Shown here one piece after another: positions 1 through 64,000 of a stretch of 64,000 bases of DNA. The translations under genes and the position numbers were made by a program. Position 1 is the stretch's first letter. Every line of letters starts with the position of its first letter. Source of the DNA: Muricea muricata (lineage: Eukaryota > Cnidaria > Anthozoa > Malacalcyonacea > Plexauridae); assembly GCA_963855995.1 (NCBI GenBank), contig OY979717.1:19319906-19383905 (forward strand), written 5' to 3'. A model generated the notes under the pieces. It saw only the letters and a program-made list of their open reading frames with translations. It ran no database searches and was not told the DNA's origin.

Positions 1-998
1 GGCCAGGGAAAACCTTACCCCATAAGAAAACCTGGATCGGGCCAAGATGTTGCAGTGTCCCCTGACAGAACCGAGCATGTGAAAAAATAAACGTGCATTG
101 TGTATAGCGTCCAAGATGAATAACTTTCATCGAGCTTTTGCTTATATACTGTCCGTCTGATAATTATAATAACATCAACATACGCTATGCAAATATTGAA
201 TAACCGTGTAGAAATGAAGTTTATTATATGAGTATAGAGATTTATTCATCGATAAGGCTGTGCGTAATAATCGTTCCGAATTAGCAATAGCCAATCGGCA
301 TCAAGAACGATAAAATTTCACTCGGTGAAAAATCATCGTTCACGGCCTTTGATTGGACGAACGATGTTTTTTCATCAGTGAAAATTTATCGTTCAGCGTT
401 TTGATTGGCTGACCCGAGCGTGCAACACCTGCTCGCAGGCTAGTGTAAACATGGAGTCTGATTTTACAAGTATTTTTTTAACTCACCGAAAAGAGAGATT
501 TAAGACAATTTCACTGATAAAACAACCACCTAAAATCATAAAGACGACATTCGTGGCCTCATTAACTTGAAATGAACCTCACGGTTTCATTTTCAGCAAG
601 AAAACAAAGCAATAAATGGTAAGAAATTCCATTTTGATATTTTGCTTGTGTGTTTGTTTTTGTCAGTATCATATACCCTTATCTCTATACAATCATCTTT
701 ATACTCATATAATAAACAAATTACTTCATGGTTGGTTCGTTTGTACGATTTTTATTATTCACTCGTTGTGAAGGATCGCTAAACTCACTCGTTCGCTGCG
801 CTCACTCGTTCGTTTAACGATCCTTCACAACTCGTGAATAAAAATCGTACGCACTCACCAACCATGAAGTAATCTCTATCTCTCCCAATGCTGCGCAATC
901 GTACTAGAAAATTAGTCATACTGTATGTTTCATAAAGTAAAATTGTCTACGAGAAAATCTCTACTCATGCACCTGCATTAAAATATAAAGCAACTTAC
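1..998. other. Intronic sequence of AP3D1 with foldback repeats
   Basis: No exon was recognised here. The sequence belongs to the intron downstream of the last readable AP3D1 exon. It is mostly inverted-repeat DNA: a perfect-ended hairpin at 721-872 and an outer inverted pair (about 213-245 against 677-728, sharing a TTATATGAGTATAGAGA core). Smaller palindromes lie at 300-420. Confidence 0.6.
721..872. repeat. Foldback (hairpin) element in AP3D1 intron
   Basis: The segment begins TTACTTCATGGTTGGT and ends with its exact reverse complement. The arms continue inward as imperfect inverted repeats (cgtacgatttttatt against aataaaaatcgtacg). It contains no ORF. It has the form of a short non-autonomous foldback DNA element, and no clear target-site duplication was seen. 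Confidence 0.75.
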
Positions 999-3900
999 AG
1001 GTTCGGGTTCTTCATCATCTTTTCTTTCAGATTGAGGTGAAATGACACGATGTGTTCGAACAGGTAATCGTTCACTCTCATCAAGAGGTCTAGAAAGAAT
1101 GAATCTGACTTGCACGCTCACTAAATTACAGCCTGATGTTTACTTGCAAAGACGACTTGGGTTGTGTGGACAAAACATCAAAGATTCCGAAAGAAATAAA
1201 AATGCGAGATTTCTGTGATTAATACACACTATTTAGATCTAACCAGGGACGGTTGTAAACAATGTGTCACTAGCAGCCCTGTAACGGGCCGAGCCTGCAA
1301 TTCCCTTGCAACCTTACATACATGAAACCATACTGTATGTTGGTCTGTAATGTGCGGTTTCTGGAAAAAACACACAAATTTTACAAAGACGCAACAAAAA
1401 ATCATACTTTTCGAGATCGACGTCCAGTAGACTATGAGGATCGTTATTCTTGAGTGGATAATCGTCTTTGTCTTCTTCATCGTCATCAGAAAGGCGAGCA
1501 TTCTGTTGGAAAATATTGAATTATTAGACTAAATAATCAAGTATATACAATATAATAAAATTGTACTTTTCAACACGCACCGATATCAAGTATACAGTTA
1601 ATGGAAATTAAGAAAGATCAAGGGCGAAAATTTAAGGAGGAATTTTTAGTGGTGTACAAGCGTCACCGATGACGCAAGCGGTACAATGTTTGACTTGTTC
1701 AAAAAATGCTTTTATATTTTCAATTGACATTGATATAAGTTTACGTTTCCTTTGTTCCTTTTGGATTTTTAAGATAGGCAGTAATTTGTAACACAAGGAA
1801 ATTTGACAAAAACTATGTTAAACATTTACACTTTTCATAAAAATAGGCGAGGGGGTGAGCTGTGTAGCGAAATCCCTCAAAATTAAAAATGTAGACGTAC
1901 ATCAGGCATTTCGCCTTCAACGGTTTTCAAGACTTCATAAACAGGACGAGGCTCGTCTTCGGATTCAGAATCTCCTTTTCGTCCCTTCCTGCCTGTTTGT
2001 AACAAAAAATGATTCAGAAGTGTTTAATTAAAAGCTTGTCACAATTTCTCAAATTGTTTCCTGAGCGTTCAAATCTCTTGACAATAACGCTCATGGCAGC
2101 CATCTTGGAGTGACCTCATTAGTTATTTACATTGAACTGTAATACAACTGGAACGCCAACTCAATACAAAAGATCACTTAATGGGTGTAACCAAGTTAAT
2201 TTTTTTTCTGAGTTTTGAGACGAAATACTTGACGCCAAAGCAAATTGAAGCTATTAAAAAGTTACATTTAATATAAAACATTCAAGACTTCTGACGAAAC
2301 AGAAAATCTTAAAAAATAGGAAATCAACTATAATACAGCAAGCAAATACAGCAAATTTCCCTTTAAAGTTTAAATTGTTTTTCTTTTGCCAAAGTCTCAC
2401 AATTTTGACATCAAATATAACTTTTTAAGAGCTTTCATTTGATATACGACCCAATTTTTGACGTTAAGTATTTCAACTCAAAACTCAGAAAAACTGAATC
2501 AAATTGGCTTCAATTTCCCTCCCTGATTTATCATTCTAGTTTATTTGTAGTTCAATGGCTAATTACAGGCAAATTTAAAAGAAAGAGGCCATTTTATTCA
2601 CGCAGTGTTATCTATTACCACCGATAACCTGAAACTGTAAAACTTCTTCTGCATTTTTGATGGAGATTTGTGATCCTCTCAATATGGCTGCCATGTATGC
2701 ATGCTCCATCCAGTTGTAGTTTTGAGTTCAGTGGTTTATTCGCGCCAGAAAGAGAAATTCTCCGAACAATACGGCAGCGTAAACCAGTACTAAATGTTTT
2801 TTACACTTAAACGTCAAAGTACCTCTTTTCTTCTTATTTTTGGATTTCCTAGACGGTTTACCAGCCCTTGGACCTGAATTCAGAAAACATAGTAAGGTCG
2901 GATATTGGAGCAATTTCACCTTTTACATTCATATTGGAGAGGCATTCTACAGGTAAATTACATCAAAACCTCTAACTTTAGATGGGAATTCGACCTTCAC
3001 GAGCGGATCGGAACAAGCCAACAAGAGCATTAGGAGAAAACTGCAATAAAATACTACTTAAGGTATACTTTTTGAGAAAACACCAGCACGTAAATTATTA
3101 TCACAAAGCTTCCGATCCGTATGAACGGAGCTTCATCAGCACTGAGTGACTGACAAGTAGCACTGACGAAGATCCGACGTTACGGATCCAAAGTTTTGCA
3201 ATAGTAAATTTACGTGATGTTCTCACTAAAATAATACTTTGACTTATAATCACTGTGCAAATATGCAAGAAACTTTTTGGTCAATTGTCTTTCTTTTTTT
3301 ATAATATCATGATACGTTACCACCGTACTTTCAATATGGAGGGATACAGGTATTTCTAATGAAGCCACAGGAATATCATCAATTGCCACTTGCTGGGGGC
3401 GCTAAATAGAAAGAAAACGTACACATAGCAACGTACACTGAAAATATCCTATTACATAAATATCGCAGATTCCTTATACGCTGGGTGGTAAAATATTCGA
3501 GTCGAACGAAGAAGTGCTGCTGAAAAAAGGTACAACGAAAAACGTTCTACCATGGACCGAAACCAATCCAGTAATAGACCCACAATCGAGCGATAACCAT
3601 ATTATGTTGCCAGCAGAAATTAACGGCCAAATACTGTGATTTGAAAATGCTCGAATGATGCGTTAACGGATCTTGGATGCTGAAATACTGTTGTGGAGAG
3701 ACAGGTGAGAACAATGTGCAACAAAATCAATACTTACCTTGCTGGATGTGCTGCCTTTCAAATAATGCGGATTATGTAACTGTTCCTCTCGTCGTTTTTC
3801 CCTCATCTGAATATATAATATACACACATGAGATATTGATATTAGTTATATCAACATTACTCATCTTTGGATGTGGTTTCTTTTGTTAGATATTCACAAA

Positions 3901-6900
3901 GTCTTATTTAACAAAACTAGAAGAGTCATTTGAATGTGCAGTCCAATATATCGAGTGGGTCAAACAACCCTGTCAACTTTCTAATGATCCATTAAATGTT
4001 TTTTTTAGATGAATGAAACTAAATGTTTGGTGTCAATATCTCTGATGAAGAGTTCTCAGTGTTGCCATACAGCTGTTTACTAAATAAAAATTCAAAATTT
4101 ATGTGAAGATTTCTAACCTTTTCTAACTCTTTCTCATCAACTTCAGGTTCGCGTTTCTTATAAGACGGTTCAGATTTACTGAAGATAAAAAAAACATTGG
4201 TTGTAGGGCTCAATATAAGACCTGACACCAGATCAATGACCACCCAAAAACTGAATGACGCCTGTCAAGTTGAGCACAAAATAAGCCACATTTCGCAATA
4301 AACATTTTCGTAATATCATAGTAATGATAGTATAGTAATATTTATAATAATGGTTTCCTTTTTATTAAACATTTAATTTAAATTAAAGTTGCCGATTTGG
4401 TGTAAACATCGTCTATTTACTGCATCGTATCGTCATCTAGTCTGCAGCGCACACAGATTTCTGGGTGGAGGGGAGGAGGTTCCTTATCGTAAAAATCCCC
4501 AGCATAGAACAAGCTGATTGAAATATTGCAACAGAAACACACAAGTTTTCTTACTTTTCAGTTTCGAAGAACATGCTGTCAATATCCTCATCATCAAACT
4601 CTTCCTCTGAGCTTTCGGGTGGATCATTAATCCATTTATCAAGATCAAGTCTACAGAGCAATTACAAAGCAAGATAAACCGGGGTACCTTGAGATATTTC
4701 CTGCAAACCCAACAACTAAGAGGTTTTGACAACGTATCGCAACTCAAAGTGGGGAGAGGGCAATGTTCTGAAATTTTTCCATTTATATTTTAGCAGTAAA
4801 GTTCAGAGGCTGGAAAAGATTATGACATTTTCATAACTGGAAGTTATCTCCTCCAGCACTTTCACGACAATCCGGCCTTAGACATTGTAGCTAGATGGCC
4901 CTTAAAAATGAATTATCTTTGCCGTGTACAAGATAAAGCAAAGTTCCTCGCCCATTTTTAGGTACAGACAATTATACCCACACGTAAACAAATGCTCTAT
5001 GTTGCCTACCCTTCGGGAACTGGGACTTTTTTCTGAGCTTTTGTTGCGACAGGATTCAGTTCACCAGTGAATAGCAAGGACACCTCAGCTGAGCATTGAA
5101 CACCTGAAACAAAGTTAACGATACGAGTGAACGATACTACACCCTTGAGCATTCATTTGTTGACAGAGAAACCCTTGATTGCAGACTGATGTTGGGATAC
5201 AGGGGGTCTCTCGATTAATCTCTCAAGGCCAATCCACAGAATAGAAATAAACAAAATGGCCAATGCATGGAACTTTTGAAGTTTGTGTCCCCACGCATGT
5301 CTCATTACGCATGTTCATTATACAGGTTCTGGCCAGTCAATTGCCTTTTCTGGCCAATAAGAACGCTGAACTGGTTGTTCTGCCATTACTCTGGCCAGTC
5401 AATTGTATAAAAATAGGGGGCCATGTTGCACTGCTGAGTTTCTTGTGAAATATTAGTCCTAAGCCTATCACACCACCTAATGACCATCCCTAAAAGCACC
5501 ATATCTGAACCATATCAACACCTCAGATAAGCCAGAACTGGTATGGTTTGGTAGATAGCACTATTGCAAAAGCGTCATATTTGGTTGTGTTCAGTTTAGG
5601 ACGTTTCGTCCAGGATTCGGGTTCGGGCATCATTACCGTGTTGACCACTATGGTCAACTTACCCTAAAACAGTTGAGATTATTTGTTCCAAATGAAATGC
5701 ATACAAACTCATATACAGATCCTAGACTAGTATTCGAACTTGATTTTTTTAAGAATTGTATCAGCCCAAATTTTCACACATATTTCGGCTTGAAAATAAT
5801 TGCGAGATATATTCTAGCAAGTCTTAATGAGCGGAAAACGCCTCAAGTCGAAACAAGCGACCGCAGGCCATATAATAGATTATTATATATAATCAGATTA
5901 TTGAACTGTCTTGCTCGATCTGGTTCGTACCTTTTGCTTGCAGTTTCAAAACATACTTGATCAGCTGAAGACCAACACATGCCTAATACGGAACATAAGA
6001 CAGTAGTAAATAAACAGAATTTAACACGAAGCATTTCTTGCTGAAAAGATGCAAATTATGTAATCCTGATCAAAAGCAACCAAGCATTGTGCTAATAGAA
6101 TATAAAAATAATCTATACCCTTTCTTGAACTTCTAAATCACCACTTTGCGTAAACATCGGCAATTTTTCCACCACAAGTTGTCCAAGTTCCTGAGCTTTT
6201 GTCATGTCTCCCTACACAAAACAATAATCATTTATTACAACTTCAAATTTACACGTGATGGGTCTTGTTTAACATCCTACTAATATACCTATAAGTGCCA
6301 TTAATGGTCATAACATGAACATGTTCTAGTACTAAGAATCTACGAAGTCTATGAATTGTTCCAAATGTAGTTATTGTTCAATGGTATCATTATTATTATA
6401 TGAGTTTGCTATCACTATAATCATTAATTAAATAATTCAGATCTATCATCTGCATCTTGGGAAACGTCAGTTATCCCAAGATGTTCCTGGTAAATGTTTG
6501 TAAATTTCATTGTTGATAAAGGCAGTACGCTAATTGGTATATGTTTAGACGTATTAATGACTCAAGCTTCATCATCCAATCCCTTAATTTTCTATGGGAT
6601 TTTCAATGATATGATTGTAAACCTAATATACATGTAATGTATACAAAACAAAACATTTGCAACGTCCAATTTATTTAAGAATCCCCTTACGTCTTCTTCT
6701 GCTTTAGCCATGATGTATGAATAGAGCTTGAGAATATTTTGAACATAAACACTTTGAATGTGCCCAGGTAAGGAAGCCACTCTTGATTTCAGCATAAACT
6801 TTAGAACAGCCTTCTGATCGGGGAGGAAACTATAAATGTGAATTGGTGAATTCGATAAATTCTGAAAGAAACGGTACAACTTTTAGGTAGACTGTGGCTC

Positions 6901-9900
6901 TGTGTTATTTGGCCAACCAAAAACTCTTTTCCGATTGAACAATGAAGCTTCCGTTATATTTTCGGAAGTTATCTAAATGTCACATGACAAAAACACGAAC
7001 AGACTAAAAAAGCAAAAAATAAAAAAATATGGATGCCATATTTGTAGTGCCATATTTGCAGTCAGCATGAAGCCTTGCATCCTGGTAGCAAGTCGCCTGA
7101 TGATAGTTTAACAGTTGCGCAATAAGTAATCCTCATATCCTCAGGGAAATCGTTCTGGCCGCATTTAATAATTGTGCTCTTTTACGATGCATTTAAGCTC
7201 CACTCACTTAGCAAATTCCCCACAGATCCAGGCCGCTGCAAAGAGTACTTCACACATGCCATGTTTTTGTATTGAACCAGTTAACAGATCTGCACTGTCT
7301 AACAGGAAAGACTGGAAAAAGAATGAATTGGTCATCTTATGAAAGAGATGAAAGAAAAAACAAAAAGTATATTGTATGTTGATTATCTGCAGTTTAACGT
7401 GAATATCACGGGAACAGAGTAAACCAATTACTGTGAGCCAGTATTAACCTAACCAAGCCTGCAGAGTTGCAAAAAAGCCACGGGTATTACCCGTGAGGAA
7501 CGTTTGCAAAATGGGCAGTCAGTGAAGAAGGTTTCAAGTCAACAAACTACAATGTATCCTAAACACTAACATAACAAAAAAAAATTATAGATGATGATCT
7601 ATTCCAGAAAATCATGCCTTCTTCGTGAAAAAATATTGATTAATTCTCAAGATTCAATCTGATCTTCAGTTTAGAAAGCCCAACTTTACATCATTTTGAG
7701 GAAGGTTTGCAAACTTTGAAAATTTTACTCGGAGGAAGGTTGAACGCTTTTTGCAACTCTGCAAGCCTGTCAACTAATTTCCCTGTGGGAGAAAACCGGT
7801 GTATCCAAATAGAACCCACGACGTTTGGCAAAGCATTGACTTATAATCATTTCACATGGAATGGTTTAACCACTTTGGCAACGAAATCCCTTTGAAACTT
7901 GGTGACCAAATAGGTCAAATGTAGCTTACCAGACATTGTACAGCGTATGATCTCACGGCTTTCACACGTATGGGAACGTCCAACATTTGAGCAGCAATAA
8001 GTTTCCCATGTCTTGTACCTTCAACCTTTGTCAATTGAATTAATACGTCGATATACCTGCAAATGTTGAACATGTTACATACACAATCTCTTTTTAATTA
8101 GGCGAATTCTTATCGAATATACACTATGTACTATAGTTAATAATAAGTCATATGTTCGAAACGGCTTAGATTAAAGCCCTGTCCCACGATGCAATTTTTC
8201 TTGCAACTTGCAATGCAATTCTACCCTTGGGACATGTAAAATTGGCGAATACAAGTTTCCATCACAGTTTGCTAATATACTTTTAACATACTAAACATTT
8301 GTCACAAATTTACATCTCTTACGAGTAGAATTGCGTTGCAGGTTGCAAAAAAAATTGCACCGTGTGACAGGGCCTTAAGTGTAATGTAAATCACACTTTC
8401 ACTTATCTTGTAAACGAATGTACATAGGTTAAACGGCAAGTATATAGTAATATATATACATTAGTGTTAAGTATTCTCTTCAGGTTTAAATATTTTAACT
8501 TAGTTGTTCAAAGAAAACATATTTGTATGATATTCTATACTTATAGTCTATACTACCGTTAACCGTTAATAAGGCTTCGAACAACCGTCCGCCGATTGCT
8601 TAATGCATGATGGACGGTGCACAAATTGTGACTTTGTCAATGTACATAATTTCGTTTATCGTGTGCGATTAGGATTGAATGAGAGTGAAGCTGAGATAAT
8701 TCAAGCTTGTCACAGGTTGATAAAAAGTATAATTGACTTACCACTCAAAGTTCGTCATATGCTGATAGTCCGACTGACTGCAAATCATAATTATCTTTGA
8801 TATAAGTTCATCTCGGTACCCTGAAAAATAAATAAATTCATGTGTAAATATCAGTCAATAATTTACCCCTCCCTTTTTTTTCAAGCTAGCTCAAATTTTG
8901 ATGGGCATTTTAGCCCCAGTCAACTCAGCCGTGTTTCAAACGCGGAATTTTTCACATATCGAATCTAATGCAAATGAACCTGAACAATGATGCTGAAAAG
9001 TTCGACGTTTGAAATAGACCAGAAAACCTGACTCGCAATTCATATCCTCACTTGATCGAAACATGAAATCTCTCATAGAAACGTGTGTTTTGTTCAACAA
9101 CGTACCAGAGCTGTCACACTTTTCCGTTTGATGGATAAGTTTCTTCACGATATCCATCAAATTCTTTTTCGTCACCTGAAACAACACAAACAGAGAAATA
9201 AAGGCACAGGAAGAATTTCAAACACACTTTCTGCGTTTTACTGCATTACTTGCCAAGTATAAGGACGGCAGGAATAGTCAGGAGCATTATTCAGACAGAC
9301 GAGTCACAAGAAAACCGACCATGGCTGGTCTAGACACACGTGGCGAATTAGGAACGGTTCCCATACTTGTTCGCGGCGAGTTTTTTCACCAACCAATTTT
9401 AACTAAATAGATTGCCGAATTATTATTTTCGCCTCGCGATGCGCTAACAAATTCGCCTAGTAAAAAACGGGCTAAGGCTACTCTCGTACGACAAGGGACA
9501 ATCGAAATGTTCTATCGGATCGCAATCGAAATGTTTTATAGGATCGCATATATTTTTAATACCATTACATTAACTTTCACAGGATTCACTGCATGGTAAA
9601 AAGTGTCAGCAGTATTTTATCACTTATTGCCATCTGCAATTCAGGGGGCACATCATTATTTCCTAATTGTTCATCCATATCGTTATGTCGGATAGTATTC
9701 GACATAACGATACAAGAAAAACGATGCAATTCTGGGCTCACCATTCCAACGATCAGGTCAAGCGCTCTTCTGCGAATAAACTCGTCTTTATCATCAAGAC
9801 ATTGTAAAATAATATCTCTGAAACACAAAAACCATCATATTACAATAATAAAGGCATTTAGTTACACAGAAATACCAAACATGTGTTCAGAGCCAGCAAC

Positions 9901-12900
9901 ATTACGCTATAAACAACCGTATAGAAAAAAGTCAACTGTTTTACTCTAGATGATTACGCACTTTGCCTCTGGACGAAATGGAATTATGTTTTTGCAAGAA
10001 AAAAACAAGAGTGAAAGGATTTTAAGGCGTATTGGGGCATGGTATGAGGCGTATTGAAGGCATGGCATAACCTATTTCACTGGCCCACATTCACTATACG
10101 GTATAACTTAATACTCTATTATACACTACTAGATTCCGGATTAGATTAGACAGACTGAACCAACTCTATCCATACATAGTTCTACTCACTTTAACGGCAT
10201 TACTGCTTTCGGGTGAACTTTAAGAATTTTTGACATTGCCAGCAACCCGAGGTATTTTACTAAAACGATATAAAATACCGTTAGCCAACACTAGACAAGA
10301 TCGTTCATGTGAAGATTCTAGTACTGAATACGTCATAATATAGTATTTCCAAAGCACCTTGTATGCGACATATAGTCAACATACCCATATTGTGTATTAT
10401 CTAGGTGTTTGAAATATAAAATGTAGTATATGCATGTACGGTACTTACAATTCTGGTCACAATCTTCAATAAAGATTCTTAGTTTTTGGACACATAACTG
10501 TTAAATCAGAAAAGCGACAGTGTTATACCATTAACTTGTGTCAAAGTATCATACCATTGAACTAAATTGCATTAACCTCCCGAAAATTGGTTTAACATTT
10601 CATTTGATTTATCACTACAAGTAATGACGAAACTATACTATAATATAAAGCGTCCAAATGTACAGCAAAGAATCAGCGAAAGAATTGAGCGAGAACATAT
10701 AGAAGAATTATTCAGAATATTTCTTCGCAGGACCTAGCTTAAACCATGCATTTATTAACGTGCGTTTTATAATAGGGTTGGCATGGAAACGTCAGCTAAG
10801 GGACATTAAATACGTCCGTGATACTTAGGGGTTGACGTTTTCCCGTTCTCAATGCAAAAGCAATACTTTTTTTTCAGCGTTTACATAATCGAGTAACATG
10901 AAGCATAGCATAACATACCTGCATCGATGGTGTATGGTTGGGAACACCTGTGAACGAAAATTATATAACATTTTCAACCAAACACCAATTTAGATACACC
11001 TATTTTGGCACAAAATATGACAAAATAATGTTCCTACACGCTTAATTGAACTACAATTGCGATAAACAGCCGTAAGGGGTATTGGAAAGGATCAGACAAC
11101 TATTAGTTATCAAATCTGATCAGAACACAAATTCTAGCGCACGCCTTCAGTTGTGTTTATCTTCTTTTGTACCTTGTCTCTGTACAGTATTTCCGTACGT
11201 TTGTCAAGTCGGTGAAATACTGCAGCCGCACAAATTCATCGATACACTCATTTACCTTACTCATCTAGCTTTCTGCAGCGGTATAATGTTCCATCGTGAA
11301 CAACAAGGGTTAAGTATAGGAGGTAAGTAGTAATAGTATTTGAAAAAGTACCTGCAATCATAGTGTTTACACACTCGTAGAGTAGCGACATTGCTGAAGT
11401 CCTGCAAGAAACCACAGAAATTCATATATGAAAAAAGTATTCTTATAATAATGAAGTCAGGTAAAAGTGTACGTACGTGTGGACGAGATTTGTCAAAGGT
11501 TCGATCATCTTCTTGCCCAAGCGTGGCTCCAAAGGACACAAGGCTCCAAACTACAATAAAGTGGAATTATATAGCACAAGGTTTAGAGACACCAGCTGAC
11601 TAGCAGCAAGATCTTATCTATTATCCTCGGACATTCTAAACACAACAACATTATTAAAAAATACGATTTCACATCGTAGCAGCAGCGCTAAAGCTTGTTG
11701 TACATTTGGAAGTATTAAGAAAAATCTGTTATTAGCGCGCGGCATCGATTTCGTCGAACATAGGTACTGTAAACGATTACCAGGGAAAGCTACCCCCCTC
11801 CCCCCCCCCCCCTCTTCGAGCAACCCAAATTTAACTACTGCATGTAAGTATGAAAGTGATCACATGTAAAGTTATAAACTGGACTTGCAGTATAGTTGCA
11901 ATATAATTGCAATATAATCATTTTGCAGGAGATGAGTATTGTTCAAAGATGAGTTTAAGCGCTAACTCGCTGTTATAGTTTCTATATTTCTGTTTACTTC
12001 AAAAATTGAAAAACCAAAAATACAATTGATCCAGATTAGATTTTTGAAGAAATATTTATAAACTTAGTAACAAAACTACTATGACTTCCATTTCTTTCGA
12101 ATTTCTAAGAAATTTTACCTATGCAGGTGTGAGGAACAACCAACGCCTCGAGACAAATTTGATCGGGTAAATTAGCAAGCAAACTATTTTGTAAGCGTAC
12201 CATATGATAGTATTCTGAATACTGATAACCTGGTAACCTCGAATGTCTTACGAACGCTAGTTTTGGAAGGGAGAAAATCCAAATCCTATCAACGCCTTGT
12301 CGCATCTATGCAAACGTTTATCTTACCAGTTTGATGATTTTGATTAATGTCCAGTTGTTCGTAGAGCTGTTCATCAGTTTAAAGAAAACAGGCGCCAAGG
12401 AAAGATAGTTCTTTGGGTTTTTCCGAGCCAGTTCACATATCACATTTACAGCAGCAGACTGGACACCTGAGAATCAAATAAATCTTTCATCGTGACAGCA
12501 ACATAGACAAATTTAGATCCCAAAATTTTGAGTTAAGCAAAGAAAGGGAAAATCTCGCCGTGCATGAGCGTCAAAATTAGTATAATCGCAAAATTTCATG
12601 AAAAAATACTACAAAATACAAATATTATGGCTATGAAAGTTTTTACAATTTAAATATTGTTCTAACGGCGGAAGTATTTGAACACCAACTTTTGCTTGAT
12701 ATAGGTATTAATTTAGGGTGCGTCATACAATAATATGACATCTACAAACTTTGTATGGTCGTAATATCCTGATATGATAATATTTCTCCATGATATTTGG
12801 AGTTATAATTTGGAGCGCTGTTTTCAACTGTGGACGTAGATTTTCGTTTCTCCGACTATATCAAAATTTTTGAGATCTCTAAATTTCTCTAGTGCTTGCT

Positions 12901-15900
12901 AGTAAAACTAATTAAAACTGTGTAGTGATTTTTATTATGTTTGATATTATGTACAGATTAAGTAAAAACGATGTTTGTGGTCTTACTCTGAGTCTATGTC
13001 TAATCTACATTTCAAGTATCATTCCAATTTCAACAGTGATTGGGGAGGAAAGAGGGGGGGAGGTGTTAACGAAATTTTGCATGAAGTCAAGCCTGTTTCA
13101 AGTAAATGATAAAAAAATTATGAAAAAGTTGTCCCAAGGACTTTTGGCCAGGATTGTATGTTCTAGTTTGTCCCAAACTAATTATTCCATGATTGTAGGC
13201 TAACATTCCAAAGGACGCAGGTTCACTTCTCACCGGGGAAATATTAATACAGACATACTTTTCAGCTTACCTGGTATGGAACACTGGTGTAATACGTAAG
13301 TGTTGTGTTGCATGTAAGAACTATCCCTTTCTCGCTTACCTGGTTCTGCGTCTTCCAATTTCTCTTTTAATCGAGGAAAGGACGGGCGTAACGCTTCGGG
13401 AAACTACGAAAATAAAACTTAATATCTCGTATACAAAAAATCATTTCTGTAAGAATTCTAGGGGTTCCTAGATCTCTTTCACAGAAACATCCTCACACAC
13501 TGCCAAAGAATCTGTTAAGCATAAAATTATCAACATATGCATGCAGATTACTGGCACAACGATGTGCCAACTATCTACACACAGAGTCAAATTTCGCTCG
13601 TGAACGCCAGGACTACGCAAAATTAAAGGATATTAGCAATCAGTCACGTGTATGTTAAATAGCAATCACCCATACCTTCAGGAAAATCTTAAACAGCAAC
13701 AAAATTCCTCTTTTTCGTATGTATGGACGCGTGGCTACAAGCTGAAATAAAGATGGTGTGTAATCAATGTAAATGATGCGAGTAAGAACCATAACTAATT
13801 ACTTTAATATGGAAACACTTGGATAGTTATACAATCGTAAAGCGTGTAAAACATTTTCGGTGAAATTTCATAAATTTTATTGTAACTCAACAAATTTAAT
13901 AATATCAGTACTGCAAATTGGTAAATAACAGATTCAATATTTAGTATGGAACATTTTGACTTTGCACACTTCATTAACACGACGGGAACACTGTCATAAG
14001 TTTCTGGATAAAGTCAACTGGAATGTTTCTCCAGATGTCCTGCAACACCTGCCACAGTGTCGCAGGTTTACGGGAGCTCTCTTCACTCACTCCATCTCTA
14101 TGTACGTGCACACTTGCTCAATGATGTTCATGTCAGGACACGCTTCTTACTCGTCAGGTATCTCTTGACTACCCTAGCGGCGTGCTTGGGGTCGTTATCG
14201 TGCTGGAAAACAAAGTTCTTTTTTCCTAACGAGAGCCTTCCCAACAGGCACGGTGTGGTGGATGAGTATCAGCTTGTATTTGAGTGCTGTAAGGTTATTG
14301 GTGATCTTGCATAGATGGCCGACTTCACTGTATGTGACAGAGTAAAACAGTCTGACTTGTAGCTACCTCTCCTCTTCGGCGTCGCACATACTGCCTCAAA
14401 CTGTTTCCACAAAGTTCAAACTTTTTACTTTTCTCCATTGCTAGGGCGTCCATGTTTTGTGAGCTCGGGCCCATACTAGTCTGTTGTGCTTGTAGCGTTT
14501 CCGCAGCATAGGTCTGCGTACAGCTACATAACCTCCAAGACCTACAGCTTTCAAGGTATTTCGAACAAGCCTTCGGACACTTTCGTCTGTTTTTTAACGA
14601 TGTAACTTTCAAGTACTTCTCATCTCATGCAGAAAGTTTCTTCTTCCGTCCTCTTCCAGGAGTGTTCTCAAAATTTCCGTTCTGTCCATGGCGCCGGACG
14701 CACTTGTACACCGTACTTGGTGAAAAGTTTATCCTGTCTGCAATGTGCCGGAAAGAGTAGACTTCGTCTCGCAGAATTTTCATCTGTGCTCTTTCTGTCT
14801 CTGTTGTTTCTCTTCTGGGCGCCATTCTGTTTTTTAGTCTTCTTCTGAGATATAACCAACAGCAGCTACAGCTAACGCTTTGTGTGCTTGTGCACTTATC
14901 TCGACACCAGTCCTCTTTATAACCTTGTACGGTTTCTGATTAAAATTTACGCTCAACTTATTTTTCTTTTCTCTATTTTATTTAACAAGTACGTCGTCCC
15001 CGATCTTTATATCGCTCTGGTATTTTTCCTCTGACCTGTATATTCTCGATTCCTTTCTTTGCGTTTGGTTTCATTACCCCGAGCTTCCGAATAGCGATTC
15101 ACAACTTTCTTCTTATTTAGTACTGGAATCTTTCCTTTATTTCCTTTTGAGGGCGGTACTACCGTTGTAGAATGTGGAGTTGTACGGTACTGTGAGAGAA
15201 AACGCTTCAGTTCTTGCTTTCAAGATCTTCCTTCGAGAGTGGCTGTTTTCAGCGCTTTCCTAACCCAGACATCGTGCATATTCGTCATCGTTAAATGGAT
15301 GTCCATTCTCGGATATGATTGTAACTGGAATACCATATTCTGTATACATTTTGTCTAATTTGGGAATCATGTTGAATGAACTATCTCTACTTCGGTAAAT
15401 CTAGAATAACGATCGACTGCGACTAAGAGATATTCAGACGTTGGTAGTTGACCATAAAAGTCCATATGGACAGTTCTCCATGGTAACTCTGGCGCTTCGG
15501 TCATGCGTGGTTGTTCGGTAGGATTCATGCGTCCTGCAGCTTGGCAAGTGATACAGTGCAATGTTCTATGTGTCTCTGATTCGGTTGTCGACTTATGGGA
15601 ACCAAATTTTCTCGCGAATTAACGACTTCGTTTTCGCGAGTCCCAAGTGTGTTTCGTGCGCTATATCTATAGCTCGCTGTTGTAAACAAGCCGGGATAAC
15701 AATTCGCGCACCACTAAGTACAGCATCGTCCGTGATGAAGGTAAGTTCGTTTTTTACGGCTTCGAACGGTTTAAGTTAAACCGTTTAGCTATTGGAGAAT
15801 CCCATTGTTTGTTTTGATTGCATCACCCAGTGTAGTTAGAGTAACATTTGAATTTGTTGCACCAACGATTTCATTAAGTGTCAACGCTTTTTGGACACTG

Positions 15901-18900
15901 TTCTTAGCTACAAAATTGATATATTGTTCCGTCATTTTCTCCTGTGTTTTGTGTTTGATGTCGTGGTTTGGGTGGCGGGAGAGATAGTCTGCAGGGTCAA
16001 GTGCACCTGATTTGCAGATGATTTTAAAGGTGTCTGGCTGGAGACGAAGAACCCACCTTTCAAATCGTGCCCAAGTTTTCGCAGTATGTTGGCCATAAAT
16101 AACCTCTAAAGGTTTGTGGTCTGTTATTGATGTAAATTCAACACTAAATAAAAATTAACGGAAGTGCTCTACTGTCCAGAACGTCAGTGTATTACTCAGA
16201 AAGTTACATTTGCTTGGGTAAGTCGCAAACCTCTCATTAAAAGTTGTAGTAGACACTTCTCTAAACTCAAGTCATGCTCCGATCGTGCTGCACCAAAAAT
16301 ATGATGCCATGTGCAAAATCCTTGACACCTGTTAACCCTTACAATGTAGTTTAGAGGCGGTATTAGAAAATCTCTGCGGCAGCATTTGTGCCATAGTTCA
16401 GCCTTTTGCCACGATATAGACCCATATGGGTGCTAAAAGTCGTAATGTAACGTGACCGTTCATGCAGTTCTAACTGATAGTACGCTTGACTCAGGTAAAG
16501 TTTCGAAAAATATTTTCTTCCATTTGGGGTTAGACCAAGATCACTTATTGTCGGTATAGGGCGTCGACCTCTTCTTATAGCTTCACTCGGGAGGTGCATA
16601 TCGACACATGCGAACCTGTCCATCTTTTTAAGGATTGCCACTACCTGTATATAGGATACCCAGGGAGTTGCCTCGTTTTCTGGGACTTTTTCAATAATGC
16701 CCTGATTTTGCAGCTCTGTAATTGCGCTTGTTACTTTTTCCGAATGTGGTAGGATACGCAGCGTTTGATTTTATCCCTTTTAGTTTTCCGAGATCCAAGA
16801 ATACTTTTGAATTTCTTTTGAACGTTTTTTTTTATCGCGGCGTCTTTTGGTAACATTTTTCCATATGTAAGTTGATAAGTTTTAGCTCTTGTGCCGTTTT
16901 TTTTGTCTCGATGACCGCCTCGAATTTTTTCAAAAATTCCACAGGCGATGCCATGTTATACGCGAAAGCTTTGTTATGTTTTCCATTTTGCTAAAAGTCT
17001 ACACAAATAGTCCTCATCCAACCTGAACTTGATCCAATCAATCGAAAGTTTATCTGCGATATGATTTAACTCGTTGTTTATTTCCAATGTTTATTTATGT
17101 TGTCCTTAGATCCATGTTTATATGTTTTTGTAATATTGTCGTGTAGGAGCTTGTTGTATGTGTCGAGCGAAGTTTCATATATATTTCTAGTTTTATCAGC
17201 GAAAACGAACATTTTGTCGGATGAGTTGATTCTCTTTAGGTCATTTGCCCAAGTGTCTAGTTGAAAATAGTTTTTTGTGTCTCGAATTCGATTTAATGGT
17301 TTCTAATAATTTTATAATATCTTCTTCAAAAGGTTTCAATTCCAAAACTGTAAGAGGTGCTTTATTAGACGAAAGGCCGAAATTCCTGGTGTTTTCCTGA
17401 CTTTTTTCTCCTTTTAGAAAGGAGATTTCCATCTCATAGGTTTTAGTATACGCTTTCCGCTTTTTCAATAAAATTCTTCAAGTAGTTGTCCCATGAAGGT
17501 ACAGGGATGTTTTTTGAATAGTCCACTCGAAATTGTCTCGTTTTAGCTCATCTGGCTGGTGACTTTGATGACTGCGTTTCTTTCTGTTTTCCGCGACAGA
17601 GGCAAAATGGTTAGGTTTTTGCAATAGTTGCATGTATTCCACGTCCAAAATTTCTGCAAGTTACGCAGCTACTTGCAACGCTACCTGTACGTAGCTTTTT
17701 TTTATTCAGTTTGCTTAGCTCGACACAGTATCCCTCGATATAAAGCATAAATTTCAGTCGTACGAGGGGTCGCGCAATGCTCGCTTTCATATTTTCGTCG
17801 ACGTTCCGCCAAAAATAATATCTTCTTCCAAATCAGCGAATTCGCATGTTTCCGACAATGTACGCACAGACGCGTGTAATATTGATCAAGTGTCTCGTTG
17901 GGTTCTTGTGCTGTTTGTCGGAAACGAATTATCCCTTGGTCAAAATGGACTTTAGCTTTTGTTTTACGATATTGTAGCCAGTGTCAGGTTCAGTCTCTGG
18001 GATTTGTCAAAAAATCACTCGTACTTGGTTTAACTTGATACAACAACAGGGCACGTTTATGCTTGGGATCTGTAATTCCACTTGCCTTTGAAGACATTTC
18101 GAAATCAGTCTGCCACAATTGTTCCATCGAGTGGCTATGCTTGTTCCATGTTTTGCATCTAGACTAAATTCCAGCATCGGAGTAATTGTGATAGATTGCA
18201 TTATCTGTACATGCAGGCGCTGGTTGTTGGGCTTGGTTTTCCTCTTTATGTGCTATCGAAATCTTTAGACTACTCAGTTTTATCCTTGTCGCCAATATAG
18301 CATTTGTTATTTTCACTACGTTCTCATTTTTCGTTGAATATATACACTCCAATAACTACCGTAACTATAATAGACTCTATCTTGTTAAATTACTGCTAAT
18401 CTTGTTTAAATAGTCTTGTTTACTCTCGTTATCCTAGTTATAATTGATATCATTGATACTAATTAGATCACTACACGAATATTGTAACATATACAAGTTT
18501 TTTTGCAAACGCTTTTTACAATATGAGGTCCCAAAGGTGTCCATTTAATATATCTTTGGCTGTATTAAAGACACCCATTTGACCTGCTGTGCTTAATGAT
18601 ATCACCTACCAGATTAGTTACATCATTTGCAAGATCTCTAGCAAGATCTGGGGTGAGAAAACAAGAAAGACCACTCAGAGCAACTCCTGCATCATACATG
18701 TTTGTACTTGCAAGATCCTAGGAAGAACAAATGCCAAGTAAATGGAATATCAGACATCAAGTGAATAATCAGTTAACAAAATACAAGAAATATATGGTGT
18801 AGAGAATTCAGGTCACCCGGTATATAGAAATATTGTACCTTTCTGACCATGTTTGTTGTGAGCATTAAAATATCCAGTTCTTCATGAAAGCATTGTGATG

Positions 18901-20567
18901 CTGAGAGATATCCCACACGCTAGGAGAAAGGGTATGATATACTAACTATTTTATACAATCATTAGAACTTTACAAGTGCATTAGCAGGTTAAAGTACACA
19001 GACCAATGGGATTAAATTCAAGAGCTGGCTACATGGCACGGATTACTTTTGATTAATATCAGAGACCACATCAATTGACTTATAATTGGACCACTAAAGC
19101 ATCTTAGTATTTTTTCTAACTTAAAATCAAATTTCTTTTAATTTACAAAGCCTGCACTTACCTTGAATGTAAATTTAGATGAGCTCATTACTTCAATTAT
19201 ATTAAAAGCTGCCCAACTGATGTCATAGCCCAACATTTGAATCTAAAAAAGGTTTAATTTACTATTTATTCAGACACTAGTTGGAAGGGGGATTCAGATA
19301 TAATTCAACTGATCCTTAATAATTTATGGGATTAGGAAATCTATTGGGACTAGTTGTCATAATATAACTTACATAAACCAGTTTAATGACTGCATTAGCT
19401 TTAACACTAGCATTTTCTTGTTTGAGTTCTTGTTTTATTTCATCCAGGCACGATGTTATAAACTTGGCCTTTAAAAAAGAAATTGAATAGTTATTTTATC
19501 ATGTACGGTAGGCCTTACTGTTACACACAATTAGTCAAAATTACCAGTCATAACACTTTAGTTGCAAACAACAGCAAGATTATAATCAGGCAAAATTTAG
19601 CACATCAAAGAAAGTGGGGTACCGGTACCACATAGTGCATCTCTATTGTTGATATAGCAAGGTGTAGACACAGAAGCAAGCTGTGTTAAGGCTGAGTACA
19701 TGCTGTGTATGAGTGAATGACTATTATAGTCCATAAAAGCTAATTCATTAATAAAATTTTACAAATTTTGCAGTATGCTCATTGTGAAATTGACATTGTT
19801 TTTGCACTGCGTTGATTGGTTAATGTTCGATTTTGAGCGATATTTACCTTTTCGTTCTCCAATGTGACTGGTTTGCGTTGTCTAAGGGACCAAGTACATT
19901 AGCAAGTTGTCCCAGCTAAGTGAGTTAACTCACTTTGTCGAGTTTACTTATAAATTGTGACTACATGTACAGGGGTGGTTCGTTTAAACGAGTTGACTAA
20001 ACTCATTAAGATTGAAAATACACAACACGTGAATATTAATGGTTGCTACATATTTATTATAAATAAGTTACATATTGCATTTTGACTTCCTTAAATGTAT
20101 AAACAGGTGTTAGCCACATAAATTTTGTTTAGTACATTGACCCAGACCAATTTTTGATCGCACCGTCATAATATTTTTAAAATGTGCATAAAATCACACA
20201 GGCCGCACTGTGCTTTTAATTGGCTTGTTATAAATTTTTCAAATCTCCCACACGTGCTTTCCAGATTTTCCAACGAGTGCTGGCACAATTAAGGATCGAA
20301 TTGGTGCTTATATATCTGATATTATATAAATGATATAGAGCATGAAATATTGAATGTAAGATTAAAATGAAAGCATTTACGGCCATCGAAATGAAGGTTG
20401 TGCATTTAGAGCACGAGAAAATAGATAATTACTGTCACAAACTTACGATCCATGAAATTTAATACAGACGTGTCAGTGCGAACAGTGAACAACCATACCT
20501 CATTTTCTTTGTGATTTCTCAGACCACGGACTAGATCTGTCAGGTTTCTTTCAAACACCATATTGAG
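999..20567 (-). CDS. AP3D1: AP-3 complex subunit delta (partial at both ends)
   Basis: Large subunit of the AP-3 adaptor, which sorts cargo from endosomes to lysosome-related organelles. Thirty exons were read on the minus strand, 5' to 3': 20567-20499, 19468-19373, 19242-19162, 18919-18839, 18717-18610, 13741-13676, 13403-13340, 12466-12327, 11550-11477, 11401-11352, 10947-10919, 10497-10449, 10259-10190, 9817-9742, 9175-9106, 8820-8742, 8056-7930, 7311-7208, 6829-6691, 6211-6119, 5982-5931, 5103-5010, 4650-4555, 4178-4118, 3806-3738, 3401-3329, 2873-2823, 1992-1901, 1502-1408, 1089-999. They total 2439 nt with every phase matching and all donors GT. Diagnostic peptides are DLVRGLRNHKENE, SWAAFNIIEVM, PDLARDLAND, LKEKLEDAEPG, CLDDKDEFIRRRALDL, PGHIQSVYVQN and LNPVATKAQKKVPVPEG. 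The last six exons encode the acidic/lysine-rich hinge. The C-terminal ear is off the left edge. The first codons (human MALK...) were not found; an in-frame ATG in the first exon at 20561-20559 is a possible start. About seven residues present in other orthologues are missing between exons 10 and 11. Confidence 0.95.
2183..2520. repeat. Imperfect foldback repeat in AP3D1 intron
   Basis: The left arm contains CTGAGTTTTGAGACGAAATA and the right arm contains TATTTCAACTCAAAACTCAG, its imperfect reverse complement, about 220 bases away. Flanking bases extend the inverted similarity. No coding potential is seen. Confidence 0.6.
3075..3232. repeat. Head-to-head pair of ribozyme-like hairpin repeats
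   Basis: Two inverted copies of one module face each other. On the minus strand, 3139-3133 reads CTGATGA, followed by a short stem-loop (ctccg/cggatc-type) and GGAAGC. On the plus strand, 3163-3169 reads CTGACGA, followed by GATCCG-loop-CGGATC and CAAAG. Both continue into a shared tail ending near TTTACGTG. The order CTGATGA, stem, GAAA resembles a hammerhead ribozyme core as found in Penelope-like elements and retrozymes, but both copies here deviate from GAAA. A third copy lies at 33121-33200. Confidence 0.4.
5276..5447. repeat. Interspersed repeat copy A (shared with 31.3 kb)
   Basis: The stretch ATTACGCATGTTCATTATAC followed by AGGTTCTGGCCAGTCAATTG recurs almost unchanged at about 31349-31392. 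A downstream match, gttgcac-gctgag, also recurs in both copies. The copy near 31.4 kb lacks about 70 bases. There is no ORF of note, and it lies in an AP3D1 intron. Confidence 0.6.
8175..8374. mobile_element. 200 bp MITE, copy A, TTAA target duplication
   Basis: The terminal inverted repeats read about GGCCCTGTCACACGGTGCAA, extending through the TTTTTCTTGCAACTTGCA stretch. The element is flanked on both sides by TTAA (8171-8174 and 8375-8378). A second copy of exactly the same length lies at 43758-43957. It is non-coding and sits in an AP3D1 intron. A four-base duplication suits piggyBac/Kolobok-type transposases; the superfamily assignment is inference. Confidence 0.85.
13960..14850 (-). pseudogene. 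Tc1/mariner-like transposase, broken
   Basis: The minus strand from about 14825 opens with a helix-turn-helix N-terminus (IADRINFSPSTVYKCVRRHG, then NTPGRGRKKKLS), typical of Tc1 transposases. Further along come KFELCGNSLRQYVRRR, the DNDPKHAARVVKRYL catalytic block near 14200, and an MNIIE block near 14125. The last two carry the second Asp and the Glu of the DDE triad. These pieces fall in different frames with stops, and the spacer before the MNIIE block is shortened, so the copy is dead. Terminal inverted repeats were not identified. It lies inside an AP3D1 intron next to a retrotransposon remnant. Confidence 0.85.
15290..15561 (-). pseudogene. Integrase fragment of the gypsy-type element
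   Basis: HCITCQAAGRMNP (second half of the HHCC zinc site) is followed by WRTVHMDFYGQLPTSEYLLV with the first catalytic Asp and VDRYSRFTEVE. After a frame break comes a YGIPVTIISENGHPF block, in which the usual SDNG Asp is a Glu. The core is therefore probably dead, and the sequence ends shortly after. Confidence 0.85.
15780..16145 (-). pseudogene. RNase H fragment of the gypsy-type element
   Basis: The minus strand encodes TSITDHKPLEVIYGQ, then ARFERWVLRLQPDTFKIICK and PADYLSRHPN. These are the DH-PL and Y-LSRHP signatures of gypsy RNase H (RT connection region). The frame is separate from the RT frame. Confidence 0.8.
16363..16641 (-). pseudogene. Reverse transcriptase fragment of the gypsy-type element
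   Basis: A 92-codon open stretch has RT fingers/palm features: CVDMHLPSEAI, RRPIPTISDL, FSKLYLSQAYYQLELHE (the position normally DL.SAY), SRYITTFSTHMGLYRGKRL. The expected catalytic Asp of the first motif is replaced (KLYLSQAYYQ rather than K.DL..AY), and the YxDD region is absent from this ORF. This is consistent with decay. Confidence 0.85.
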
Positions 20568-20769
20568 CTGTACAAGGTAGAACTTATTGTTGGGACAATA
20601 GGACTAGAACAATTTTGTTGGCCTCGAAAGTTGGATCAAAAAACAAAACCACTCTGTCTGGAAGCCATGTTTGCCTGGTCATGAGATACCTTTAAATGTT
20701 CCTATGCATCTCTACATGTCCTCTATTGTACCTCGAGTGGTACCCACTGAGCTATAATATTACAGGAAA

Positions 20770-21150
20770 ACGTGCTCGTGGAAAAAAGTGAAGCCAAAAA
20801 CTTGGGGGATTTTGGTCCGATGACTGCAGCCAAAATTCTATGGAAAGCCATGCCCGATGCCGAAGACGATAACAGCATTACAAAAGAAAGAAGAGCGTGA
20901 TGAAAGCAGTTTCGAAAGCAGCAGTTCTAAAGAGGAACGATGCAGCATCACAAGTTCACAACTAAGAAACAGTCCTGGAGAGGAAATTGATGGACTACAT
21001 TAATCAACGACGCAGCGTCCAAAGTCCGGGAACAGTAGGAAGAGATCGTCTTACAAGCGCTTCTCATGGAGGGCTACGACAAAAGCGAAGCAAAACAAGA
21101 AGCTTTTGAATATGATAAAAGTATAAAACGATTCTTCACGAATGTTAAAT
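20770..21150 (+). pseudogene. Unrecognised decayed ORF fragment
   Basis: The plus strand reads as coding-like peptide in shifting frames: VEKSEAKNLGDFGPMTAAKI and LWKAMPDAEDD, then a serine-rich KEERDESSFESSSSKEER, then EEIVLQALLMEGYDKSEAKQ followed by EAFEYDKSIKRFFTN. Stops and frameshifts separate the pieces. I do not recognise the family; it may come from a mobile element. Confidence 0.3.
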
Positions 21151-22183
21151 AGTACGGTAAAACATCACGTATTATAGTACAACACCTCTTTACCAGCAGA
21201 CAATTTTAAGAAATATTATATAAGAAAAAACATCGAATTACGAATAATAATGACATTTTGCAAACTCAAGATAAACTCTTTGAATAAAACAAGACACAAA
21301 TTATAATGGTGATATTTCGACTCTATTTCAGAGCCATTGCCAAACCAAACTGACAATGACCCTGAAATATAGTTGAAATATTACATTATAATAAATTTTA
21401 TAATAAATTCATATAACTGTATCTTGAGTTTATTCTGAATAACAATGATTCAGATTTCTGAGTATGTTCTTCCTTATAATAAAGCGCGAGGATTTATATC
21501 TTGTATATTGCTTTTTTGAATAGTGTAATATCATATGCTTTCTCCTTACCATTCAAGTGCAGTATTTACTCACCACAGTCACGGATTATCAACTATTTTT
21601 GCTTATAGACAAATCAACATAAGTGATTGGAATTTGACGTCCTGAAGTGCGTGAGTTGACACGACTTGAGACAGAAGGTTGAGGTGGCCTGCACGCCTAG
21701 CGAGTGAGTGAAGAAATAATTTCAACTTATACTTATATGTATAGGAGCAAAAACCTATCTTGGGACAGATCTTGTGCCGTGCTCTAATGACGCACGAGTG
21801 CGAAGATTCAAAGACTAATATTGTCGTAATAGTTGGATAGTAATGTTCTTGTTTTCGGTTCTTGTCACTAATCTATGTTATTTTAAGAATGAACGTTCTG
21901 TTTCGTATTTCGAATATTGTAATTTAGACCTTAGCAGGACATGCTTTTTTGAACTGATTAGCTGTATATTAAATTCACCCCTGCGGTAGAATTTACTCCA
22001 GAAAGTGGGGTGAAACGGATTTCCAGTGAATACCCATGGCTCTTTGGGTAATCAGTCATACCCCAAAGCAACACAGGGTAATTTTTAGCTTGGATATTGC
22101 TAGCGCTTTAGAGAGAGGATTACGAACGGGAGAAGCTTAGAACAAGGGAAGCTGAGAACGAGAGAAGGAAGAGCGCGAGGAAA

Positions 22184-22472
22184 CAGGGACGTAGCCAGGG
22201 GGGGAGCCGAGGCTCCCCCCCTTTCGTTAATAGAGAGGTTTAGCAAAGACGACACAACGCCTTTGACAACGCCAAAGCGAGGTAAAAACGATGTGGAAAT
22301 GCCGTGAGCAAATCTGGAGATGGGCAATCACGGCATTTTACGTCGCATTGACGTCACGTCTCTTTGCTAAACCTCCCTACCTAGTATTTAACGCGATAGG
22401 CGCGTCAAAACCTATCATAATTATTAGTATCTGCAGGGCTCCCCCCCTTTGAAAGTTCTGGCTACGTCCCTG
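22184..22472. mobile_element. hAT-like MITE with 8 bp target duplication
   Basis: The ends are CAGGGACGTAGCCAG and its exact reverse complement. The element is flanked by CGAGGAAA on both sides (22176-22183 and 22473-22480). The CAGGG start and 8 bp duplication are typical of hAT elements. It carries an internal inverted repeat (GAGGTTTAGCAAAGACG near 22228 against its complement near 22360), so another hairpin may be nested in it. It is non-coding. Confidence 0.9.
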
Positions 22473-22494
22473 CGAGGAAAAAGCTTCTTCCGTT

Positions 22495-22650
22495 CACTAA
22501 TAGCGAGCTTAAGATCACGCGACGCGGACGTCGATGACGCCGTGAAAAATGGTTGCTGTGCCCATTTGTGGACATGCCACGCCATTTTGACGCCATTTTC
22601 ACGGCGTCATCGACGTCCGCGTCGCGTGATCTTAAGCTCGCTAATACTCC
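22495..22650. repeat. GC-rich foldback hairpin
   Basis: Two arms of about 60 bases are near-perfect reverse complements. The left begins AGCGAGCTTAAGATCACGCG and the right ends CGCGTGATCTTAAGCTCGCT. They contain GACGTCGATGACGCCGTG and its complement. The short loop is itself repetitive (gccattttgacgccatttt). It is unusually GC-rich for this window and sits between two other hairpin elements. Confidence 0.85.
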
Positions 22651-22701
22651 CCCTAAAGCGCCGGCTGAGAAGGCTAGGGGACTGATTATGATTCCGATTA
22701 C

Positions 22702-23050
22702 GGTCATGGCTTTTTAGGATACCCTAAAGGTCGAAATGTCGAGAGAGCACTGGGAACGAGTTGCCCCTGTGTTTTGTGTATTTCTCACTCACTGGGACTG
22801 TATCTACTTCACCAAATTTAGCTAAAGAGGGAGCTCGAAGGGCGAGTAGTGATTGTCGCCCTACGCGCTCCCTCTTTAGCTAAATTTGGTGAAGTAGATA
22901 CAGTCCCAGTGAGTGAGAAATGTGACAACCTAAGAATGACTCGATATTGATAGTTATTATATGTATGGGGATACACAAAACACAGGGGCAACTCGGTCCC
23001 AGTGCTCTCTCGACATTTCGACCTTTCGGGTATCCTATAAAGCCATGACC
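22702..23050. mobile_element. Foldback element with 10 bp target duplication
   Basis: The outer ends are GGTCATGGCTTTTTAGGATA and the near-exact complement ending TATAAAGCCATGACC. It is flanked by TTCCGATTAC on both sides (22692-22701 and 23051-23060). Inner arms (22781-22835 and 22866-22920) are perfect reverse complements over about 55 bases. A 9-11 bp duplication with long inverted repeats points to a Mutator-like foldback. There is no ORF. Confidence 0.9.
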
Positions 23051-24413
23051 TTCCGATTACCCGGAATTAAATGAAACGTAACATGACTTTAAGCAATTAA
23101 AATAGGTCATTAATAAGTCAAATAATTCCCTGAGATTTTTGTTTTGCCAAAATATACGAGACAATTAAAAAAAGGTGCTGGTTATCCATCTCTGTCTGTA
23201 TGTATCTTTTTTATTGATCAATACTGCAAGCATTCTAACTTTGGTTGTTTGGTTTCATAAAATGACTCATTTCGATCCTCAAGATCATTTTGCGCTTCAT
23301 TTAATCCCGGGCAAGCGGGATCATATAATCAGCCGCTAGGTATTTTTTACTTCGAATCTGCAAAGAGCATAATCTACCACAATGGTCAAAATGGTCTAGC
23401 ACTGGTCAAAATGGCCAAAGCCAAACAAGTGTCTTGCATCATGTTTCGTATTTGTAGTCTTCTACTACCTAAATTTCATTCATCAGAACAATCTCTCGTT
23501 AAGCTATCGGTATCATCTTCTTCGATCTCTATTTCGCCTCCTAGCAATACCTAACAGTCTGAGCAATGCAATTATTTATGCGTATCTGGACGAACCTACA
23601 GAGAAGCGTTCAAACCATGGATATCGCATATGCACTAGATAGCGCATCTGTATATCAAAAAGTGAAGCCAAAAAGTTAAGCCAAAAATCTCAGCGGTATC
23701 CCCTCATAACAATAGGCGGCGGCCATATTGGTCGTTCCCGCTAATCAAAAAAATGCAGCAAAAAACACTATACTTTGCTGCATTTGTGTATTAAGAATTT
23801 TTAGCTGCATAAAAGAGGATTTATTGTCAACTCTGTCCATTTATGCAATACAAAATACACAAATTATCATGCCCCGTATCAACTCTGTGGGAACGACCAG
23901 CGCCTGCGATCCGGCTTCAATTTTCGCCTGCCCACAGTGTGGGATGCACCATCTAGTGCATATGAGATATCTATTGTTCAAACATCTGTTTCAGAAAATG
24001 TGTGTCGCACAGGATCAAACGTACAACAAACACCTGCAATGATATGGTTGAGTCCACAAAGAAATAATTAACTTAAATAAGTTTAAATTTCATCTGTGTC
24101 ATTGCGCAATGCCAACCCCTTGTGGACAGACATATGCAAAATAATTATGAAATCTTGAATCACGAGCAAAAGATCGCTGATTAAACTTTGTTTGAATTAC
24201 TTTTATAGTTTTTTAGTATGCGCAATGCAAAACTGATTAGAAGTTTCCTTTAACAACTAAAACATATACATGGTCTTTTTCTCAATAATTATATCGAACA
24301 AAACAAACGATCAAAAAATAGACACAAATGATTGAATAAAGAACATACGTTTTTATACAAAGAATACCTTAATACCATGATGCAGTGTGTACATATACAG
24401 CACGTAAGTTAAG

Positions 24414-24419
24414 TTTATT
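24414..24419 (-). terminator. Polyadenylation signal of SMARCD
   Basis: AATAAA on the minus strand lies 28 bases downstream of the SMARCD stop codon. This is a plausible signal for a short 3' UTR; the cleavage site is not visible. Confidence 0.5.
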
Positions 24420-24446
24420 TTTATAAGATTAATCCAAATTTCAACT

Positions 24447-27400
24447 CTACGTATTTCGTATTCCGAGAGCTTGCTCCAGCTCTGCTCGTTTCTGCTGCAC
24501 CTGTGGGAAAGATGAAACAAGGTTTTCTAAAATTGTAAGAAATGTCCTCCAAAGACGATCACTGTGTGCGTGGGGGACGGTGGGGGGGGGGGAAGGGGGG
24601 AATATTAACTGAATATGTTCCACAACCTTTCCAAAAGTTCTTTGTTTCTCTCTTTTGGCTAAACCCCCTCCCCCCTATTTATGGCTATAAGGGCAGTCTT
24701 GTGCAAATACGTTGTTGAAACCCATCAACACTTTTATAACTACCGGTCGGTTTTTGTATACGTTACACACTTAAACCTGGTTCACACTTGTCGCAAGCAT
24801 CGGGGATGGCTCCCTCTGGCCGGAGTGATTTGTATGCCATTGCAAAAGCAATCTAATATTTATCCTTTTCCTTAGTTTGTTCACATATTCGTTCACATAC
24901 GTGAGTAGAAAACCTCCGATTCTTACGACAAGTGTGAACCAGGGTTTAGGGACCTGGGCTTGAACGATTATCGTCAATCTTTAACTCCACTGTGTGATCC
25001 AGCTTAAACCTAGCCACAGCTTTAATTTGTATATTTCTGTACGTCTGTTAACTTTACATCTCAAAGAAGTTGTAGTTAAGTTTGTCTTGTTTGTACTTAA
25101 CTAGGAGTAACGACTAAATACCGTACCTTTATACTGAAAAAGTAACGACCGCGATTGAATACTGTAGTAACTGTACCTTATTGTAGAAGTAACGACTGAA
25201 TACTGTACCTTACAGTAGAACTATAATGACTGAATTCTGCACGTTACGTATCTTAATGTATTAGTACCGCCTGAACGCTGTACCACTCTGTAAAAATAAC
25301 GACTGAATACCTTACCTTACTGTAGAAGTAACGACAAACTGCTTCTTGCGACCAAGGGAGGTAATAAAAATCTGCACGACGCTCTTCCTCAGGATTTCCC
25401 ACCACGTCTGTCATTATCTGAAATATTCAATTTTATTTTTTTTTAATAATACTGTCTTGCTAGTAATACCCCCCACAAAAACCCGAGCATAAAACCCAGC
25501 TCATTTTACGACACTGGATTAGCAGCACACGTATACCGCAGTCAACGGTTATGCTGCGAGGAAATCGCACGAGACTGGGACTTGGAAAGAGCTAGCAAGA
25601 GCCAGAAATGAATAAGTAATTATAGAAATTTAACACTTTTCTGCTTGCCTTGGACAAGACAAATTCTATGTTTCCCTTGATTGCCTACTCATTGTCCAAG
25701 ACACTATAACTGACCTTTAAATCTCTATTCTGCGACGTAACCCACTTGTTAATGAACTCCTACATAAAAATTGACACCAAGAACATATAAAATATATTGC
25801 ATTTTACTGTAAAGCGTAGAACGACCATCGGTGAAAAGTGAATACAAATACCAAAATATTAAATACATATATGAAAAACAACTTTTATATCAAAAAGTAA
25901 AGCCAAAGGCACATTCATGCGTGCTGCTGCTGCCCTAAACTACATGTTACTGCTTGTGGGGGTTGATTGAAGTCAGCCTATGACAGTATAGTGTAGTTTA
26001 TAAAATTCATTAATAATTCTCATAAAAACACAAAAGAAATGCATGTTTGATCAAAATCTGCATAAATCGGATTCAGATTTTGCCATGATTAACATAAACT
26101 TTAATTTTGGTTTTCTGACCAGATGTCATTCACTTCTAAGATTTTGAGGGAATACGAACGTTGCCATCCAAACATTTTAAGACATTTTATTCGCACCCAA
26201 TCTGCCTTCGGCTCGCGTTTGTAAATCCCATACAGATCGGCTGCTCATGCTTTATCTATTACTTGTAGTAGCTATAGATAGAGTAAACTGGGTGCTTAAG
26301 TTGCATCGTATTAAAGTATTCAAATATGACAAATATTGTTATGCGATGCTAGTTGGAAACACTTTTCTTACCTGAGGTCCTTGCGCAAATCCTAAAAAGA
26401 ACTCTCTGCTAACTTTAAGTTGATTGATTGTTTCGACGGTTTCGTGGATCTGAAAAGGAGGGCTTAGTTGAAGCTGATGGCTCTAGATAATTTGAGTACA
26501 TGAAGCAATACAACATATTATTTATAAGATAGCATTCGCAAATTCTGAACGACCATTGGCTGAGAGCCGTGCATATGACTGTATGTCACCACGGTAAAAT
26601 TCCCCGTGGCCAATCCGTAGAAGTAATTTTATATTTGTGCTTTTAAATTAAATTTGTGCTATATTATAAAAGATATATAAAACATTTTTTCCGCATTGAT
26701 ATGCAATTGTACATCCACAATCGTGAAAATTGGATTAGAAATTCTGTAAAACACTCCGTCCTGCAGGCGCCGTGTTTCCACACAAATTCTCGTGTATCCA
26801 ATTTCTTCTCGTGTTGATATTACTGTATATCAACACAGAAAATGTTTTATATTTCTTAAATGCAAACCTTGGTATCCAAGTTAGTTATTTCTTGTTGGCT
26901 TGCAGTGGAAAGCAGAAATGATTGCATTTGTGCTTTAAGCGTGTCATCCTAAATAAATAAAAGAGTTCTTATTTTTATCAAAAACAGAACATAAATGAGT
27001 AGGACAAGGGATATATAGCATAAGCTTCGATGAAGGTGATGCCAGGATAATTCCTATTTTTATATCTACATCTACAATAAATTATAGATATCCTCAATAA
27101 ATTTTCCTTGTCAAAAATTATTCACCTATACCAGCTTACATGTCTTGGTGTTATGTAGCAGTTTTATATAGGATGTACCGATATACCGAAAATAACTTTA
27201 CTATACATTGAATATACGAACATCGGTACGACGTCTTTACCAATACCGATGTACTGAAATTTCTGATATAGCGAAAATTTTGGGTTACCGAAACTTCAAT
27301 ACGGTAAAATCATCGATTTGGTTTCACAACACCAAAACAGAAATTTTAATAGTTAATCTCAAGCTAAAGAGGACTGGAATTCTTTCCATAATGCTTTGAA

Positions 27401-30400
27401 TAATCATTACACTGGACTGTTTACTTATCGTCAACGATAATATCGATAATTGTAACATAAATATGTTTCTCTAGTCCGCATGATGGACTACGGTTCGGAG
27501 TGGCTGCTGCATAGCTTAATGGCAGGCTTGATGGTCTTCCGATTTGAGATTCTGCATGATTTACCCTCAAACGAATATGATTTGAGAAACGCGGGAATTT
27601 ATACGACGCGAGCAATCAGTGTCAGTATGAAAATAAGTAGAATTCAATTTATATGGAAATGAGTAGAATTCAATTTACGTGGAAATAAGTAGAATTCAAT
27701 TCCCCTTTTTGCACAGTCTTTTCTCCCCCTCTTCCTTTGCCCCCCAACTTTTCCCCCCAAACACTCCTATTACAGTCTAACTGTAACTGTACGAGAAGAT
27801 GCACATACCACTTCAACATCAATGTCGTAACATGTTGTCTTCTTTTCACCTTTACTACAAAAGATTAATAGACAACAAAATTATTTGGAAACGGCATTGC
27901 TATAAAAAGATCCCTACAATAAACCAGACTTCGAATGGTTGCTGTTGCTTTTTATCACATACTTGTGGCTTTATCAGGGCGATAACAGGGTAACATAAAA
28001 ACTGATATAGCTTTTTATCACTGATATCTTTTTTTGTTCCGCTGTCAAAAAAAAGATGGCGTCCGACTTTACACCAACGTATGAAACTGTATCGGCAATG
28101 TGTTATGATACAAAGCCAATAACAGAAAGATATTTGCAGCCATAAAGTTATTCCTGGTTTGTTTTTGTAAAGCTTTACCTGTTTAACATATTTTTTACAA
28201 AGATTTTGCATTCATTGGGAAAAGAATTGAAGTGATTTATAATTTGAAAATAAAATCTGATTTTCGCCCCTGAAAAGTTACAAGTATGTGATAAATAGGT
28301 TATCACATTCGAGACTTAGCTATTCAAGGTAATATCAGTTTTATCGCTCTCGTTATGGTATCATATTTTGTCACGAGTGAGGCAGCGAGTGTCCTTTGAG
28401 CGATAAAACTGACATCATCTCGCCCCTCATGTGATAACCTACACTTATCTCCACGCCCATATACACTAGCGATTCTCAGTAAACGAACTTCATTTCTTTA
28501 CTTGCCTTATTAAATGCTTAATGACAATTGCATCTGGTGGATAGAGCAAAGCACTGAGACGTTGAGGTATCTCATTAAATTTCATTCGTGGACACTCGAA
28601 TATCTGGAAGAAAAGAAGAACAGCTCATGCCGGAAAAATATTAACATTGCGTGGATAGTTGGTTTGGCGCTGAAGCTTGAGCCATTGACGCTAGATTTTT
28701 TTTATAAACATGCAATATAATTTCTTCACCTTTGTGACTATAAAATCCTTATCAGGATAGTTCTCGGTATAGTGTTTATTTTAAATTGGCAAAAAAGGCG
28801 TTGAATGTTAGCTAGGAACAATCAAAACAAACTCTTTAGATGTAACCTGCTTATACCTGTTGAAAATAGGCATCATTATTGATACATTCCCTCTCGTTGG
28901 GGTCTTGTAAACTATGAGTCTACATAAAAAACAAGCATTATTTAACCAAATGATTAAAGCACAAGTGCACATGGGACAGGTCAGAAATTTCGTCCAGTCG
29001 GTCTTCATGACCGTCATAACGTTAAACGTTATTTTGAACCCAGAATTCCCACGCAAACAGTAACAAATTCAATGAATTTAGTTTACCTTTATATACTGCC
29101 ATAGAGCATTGATAATCACTGGCCTTGTCTGAGTGTGAATGCCAAGTAGTCGAGCTAGACGAGGATCCAATTTATACTGTGCAGGTTGATAATCTAACAA
29201 TAGCATGATGGTACATTTTACTTTGTCTTCACCGGGTCTTTTCACTTGAAAACCGTCTGTTTCTTGAGTTTTATCTGTTCTATGCCACTAAAATAAAAAA
29301 GAAAAACAAATGCTTTGAGAATTGCAATAATTTGACCTGCTACCATGCATGGTAAGACGATCTCTTCCAAAGTTAGGACGGATTTTACAGTCACGACTGA
29401 AGTTTTAAAGTGGCGATTTGAGTATGCTAGTTTCAACCAACCACCCAATACAGTGGCGAAGCTAGCCCGACATTTGGTCATGCAAATGCAATTTTTTCTG
29501 TGTTTATAGACCGTATAAGGATCAAGTTCTAAAGAAATGAATAATGATAATGATTTAAATTTGCATAGCATGACCAAATTGTCGGGCTGGCTTCGCTACT
29601 GACCCAATATATCTCACCGTATATAATTAGTTTGGAAAAGGACATACCTCAACCAAGTGGTTATCTGGGCCATAAAGGTCTTTATCAAGTTCTATTACTA
29701 AACTCCGAAAAAATGATGAAAACTTTCTCTTCGGTTTTGTAACCTCAGGTTTTGTTCCTTGCTGTAAATACATTGAAAATATTTTAGATAAAACTTTGGT
29801 GTAGGTACATTTGAAGAGTAGGTACAACCTTCGGGAATTTGACATATTTTGACATTTAGGAAATTTTAGGAGGAAATGTAAGATGTATTCTTAAAAAGTC
29901 ACCATTTTCATGTTCTTTCTAGCACATTGTTTCGTGTTTCAAAATTGATTTGAACGACATAAAACAATTCCTCCAAAATAAACAACTAAGAATAACAAGA
30001 AGATGAAGTTTTTCTGTAAAATAATATACTGCAATTCGTCTTAAAATGTACTAAATTTTACACATAGGTTCAATCCCAAACGACTGCATGTAAAAACCGC
30101 AATTACGACTAAAACTGGCTGCATTTACTATATAGGGAAAATTATCACATGGGATGGAGTGCAATTATTGATTAACATTACGAGTAGGTTTTTTTTTAAA
30201 TGTGCATATTAATTTTTCTTAATGCGTGATAAATTGAGCTGCAAGGCGAGTTATTTAGTCATTATAGACCTCTTCTGCAGGAGACATGATCTGGATCGTG
30301 TATCCTATAACATATCCTGCAGATCATGTAGCCTATTTACGCATTAGTACTGCATGGTTTAACCAGCACTCAATGCAAATCCCTTCACTCCCAGGGCCGC

Positions 30401-33400
30401 GGCTAGCGGGGAGTTAGCGGGGGATTAACAGCTTTTTGTTAGCTGGGTCTTATTGGTAAACTGGGTCCCTTATTGGTAAACTAGGTCTTTAGGAAAGTAA
30501 ATGACTGCTTTTGTGGGTAGGGGGCAATACCGGCACATGACAGGGTCTGTACACATTCATAATTTTAAAAGTTTTCCAGGGGTATTTCAAGCTTTCCGGT
30601 TTTTCAGGGTATTCCATGGATAAATTTAGAATTCCGGGATTTTCAAGGGTTTTCCAGGACTATACTAGGATCTCCTAAGGATTTCCCAGGGTTTCTAGGG
30701 GGCGTACGAGCCCTGACATGAGCAGAAGAACCGAAGGCGCGATTCAATTCATTTCTAGTGCTATTAGCTATAAAAACAATATGTTTGGCATACATCATCC
30801 ATTAACTTTCCTTCCACTCGAAGCTCCCACGAAGGTACGATAGAGTCCTCATCCTAAAATGCACAAACAATGCATCAACTGAAAGAAAATAATAGCCGTT
30901 ATACCCAGTTAACAAAATAAGATTTAGCTATAGCAAGTTCTCAATACCCATGCAAGTCCCACATATGACTCGTATAAAAACATGGGAAAGAAATCCTATA
31001 AAATATTTCTGAAATCTTAGCTGGATCAGTTGGCACATAGTTTAAAATGAACTCAATTCGTCGCGCTAATTGAACAACCCATCCCATGCATGATATTGAC
31101 GTGTACATCATTTAATTCAAAACGCATCGTATCTCAAAACGTACCTCAGCGTCAGGTCGAGCACCGTGAAAGTGTGTTGTAAGGAACACTCTTAGTTTCC
31201 GCTTTTGCTAGATGAACAGAATATAAGACACGGCATGATAACCTGAAATGACCTTCGAATACGTACTTTTACTATAGAACACAGAATAGAAAATAAACCG
31301 AATCGTCACTCGGGTCGGACCCTTTGACATTTGTGTAGCAACGCATGTGGCATTACGCATGTTCATTATGCAGGTTCTGGTCAGTCAATTGCATAATAAT
31401 AAGGGGAGGGGGGTGGGGGTGGGGGTGTTGCACAGCTGAGTGACTCTAGAGCTTATTCCTTATACAGCCATAGTAAGTCGTAAAAAACTTTTTATGACCC
31501 TGTTTACACTAGGGCAAAAGTTTCCGGATTCGTAAAAATATCCCGGTTCCTTGTTTTTCAGGTCCACAGCGTTTATACTGCACAGCCTAACACAGCGATT
31601 GTCAATACACGAAGCACCATCGTGATTCTACCAGTCTTATTTTGTGATTTTTTGGCCGATTTTGATAGTTGAAATTAATGGCAATACATTTGAAAACCAT
31701 ACGAGGGAGCAACTTCACTCAAATTCTTTACGGAAAGAGTTTACAAGAGAAGTTTTGTCGGATTCAAACTTTCTCGGATACAAAGATCCCACAAACTTTT
31801 TCGGATTTGAAAGTTCCGGATTCATGATCTATCTGTGATAATTTTGTATCAGATTCATGTTCCTTAGTGTAAACGGTAAAACGAATCCCAAATCAAAACA
31901 TCCCGGATTAGCGACGAATCCGGGGTCTTTTCCCCAAGTGTAAACGGGGTCTATTTCTTTTTAATCTATACAAAATGATGTCACAAGGTATGCGACATAC
32001 ACTGCAATTCTTCAAAATGGAATACTAACGAAAAAGTACGCCCATTTTAATATTTTATGAAGTCGGTCACACATGTCACCCTTGCAATTCGCGATGTTTT
32101 TTCGATGCTTGATTGGTCTTATTCATTCCGTCAGCAAAGTGTCGACTAAGAGTTATACGAAGATCGCGCAAATGAACATTTTCTTATCACTTAATGAATT
32201 ATTTATGATAGACAATTGTGTTTGTCGGAAAATGCTTCACGCCTCCACCCCCCCCCCCCAGAACATGGGCTCACGACACCCCTCCTGCTATATATTCCAG
32301 TGATATCAAGTAATAATCCTTTACAGCTCGAATGGGCAAACCCAGCCTGCTTTTGCATATTTTCAATGTTTCCAAACTAAGCCAAGCCAAGCAATCACCA
32401 GCGGGTTATTCTGACTGATGAACTTCTTCCGGTTATAAATCGAATTAGAGGTCCAAAATTACATAGCCATGAATGTATACTAGTGTATTTTTGTAATGCG
32501 AAATATCCAGAAAAGGCCTCGGTTTCCCTGACCGAGCTTTAATTTCTCAGAAAGTTCTTTCACAAATTAGTTTTAGAAATATGCAAACCAAAGCACACAA
32601 GTTAATAAACTTGGGTACTTTTGTTTGCAAGTTTTAACATTAACATACCGTTGGCGAAATATTAACCATTTCCATAATCAAAACTTAACAAAATCACACT
32701 GCGCTGAACACTCCTTTCGTTCAACTCAATTTGCTGAACGAATACACTTGAGGGATTATATAGGTATTCAACCAGTTTAGATCATTGACGTACATCAACT
32801 GTTTATATCAACTGCCAGAGGAGTGAGGGTCTTCCCATAATGCAACGCGCCGACGGACGGTTCAGTACATATTATCGATTTTTCGTTATGTGTCGTCATT
32901 TTTCGGTTGGCTTTCGTTGAATTCGCAACTCGTGGAATAGCACAAGTAATTTTCGCACATTTTCGCACGGCTATCTTCAAAAGGGGGATCGGGGAATCGG
33001 GGAATCGGGGAAACGGGGAAACGGGGAATCGGGGAATCGGGGAAACGGGGAATCGGGGAATTGGGAAAACGGGAATGCTTTGCGGTTCTCAATTGGAAAA
33101 TAGCCAATTTTACTTGTTAAGCTTTGTGGAAAGTGGAAACACCACGTAAATTTATTATTGCAGAGCTTTCGATCCGTAAGCTCGGATCTTCATCAGTGCT
33201 ATAATAATATGACTATCTGAATTCACACGTCCCTTTTTATACATAAAGTGTCGCGATTGTATGCTCGCGTGATTTAAAAGTTAATTAAACGGTCAAATCA
33301 GCTACGTCATATCTAACGTAGCGAAATGGTTCTAATTAACCCGCATGCGTGCGCAAAGAAGAAAGAGAAATTTAATTTTGCACAGTAAAGAGAGCGCGCC

Positions 33401-36400
33401 ACGTACTATCTAGTGGCTTACCCTCTTGATCTATAGTACTTGGAATTCTTTGCCAACAGATTTGTGTAATTCCGATATGCTTACGGACTTTAAAAATGGA
33501 ATACGCGCTCTCAAATTCTGATTTAGTATTTTTATTATGTTATGATTGCGAATGTGTATATGTATTTTGTTTTATAATTGTTGTAATTTATTGTATAAGT
33601 GTTTGTATACGTATATTTTTATGAGCGATGCCAACACGCCCCTCGTGGAAATCAGCTAATGTTGACGAGGCTAGCGTGTTATTTTAAATAAAGTTTTACC
33701 TTACCCTACCTTACTTTTCCCCAATTCCCCGATTCCCCGTTTCCCAGATTCCCAGATTTCCCCGATTCCCCGTTTCCCCGTTCCCCCTTTTAAAGATAGC
33801 CATTTTCGCACCATTCGTGGAAAACAAGCTTCGCTATCGAAGGAAAACAAGCTTTTACTTGTTCATTGTGTATCAAAACAACCTTTGGTCTTGATTCCTG
33901 ATGGATTACCGTGTGTTGAACTCGAATGTCGTGAAGTTCATGTTAGCTTTATGGATAGTTTGAACGTCAGGAGAATTGCCCTTTTCCCATCGATGGTTAA
34001 AGGCGTGAATATTGACGAAATTTTCGTTGATTGCGATAGTCCTACACTGGTAGAAGTGCATTCTAGTTGTGTTTTTAAGGTAAATAATTTTATAGGTTCA
34101 ATTGTACTGATGGGTTGCATATTATATTGAAACTAGATATTATATATAGTGTGAGAAGTTGAGTGGTCTTTGTATTCATATTGTCATTGTATATTTATAT
34201 ATTGCACACACACTGTACACATGTTTTGTTTAATATTATGTAGTTCTTTGACCCTAATGACCGGCAAGAAGGAGGTGAAAAACTATTCAGTGATATTATT
34301 TTGTGGGAGTGATATTTTATCATATACTCAGATATTGAAGATGATGAACTGGATAATGTACTTCCTCCAGTTGAAGTACATCAGGCAACTGACTGTAGCA
34401 ATACACCCTCCATTTTATTGTTTAACGCCAGAAACAGAGATGTGGTGGATATGCATAGTATGGACACAAGGAACAACTGGATAAGGTATCATTTGGTCTG
34501 GTATGAAGATCAGGACAATGTGGACATATGGTGAACATCTAGAAGTTTTAAACATGTATGGACATGACAAAAAATTGGATGTGGTGCACTATAGACATAA
34601 GGAACCTCTAACAATCGTTGGGTTTTTTTTTGTGTATTTACATTATTTACACACACTCTATTGAATAAGACTAAGTACCAGTACTGACTACCAGTATCAT
34701 GCAGTGGTGGACTGCATAAACCATTTGCAAGGGTTGTGTTATTTGTAAGGTGATGTACAGGCCTCAAAATAGATATAAAAGGTTCACCAGTCACGACTGA
34801 TAAATTATTAAATTTACTTGTCTTGCCTTCTTTTGCTCTCTCATGTGTGTCTATTTGTATTTGTATGTAAAAATGTAGGAAGAAATAATAAAAAAATTCT
34901 TCCATAAACAGGAAGAATAAGGTAACCTTTGAAAGGCAAACAAGAATTTCCACTTATGTGGTACTCTTATCAGTCAGTGACATGTGACAAGCTCATATTT
35001 AATTTGGGGGCTGACAATGTTCAAACAAAACATTAACAATTTAATGTCTATCATGATACTGGCAATTATGTAACAGAAGCATATTAAGCAACATGTGAAG
35101 TATGTGGGGAACTGCTTCATGGTGGGATTTGTTTCATGAACCAGGTTTACTTGTACTGAATGTTCTTCCCATATCCCTAATTTTGTAATTATTGTTGGAC
35201 ATTTTCGATCATTTACTGTACTAATTGATTTAGAAACCATGAGGCAATGAATTTAATATTAATAAAATATTCTTTAAATAAATGCAACGACATTAAAACA
35301 TTTTCAAAGTGTTGCATTACAATCATTCCACCAGTACACATGAATGGTGTATGATGGGATATATGAAAGATGATGCTTTTGCTCTTTATGGAAAAAAATA
35401 CGAGCAGCAGATCTGCATGGGGATTTAAGGTAATGAATCTGGAATGTCATTAGCTTAATATCATTTCTTTCGTGCACGTCCAAGACATGAATATTAATCA
35501 GGAACATTTTTTAACAAAGTTAATAAATGCATGCTAATTAGGATACAGCTGTATCAAAGGTTAAGAATACTAATTAGAACATAGCTTTATCAGATTGTTG
35601 ACCTGTATTGGGGTTTAAAAAGATATCATGTGACATAAATATGGTTCATTTATTGGGTAATTAGCTTATTAATCATTCATGATTTCACAAGAAGTGTTAA
35701 AACATTCTAGAGAAAATACATACTTGGTATGCCTCTAAAATAGTAATCATTTGCATGAACGCATAATGTAATTGTTTGCATGTGCCATCTGATGCCTAAA
35801 GTATTTTATTGATACCACTATTTTTTTACCTACTGCACACTAAAAATAAAAATGTGATGAAATTTAAAGCATGTACTTCAAGTAAAGTATTTTTCCACAA
35901 GTACAATTCAAAACTGGAATGGAATTACGCAGCTGTTACCAGGGGCGGATCCAGGGGTAGTCAAGTCAGTCGTGCGACTTACGTGCAAGATTCATAGATA
36001 ATTAATACTATGTCTGAATCAAGCGGCATTTTCACAATTTCATACGAGTGCCAACTTATTGTAGTCCAGTTAAATATATTCCGGCAGCACGAGTTTAAAT
36101 CGTTACTCTCAAGTCACAGACAGCGGTATTTCACCAAGATCTTGCCGACTCGGGTGGTGGTTTCTAGTCATTTGATTGGTCGAGAGGCCATATTAACTAT
36201 TTTGACTGACCTTTGCGGGGGTCTGACTTAGCTTGCGCAATTCGAAGCTCTCTACAAGCTTTTTAATTGGATGATTTCAAATAACTTTCCACTCTCATTG
36301 GCTCATTTTTTCTGACTGACTTTGCGTGGGGTATCTCAGTCATGATGCTGCAAGTTGCCAATTGGCAAGCTAATTAATATTCAATGATCTCAACCTTGAC

Positions 36401-39400
36401 TGCAAAGGTTCATTCGATTCGAACTCGAAGTATATTTTGTCTTGTAAAATATGTCTTGCAAATGCGATATGGTTAGATCGGAATTGCTCAGAGGCAATAT
36501 GAAGCCTTTGGAAAGTATTAACACCCAAATGAAGGGTAAAATTCACAAGAGCTTTTGACGAACGTGTATTCACAAGACGACGCTATAGGAGTATGGCTAA
36601 AAACGTTGGAGCCGAAAGCTACGTGCCCAAAAATGCTCGTGAAGTAAAGAACGAAGCGTGTACTGCTATAAGGTAAGTTGGGCAACAATACTTTGTTGAT
36701 GTGCTATTATACAATTGTTGTAGATTTACAGTGTGAAATATGGACGACTTTCGTTCGTATGTATTACCATATTGATATATTTGCATATACTTGCGTTGGG
36801 TGCAAAGGTCAACTCGATTTCAAAACAATGTTGTGTACTTTATAAGTTATGTTGTAAACTTTGTAAAATCACTGAAATGCAATATAAAATTTTAAATCAC
36901 AACACGACAGTGTGTTTGTCATATGGTGTATATTACCATTTATGAACCAAAGTTCTGTTGATCTATTTAATAGTATTTATTTCTGAAATATGACATTGCC
37001 TGTGGTATTGTTGGATACTATAGATATAAGTGACATTACTTATTTTTGAATATTTCTACTAGATCTGATATCTCTGGTGCTTGTCTTAACAGTTCTGTGT
37101 CTTTGGTACTGGTAGGCAATAACAGTTTAGCTCAGCCTTTGAGAATTTTAACTTCTTGAACTTTACATTCATGCTAATTTTTATTCACAACACCCTTTTT
37201 CTTGTCTGTTATGAAAGAGCATGATAAGTACTATTGCCTTAAAAATCTTCTACCTTGTGTGTGTCCAAATATTGTTTTGATAGTAATCTTACTTAAGAGG
37301 ACTTAGTGAGGAAAGAGGCTATTTTGAATTGTAGTAGTCACAAGTGGTCATCATTTCTAGATGCATTTTGGGTCTTTCATCTGTTTAGGTACAAATATGT
37401 GTATCTACTACCCTGATTGGGGTGAGCTGCAATATAAATTGCTTTTAACCACCTAATTAAACCTCACCAGCATAATCACAATATAGATTTAGATGCAAGT
37501 CACCTGTTTTGTTTTGAACCTGGTAAAAACTTTTAACCTAATCATTTTGTTCTTTACTTTTTCATCCTTATTATTTAGTATTTAATAATAGGTAATAAAA
37601 ACCATATTGGTGTCTAGCAAAATCAAAGAATATTTGGTGTCAACAGTCTCCATGTAATATGAAATACGATATAGCATGCGGGTCAGGCCTGAGTGACCAA
37701 ATGTAAATCTATGAGACAAGGAAGGTAAAAAACAATATCTGGTAATATAAATACTCAAATAGGTAACAGGAACCACATTGGTATCATGTACAATGGACAA
37801 TGTTTTCTAACAATATGTTGGTGTCATGCAAACATAAACAGTATTTAGTAACAACAGTCCCTTTGTTCCTAATAAGGCAGTCAACATAGAATATGAAATA
37901 TGATATAGCATGCAGGCTAGTTGTGACCTTTTGTAAGTGTATGAGATTTTGAAGGCCAAAAAATAAACAAACAAAAAAAGAAATCTTTTGTGTATATGTG
38001 TTTATTAGCAACTAATTATAAATCACAAACTCACACAAGTATAACAAACTAAAGCTTGTGTGTCGGATTAATCTCTTTATGCCATTCGTAAGCATGCTGA
38101 TGAACCTGATTTTGGGTGAAACAGCAGTGGAGTTCAAATGAGGCTGTAACAAAGTTAATGCTAATATGATGACGTCATCGTATTGGTGACGTCATCACTA
38201 TGACGTCATCACTGCCCAAAATTTTTGACTGACGTTTAAAAAATCCTAGATCTGCCCCTGGCTGTTACCAAAAACAATCACGTCTGCATGTTTCTGTCAA
38301 ATTGTAATGCAAATGTCCACTGAAATTGTGCATATATGATAGGTCTTTGTCACACTGTCTATGACAGGAGAATGTTGGTTTGCACCATCATCCCAGAAAC
38401 TGTTCTTCTCACTAAATGCTGGCCATTCTTTAACAGAACTTTTTCCATACTTTGGATCCGTTTTTGCAATTCATACAAATTCCATAAATGCTTTATCTTC
38501 TTCAAAGGTCCATCTATGAAGTTTCACTGGAGACGTTGTAGGAGTTAATCTCACTGTTTACTAGTTGGAGACTACAATGTAAACAATAATAAATGATTAA
38601 AGCAACAATATTTAGAACATGTCTTTGTACCAGATTGGTACAGTATATGTACTAATCTCCTTAGCTCATTTTCAATAATACATGCTTGCACTTTACTTGC
38701 ACAGTTGCATTAGAGTATTATTATGTTTTTTTACCTTTGGTGATTTTCCAAGACTCTGAAACAAAGCCCAACTAGATCTTGGATACTTCTTACGAGATAG
38801 TCTTGGTGCCCTATTTTTAGGTTTCCCTGGTGTATCACTTTTAGAATTATCCGATTCCATTTTTATACTCCAAACTACACGATATCTATAATAAAATGAA
38901 AATTCAAAGTCGATACAGTTACACAGCATCATATTGAATCTTGTAAGTGAATTTAAAGTTTAATCTGAGATACTGTAACAAGAATTAGGCAGATATTATA
39001 AAAATAATACTGGCAATGTACAGAAGTGTTATTCGCGCCATAATGATTACCACGCGGTCTTTCCCCGCCATCGGCATTAAAAAATAGCAAAAATAACCCA
39101 TTTTCAAACCGCGATTACACCGATTTATTGTGGAGCTATCTCATGTTTTAAGGTATCAGAAGAAAGAATAGAGCATCTGTAATTCGATGCCGTGGTTTTT
39201 TTTTTTATTTTCTGTTTAAAAAACCGAATTAGCTTCTGCATTGTTTCAAAGCTATTTTTGTGGCGTGTACACTGACCCGAAAAGCTCATGAATACAATGG
39301 CAAATTAACATAACACAAAATTAATTATTAAACAAAACAAGTAAAAATTAGTGCAATATGTTCACTATAAAAATCAATTATCAAGACATACCTTCAAAAA

Positions 39401-42400
39401 ATTTAGATCTTCGTTGCCAAAAATCGCAATGTATTTCAACTACTTTCTGCCAAGCGTCCATGAAAAATTCTATTTTTGAATATTAATGAGCGCAATGCAT
39501 CCTGGGAAGACCCTCATTCCTCCTCTGATCAACTGCCTTTTAAGGTCATGACCAACTGTCACATGACTTGTACAATGATAGCAATATAATTGAATATCTA
39601 GGAATTTTAAGGCGTATTCAGCTCAAACTGAAACTGAACACAAGCACTTTACACCGGAGTGATCCTTTATATATCTCGAAGGATTTCGACTGTATTGTTT
39701 CACACCACTGCTTATTCTTTAGACCAAACACATAGCAGTATATTTTGAGCTCTAACGATGTAAATAGACTACAAGATAAACTCGTGGTCTTAAATCAATC
39801 CAAGGTAAGATGAAATAGCATTGTAGCACTTGGTTTCGCTGTAAGGGTTTCACACTCACAGTAAACAGTATAAATACTTGTCGAATATCTGTCGTTTAAA
39901 GACAGTTAGCATTATCACGTACTGATCGTGCGTGTGTGCATAGACAATCTAAGGAATGGACTGGAAACGCAAGCTAAAGTTTACGCGACATCCGTGATAC
40001 GCTTTACTTTGGAACCCTGTAACTTCACTTTAAATACATTTCAGGACTTCGTATTTACATATTTTAAACAAGAACAGAAATGTGAATGCAACTATCGACT
40101 TTAAAAACTTTTCAGAGAGATAAACGAGGCGAAAAATCACCATTTAATGTTTCCGTAAACCTTTTTCAACAACAACAATGGCGACATTTCTGCAGTCAAA
40201 AAGAATGCAAACATTCAGCGTTGGGTTTTAGCTTTGTTATATCTATAAAGAATTTTGAAAGTCGATAGTTCCATAGAGATTGCCGTTCTTGTTTAAAATA
40301 TGTAAGTAGAAAGTCCTGAAGTATATTTAAAGTGAAGTTACAGGGTTCCAAAGTATAGCATATCAGGCCGTATCACGAATGTCGCGTCAGCAACATTGAC
40401 ACTTTAGCTTGCGTTTCCAGTCCATTCTGTTGATTGTCTATGGTGTGTGTAAGTGAAGCATCTAACGTTATTTGTTGAGAGTTATATAGTCAGGGAGGCA
40501 GAGGTACAAAAATACATGTGTACTTACCATATCGAGGGACAATTTCATTTTGCTCTTAAATTGTCCGTTACATGCCTAATATAACAATTCTGAATGTTGT
40601 TTGGCCCAATTTTTCTTGTGGGCTCCAGCCAACACGTTTTTTCTTAAAGGGGAACTCCACCCTCAATACAAGTTAGGTTTATATGAAAGGCCTTGTCATC
40701 ACTAGTTCGTGTGCAAAATATTTTGTCTCAATTCAGTTTCGTTAACGAGATATTGTGCGCAATATACCACGAAATTTGCATATAGAAGGTCGCCATTTCG
40801 CCATTATCTGGCGGCGCACAAGTTTTCAGCGGTTTGTTGTTTGACGTCACTGGAGTGCTCGAGTGCTTGAAGTGCTCCTTAAATGCTATAAAGAAATGTT
40901 ATGATCTGTCGCTTCGTGGCAAAATAAGCAAGATTTTGTTTTGCTTTTTTCTTTTCTCATTTGTATTTTACGGAATATGTGTGTCTACGACGTGTGCGGT
41001 TTTAATTCACCAACAATATGATAAAAATATGGAGGAATTAATTCGCTAATGGAAGGGCACTCAACGTTGTGTTATTGTGTTGAAGGACTACGTTTACGGG
41101 AAGCCTCAAGTATGAAATACTCAAGTAAATCGGATTGTCAACGTAAATTGGTCAGCAAAATTGTAAAGCTTTTCCTGTAATATAATATAGAAAATGATGT
41201 GTAGAAAATTATATATACTAATAAAATTATTTCCCCTATACATTGTGTACGTATCGTGTATTGATATATTTGTCGACGGACTGTGTCCAACTTTAATACA
41301 CAACACCATGCCTCACTGTATGGTACCAAATTGTTCTAATGGCTGGCGCAAAACAAAGGGCACAAATATAACTTACCACCGTGAACAGAATAACCACATG
41401 AAGAATGTTTGGCTTCAAAAAATTCGGCGAGACAATCCACGAGAAGTCAAACACTTCTTCGTCTGTAGTGAACATTTTACTCGTGATAGTTACGTTACCT
41501 CGCTGGCTGAGACACTGTGTGGGCATAAGGGGAGAAGGATATTGAAGCCCGATGCAGTTCCAACAATTTTTAAGCATTATGAAAATACACCTAAACCTAA
41601 ACCTAGACTATCAAGTGAAAGGAGAAGTCACACTCGAACAAGAAACGAGGTAAATTATATATGTGTTATATAGGTTAATACAGTTTAAACCCATTATATC
41701 ATACAATATTACAACATACAGTTAAGTTGAATTACTTTTTGATGGCCCTGACACATTCAGAGTAACAAATAAATTTAAGAGCAAGGGTGCAGACCTTAAT
41801 ATTTTGAAAATAAGGGGAGGGGGGTATGTAATAAATATAAGACATGCCAGTTATTTTCCTATAGTGTCTGAAACAGGATAGGCAAGGGGGTTCATCCTCA
41901 CCTCTTAACAGAAACCAAATGTTAACAAAAGGGCTCAATTCTTACATTGCTAGAAATTGGCTTTAGAAAACACCTATTGAACACATAGCAATATTGTATG
42001 ACGATTTTACCCTGAGCGTCTTCAAAATCTATATCTCGCTCGTTATTTAAATTTTGCGCATTATAACACAATTTGCAAACAGTAGCCACTAGCTAGTAGG
42101 TTCGATTACTTCGGTATATACATAAAATGAAAATGCTGCAATATATGTATAGATATATATATACATACACAACTTGACATCATTCTCTAGATTACATTAC
42201 AAGAAAAGCTTTTAAACATTGGTGACTAAGTGCCTGACTTACGTTGAGCGAACTTGGTGTGGTTGGCAATCCGTTTAGATGCATACCATTGACTTCCCAC
42301 TGTGTGAATGTCGTTTCTGCGTGTGTAAGACAGCATTCACTATAACCGCACACGTCGTAGACACACATATTCCGTACAATACAAATGAGAAAAGAAAAAA

Positions 42401-45400
42401 GCAAAACAAAATCTTGCTTATTTTGCCACGAAGCGACAGATCATAACATTTCTTTATAGCATTTAAAGAGCACTTCAAGCACTCGAGCACTCCAGTGACG
42501 TCAAACAACAAACCGCTGAAAACTTATGCGCCGCCAGATAATGGCGAAATGGCGACCTTCTATATGCAAATTTCGTGGTATATTGCGAACAATATCTCGT
42601 TAACGAAACTGAATTGAGACAAAATATTCTGCACACAAACTAGTGATGACAAGGCCTTTCATATAAACCTAACTTGTATTGAGGGTGGAGTTCCCCTTTA
42701 AATTTTCTATAAAACTATATTATTGTCAAAAAAGGCGAAATTTCGGACTTATTTCTAGGAAAAACCACTCACGTTATCAAAAAGGTAATAAAAACGACAT
42801 ATAACACATTATTATGATTACTTTTATTTTCCACATTTTTGTTGAGTTATGAGTGTTCGAAAACTTATTTTCAGACTAGTGCCCAGGAAATTAGCGTCAT
42901 TTTAGGACATTTTCCCGTTTTGAAGCAGCAATAACTCGAAAACAGCTTGAAAAACCAGGGTGTCCGTAATGATGTCTTATATGTTGTTTTTTATAAGCTT
43001 TCTGATGATACAAGTCATTTTTCAAATGAATGAACTTGAAAGTTTGCTATTTTTGACCACATAATAGTTTTATAATAAAACTGAAGAAAAACGTGTTGAT
43101 CAAAGCCCTCAAGATAAATTGGGCGAAACAACATTCAGAATTGTTATATTAGGCATGTAATGGACAATTTAAGAGCAAAATGGATTTGTCCCTCGAGAAG
43201 GTAGGTAAAATTACCTCTGCCTCCCTGACTAATATAATATAACAAATTTGAAGCTTCATCACTTGAAGCTTTGACTATTTGGAGCATTTCCAGAAACTTA
43301 AGGTTTTCTCGAAAATACATCGTCGTATATAGCAACATACAGTTACAGTACCATATAGAATGCGCATACTGAAAGGAGCCTTCTTTGTGCATGTGCTGAT
43401 GTACTGAGAGAAGTACTTAATGTTGCTTGGCATTCTTGCTGTCGTATAGCGAAATTGTGGTAACTATACAGGGCGTATAAAAAATGAACAAATTTGGAAT
43501 CGCTCTCAACGTCGGGAAGCGAAGAGAACAAAAGAGCAAGGATTTTGATTTATTTCCCTGTACTTCTACAGTCTATTAAAGTCGAAATGTCAGTTTCTTG
43601 GCCTAGGACAATATACAATGAATATGTTAATGAATATTTTTCGATCGTTTTATGCACAAAAAGTGGCCACAAACAAGTGACGTCAATCGCTCGCTTTTAA
43701 CCCCCGCTCCGTTTCCGCCTCCGCGTTTTATCTTACCCCGCTACCTCGGAGCGTAAAGGCCCTGGCACACGATGCAATTTTTCTTGCAACTTGCAATGCA
43801 ATTCTACTCTTGGGAGATGTAAAATTGGCAAATACAAGTTTCCATCAAAGTTTGCTGATGTATTTTTAACATACCAAATATTTGTCACAAATTTACATCG
43901 CTTAAGAGTAGAATTGCGTCGCAAGTTGCAAGAAAAATTGCACCGCGTGACAGGGCCTAAACGAATTTCATACCGGATTCGGCTGATGCTGCACTACGCC
44001 ACAGTAATCCGGTATGCTCGAGCTCCGCGTAATAGCAGGTGATACGAGAGCAGTGTAAAGGGATCAATCGGATACACAAATAATTCTAGTGCCAAATTTC
44101 TAATGCAAATCACAACCTAAAAGCCAACTCGAGATTTTATTTAGCAGAAAATTGGCTCTGTTTGAAAAGCAACATCAAAAAGTGCTGAGCTAGCAAGCGT
44201 ACACAGACTTATTTTTTTTTTTACCTTGCTGTGAACTGGGGTGAAAAGTAATCATAAGAATTAGTTTTTCTTACGAAAAGTTCTAATTTCAATTAAACGC
44301 ATTTGTGTCTCTTGGGAGTTGTATGCAAATTATGCATGCACAACGCCGATTTTAGATATGCAAATGTTCTGAAATTTTTAACATTTACGCCACACCCGAC
44401 ATATTTTCTACCCACCAAGTCAAAATTACTTTTAAGCATTAAAGTTTCCTGTGCAAGCCTTACATAACTTGCTGTAAGAGACACAACCCCCCCCCCCCCC
44501 GTCCCCGGGTTTGAAGTTTTAAAATTTCTACGTTTTCCGGTTCCTTCTACATTACAATACCCAAACAATCTATTTCAAAGCATCGCACGTTAAAGCACCT
44601 CACGAAGAAAAGAAAGATTTCAAATTTGTTTTAGTTACTTTCTACATCCTGTAAATTGATAACGCATCGACTCCACGTAAATGACATATTAATAATTATA
44701 AAGGTGTTGAATTTTTAGAAACACAACTGTCTCATCAATATTTTTAAAAAACACATTCATTTGATGCAAATATATCTCCGATCTTCAATTTCATTTTGTG
44801 TAATTTCATATGAACAGAAAATGGCGTCTTCTGTCTACAATCCTGGTTACGAAGATGAACTCTTTGAATATCCAGTTGGTCCGAGCTTGCACTGTTGCAT
44901 TTGTACCAACGTTATCAAAGATCCAGTCATGTGTCCAGACAATGAACACTTATTTTGTCGAGCCTGTATTACCAGACATCTTATGAACTCTCAAACATGC
45001 CCAACCTGCATGGAGCCACTCACCGTGGAAACAATGAAACAGGCGCCTCGTGGGGTACGAAACATGATTGCTGAATTGAAAATTCGTTGCGAATTCTTCG
45101 ATCGAGGTTGCGAAGAATTCGTCCAGCTAGGAGATATTGAAAGGCATGTTGCAGAATGTGGTTTCGCCCCCGCAGTCTGCTCCAACGAAGGATGTCAAGT
45201 TGAAGTGAATAGACAAGATTTACTCCATCATGAAACCGTTATGTGTGAACTACGCATAGCTAAATGTCACAGTTGTAATGACATAAGACGAGAGATCGAT
45301 ACGATGAAAGGTAGTTTGGCAGCCATAAATGAGAAGTTAGACAAAAACGAGAAAGACTTAAAAAGACTGGAAGAAAACCAGAAAAGCGTTTTGGAAAACG

Positions 45401-48400
45401 TCAAACAAGTGAAGGAGAGCCTCGACAAGCAGGAAGAAAATAACCGTCAGCTCAGAGCGGACAACGCTGACATAAAGAAAAGTTTAAAAGAAATCATGAC
45501 GCGACTGCAACTGGAACGAATACCAGAACCAACATCGAATGAAGTGGAGGCTGAGGAAATAAGCACAGGAGTTGCTGAGGATCGTGAAGGGGACGAAGAG
45601 ACGAAGGTTATTATTGCCGGAGGGGAGAATGTAAATTTTGTAGAAATGTTCAATCTCGCAACTAAAACCTGGACACCGCTTCAGCCAATGAATAAACGTC
45701 GCACTGAAGCATCTTCAGTCGTTTTCAACAATCAAATCGTTGTCACTGGGGGTGGATTTGAGTCCATGGAAAAATTATCATTGAATGCTGTTCATGTTGA
45801 CCCCTCTCTCCCTTGGGAGAACATCCCTCATATTAAGCTACCTGCAAAATTCGGACACTGCAGTGTCGTCTATAATGGACGGTTTATAATGATTGGAGGT
45901 TTTTGTTCTTTTGACGGTTCTGACAATATTACCGAGATTTCCCTTGTTCCACCTTATACAAGCAAACATTTAGCTACCATGCCACGAACCAGATGTTATC
46001 ATGGTGCTGCAATTTTTGGTGATAAGATTTTGATCGTTGGAGGCAAGGAAACTACCATATCTTTCGAACCTCTCAGAAGTGTTGTCATGTACGACATTAC
46101 TAACAACAAATTTCAAGAGTTAGCGCCCCTACCTTACGCTACATGCCAAATGGCCACTGTGAAGTGGGATGATGACAACATTATGATACTGGGTGGCAAT
46201 GTCAACGGCAGAGCAACAGCCAAAGTAGTAATGTACAACATCAAGACCCAGAGCAGTCGTGAATTGCCTGACATGAAGTATAAGCGGAAAGGATGTTCGG
46301 CTGCAGTTCTCAGAGACACTGTAATCGTAATGGGTGGTCAAGATGAAAGTCGAAATTCCTTACAATCAGCGGAATGTTTCAGGTTTGATCGTAACAGCTG
46401 GGAAGAGCTTCCACCAATGCACAAGGCAAGATACCAAGCTACAGCAGTTGTATGTTAAACATAATAAATGTCTTTTATCCAGGAATGTAGAAATTAAAGC
46501 TTTTAACTTACTGTTCAATTAGTGAACAATGACGTTCATCGCATTTTTTATTCAAGATCAATGTTCGTAGGGATGACTGCATAGCTGCATACACACATAC
46601 ATTCGAAAATTTTCAGCTGGGAAAAGCATGGCAAACATTTGTAGCTACATTTCCAAGTGAGATCATTAAAAATAAAAATGGAATGAAATTTGAGTAGCTA
46701 CAATAACCCTAGTCTTACACGAACAGGTGTTTCACAACGTTATTTGTACATTACGTTATTCTAGTTGCTTAGTACGTTATTTTCAATGTTTATTGTATAT
46801 AACAGCATTTTTTTGTAAAATCACGATATTGATCATGTAATAACCGTATACAACGTACATAGAAAAAACGAATTACTGAATATTTCTCTCGAGAAATTCC
46901 AAATTTTAGCAAGGTTTATATTTTACTTCCACTACGACTGTAAAAGAGGAATCGTTAACGAATCAGTTTAACCATACTACACTGTATGCACGGCCGTGCC
47001 AACCGATATTTTATATATAGGGAGGCGGGGAAGGGGCAGAGACAGCATTCTGAGCCCCGTCATACAGTCGCCGTTTATGTGGTTACAGCATAATGTAAGA
47101 GGAATACCGAGCTTATCTCGTTTTTGGGGAAGGGCAAATACTGAACACTTTATGGGATGAGAACTTTACTGCTGATATCGTTTTCAATTTGACTATTGTG
47201 AAAACTTTGGGGAAACGACCACTTTTACGCATTACTCAATTATACACGAAACCTATAAACTCTGCGAGGTTACAGCATATCTCTCACGCTTCTCAGGATT
47301 TCGCCACCAAATACTGCATTTTCACTAATTTTATTCGTTGTCGTTTTCGAGAATCTATTATGCAAATTGTTTATTACTGCTCTTACAGCAGTGTTACAAG
47401 GCTATATTCCACATTTTACAACATTTTGCCGACAAACATTCTTATTTTACTAATTTCACCATGCTTTGTCTAGCTGTGGTGCCCGGTTATTCTTTATTAT
47501 ACAAAATATTTCTTTTCGTAAAATTTAATACACTAGCTTACTGGATTTTCGCGGATCAAAATGGCAAAAACCATGCGTTGACAAACATCGTGAAATTAAT
47601 TAAAGCCGCGCAAAATTAAGAACGCGAATACGGTATTTCAACCCATTTAACACTGTTTTAGGCGAAGAAGACTTAAATTGTATTAGGCTTATCCGGATTA
47701 AAGCAGGTGAATCACATGAATGATCCTACTAGCCTAATAATTTATGCCATTATATCATGCGATCAGATCAGTACGTCTGCATGTTATACGATTTAGTTTT
47801 TACGTTTTTTTTCGCTGCATTGCAAAGGTATTAATTTAAAATGACGATATATATTAAAGGCTTACTGTCATACCATAGTATTGCGGGCTCAATTTGTTGA
47901 TGGCCCCATTTTGTCTGACGAATTACGATCGATATACAGTAAACAATATTTTTCCGTTAACCAATCTACCTGATTAGTCTACATGATTCTTGGTGATATT
48001 AAAGCAAACAAATTATTTTTGAAAATATTTTTAGTTTTCGACAAAATAAAGCAGCACGTAAACATAGTGTGTAACTCTCTTCTTTGTCGAAATATTCCTT
48101 ACGGATCAAATACAATCGAGATTACAAAACAAAAACACAACCTGGGACATCCCACAGCATAATGACTTTGGAACGTTTTCCACATGCAGTATTGCAAACA
48201 AAAAGAAGACCCGGTGATTAAAGTGCCTATGACACGAAAATTTTTATTGTTTTATTTGAAAGAGCACGAAAAAATAAGCGGATTGGCGGTTTACAGTAAT
48301 ACACTATCTCTTTTAGTTGCTGAGTTATTCACAAAAATATGAATAATACGAATTGCTGACTCAGCACAATTTGTGACGTCATTAGATGGATAAGTATGTT

Positions 48401-51400
48401 TATCAAATACAAAACTTAGCATAGCTCAGTTGTTATTAAATTAAACTCAATGAAGATTTGGACACAGATACTACACGACGAGGCGCATTGAAAAACATTT
48501 CTATTTTTGTTGTCAAGGTAACAGTGTCATTCCCAGGCCCCTCGCACGAATTTTGTAAAACAGCTGTACTCTAGACACCAATTAGGATAACATAGAATCA
48601 GTAGTGTGCCCAATATACCTATGCATGCCAGAAGTTCAGGGAACAGATAATGATTCGAAATGAAGCCTACAAGGATGAATATTTCCAGCTATAGAAATTC
48701 AATATAAAGGGCCTGGGAACGACAGTGTTGCCTTGGCAACAAAAACAGAAACGTTTTTCAAACGCCTCATCATGTAGTACTTGTGTTCAAAACTCCATTG
48801 AGTTTGACTTAATAATAACTGAGCTATGCTAAGTTTTGTATTCAATAAACATATTTATCCATCTAATGACGTCACAAATTGTGCTGAGTCAGCAATTTAT
48901 ATTTTTCATATTTTTGTGAATAACTCAGCAACTAAAAGAGATAGTGTATTACTGTAAACGGCCAATCCACTTATTTTTTCATGCTCTTTCAAATAGAACA
49001 ATAAAAATTTTCGTGTCATAGGCACTTTAATCATATCTTACAAACATGGTTAATTTTGACTGTTATATGCAGGAATGCCAATCACGTACTATTTAAACCA
49101 AGAGCAGGAGTGCTTCATCAGACATAAAACGCAAGGCGCAGCCGAGTGTTTTCTAATTGATAAAGCACGAATTGCGGGTATTCAAAGACTCCTTCACGGC
49201 TCTGATTTCCTTCGTGTTTTGTTCATGAATTATTAATGATTTTTGAAGGATGAATAATGTCAAAGAAGAGGGCTATTAAAATTTGAATAAAGAAGTTACG
49301 CAATCTTTGCAATGGCATTAACAAATTTCGTTTCATATACACTAGCCAATATATGATAAAATTAAACAAGAATATACCTTTTAATTACTCAGGAATTTCT
49401 TATCAGGATGCTTTTAAAGTGGGATTGCAACGTGTATTTTTAAATTTCCTAATGTATACCTTACCTTTACGGGCCTCTTTAACGCCTCTTGGATATCGAG
49501 TCTTTTTCTCATGATCGTAGAATCCAGTTTACGTTCAAACGCTAGCAAATCCATGTATGCCTGAGATTCTGGCACAAGTTCTCGAACCTGGACAAGCAAA
49601 GTAATTTATAACACAAAGTAATCAACTTAACAAAGTAATTCATAATTAAGAGCTGTTCTGCAATGCAGCCCTAAAAATTTAGCTCAGCGCCTTCAAAACA
49701 AAGAAGACTTCTATACCAGTAAAAGACGACTAAAAATAATTTGGGGTACCAGGAGTATGTTACGTTGTAAGAAGTGTTATTGAAGTTCATCTTATAAAAG
49801 ACACTGTCAGCGTGATGCAGCGAAAAAAAACTGTTTGTTCGTTACTAAAACAAGCTTCAAAGCAATCAAATTTCAGAAAGCTTTTTCTTATTCTAATATG
49901 TATTGACACCGTGTCGTCGATCCTAAGCTCCCAAATGACTAGCGGCCCACCATTACCGTTTTGGGGATGGTTTTTTTTTGGGGGGGGGGGGGGCTGTACG
50001 GATTTATCGTTCTGCCGACCATAGAATTTCTATTAATAATTTCTCCGAAAATTTCTAATCAGTTCAGCAATGACTTTCTTTTTTTCGGCGTAAACTCACC
50101 GACGAGGTTTGCAAAAGTGGGCAGTTCAACAGCTCCCCCCTACCCTCGGTATACTCCCCTGACAATGGCGTGGTTACATATCAATACAATTCTAGAAGAT
50201 ACTCACTCGTTGAGGCAAAACTTTATCTCCAGCTTTCTTCTTTTTCCTAAAGCGATTAGTTCATTTAAGTTAATTTACTTAACCTGTATACAAGACGAAA
50301 CAACTGCGAAAATTACCATCTTGTAAACTCAAGGCTTGAGTTATTTAACAAGACACAAAAATTCTGGTAATATTGCGATTTATCATCAAGCTTTCCAGTA
50401 AAAGACTTCGGAATACCACTAGAATTGTCTCCGGAAACGGAATCATTTCCCTGAACTACGCAAGTTAAAGAGGGGTGGGCGGGGGGAAGAGGGAACGGCG
50501 TCGGAATTTTCGGTTTTACGGTTTTGGATCATTATTTGGGTCGGTTCGTCGGTTTTGATTAAAAAAACACAGTTTCTCGGTTGCTATTTACGGTTTGAGG
50601 TCTATCCCATTATCACCGTTCAGTTTTTGATTTTTAGCAAAAATATAAGCGGTTTTCGGATTTTTCAAGTCATTATATGATTTCAGTTTTTCATTGCCTG
50701 TTTTATGTTTGGTTGACTGTGACCCGCTGTTCTGAATGGCAACCTGGACTTCTCCTGACATTTTTGCAGACGGTTTCCCTGTATGTTAAATTGTTAGTTC
50801 AACATGACTGACGCATGTGTCTCTCCTACGCACAGGCTTTTTGAGAAAAAAAAAACTGTAACTGCGGCAAATTTTTAAAAAAGGCGGAAAAAGTGGAAAC
50901 TAGGCAAAAAGCCTTTGCCAGATTTCTGTTTAAATATGGCGCCCATCCGGTGGTGACTGTCCCTGCATGCTGGACTGTGGAACAAAGAATCGTAAGAATA
51001 GCATTCTTAAATAGAGAATACATGGGTGCGCGGAAAATTCAGTAGCGTAGCCGGCCCAACAATTTAGTCCCACTATGCAAATTTAAAATTATCATAATTA
51101 TTCATTTCTTTAGAAATTGTTGTTTTCACAGTCAATGAACACGAAAATATTTGCATAGCAGAACTAAATCGTCGGCTGGCTACGCTACTGGCGGAAATAC
51201 CAAATTAATTTCGAGTGTTGAACATATCGACAAAAATCCGGCAGAGGCTTTTCGCAATTTTTCGCCGCTTTTCCCTTCTGTTGCACTTTTTCCGCTTTTT
51301 CAAATTCTCTGCAATTCTTTCACAAAAAGCCTCTGCGGAAATGCTTTAGTGTTCTTATACAGTTCAGTTGCAATTAATTAATTCCAAGCGCGCAAGGATG

Positions 51401-54293
51401 CTCTAGGTTTTTGCTTGTCTCACTTGTTTTTTTCGCATGCTGACCTAGCACCCTTGGCATTAGTTAATTGCCACTGATCTCTATAAAAACACTGAAGCGC
51501 CTGGCGAAGAGGCTGCTGAAATGAAAGGTTTAATGAAAAAAAATCAAAAAAATTTTCCTGCCAATCAGCTCTTGGCAACTCATATGGACAATGCACAAAA
51601 ATTTACAAAATATGTGATCTAGGTTGGTGTCACGTACCATACTCAGATGAAAAGGATGTTTATGGTGTTACTCTAAGTCCTACACAGGGCAAGATGAAAA
51701 ATATGCCTGGCCAAAGTAGGAATCAAAGCTATGACCCTTAGAATGTTCTGCCAATTGAACTGTGCCCAGGTCAGTTTGAAACTGGGTCTAGGATCAAGGT
51801 ATCAAACAAAAACTAAGGGGAGGGGGGGGGGTTGTTGTGGATCTTTCTGGAACAATCCGCTACAAAAATCTGCTATCTACTCACACGCGTCTATTTGATT
51901 TTGGGTCAGGTCGTTTTCTCTGGCTATCTCCTTGTGGTGTTCCAGCAGTGTTGGCATACGGATGACTTGCTAATCTGGAAGCTTGAGGTGATGGTGTGGC
52001 ACCAGTAGGCCGCTAAAATACACATATTGATATCATACGCTACAAAACAATTTTATGAACAAAGCATGGCTTTTGAAAGTCAATTTTCTTGCCACAGTAG
52101 CTTTCATCATTGCCACAGTGGCTTTTTGAAAAATGCAAGCTTCAATGCTGTTGGTGAAAGCATTTTGAAGGGCCACAGGCTTACAACATATTTATGTATA
52201 ATAAATTGGCATTCATGAATTGAGCTAGGATTAGCAATTAAGTATAAACTTGGGTTGGAAACATTTTCAATATTGGGTTTTAAACAAAAACATAGTTGAT
52301 ATTTTGTGTGGCCACCTTAATATGGACATAAAAAAAGGATATATAACTGAAATCAGTGGTGTTATGCGATGTCATAGTAAGGAAACTTAGCATATTGTGC
52401 TCATGTTTTGAATATGAATGGTTTCCATTTCAAATGCAAATGTCTCAAATACAAACATATAGAAGCATGTGAAAATATATTTTCGGTTTCTGCTTGACCG
52501 CAAGTAGCTGTAAGGGATTTGAATCTTTGTCAAAGGCATTTAGAGAATGACAAGTAGATTTTCACGAGTTTGTTTATGTTTGCAGTTGAGATATTTGCCA
52601 TTGAAGCCATTTAGAAGCAAAACATGACCACACCACACTACACTTTTTTATGTGATGTCACTGTGACATCACATAAAGGAATGTAGTGTGGTGTGGTCAC
52701 ATAACTTCAACATTTTCGCCCTTTAGTTACTTTCGGAAGACACTCTACTTGCACTAATTTCGGTGATATTATCCAAATTATGTTGTGATATGGACATTGC
52801 TCCTAATTCAGGTGTTGCTGGGCAGGGTGCATTCCATACACAAAAAATCAAACATCCTTCCAGATGCATTTAAAAAGGAAGGCACTGGTAGGATCAAGTA
52901 AAAACATGATGAGCCTACATTTGCCTTATTATGTGTTCGCTAGATGTAAGTGCATTTTTAACTGTATTTTTCCAGTGAGCTATGATAACGCAGTTGACAA
53001 AGGCATTGCCTATGGGATGCCAGATAGCTTTGTGGTTCAAATCTCTTCAAAGGCACTTTTTATTTATTTTCTTCAAAGTTTTTTTTTTAAAGTTTTCTTT
53101 CTAATGTTTTTTTCTTTAAGAATTTTTTTGTTCTATATATATATACTATTTACATAAAAATCAAAGAGGACCAGGTCCCAGGTCTTACATACATCAAGAA
53201 GATTACAACAGCAAAAAAAGTAAATCAGCGTTTAAAACAGGACCATAAAATGGCCCAAGATCGAAACTCAGTCTTCAATAAATGATTGAGTCCTGAAACT
53301 CATTTCCAATGAAGCTTTTTGAGTTAAAGTTTTGATGGATAGAAATGAGTTTTCAGCTTTATAAACAAGAATTCAAAAAATAGCTGGAAATCATTTCACA
53401 ACACAAAAAAACTAATGACCAAGACTTGCTCTTTCCATTTCAAAATAATACCCCCTGTCTCAACTACTTTATGGGGGAAAGGCAGCTGCGTCAGACCTAG
53501 TGGTTCACCTAAAATCAATCTTAGAACTCTGTAAAAAGACAGACCCATGAAAAACACTAAAACAAATCTTGTAAATATTGGTCGAGTATTACTGGGAGTA
53601 GCACAGGGTTTAATCTCAGGTGCACAGTTTTCAAACATTTCAGTTTGGATTGTCTCAGCAAACTGTAAATTTACATGGGTTTCAAACCGAACCTCTTCTA
53701 GCACTTTTCAAATCATTAGATTAAAAAAAGAAAACACAAAAAGCCTTTGCCTATCATTTATTTAACCTGAAATGGCTGTGTTCTGTCTTCAATGCACCAT
53801 TCCACTTAATATATGACCACCCCCCCCCCCATTAAAGGGTCTGTATATCCATAAGGGGGAGACGTGTTAAATGTTTCCAAGAGGGTAACTCAAGGACTTT
53901 CTAGAAAAAATGGGGGGAAAATGATATCTAGGGGGGGGGGGATGACAGGGGTTAATATTAAACATATCCTAACGGGCCAGTTCACTCAACGCGGGAGATC
54001 TCCGGAGTGAATTTAGCAAATCACAACAGTGAATATAGCAAATACTGGATCGTAAAGGGACCCCTCGATAGGTAGGGGGGTGCATATCTATTAATTCACA
54101 TTTACTAATTAATACATTTTATTTTTATTCACATCAGAATGCTGAATTAACTGCATGTTTGATTGTAAAATCCACTTACGGCTTGAAAATGACCCTGGTT
54201 AAATTGTTGTGGCCTTTGCGACATCATCTGTTGCTGAACACCGGCCAAATTCCCTGCCATTCCAGGCAAACTACTAAAACGTGCTGCCGCCAT
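24447..54293 (-). CDS. SMARCD1: SWI/SNF complex BAF60 subunit (SMARCD)
   Basis: Subunit of BAF/PBAF chromatin-remodelling complexes that links them to transcription factors; the family has one or more SMARCD1/2/3 paralogues, so the symbol is approximate. Sixteen exons on the minus strand, 5' to 3': 54293-54180, 52012-51885, 50246-50207, 49587-49465, 31207-31145, 30853-30794, 29761-29648, 29287-29087, 28919-28857, 28603-28506, 27854-27809, 26948-26868, 26449-26372, 25759-25715, 25417-25316, 24500-24447. They total 1410 nt, or 469 residues plus TAG; human SMARCD1 has 515. The N-terminus ([14 protein letters not shown]) is Gln/Met-rich. Diagnostic peptides are [40 protein letters not shown], a SWIB domain at about residues 246-335 ([20 protein letters not shown]), [35 protein letters not shown] and the C-terminal [11 protein letters not shown]. 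An 18.3 kb intron (31208-49464) hosts another gene and many transposons. All introns are GT-AG except one GC-AG. Confidence 0.96.
24775..24945. mobile_element. 171 bp MITE with TTAA-type target site
   Basis: The ends read ACCTGGTTCACACTTGTCG and its complement. The left flank is TTAA (24771-24774) and the right flank is TTAG (24946-24949), probably a decayed TTAA. It is non-coding and lies in the last SMARCD intron. Confidence 0.7.
25093..25335. repeat. Degenerate tandem repeat that includes a SMARCD splice donor
   Basis: About six or seven imperfect copies of a 32-48 bp unit, best read as GAAGTAACGACTGAATACTG followed by TACCTTACTGTA, run up to and into the 3' end of the SMARCD exon 25316-25417. 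The exon end (codons for YFYSK) and its GTAAGG donor are part of the unit. Several intronic copies therefore look like extra donor sites on the minus strand. Confidence 0.75.
28297..28432. repeat. Short foldback element in SMARCD intron
   Basis: AGGTTATCACAT at the left end and ATGTGATAACCT at the right are reverse complements. Inner arms (ATCAGTTTTATCGCTC against GAGCGATAAAACTGA) pair as well. Fragments of the same family (tatgtgataaa, agggcgataacagg) lie at about 27950-28030. It is non-coding. Confidence 0.7.
28500..28505 (-). promoter_or_regulatory. Non-canonical GC splice donor
   Basis: The SMARCD exon ending at 28506 is followed on the minus strand by GCAAGT, a GC donor with otherwise perfect consensus (AAG|GCAAGT). 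Using it leaves phase 2. The next exon (27854-27809) then completes a Ser codon and continues [15 protein letters not shown], matching the family. A GT four bases further in (CAA|GTAAAG) would break that phase. Confidence 0.85.
29451..29601. mobile_element. 151 bp hAT-like MITE, copy A
   Basis: The terminal inverted repeats are CAGTGGCGAAGCTAGCCCGAC and CAGTAGCGAAGCCAGCCCGAC (right end reversed). It is flanked by exact ACCCAATA duplications (29443-29450 and 29602-29609). A second copy of identical length is at 51040-51190. It is non-coding and lies in a SMARCD intron. Confidence 0.9.
31322..31445. repeat. Interspersed repeat copy B (shared with 5.3 kb)
   Basis: It repeats the ATTACGCATGTTCATTATGC, AGGTTCTGGTCAGTCAATTG and GTTGCACAGCTGAG segments seen at 5276-5447, with an internal deletion. 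A G-rich tract has expanded inside it. Confidence 0.6.
31496..31951. mobile_element. 456 bp MITE with GACCC(C/T)GTTTACAC ends
   Basis: The left end GACCCTGTTTACAC and the right end (reversed) GACCCCGTTTACACTTGGGG are inverted repeats, with a second inverted block around CGGATTCG. It is flanked by TAT on both sides, a possible 3 bp duplication. An internal 64-codon open frame has no recognisable family. Confidence 0.7.
32812..32968 (+). other. First part of an unrecognised transcript-like ORF
   Basis: This plus-strand open frame runs without an obvious ATG ([20 protein letters not shown]) into a foldback insertion at 32969. It resumes in the same frame after it at 33802, at the duplicated site. 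A TTCCCATAATGCA motif at 32832-32844 may be a promoter element. Confidence 0.35.
33121..33200 (-). ncRNA. Hammerhead-ribozyme-like motif (candidate)
   Basis: On the minus strand 33196-33190 reads CTGATGA. It is followed by an extra A and a six-base-pair stem (GATCCG, loop AGCTTA, CGGATC), then GAAA at 33170-33167, then a tail that includes TTTACGTGG. This matches the order of conserved elements in a hammerhead core. The unpaired A after CTGATGA and the lack of an obvious stem III make it uncertain. It is the best-preserved of three copies. Confidence 0.4.
33560..33716 (+). repeat. Possible LINE 3' tail
   Basis: A non-coding stretch ends in TTTTAAATAAAGTTTTACCT followed by a short TACCT-type simple repeat. 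An AATAAA immediately before a pentamer repeat is a common form of non-LTR retrotransposon 3' end. No coding part of a LINE is present. Confidence 0.35.
33802..34090 (+). CDS. Unrecognised ORF, second part, with splice donor
   Basis: The plus-strand frame continues from before the foldback insertion: [54 protein letters not shown], then [18 protein letters not shown]. It ends at an AAG|GTAAAT donor near 34081. A possible later exon (about 34240-34485) encodes an acidic [20 protein letters not shown] in a frame with stops upstream. I do not recognise the family. It may be a gene remnant or part of a mobile element. Confidence 0.35.
36593..36672 (+). CDS. Putative first exon inside the hAT-like element
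   Basis: ATG opens 26 codons, [20 protein letters not shown] followed by EACTAI, ending at a strong ATAAG|GTAAGT donor. No family is recognised and the next exon was not located. It could be a captured host exon or the 5' end of a lost transposon gene. Confidence 0.35.
37590..37955. repeat. Imperfect direct duplication within the hAT-like element
   Basis: Two copies about 215 bases apart share ATTGGTGTC-type starts, CAACAGTC, ATATGAAATA(C/T)GATATAGCATGC and a TATGAGA(C/T)-AAGG end. No coding function is apparent. Confidence 0.65.
38270..38565 (-). pseudogene. SANT/Myb-like domain exon, with in-frame stop
   Basis: The minus strand encodes [15 protein letters not shown], a TGA at 38473-38471, then [20 protein letters not shown] and [10 protein letters not shown]. 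This has the spaced tryptophans and acidic start of a SANT/Myb-like DNA-binding domain. A good AACAG acceptor precedes it near 38555. The stop and the hAT-like insertion just downstream suggest a dead gene. It is probably the same gene as the exon at 38735-38860. Confidence 0.45.
38735..38860 (-). CDS. First coding exon of the SANT-like gene remnant
   Basis: Forty-two codons, [42 protein letters not shown], end at an AAAG|GTAAAA donor. The composition is basic and Ser/Pro-rich, as for a nuclear protein. An upstream untranslated exon may lie at about 39409-39545 (ends TTTGAAG|GTATGTC), starting near a TTCCCAGGATGCA promoter-like motif. Confidence 0.4.
39937..40452. repeat. Foldback element with about 150 bp arms
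   Basis: The left arm (TGTGTGCATAGACAATCTAA, ACTGGAAACGCAAGCTAAAG, GGAACCCTGTAACTTCACTT) pairs with the right arm in complement (40284-40452). The loop holds a short AAC-rich stretch with no recognised gene. A fainter relative is at 10785-10830. Confidence 0.75.
40648..42697. mobile_element. Kolobok/T2-like DNA transposon with THAP domain
   Basis: The ends AGGGGAACTCCACCCTC are exact inverted repeats, extending to arms of about 350 bp (40648-41001 and 42345-42697). They are flanked by TTAA on both sides (40644-40647 and 42698-42701). The TTAAAGGGG end matches the T2/Kolobok terminal motif. The interior encodes a THAP zinc finger, and THAP domains occur in Kolobok elements. No transposase catalytic domain was found. 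It is inserted in one arm of another foldback. Confidence 0.85.
41308..41673 (+). CDS. THAP-domain zinc finger ORF (transposon-borne)
   Basis: From the ATG at 41308 the protein starts [11 protein letters not shown], followed by [25 protein letters not shown] and [10 protein letters not shown]. These supply the C2CH zinc ligands (C4, C9, C-x2-H in CSEH) and the conserved Trp, Phe and P residues of a THAP DNA-binding domain, about 90 residues. An AACGAG|GTAAAT donor at 41650 suggests the real exon stops there, after a basic [13 protein letters not shown] tail. Downstream exons were not found within the element. Confidence 0.85.
   Translation: MPHCMVPNCSNGWRKTKGTNITYHREQNNHMKNVWLQKIRRDNPREVKHFFVCSEHFTRDSYVTSLAETLCGHKGRRILKPDAVPTIFKHYENTPKPKPRLSSERRSHTRTRNEVNYICVI
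43758..43957. mobile_element. 200 bp MITE, copy B
   Basis: Same family and length as 8175-8374. Ends GGCCCTGGCACACGATGCAA and the complement of TTGCACCGCGTGACAGGGCC, flanked by TAAA on both sides (43754-43757 and 43958-43961). Confidence 0.85.
44821..46458 (+). CDS. RING / TRAF-type zinc finger / kelch protein, intronless
   Basis: Probable E3 ubiquitin ligase of 545 residues in one exon. The chosen start is the ATG at 44821 (context AAAATGG); upstream in-frame codons to 44764 look like leader sequence, and ACAG just before it may be a 5' UTR acceptor. RING finger at residues 25-63: C25, C28, C38, H43, C46, C49, C60, C63, with a longer C38-H43 gap than usual. TRAF-like zinc region at about 85-150 ([29 protein letters not shown]), coiled coil at about 165-230, then kelch repeats at about 255-545 with GG pairs (IAGGEN, VTGGGF, MIGGFC, IVGGKE, ILGGNV, VMGGQD). 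The RING suggests E2 binding and the kelch propeller substrate binding. It lies in the large SMARCD intron on the opposite strand. The lack of introns suggests retrocopying or lineage-specific expansion. Confidence 0.93.
   Translation: MASSVYNPGYEDELFEYPVGPSLHCCICTNVIKDPVMCPDNEHLFCRACITRHLMNSQTCPTCMEPLTVETMKQAPRGVRNMIAELKIRCEFFDRGCEEFVQLGDIERHVAECGFAPAVCSNEGCQVEVNRQDLLHHETVMCELRIAKCHSCNDIRREIDTMKGSLAAINEKLDKNEKDLKRLEENQKSVLENVKQVKESLDKQEENNRQLRADNADIKKSLKEIMTRLQLERIPEPTSNEVEAEEISTGVAEDREGDEETKVIIAGGENVNFVEMFNLATKTWTPLQPMNKRRTEASSVVFNNQIVVTGGGFESMEKLSLNAVHVDPSLPWENIPHIKLPAKFGHCSVVYNGRFIMIGGFCSFDGSDNITEISLVPPYTSKHLATMPRTRCYHGAAIFGDKILIVGGKETTISFEPLRSVVMYDITNNKFQELAPLPYATCQMATVKWDDDNIMILGGNVNGRATAKVVMYNIKTQSSRELPDMKYKRKGCSAAVLRDTVIVMGGQDESRNSLQSAECFRFDRNSWEELPPMHKARYQATAVVC
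46463..46468 (+). terminator. Polyadenylation signal of the RING-kelch gene
   Basis: AATAAA occurs only five bases after the TAA stop at 46456-46458. The 3' UTR would therefore be very short, unless a later AATAAA-like signal is used. Confidence 0.5.
48222..49026. mobile_element. 805 bp foldback MITE with TTAA target site
   Basis: The ends AGTGCCTATGACACGAAAAT are inverted repeats with arms of about 330 bp, flanked by TTAA on both sides (48218-48221 and 49027-49030). The arms carry GACGTCAcaaattgtgctgag-type blocks in both orientations. There is no ORF. The TTAA site suggests mobilisation by a Kolobok or piggyBac-type transposase. Confidence 0.85.
50830..51345. repeat. Foldback element containing a hAT-like MITE
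   Basis: AGGCTTTTTGAGAAAAAAAA and GGCGGAAAAAGTGGAAAC in the left arm pair with the complement in the right arm at about 51238-51342 (gcactttttccgc, cacaaaaagcctctgc). The 151 bp MITE at 51040-51190 lies inside. It is within SMARCD intron 3. Confidence 0.65.
51040..51190. mobile_element. 151 bp hAT-like MITE, copy B
   Basis: Starts CAGTAGCGTAGCCGGCCCAAC and ends with the complement-type GTCGGCTGGCTACGCTACTG. Same length and structure as 29451-29601. The flanks gcggaaaatt and gcggaaat look like a slightly altered 8 bp duplication. Confidence 0.85.
52625..52699. repeat. Perfect hairpin in SMARCD intron 1
   Basis: TGACCACACCACACTACA and its exact complement TGTAGTGTGGTGTGGTCA enclose a second perfect palindrome, TATGTGATGTCAC/GTGACATCACATA. 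The whole 75 bp can fold into one hairpin. There is no coding content. Confidence 0.8.
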
Positions 54294-54709
54294 ATTGCTT
54301 TTTGTCTCGTACTCGTACTCTGCCGTTCGTTTCTGAGACGCCCCTGCCCCCCCCCCTGATTAACCTCCAAATGTGGTCCAAAAAGTAAAATCGAAAGATA
54401 TTGTCTTGAGTTTTACATGGTTTTGGCGTTTCGCCGTCAAAAGAATTAAAATAAATACTACGCTGTTTTTCAATCGGTAAAAAACTCTGCTGGCTAACAT
54501 TATTTCATGAACGTGGTGGATCTTAAAACACTTAAAAATATATGCAGCTGAATGTCAAATGGCAAAAATGAGATGCCCCCCCCCCCCCCGAACACAATTG
54601 ACGTCGTCACAGTAACTAAGTAGGCTCGAATATTTTAAATCATCTCGTATTTGTACAATGTGAAGAAACAAATACACGGAAACAGAGTGTAAATAAGGCT
54701 CTATTAACG
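54294..54709. promoter_or_regulatory. Shared divergent promoter region of SMARCD and the WBP1-like gene
   Basis: The start codons of two divergent genes are 416 bp apart (54293 minus, 54710 plus). The region holds both 5' UTRs and presumably a bidirectional promoter. C-rich tracts occur at 54347-54356 and 54578-54589. No TATA box with clear spacing was seen for either gene. Confidence 0.6.
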
Positions 54710-57700
54710 ATGGCAAGAACATTTAAAACTCTTCTTTTTCTATGTCTTCTGGCACAGGTAGTATCTTTTAATCGTTTATACCGTGATAGAATCGCTGGCG
54801 TCTCTAATAGGATGGCCAAGGATAGATTTGATTAGAGCGTGACGCAAGTTAAATAGCTTTCACTTTGTAAACAATAACAACGTCGAAATTTTCTTACCGT
54901 TTGACATTAAATACTGCTTCCATGTACTTAATTACGGTGGTTTTTACTGCTTCTAGTATTTCTTCATGCTCTGTAAAACTGTTAAAGACTTAAATCTTTT
55001 TATAAGTTATATTTTATTGATTAAAAACATGTTAGTTTTGCATCGTTTTGTATACAACTACGCAGTACAGAAAATTTCATCACAGCCGAACTTAGGGAAG
55101 GTATTGGATTTTTCTATCACCTCCATCGTTGACCTATTGATATTTTTCACATCACAATTTTTAGGACGTTAGTTTCATCGTTTGAAAATTGTGCGGTTTT
55201 CCGAGCACATTTATATCCAGCTTTGTAAAATTCATGCATTTCACAAGTACGTTAATACTGGAAACGGGCCTGAATGGGTATTAACAATGGCCCTTCGTTC
55301 TTATTACAACTATAATTACATATTAAGGTCCATACGTACAGTAGTTTTATGGGCAAGCAATGCAATGTTAGCTTTCTTCACACAAGTCTTATAATTTGCC
55401 CTAAGACTAAGTTAATTACAGCATATACAGAAAAATGTTCACACATTCAAAGCGGCCCTTTATATTCAAAAGCTAGTCATGCTTTTAAGAGTGAAAAGTA
55501 ATGTCTGTGTGCATGCTCAGCAATATGTCTCATTTTCCGTTATGATAGGTAAATTTGCGATGTATATATTTGTTGGATATTAGTTTCTCATCAGAATCAT
55601 CTGTCAAGGCAGGCAGCCATTATCATTACATCATTATTAAAATTAAAATACTTGACTCGGCTTATTCCAAAGCTTTTAAATAAAAAAGGGCAAACATGGG
55701 GTATTTTGGTACTATTTGGTAACATTTGTATACATACTGATTTGCTTTTTAATAGTAAAGTTTGATGGTACTTTTAATTTCTGCTAGCATTCTTTTGAAA
55801 GTTCTAACATGACAAGAAAGTGACAATGATGATGACTGAAGGGGCTATTTTTAACGTAATGCTGGTGGCAGATGAGCCACTAATTATAAATACCTAAACA
55901 TACTGGCCTTTGTATGGGGGGGGGGGAGATCGGTTTAAAAATTAAGGAACTTTAACCCCGCCTTTTATGTCCACCAATCCCTGCTTGTGAATTGCTCGTA
56001 CAGAAAGGCCTGCTAAGGAGGTAGCTTTCTAAATCGCAATGTGCTTCATATTATTGTATAACTTGGAGAAAATAAAAAAATAGCCATTCAAGTGTTTTGA
56101 ATTCAAAAACCACTTTTATGCCTAGTTCTGTATAGCTAGGATTGCGGGTGGGGGGGGGGGCACTATATATGTCTGCTTTGTTGTAATTGACATGAGTATA
56201 GTGAAAATCATGCTTAATATGATGTGCAATGCACCAACTATTATGTCTAATGAACCAAAACGCATGTACATTCTTTCTAGGTGATCTGAAAACACAGAAA
56301 AGTACTGGCACCAGTTGTCAAATAGAAATCTATTTATCGAACTGGCAAATTTCTCATTAAATATAATTTACTTTAGTTTTAAATTTCTGGTGCACTTATA
56401 ATTTTCTTTACTGAACACAATTGCAAAGTTTCAACAAGTTCCATAAAGGAAAATAAAAGATATTAAGTGATTAGAAACAGCAATTTGAAGATGGTCATTT
56501 TTATTAGGTAGCTAGTTTCAGGCCTTTTACTCATGGTCAGATCAGCTGGTTAGTAGCATGATTTATGTCAAGTTAGTGAAGACTGATTATAATTTATTAA
56601 TAAATCCAATTGTTTTATAATTTTAGACATTTGCGTTCAGATTATGCCGAGTTTACCATCGCCATAGTGATGGTAGTAGAACTGTAACAGACTTAAGGTA
56701 AACAGAAAGTGCTATTAATATACCAGATGCACACAATAAACGAATAATTTTGTTTCAATCAAAATTAAATTGAACTAACGATACTGTACTTAATATGCGT
56801 TAATGAGTTAATCTTGGCCTATGTGTTAATTGACTGCCTTGTTGGTATAATGTATAATAAATTTAGGAGGTTCTCTGGTTAAAATATTATAATTATTAAC
56901 AAACTTTTGGCTGCCAGTCTGCAGCCTTTAATAGGTTATAATACTAGGCTGCATACAGACAGCTGAAGGCTTGTTTATAATATATAATAAATAATATTTT
57001 AACCAGAGAACGTCTGAAATTTAATATTATGTTTAAATGTCTTGTATTGTATAATTACATTCCTTTGAAAGAATTCAAAGAAACACTAGCGTGTTTAATA
57101 AAGTAGAAATGATAGTTACAACATGTGATGGCTTTGATCCTTCCAAGTTTTGTTTTCTCTGCTCTAGGTGTACAAACTCAGAGTACTGTTGCGACCAAGG
57201 ATGTTGCCGTAAAGTTTACACTGTCTGGTACTTTTGGTAGGTTATGGCCAATGATGCTCCATTTATTTATTCAAAATCTAGGCTGATTTTGATCAAGACA
57301 TCTTTTTGTTAACTTGATGCAGCTATCAATGAACAGTTAACGTGTGTCGGAAATTTGCGTGATTGGTATTTTATTCTGGACAGCAGGAATTTTAAGGTCA
57401 ATGAGTTAATGAGTTAAACACAACGTGAGCCTTGATACGCACTTTGTGTCTTTTAAGCTCCATGTGACCCACCATGTAAACACTATTTAAGAGAACATCG
57501 ACCTATCTCGACGTTGTAGAAAAATATCCAGGTGTACCATTCTCTATATAAGAATCGTGCAATATGTAAAGTCTTTCTTTCGAATAAATCAAAGTTGGTT
57601 TTTGTATTGTCAGTGGCCTTGAACACGAAATTCATTTTCTGCCATTTTGTAGGACATTGCTGCTTTTCGGCATATTTGTTGGAATAATCTTTTGCTGGTG

Positions 57701-57941
57701 GTACAAGGCATACAAACATCGACAACGTAGGCCAGTTGTTCAACGCAGTGTCATTCCAATGCAAGTGGTTCAGCCATATCCTCAGCATACTCTGAATGGT
57801 CAAAACCAACACACCATATCTGGTTATCCACCTTATACAACGTACGCCTTTGCCCCTCCCCCCTACTCTGTGGCGGTCAACGAAACATCAGCTCCACCTC
57901 CAAATTATTGCCCCCCTTGCCACCCCCCAAAATCACAGTAG
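54710..57941 (+). CDS. WBP1/VOPP1-like small membrane protein
   Basis: Exons 54710-54757, 56627-56697, 57168-57236 and 57653-57941 join in phase to 158 residues. Residues 1-20 (MARTFKTLLFLCLLAQ|TFAF) form a signal peptide. A short cysteine-rich ectodomain follows (CTNSEYCCDQGCCRKVYTVW, with the CC...CC pattern of WBP1/VOPP1/ECOP proteins). Next come a transmembrane helix at about 62-80 (FWTLLLFGIFVGIIFCWW), a basic stop-transfer (YKAYKHRQRR) and a proline-rich cytosolic tail with a PPxY motif (APPPYS) and a near variant (PPNYC). PPxY tails recruit WW-domain proteins such as NEDD4-type ligases; that role is family knowledge. The family call rests on this pattern, not on a search. It diverges from SMARCD. 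Confidence 0.82.
56877..57013. repeat. 137 bp foldback MITE in WBP1-like intron 2
   Basis: GTTCTCTGGTTAAAATATTA and the complement TAATATTTTAACCAGAGAAC form the two ends, with AT-rich inner pairing. It is non-coding, and no clear duplication of the target was seen. Confidence 0.7.
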
Positions 57942-59967
57942 TTATGAACGTTAATTTATTTTCAACACTGTGCACCTGATGATGATTTGCTCTTCTCTCA
58001 GTTGAGATAAAACCGCATCGGGTTTGTATTGTGTAAAAAAATGAAGTCAGAATTCAGTAAGTGCAACTTGTCTCGCAATGACTTTGTTTTATTTCACACT
58101 CGGAAGGATCATTCAAAATTGCATCACAACTTCTTTTTCAGTTTTTCATTTCCTTTCTTGTAACTTGAGTATTAGTTTGTTTGTACATTTCATTGCAAAG
58201 AATGTGACGTCTCACGATGCATAACGATCTTTCGTTAATCCTTATTATATTTGGTTATTTAAGCTGAAGACCACGCTGAAATGAAAACGCGTGTAACTAT
58301 TATATAATTAGTTCATATTTCAGTCGGTTTTCTTTGTTTTCAATAGGGTTTTGTATGGCATAGACTCTTAAAGCAAGGGGGGAGATCTGATGGATAGAAG
58401 TGAATAGCTAATTTATAATCCAGGGTATCTAACTCCATAGTGAGGTTAGATACCTTGAATATTTAACCAGCCACCGTTCGCCACTATAACAAAATAAAAT
58501 TAAAGAAATCCTAATTTCACACAAAACTTTCAGAATTTTGCGGTACTCTGTTCTCTCGTCTCCTCTTCAAATGCTTGTCACTGACGAGAGTGATTTTACT
58601 TGTGCTCGAACAAGCTTTTGCTTGGATTCCATTGCTTTTGTCTTTCTTTTCGTCTTTTGCCGCGTAAAAGTCTTTGTTAACCCATTCCAAAACCCATGAA
58701 TTTTTGAAAAATCACTATGCATCGTGACGTCATGTTGTTTGCAATGAATTTAAAAGTGCAAAAGAAGTTGTCGTGTCAAATACACCAAGATGTTACTCTA
58801 AACAGAAATGTGACACTGTGTAAGGTCTCATGCAACTTGTCTCGCAAGCATTTTGACGTCGAGTAGAGACTGGGAACTATTTTCAAATAGCGAGTTTCTA
58901 TTGGCTACTCTACAGAAATATTGCGAGGCAAGTTGTAAGAGGGGTGTTATAACACTGTGTAATGTCTAAAAATGCGTTACAGCGTTGAAAGAACCGTTGT
59001 GAAAAGTAGAACCTGATTCTAGGTCGTGCAATGCTTCTTGCAACAAAAATCCTGCTTGCCAGCAAGACAAGTTGCATAGTGTAATAGCGCTTTAAGGGCC
59101 AGCTCAAAGCTGCCGTGGTGTTGAAGCTTAATAAATGTAATCTTTGTAAGTCCATTCGCGCTTTAAAAGATGATTTTTCCTTCAAGGTTTCGTTTTCCCA
59201 CAATGCTTAATTCCACGACTTCATCTTTTGCTGTTATGATCGATCAGCTGGGATCTGCTGTACAATCTTTTCAAAGCAGCATAGCTATAGAACGATCGAT
59301 CTGATTTCAAAATAAATATGTAGTGAAAAAGCAATCAAAATGAATGTTTTATGTGTATGACCAAGGGCGCACGTGATTAACCGCGTGCCAGATCATGTAC
59401 TATCTGCATTTTTTCCAGTAATAATTCTATGGTGTCTACCAATTATTTATAAACTATTTGACTGTATTAAGATATTAAGTCAGTTTCCAGTGACTTCTAT
59501 GTTTCAAGTGAGAAGGCTTTTGCTACTTTATAGTGCAATTTAGGATTGTGCACAATATCAATAAAATGATTCTATTCTGATATATATGCTTAATATATAT
59601 ATGCTTATTATATATTTACTTGATATATTTACTTAATATATATAATTGTGCGAAACACCTCGAAAAAATACCAGTACACTTTGTGTTTCATCCAAAAGGA
59701 ATTTTCAGGCGGTGGACAAATTTCGACAACATGCGAGCTTCTTTTATGCTTAAGGAGGAAACGTGGGCGTGGAGGTGTTCAAATAGCATGCATTCCTCTC
59801 TTTGTTTAGGTTTTCCTGAAATCTGTTTTCGATCTTTTATTAAGCAAGCAATTGTTTTTCTTTCAAAATACTATTTTTTCGTCCAAACATAAATTACATC
59901 TTTTGGATCCTCCCGTGTAAATAGACTTTTTTATTATGGACCATTTTATGGTGAAATCTGTTTTGTT
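57942..59967. other. Non-coding 3' flank of the WBP1-like gene
   Basis: No conserved gene was recognised. Several AATAAA sequences (near 58493, 59310 and 59561) could serve the WBP1-like 3' UTR. Repeats related to GCAACTTGTCTCGCAA occur at 58045, 58830 and, in complement, 58920. A TTCCCACAATGC motif lies at 59195-59206. AT-rich simple sequence (TATATATGCTTA-type) is at 59575-59645. Confidence 0.5.
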
Positions 59968-60588
59968 TTAAATGCCAAGCGTGTTTCGAAAGTTCCGTTT
60001 CGTTTGAATATTTTTGGTGTGTAAGGGATTTAATATGGTTCCTGTTTCGTTCAAAAATATGTTTAAAGTCATGCCAATGTAGTGCTTTGTGTCCTGGGTG
60101 TTGCCTGTTTTAATTGTTGCTTTGTGTGCAATGTCCTTTATACTCATGCACTTGTTCAGCAGTGGGCATGCGTGCTTGTTCCTACAATTACTGTTTTCTG
60201 TACTGTCTTGTAGTTGGATTTTCCTAATTATGCGTGTGGTGGCTTGTGATAATTGACTCAACTTTACTCATACAACTCTGACCTTAATTGTGTTCCTATT
60301 GAAAACTTTGTGTAACTTGTGGCCTATTGGAAAGTGCGAGTCTACAAGCTTGAGGAAACTGCGTGCAATGTTTGTCTTGACGTTTTTGCTGAATGGAGAG
60401 TTAAACCAAATGATGTTACGTCTGTTCTTGCGTGGTTGCTGTGTTACATGTGTCATGCATTCCAGCTTGTGGCAGAAGTTGCTACGTCCTAGTGCGTTTT
60501 GATATGTTTGTACTGCATCGTCAGATACTCGTTTGTCAAAAAGCTGGCCAACTTGTAAAGACATAACAAGATCCTCTAACCCTGCCAT
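59968..60588 (-). pseudogene. Penelope-like retroelement remnant (GIY-YIG end)
   Basis: The minus strand from 60588 encodes RRNIIWFNSPFSKNVKTNIA, HFPIGHKLHKVFNRNTIKV, then after a stop CRNKHACPLLNKC and KHYIGMTLNIF. These are the C-terminal RT segment, the Cys-rich linker and the GIY-YIG nuclease start typical of Penelope-like elements. The catalytic RT core is missing, and a stop codon at about 60268 and truncation show that it is dead. Confidence 0.8.
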
Positions 60589-60599
60589 CTTGAACTACA

Positions 60600-60910
60600 T
60601 CGTGAGAAGTTCAATACTTCGTATAATTTCTTTCTGAGTTCCGACAATAAAAAATTGAAATAAGAGAATTAAAACGCTATTTTTTATTTTTCATTTTTCG
60701 AAATACGAAAAAATGAATCGAAAAATGTCATGTTTTCAAAACACGAAAAAGGCTATGCGAAAAATGAAAAATAAAGCATAAATTTTATTTCTCATTTTTA
60801 AAACACATGAAAAATGATTCTTTAGAACCACGGATTCATTTTTCATTTAAAAAAAATGAAGAATGATTTTTTGAGAAATGAAGTAATTTTTATTTTCAAA
60901 TTCGTCAGAA
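60600..60910. repeat. AT-rich imperfect palindromic repeats
   Basis: Variants of TTTTTCATTTTTCGAAA and its complement are repeated in both orientations (tcatttttcgaaatacgaaaa, gcgaaaaatgaaaaat, tcatttttaaaacac, tttttcattt). No ORF or known family is recognised. Confidence 0.6.
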
Positions 60911-61295
60911 AATCAATGACCCTAAGATCGACGGATTGTGTAGGCTCTTCATAACCATAATTTTATTTTTCTAGCCTTCAAAATTACGATTGCTTGGGAG
61001 AAGAGCCGGGAATGTTACACAATGCATCCAATGGTCAGAGCATCAATTACAAGTTTCTTCACGATTGTTCACAGAAAATAATACTCAAAGGGCCCAAAAA
61101 TGATACGTTTTTCCATCCCCTGGAACACATTTCAAGCGCGACTTGTTATTTATAGGTAACGTCAAAGCAAAAAAATAGTGTATAGCTTACTACCTAAACT
61201 TGCTATAGCAGGCATTGATCTGGGAGGGTCTTTGTGTGACTAAGCACCTTTTTAGTACGAAAACACGCATAACAGTCTCAAAAGTTCATTCAGTT

Positions 61296-61301
61296 TTATT
61301 G
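61296..61301 (-). terminator. Polyadenylation signal of eEF1B
   Basis: AATAAA on the minus strand, 55 bases past the TAG stop, is the likely poly(A) signal. Confidence 0.6.
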
Positions 61302-61356
61302 ATTTCGCGATATTCTGATTCTCTCACAAGTCTTCAATCACACATGTTGTATACAT

Positions 61357-62900
61357 CTAAACCTTGTTAAAAGCAGCAATGTCCATAGATTGAACATGGT
61401 CTTCAAACTCCACTATTGCTTCTTCAAGATCATCTGTACTAACTTTATCGTCTTCGACAACACAAGAAATTTGTAATTTCTTTATGCCATATGCGAGCGG
61501 AACAAGCTTGCTAGCACCCCAGACTAAACCATCCTTCTGAATGCTGCGAACTAAACGCTCCAGTTCAGCCATGTCTAAAAAAAGAAGGTTCCTTGAATAA
61601 CCGAGCGTTGCATTACAAAAACAGCATCATTGTTAAAGGGAAATAGCAAGAAAACTTCTTATTTCCTCATTTGAAAGAGACTGTAAAACAACTTATAGAA
61701 GTGTATTATAAAATTTTTATATCTGTTTTACTTCGGGAGATATTCTCACCTAAGTCATTGAACTGTCCGCCATCTTCGAGTAATTTTTAACCTCATTAAC
61801 AATGTCACGGTGACATCACAACAGGGATAAGCCATTCAAAGCTTCTCCTAAATACCTACCACCAATGAAATATTTTTGAAACCTTTTCAGTCCGTGCTGA
61901 AATCCGAAACACTTACCATGTGTGTGGTTACTGGAGAAGATTAATCATTGCGTCATAAGAAAAAAAACAATTGCGTGACCAAAGTTGTGACATATCATGC
62001 AAATCTACAAATATCCAAGATCGCGGACAACTAAAGATTTCAAGTCAAAATATCTCACGAAATAAGGCAAATATAAAAATTCTGTAATAGACTTCTATAT
62101 ATTGTTTTGGAGTTTCTTTCAAATAAGACGATAAAAATTTTTGTTGCCATTTCCCATTAAACAAATAGCATGGTTATAATTGCAAAGTGCTTCAGCAGTG
62201 TGACGGGTCAGGAATTGCGTTTGAGCGGCCACTGGAGGAACCGCCCATCGCCTTGGCTATCCTATTTCAAGACTCCAGTCCACGACACCATTCATGTTAA
62301 TTCTACTATGGCTTGCCGGGACAACATGACTGTGGCAATAACTGCCGTTCGTCCTGGCATACAACATCAATTTTACCATAACATCGAGTTGCTTTACCTG
62401 TTTCATCATCCCAGGGTTTTACATCGAGTAGGATGTTCGATTTTGCCACAAGAGCCGGCTCTAAAACGAACCAGACAAGAAAATAACTAAACTTATTCCA
62501 CGGTCTAGTCTATAATTTTAATTGCTTATGCTTTTACTTGAACATCATCTAAAGCAAGTGTCACGCCATGGTACGGCGGCAATCTTATGGGCCAACTACA
62601 ATAAGTTTTTTGTAATCTGTTGTATATTTAAACCATCATTCGCAAATTATTGCTGCTTATGTCATAGTCTGACTAGAAATATAGCAAACAAGGTATTTAG
62701 AAAGTTATTTGCTGATTTTGGATGAGTACACACAGTATAAACACTAAAAAGCCCGCGATACTATGGCATAATATTTAAGGTACGAATTGCTCGTATTACA
62801 AATGTTACGACGTTCGAATCTATCAAATATTGGATTTACTTTTAGCCTTCTTTTCGTTGTACTTAGCAATTCGTTCGGCCTTTATCTTTTCAGCAGCTGC
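61357..62900 (-). CDS. Elongation factor eEF1B subunit (beta/delta), 3' part
   Basis: Guanine-nucleotide exchange subunit for eEF1A. Exons 62900-62840, 62460-62398 and 61574-61357 join in phase (61 + 63 + 218 nt). They encode [82 protein letters not shown] and the C-terminal MDIAAFNKV. That is the complete EF1-GNE catalytic domain. The acidic linker and N-terminal exons are off the right edge, so beta and delta cannot be told apart. The donor GTAAAT at 62839 and GTAAAG at 62397 fit the phases. Confidence 0.95.
61637..62156. mobile_element. 520 bp T2/Kolobok-like MITE in eEF1B intron
   Basis: The ends AGGGAAATAGCAAGAAAACT and, in complement, TGGGAAATGGCAACAAAAAT are inverted repeats with diverged arms of about 120 bp, flanked by TTAA (61633-61636 and 62157-62160). 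The TTAAAGGGAA end matches the T2 pattern TTAAAGGRR. It is non-coding. Confidence 0.85.
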
Positions 62901-63320
62901 CTATAATGAGATGAAAAAATCAGTTAAACAGCAACTACACAACTCACAAGTGATCTTTTTCTCGCGATTTTTTGAAATCGTCGACAAACTGCGAGAGTGC
63001 GAGGCTAATGTAACGACCATAACCAAAGTACTAAAATTATGTCCGCATGACTTCGCTCTCATGTCTCGCTGGCCAGATTGCGGTACGGTTGTGTCGTATT
63101 ACCAGTTGAGGCATTAGTTGCTGACGATTTCAAAAAATCACGAACAATAAATCGCCAATTGCCCCCAGTTTTTTAGCCTCCTGGTTATTTTGGGGTGCCA
63201 GCTCGTTTACTCGTCGCATTATCATTATTAGATATTACATTAAAAGGTCATTTTAGAAAGGAATAATGTATATGAAAATATAACGTAATTATCTGATGAT
63301 TTATTATTTTTACTATGGAG

Positions 63321-63357
63321 CAAATAAATTGTCTTGTCTTGTCTTGTCTTGTCTTGC
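63321..63357 (+). repeat. AATAAA plus (TTGTC)n simple repeat
   Basis: CAAATAAATTGTCTTGTC continues into about five TTGTC units. AATAAA followed by a pentamer repeat resembles a LINE 3' end, as at 33.7 kb. No LINE coding sequence is next to it. Confidence 0.5.
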
Positions 63358-63765
63358 AGCAGTATCATTCCCGTTGTTTTTGTATCTCCATACTCAATCT
63401 CGGCACCGTGCACGAATAGAAACAGGGAAGACACAACAAAATCGTGATTAAAATACGTTTCAATATCATTCTTAAAGCGACCTACACATGACAGGGCATT
63501 GAACTAGAATTTCGAAAGCCTTAGGTTCGATTTCCAGCGCAGTGAAAAACGTAAGTAAATCTGGCGGTGCATCCTCTCTATTGACATTCAACCCTTATAG
63601 CAATGTGTACAAAAAGGTGTTGTGGTCACGTGAAAGAACCGTGACTGTAGCAGTTTTGAACGCCATTCGTGTCTGATAGAGGCAATTTGCATGTTAGACT
63701 AACTTTCAATCCAGGCAAGGGGAACAAAATCTTTTACTACAGCTAAAAAGAGCATCCCAAAATGA

Positions 63766-64000
63766 GAAGAATTGCCAAGTTTGGTGGCGAAATGTTGTAA
63801 ATCATGGAAAATATAGCCTTGCAAAGTTTGCAAATTTGTATATAATTGTATTACGCAAAAAAAACTTACCACTTTTGTGACAATTTCAGCTGAAAAATGG
63901 TAACTTTTTCCTCGCGTAATACAAATATATAAAAATTTACAAACTTTGCGAGGCTATATTTTCCATGTTTACAACATTTCGCCACCAAACTTGGCAATTC
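63766..64000. repeat. Foldback element at the right window edge
   Basis: GAATTGCCAAGTTTGGTGGC at the left pairs with GCCACCAAACTTGGCAATTC, which ends exactly at base 64000. Arms of about 105 bp (tggaaaatatagcc, caaagtttg, taattgtattacgc) are near-perfect complements. The element probably continues past the edge or ends there. Confidence 0.85.

Follow-up and report, generated by a model that had tools for sequence, protein, structure and literature searches.

A THAP-bearing non-autonomous Kolobok element nested in a foldback MITE of Muricea muricata

Two independent DNA transposons almost certainly account for the concentric inverted repeats found in a 64,000-bp window of the Muricea muricata genome (C2:19319906-19383905; genome of 453 Mb in 74 contigs): a 692-bp foldback MITE and a non-autonomous Kolobok of the Kol0 type that struck it later. 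Self-comparison of the window places the inner element, 40644-42701 with its flanking TTAAs, within the outer foldback (Table 1), and the inverted arms of both are too long and too alike to be the product of chance. That there are two elements, the inner being the later arrival, follows from uninterrupted outer copies with one TTAA at the point where the window copy is split and from inner-type copies lying in unrelated flanks. As a case of transposon nesting the locus is ordinary, but its documentation is unusually complete: the nesting and the uninterrupted copies fix the order of arrival for one pair of transposon families, and the THAP-only element is tied to transposase-bearing relatives within the same genome.

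Table 1. Features of the nested locus (window positions).
Feature	Position	Strand	Remarks
Left 3-bp target duplication (ATA), outer MITE	40484..40486
Outer foldback MITE	40487..43231		692 bp when uninterrupted; TIR TAGTCAGGGAGGCAGAGGTA; split by inner element
Left TTAA target duplication, inner element	40644..40647
Inner element, non-autonomous Kolobok (Kol0 type)	40648..42697	+	ends AGGGG...CCCCT
Left long TIR, inner element	40648..41004	+	361-nt arm including TTAA
THAP exon 1	41308..41673	+	121 codons unspliced; PF05485, E 8.5e-16; donor of long copies after ...RTRNE
Deletion junction	42001..42003		exon-2 acceptor, transposase exon and most of KolX gone
KolX gene-start stub	42004..42070	-	about 20 codons; base missing just past the ATG shifts the frame (compared with L039 and L040)
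Right long TIR, inner element	42341..42697	-	partner of left long TIR
Right TTAA target duplication, inner element	42698..42701
Right 3-bp target duplication (ATA), outer MITE	43232..43234

Nesting of the two elements

The outer element pairs through terminal arms of 20 nt (40487-40506 with 43212-43231, 100% complementary) followed by arms of 121 nt (40521-40641 with 43087-43207, 88%). The first-pass annotation had recognised this foldback but set its ends at 40491 and 43227, which have to be moved outwards to 40487 and 43231. It had also noticed that the outer arm resumes to the right of the insert and pairs again with its partner. This is correct (42708-42814 pairs with 42967-43074 at 71%), except that the arm resumes at 42702 instead of 42698 when the duplicated TTAA is counted once. 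The resumed pairing is explained by the end-to-end foldback of the uninterrupted copies, which spans the full 692 bp at 73.6-74.4% in the three genomic copies tested.

A similarity search using the part of the outer element right of the insert as query, with the best 40 of 1,187 candidates scored, yielded at least 40 full-length places, one of which is the window copy. Nineteen of the 39 other places listed were fetched; every one of these copies is uninterrupted (691-692 bp) and has one TTAA in the alignment column that corresponds to the split of the window copy, in agreement with the nesting and the order of events proposed at first pass. The 3-bp flanks are identical on both sides in 19 of 20 outer copies, window included, the exception being L066. 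Genome-wide, the 20-mer of the outer end has 309 exact occurrences, against 0 for its reversed control. Mean pairwise divergence is 1.15% among the 19 copies and 1.99% between them and the window copy, values probably biased low since the 19 were taken from the top of the ranking by similarity to the window copy. The latter also carries the most private substitutions (8, against a mean of 2.6 in the others). The outer element is thus short (692 bp) and non-coding, exists in many near-identical copies, and has TIRs and a target duplication of fixed length, as MITEs do. PIF/Harbinger elements generate 3-bp target duplications of the TWA type. Membership of the outer MITE in this group was considered and is not supported: the duplication is indeed 3 bp long in 19 of 20 copies, yet of the TWA type in only 5 of 19. 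No long element with the ends of the MITE was found among the best 40 of 1,187 candidates scored or at the one of the 309 end-pattern places considered.

The limits of the inner element given at first pass, its TTAA duplications and its THAP reading frame could all be confirmed, the frame opening with the ATG at 41308. Including both TTAAs the element measures 2,058 bp, and its arms (40644-41004 and 42341-42701, 361 nt) are 98% complementary. Both ends were checked in 13 inner-type elements, the window copy among them, and 12 of these have TTAA on both sides, in differing flanks; the exception, L035, is missing its right end, and L043, cut off on the right, lies outside this count. Although the two repeat sets are concentric in the window, we give hardly any credence to a single composite transposon moving as a unit, which is ruled out by the absence of the inner part from all 19 fetched outer copies and further contradicted by the other flanks of the inner-type copies examined, with their own TTAA; constant association of inner and outer repeats was not seen among the genomic copies examined.

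As two independent transposons, the elements came together in two steps, both of which the uninterrupted copies show. The 692-bp MITE entered the chromosome with duplication of a 3-bp target, and the non-autonomous Kolobok then entered the TTAA at MITE positions 158-161, duplicating it in turn. Most likely, the inner copy would have been mobilised by the transposase of longer relatives with the same ends.

Internal deletion and transposase-bearing relatives

Kol0 elements encode a transposase plus a second protein, KolX, that resembles the P2X7 ballast domain and from which this domain likely originated, according to the description by Kojima and Bao (2022, PMC9587614). Alignment to two longer relatives, L039 and L040, identifies the inner element as a Kol0-type Kolobok with an internal deletion. 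It matches them in two blocks (1-1359 and 1359/1361-2058, at 93-96%), between which about 2.8 kb has been lost relative to L039 and about 3.6 kb relative to L040. In these alignments the derivative still has its ends, the 5' leader and the THAP exon, along with most of intron 1. It has lost the acceptor of exon 2 and the exon encoding the DDE transposase, and of KolX, on the opposite strand, almost nothing is left. L039 is 4,933 bp long with TTAA on both sides, and its gene model joins the THAP exon (PF05485, E 4.2e-18) in frame to an open second exon of 665 aa, for a total of 777 aa. In L039 this second exon begins at base 1,401, downstream of the breakpoint near base 1,370, which places the splice acceptor in the part missing from the window copy. 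The first-pass description of a Kolobok-like element having THAP without a transposase therefore fits both the PF05485 match and the restriction of the transposase exon to longer relatives, and L039 provides the transposase-bearing version of the inner element that it had proposed searching for.

The derivative evidently multiplied after the deletion, to judge from the distribution of the junction. Among 40 scored candidates out of 49, at least 11 places, window included, align throughout 41680-42340, whereas the alignments of longer copies are interrupted at a single point of this region. The exact junction pattern recurs in 7 of the 9 deletion copies tested. L035 differs from it by one base, and the junction string was not found in L037, whose place still aligns across the junction at 97%.

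Seven transposases of this genome have in common the invariant residues D322/D326, D389, D410xxH413 (DVWH at 410-413) and E537, as well as H469, H474, C485 and H487. Based on published motif descriptions, these would correspond to the catalytic residues and to the H2CH motif. Pfam returned only sub-cut-off matches for the long-copy transposase, to MULE and, in L040, to Mutator as well, and no solved structure resembling it was retrieved at E values up to 1. Genome-wide, Kol0-type transposases are diverse: at least 73 matches were listed (67 of 1,457 candidates scored), most with about 48-56% identity to L039. Twelve of the 73 listed, L039 included, cover at least 500 residues with no internal stop; consequently, elements able to supply transposase may be present in the genome.

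The opposite strand of L039 contains ORFs of 94 and 148 aa, the larger of which matches P2RX7_C (PF20478, E 1.4e-8) and P2X7 structures (E 1.3e-4). KolX of L040 matches PF20478 with an E value of 8.1e-5 and 23.1 bits, just below the Pfam cut-off of 23.5. The KolX/P2X7-ballast gene characteristic of Kol0 is hence found in the long relatives only. Elsewhere, four KolX (P2X7-ballast-like) fragments lie on the same strand at C1:110313899, 110319385, 110324871 and 110330357, spaced by exactly 5,486 bp, a regularity that suggests tandem repetition of a 5.5-kb unit with a Kolobok fragment in it.

The retained THAP exon

Most likely, the THAP frame is not a working gene but was spared by the position of the deletion. 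Barring a regulatory role, the THAP match at this locus would have to be annotated as what remains of a transposon, and not as a gene of the host. Variation in the frame was assessed in an alignment of nine deletion copies, leaving aside L048 and L049, which have the junction but are broken up.

These data also bear on a regulatory explanation that we consider unlikely, in which a THAP-only protein would bind the ends shared by the family and compete with the full transposase, like the KP protein. According to PMC7776569, repressors can be made from P elements with internal deletions, the 207-aa KP protein being one. Six of the 9 aligned copies have an open frame; in the other three (L031, L037 and L043) it is broken, and where open it stops at about 121 residues, so that exon 2 and any dimerisation region therein are missing. 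Variable columns are scarcer inside the frame (9 of 366) than elsewhere in the element (94 of 1,692; Fisher p 0.012), which might point to retention of the frame, and the deficit is stronger against the non-TIR parts (p 0.004), but not significant against the TIRs plus leader (p 0.12), all three comparisons being post hoc. The changes themselves, 5 silent and 9 replacing, several of them shared by descent and one a stop, reveal no protein-level constraint, and the pN/pS of 0.38 among the nine 2.06-kb copies is based on few changes. This ratio amounts to 0.57 within the long copies and 0.59 within the foldback arms of the family described below, the changes within families being too few to distinguish from neutrality, to 0.66 between 2.06-kb and long copies, and to 0.25-0.28 when the foldback family is compared with the 2.06-kb and with the long copies.

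Retention of the THAP exon in both arms of a second non-autonomous family speaks for the regulatory explanation as well. This 2.36-kb foldback family of Kolobok type (L041, L042 and L071-L075, seven copies examined) has in each arm a stretch corresponding to the initial 930-1,020 bases of the window element, with identity of 78-83%, rising to 86-88% over the terminal 360. The arms, of about 1.1 kb, are 94-97% complementary in 6 of 7 copies; those of L074 pair in two blocks at 91-92%. The THAP frame is clean in both arms of two copies (L041, L042), in one arm of three (L071, L072, L073) and in neither arm of two (L074, L075). By its alignments the family is a related non-autonomous form that likewise retained the THAP exon. 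Deletion derivatives keeping this exon might, improbable as we find it, constitute a self-limiting arm of the family, spreading while their THAP-only protein competes for the ends and holds full elements in check. The 2.36-kb family would then be a second instance, and the whole a Kolobok counterpart of KP in Drosophila. If THAP-only copies had such a regulatory role, P elements would not be alone in limiting themselves through truncated transposases.

Affinities of the inner element and its surroundings

Kolobok elements duplicate TTAA and have 5'-RR and YY-3' ends, a rule that separates them from piggyBac, which duplicates TTAA too, as laid out in PMC9587614; their transposases combine DDE, THAP and H2CH features according to PMC6004289. 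The inner element shows the TTAA duplication, RR/YY termini directly adjoining it and, through the gene model of L039, a THAP domain in the transposase. Assignment to the P superfamily, whose transposases also start with a THAP domain (PMC7776569), or to piggyBac, given its TTAA duplication, is very improbable: the duplication is TTAA and not the 8 bp of P elements, the AG...CT ends obey the Kolobok rule, and the long copies possess a KolX-type gene.

Within Kolobok, this kind of element, with the Kol0 layout, is already published. L039 and L040 agree with the Kol0 lineage, as presented in PMC9587614, in TTAA, RR/YY ends, a THAP-bearing DDE transposase and KolX, while the window copy departs from it in having 361-nt TIRs and in the loss of the exon for the transposase and of almost the whole of KolX. 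The Xenopus T2-MITEs are similarly non-autonomous and of Kolobok type, with TTAA targets and AGGRR ends, in the description given in PMC6004289; the window copy is longer and retains a THAP exon. Like KP and other internally deleted P elements portrayed in PMC7776569, it is non-autonomous and keeps the N-terminal, THAP-coding part. Unlike KP, it has TTAA instead of an 8-bp duplication, encodes 121 residues compared with 207, and would have at most a putative repressor function. Galileo also has long foldback-like TIRs and a transposase with a THAP domain but belongs to the P superfamily (PMC3688188), whereas in the 2.36-kb family the THAP exon sits within the repeated arms.

Other repeats are found in the window. 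An inverted-repeat element at 39939-40442, with arms of 129 nt (85%) and 42 nt (93%), stops some 40 bp short of the left end of the MITE. A 206-nt repeat occurs in two copies that are 91% alike (43752-43963 and 8173-8378), the former with inverted arms of 76 nt (86%). An 8-bp GGGGAATC-type unit forms an array (32967-33089 and 33716-33806), the inverted partner being about 0.65 kb off. A 135-aa frame at 16363-16770 (minus strand) gave no Pfam match at E values up to 0.01; by eye, we take it to resemble a reverse-transcriptase fragment. About 1.5 kb right of the MITE, an open frame of 579 aa (44719-46458, plus strand) with RING/U-box-type and kelch matches is probably a host gene.

Outside the window, the 19,292-bp contig C74 (L076) looks like the mitochondrial genome: cox2- and atp8-like ORFs lie on one strand and a cox1 ORF on the other, one TGA being read as W. 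We presume this strand arrangement to be reminiscent of medusozoan cnidarians. At C1:38414782-38416095 there is another cox1 match, almost complete and with one TAA, which is perhaps a nuclear copy.
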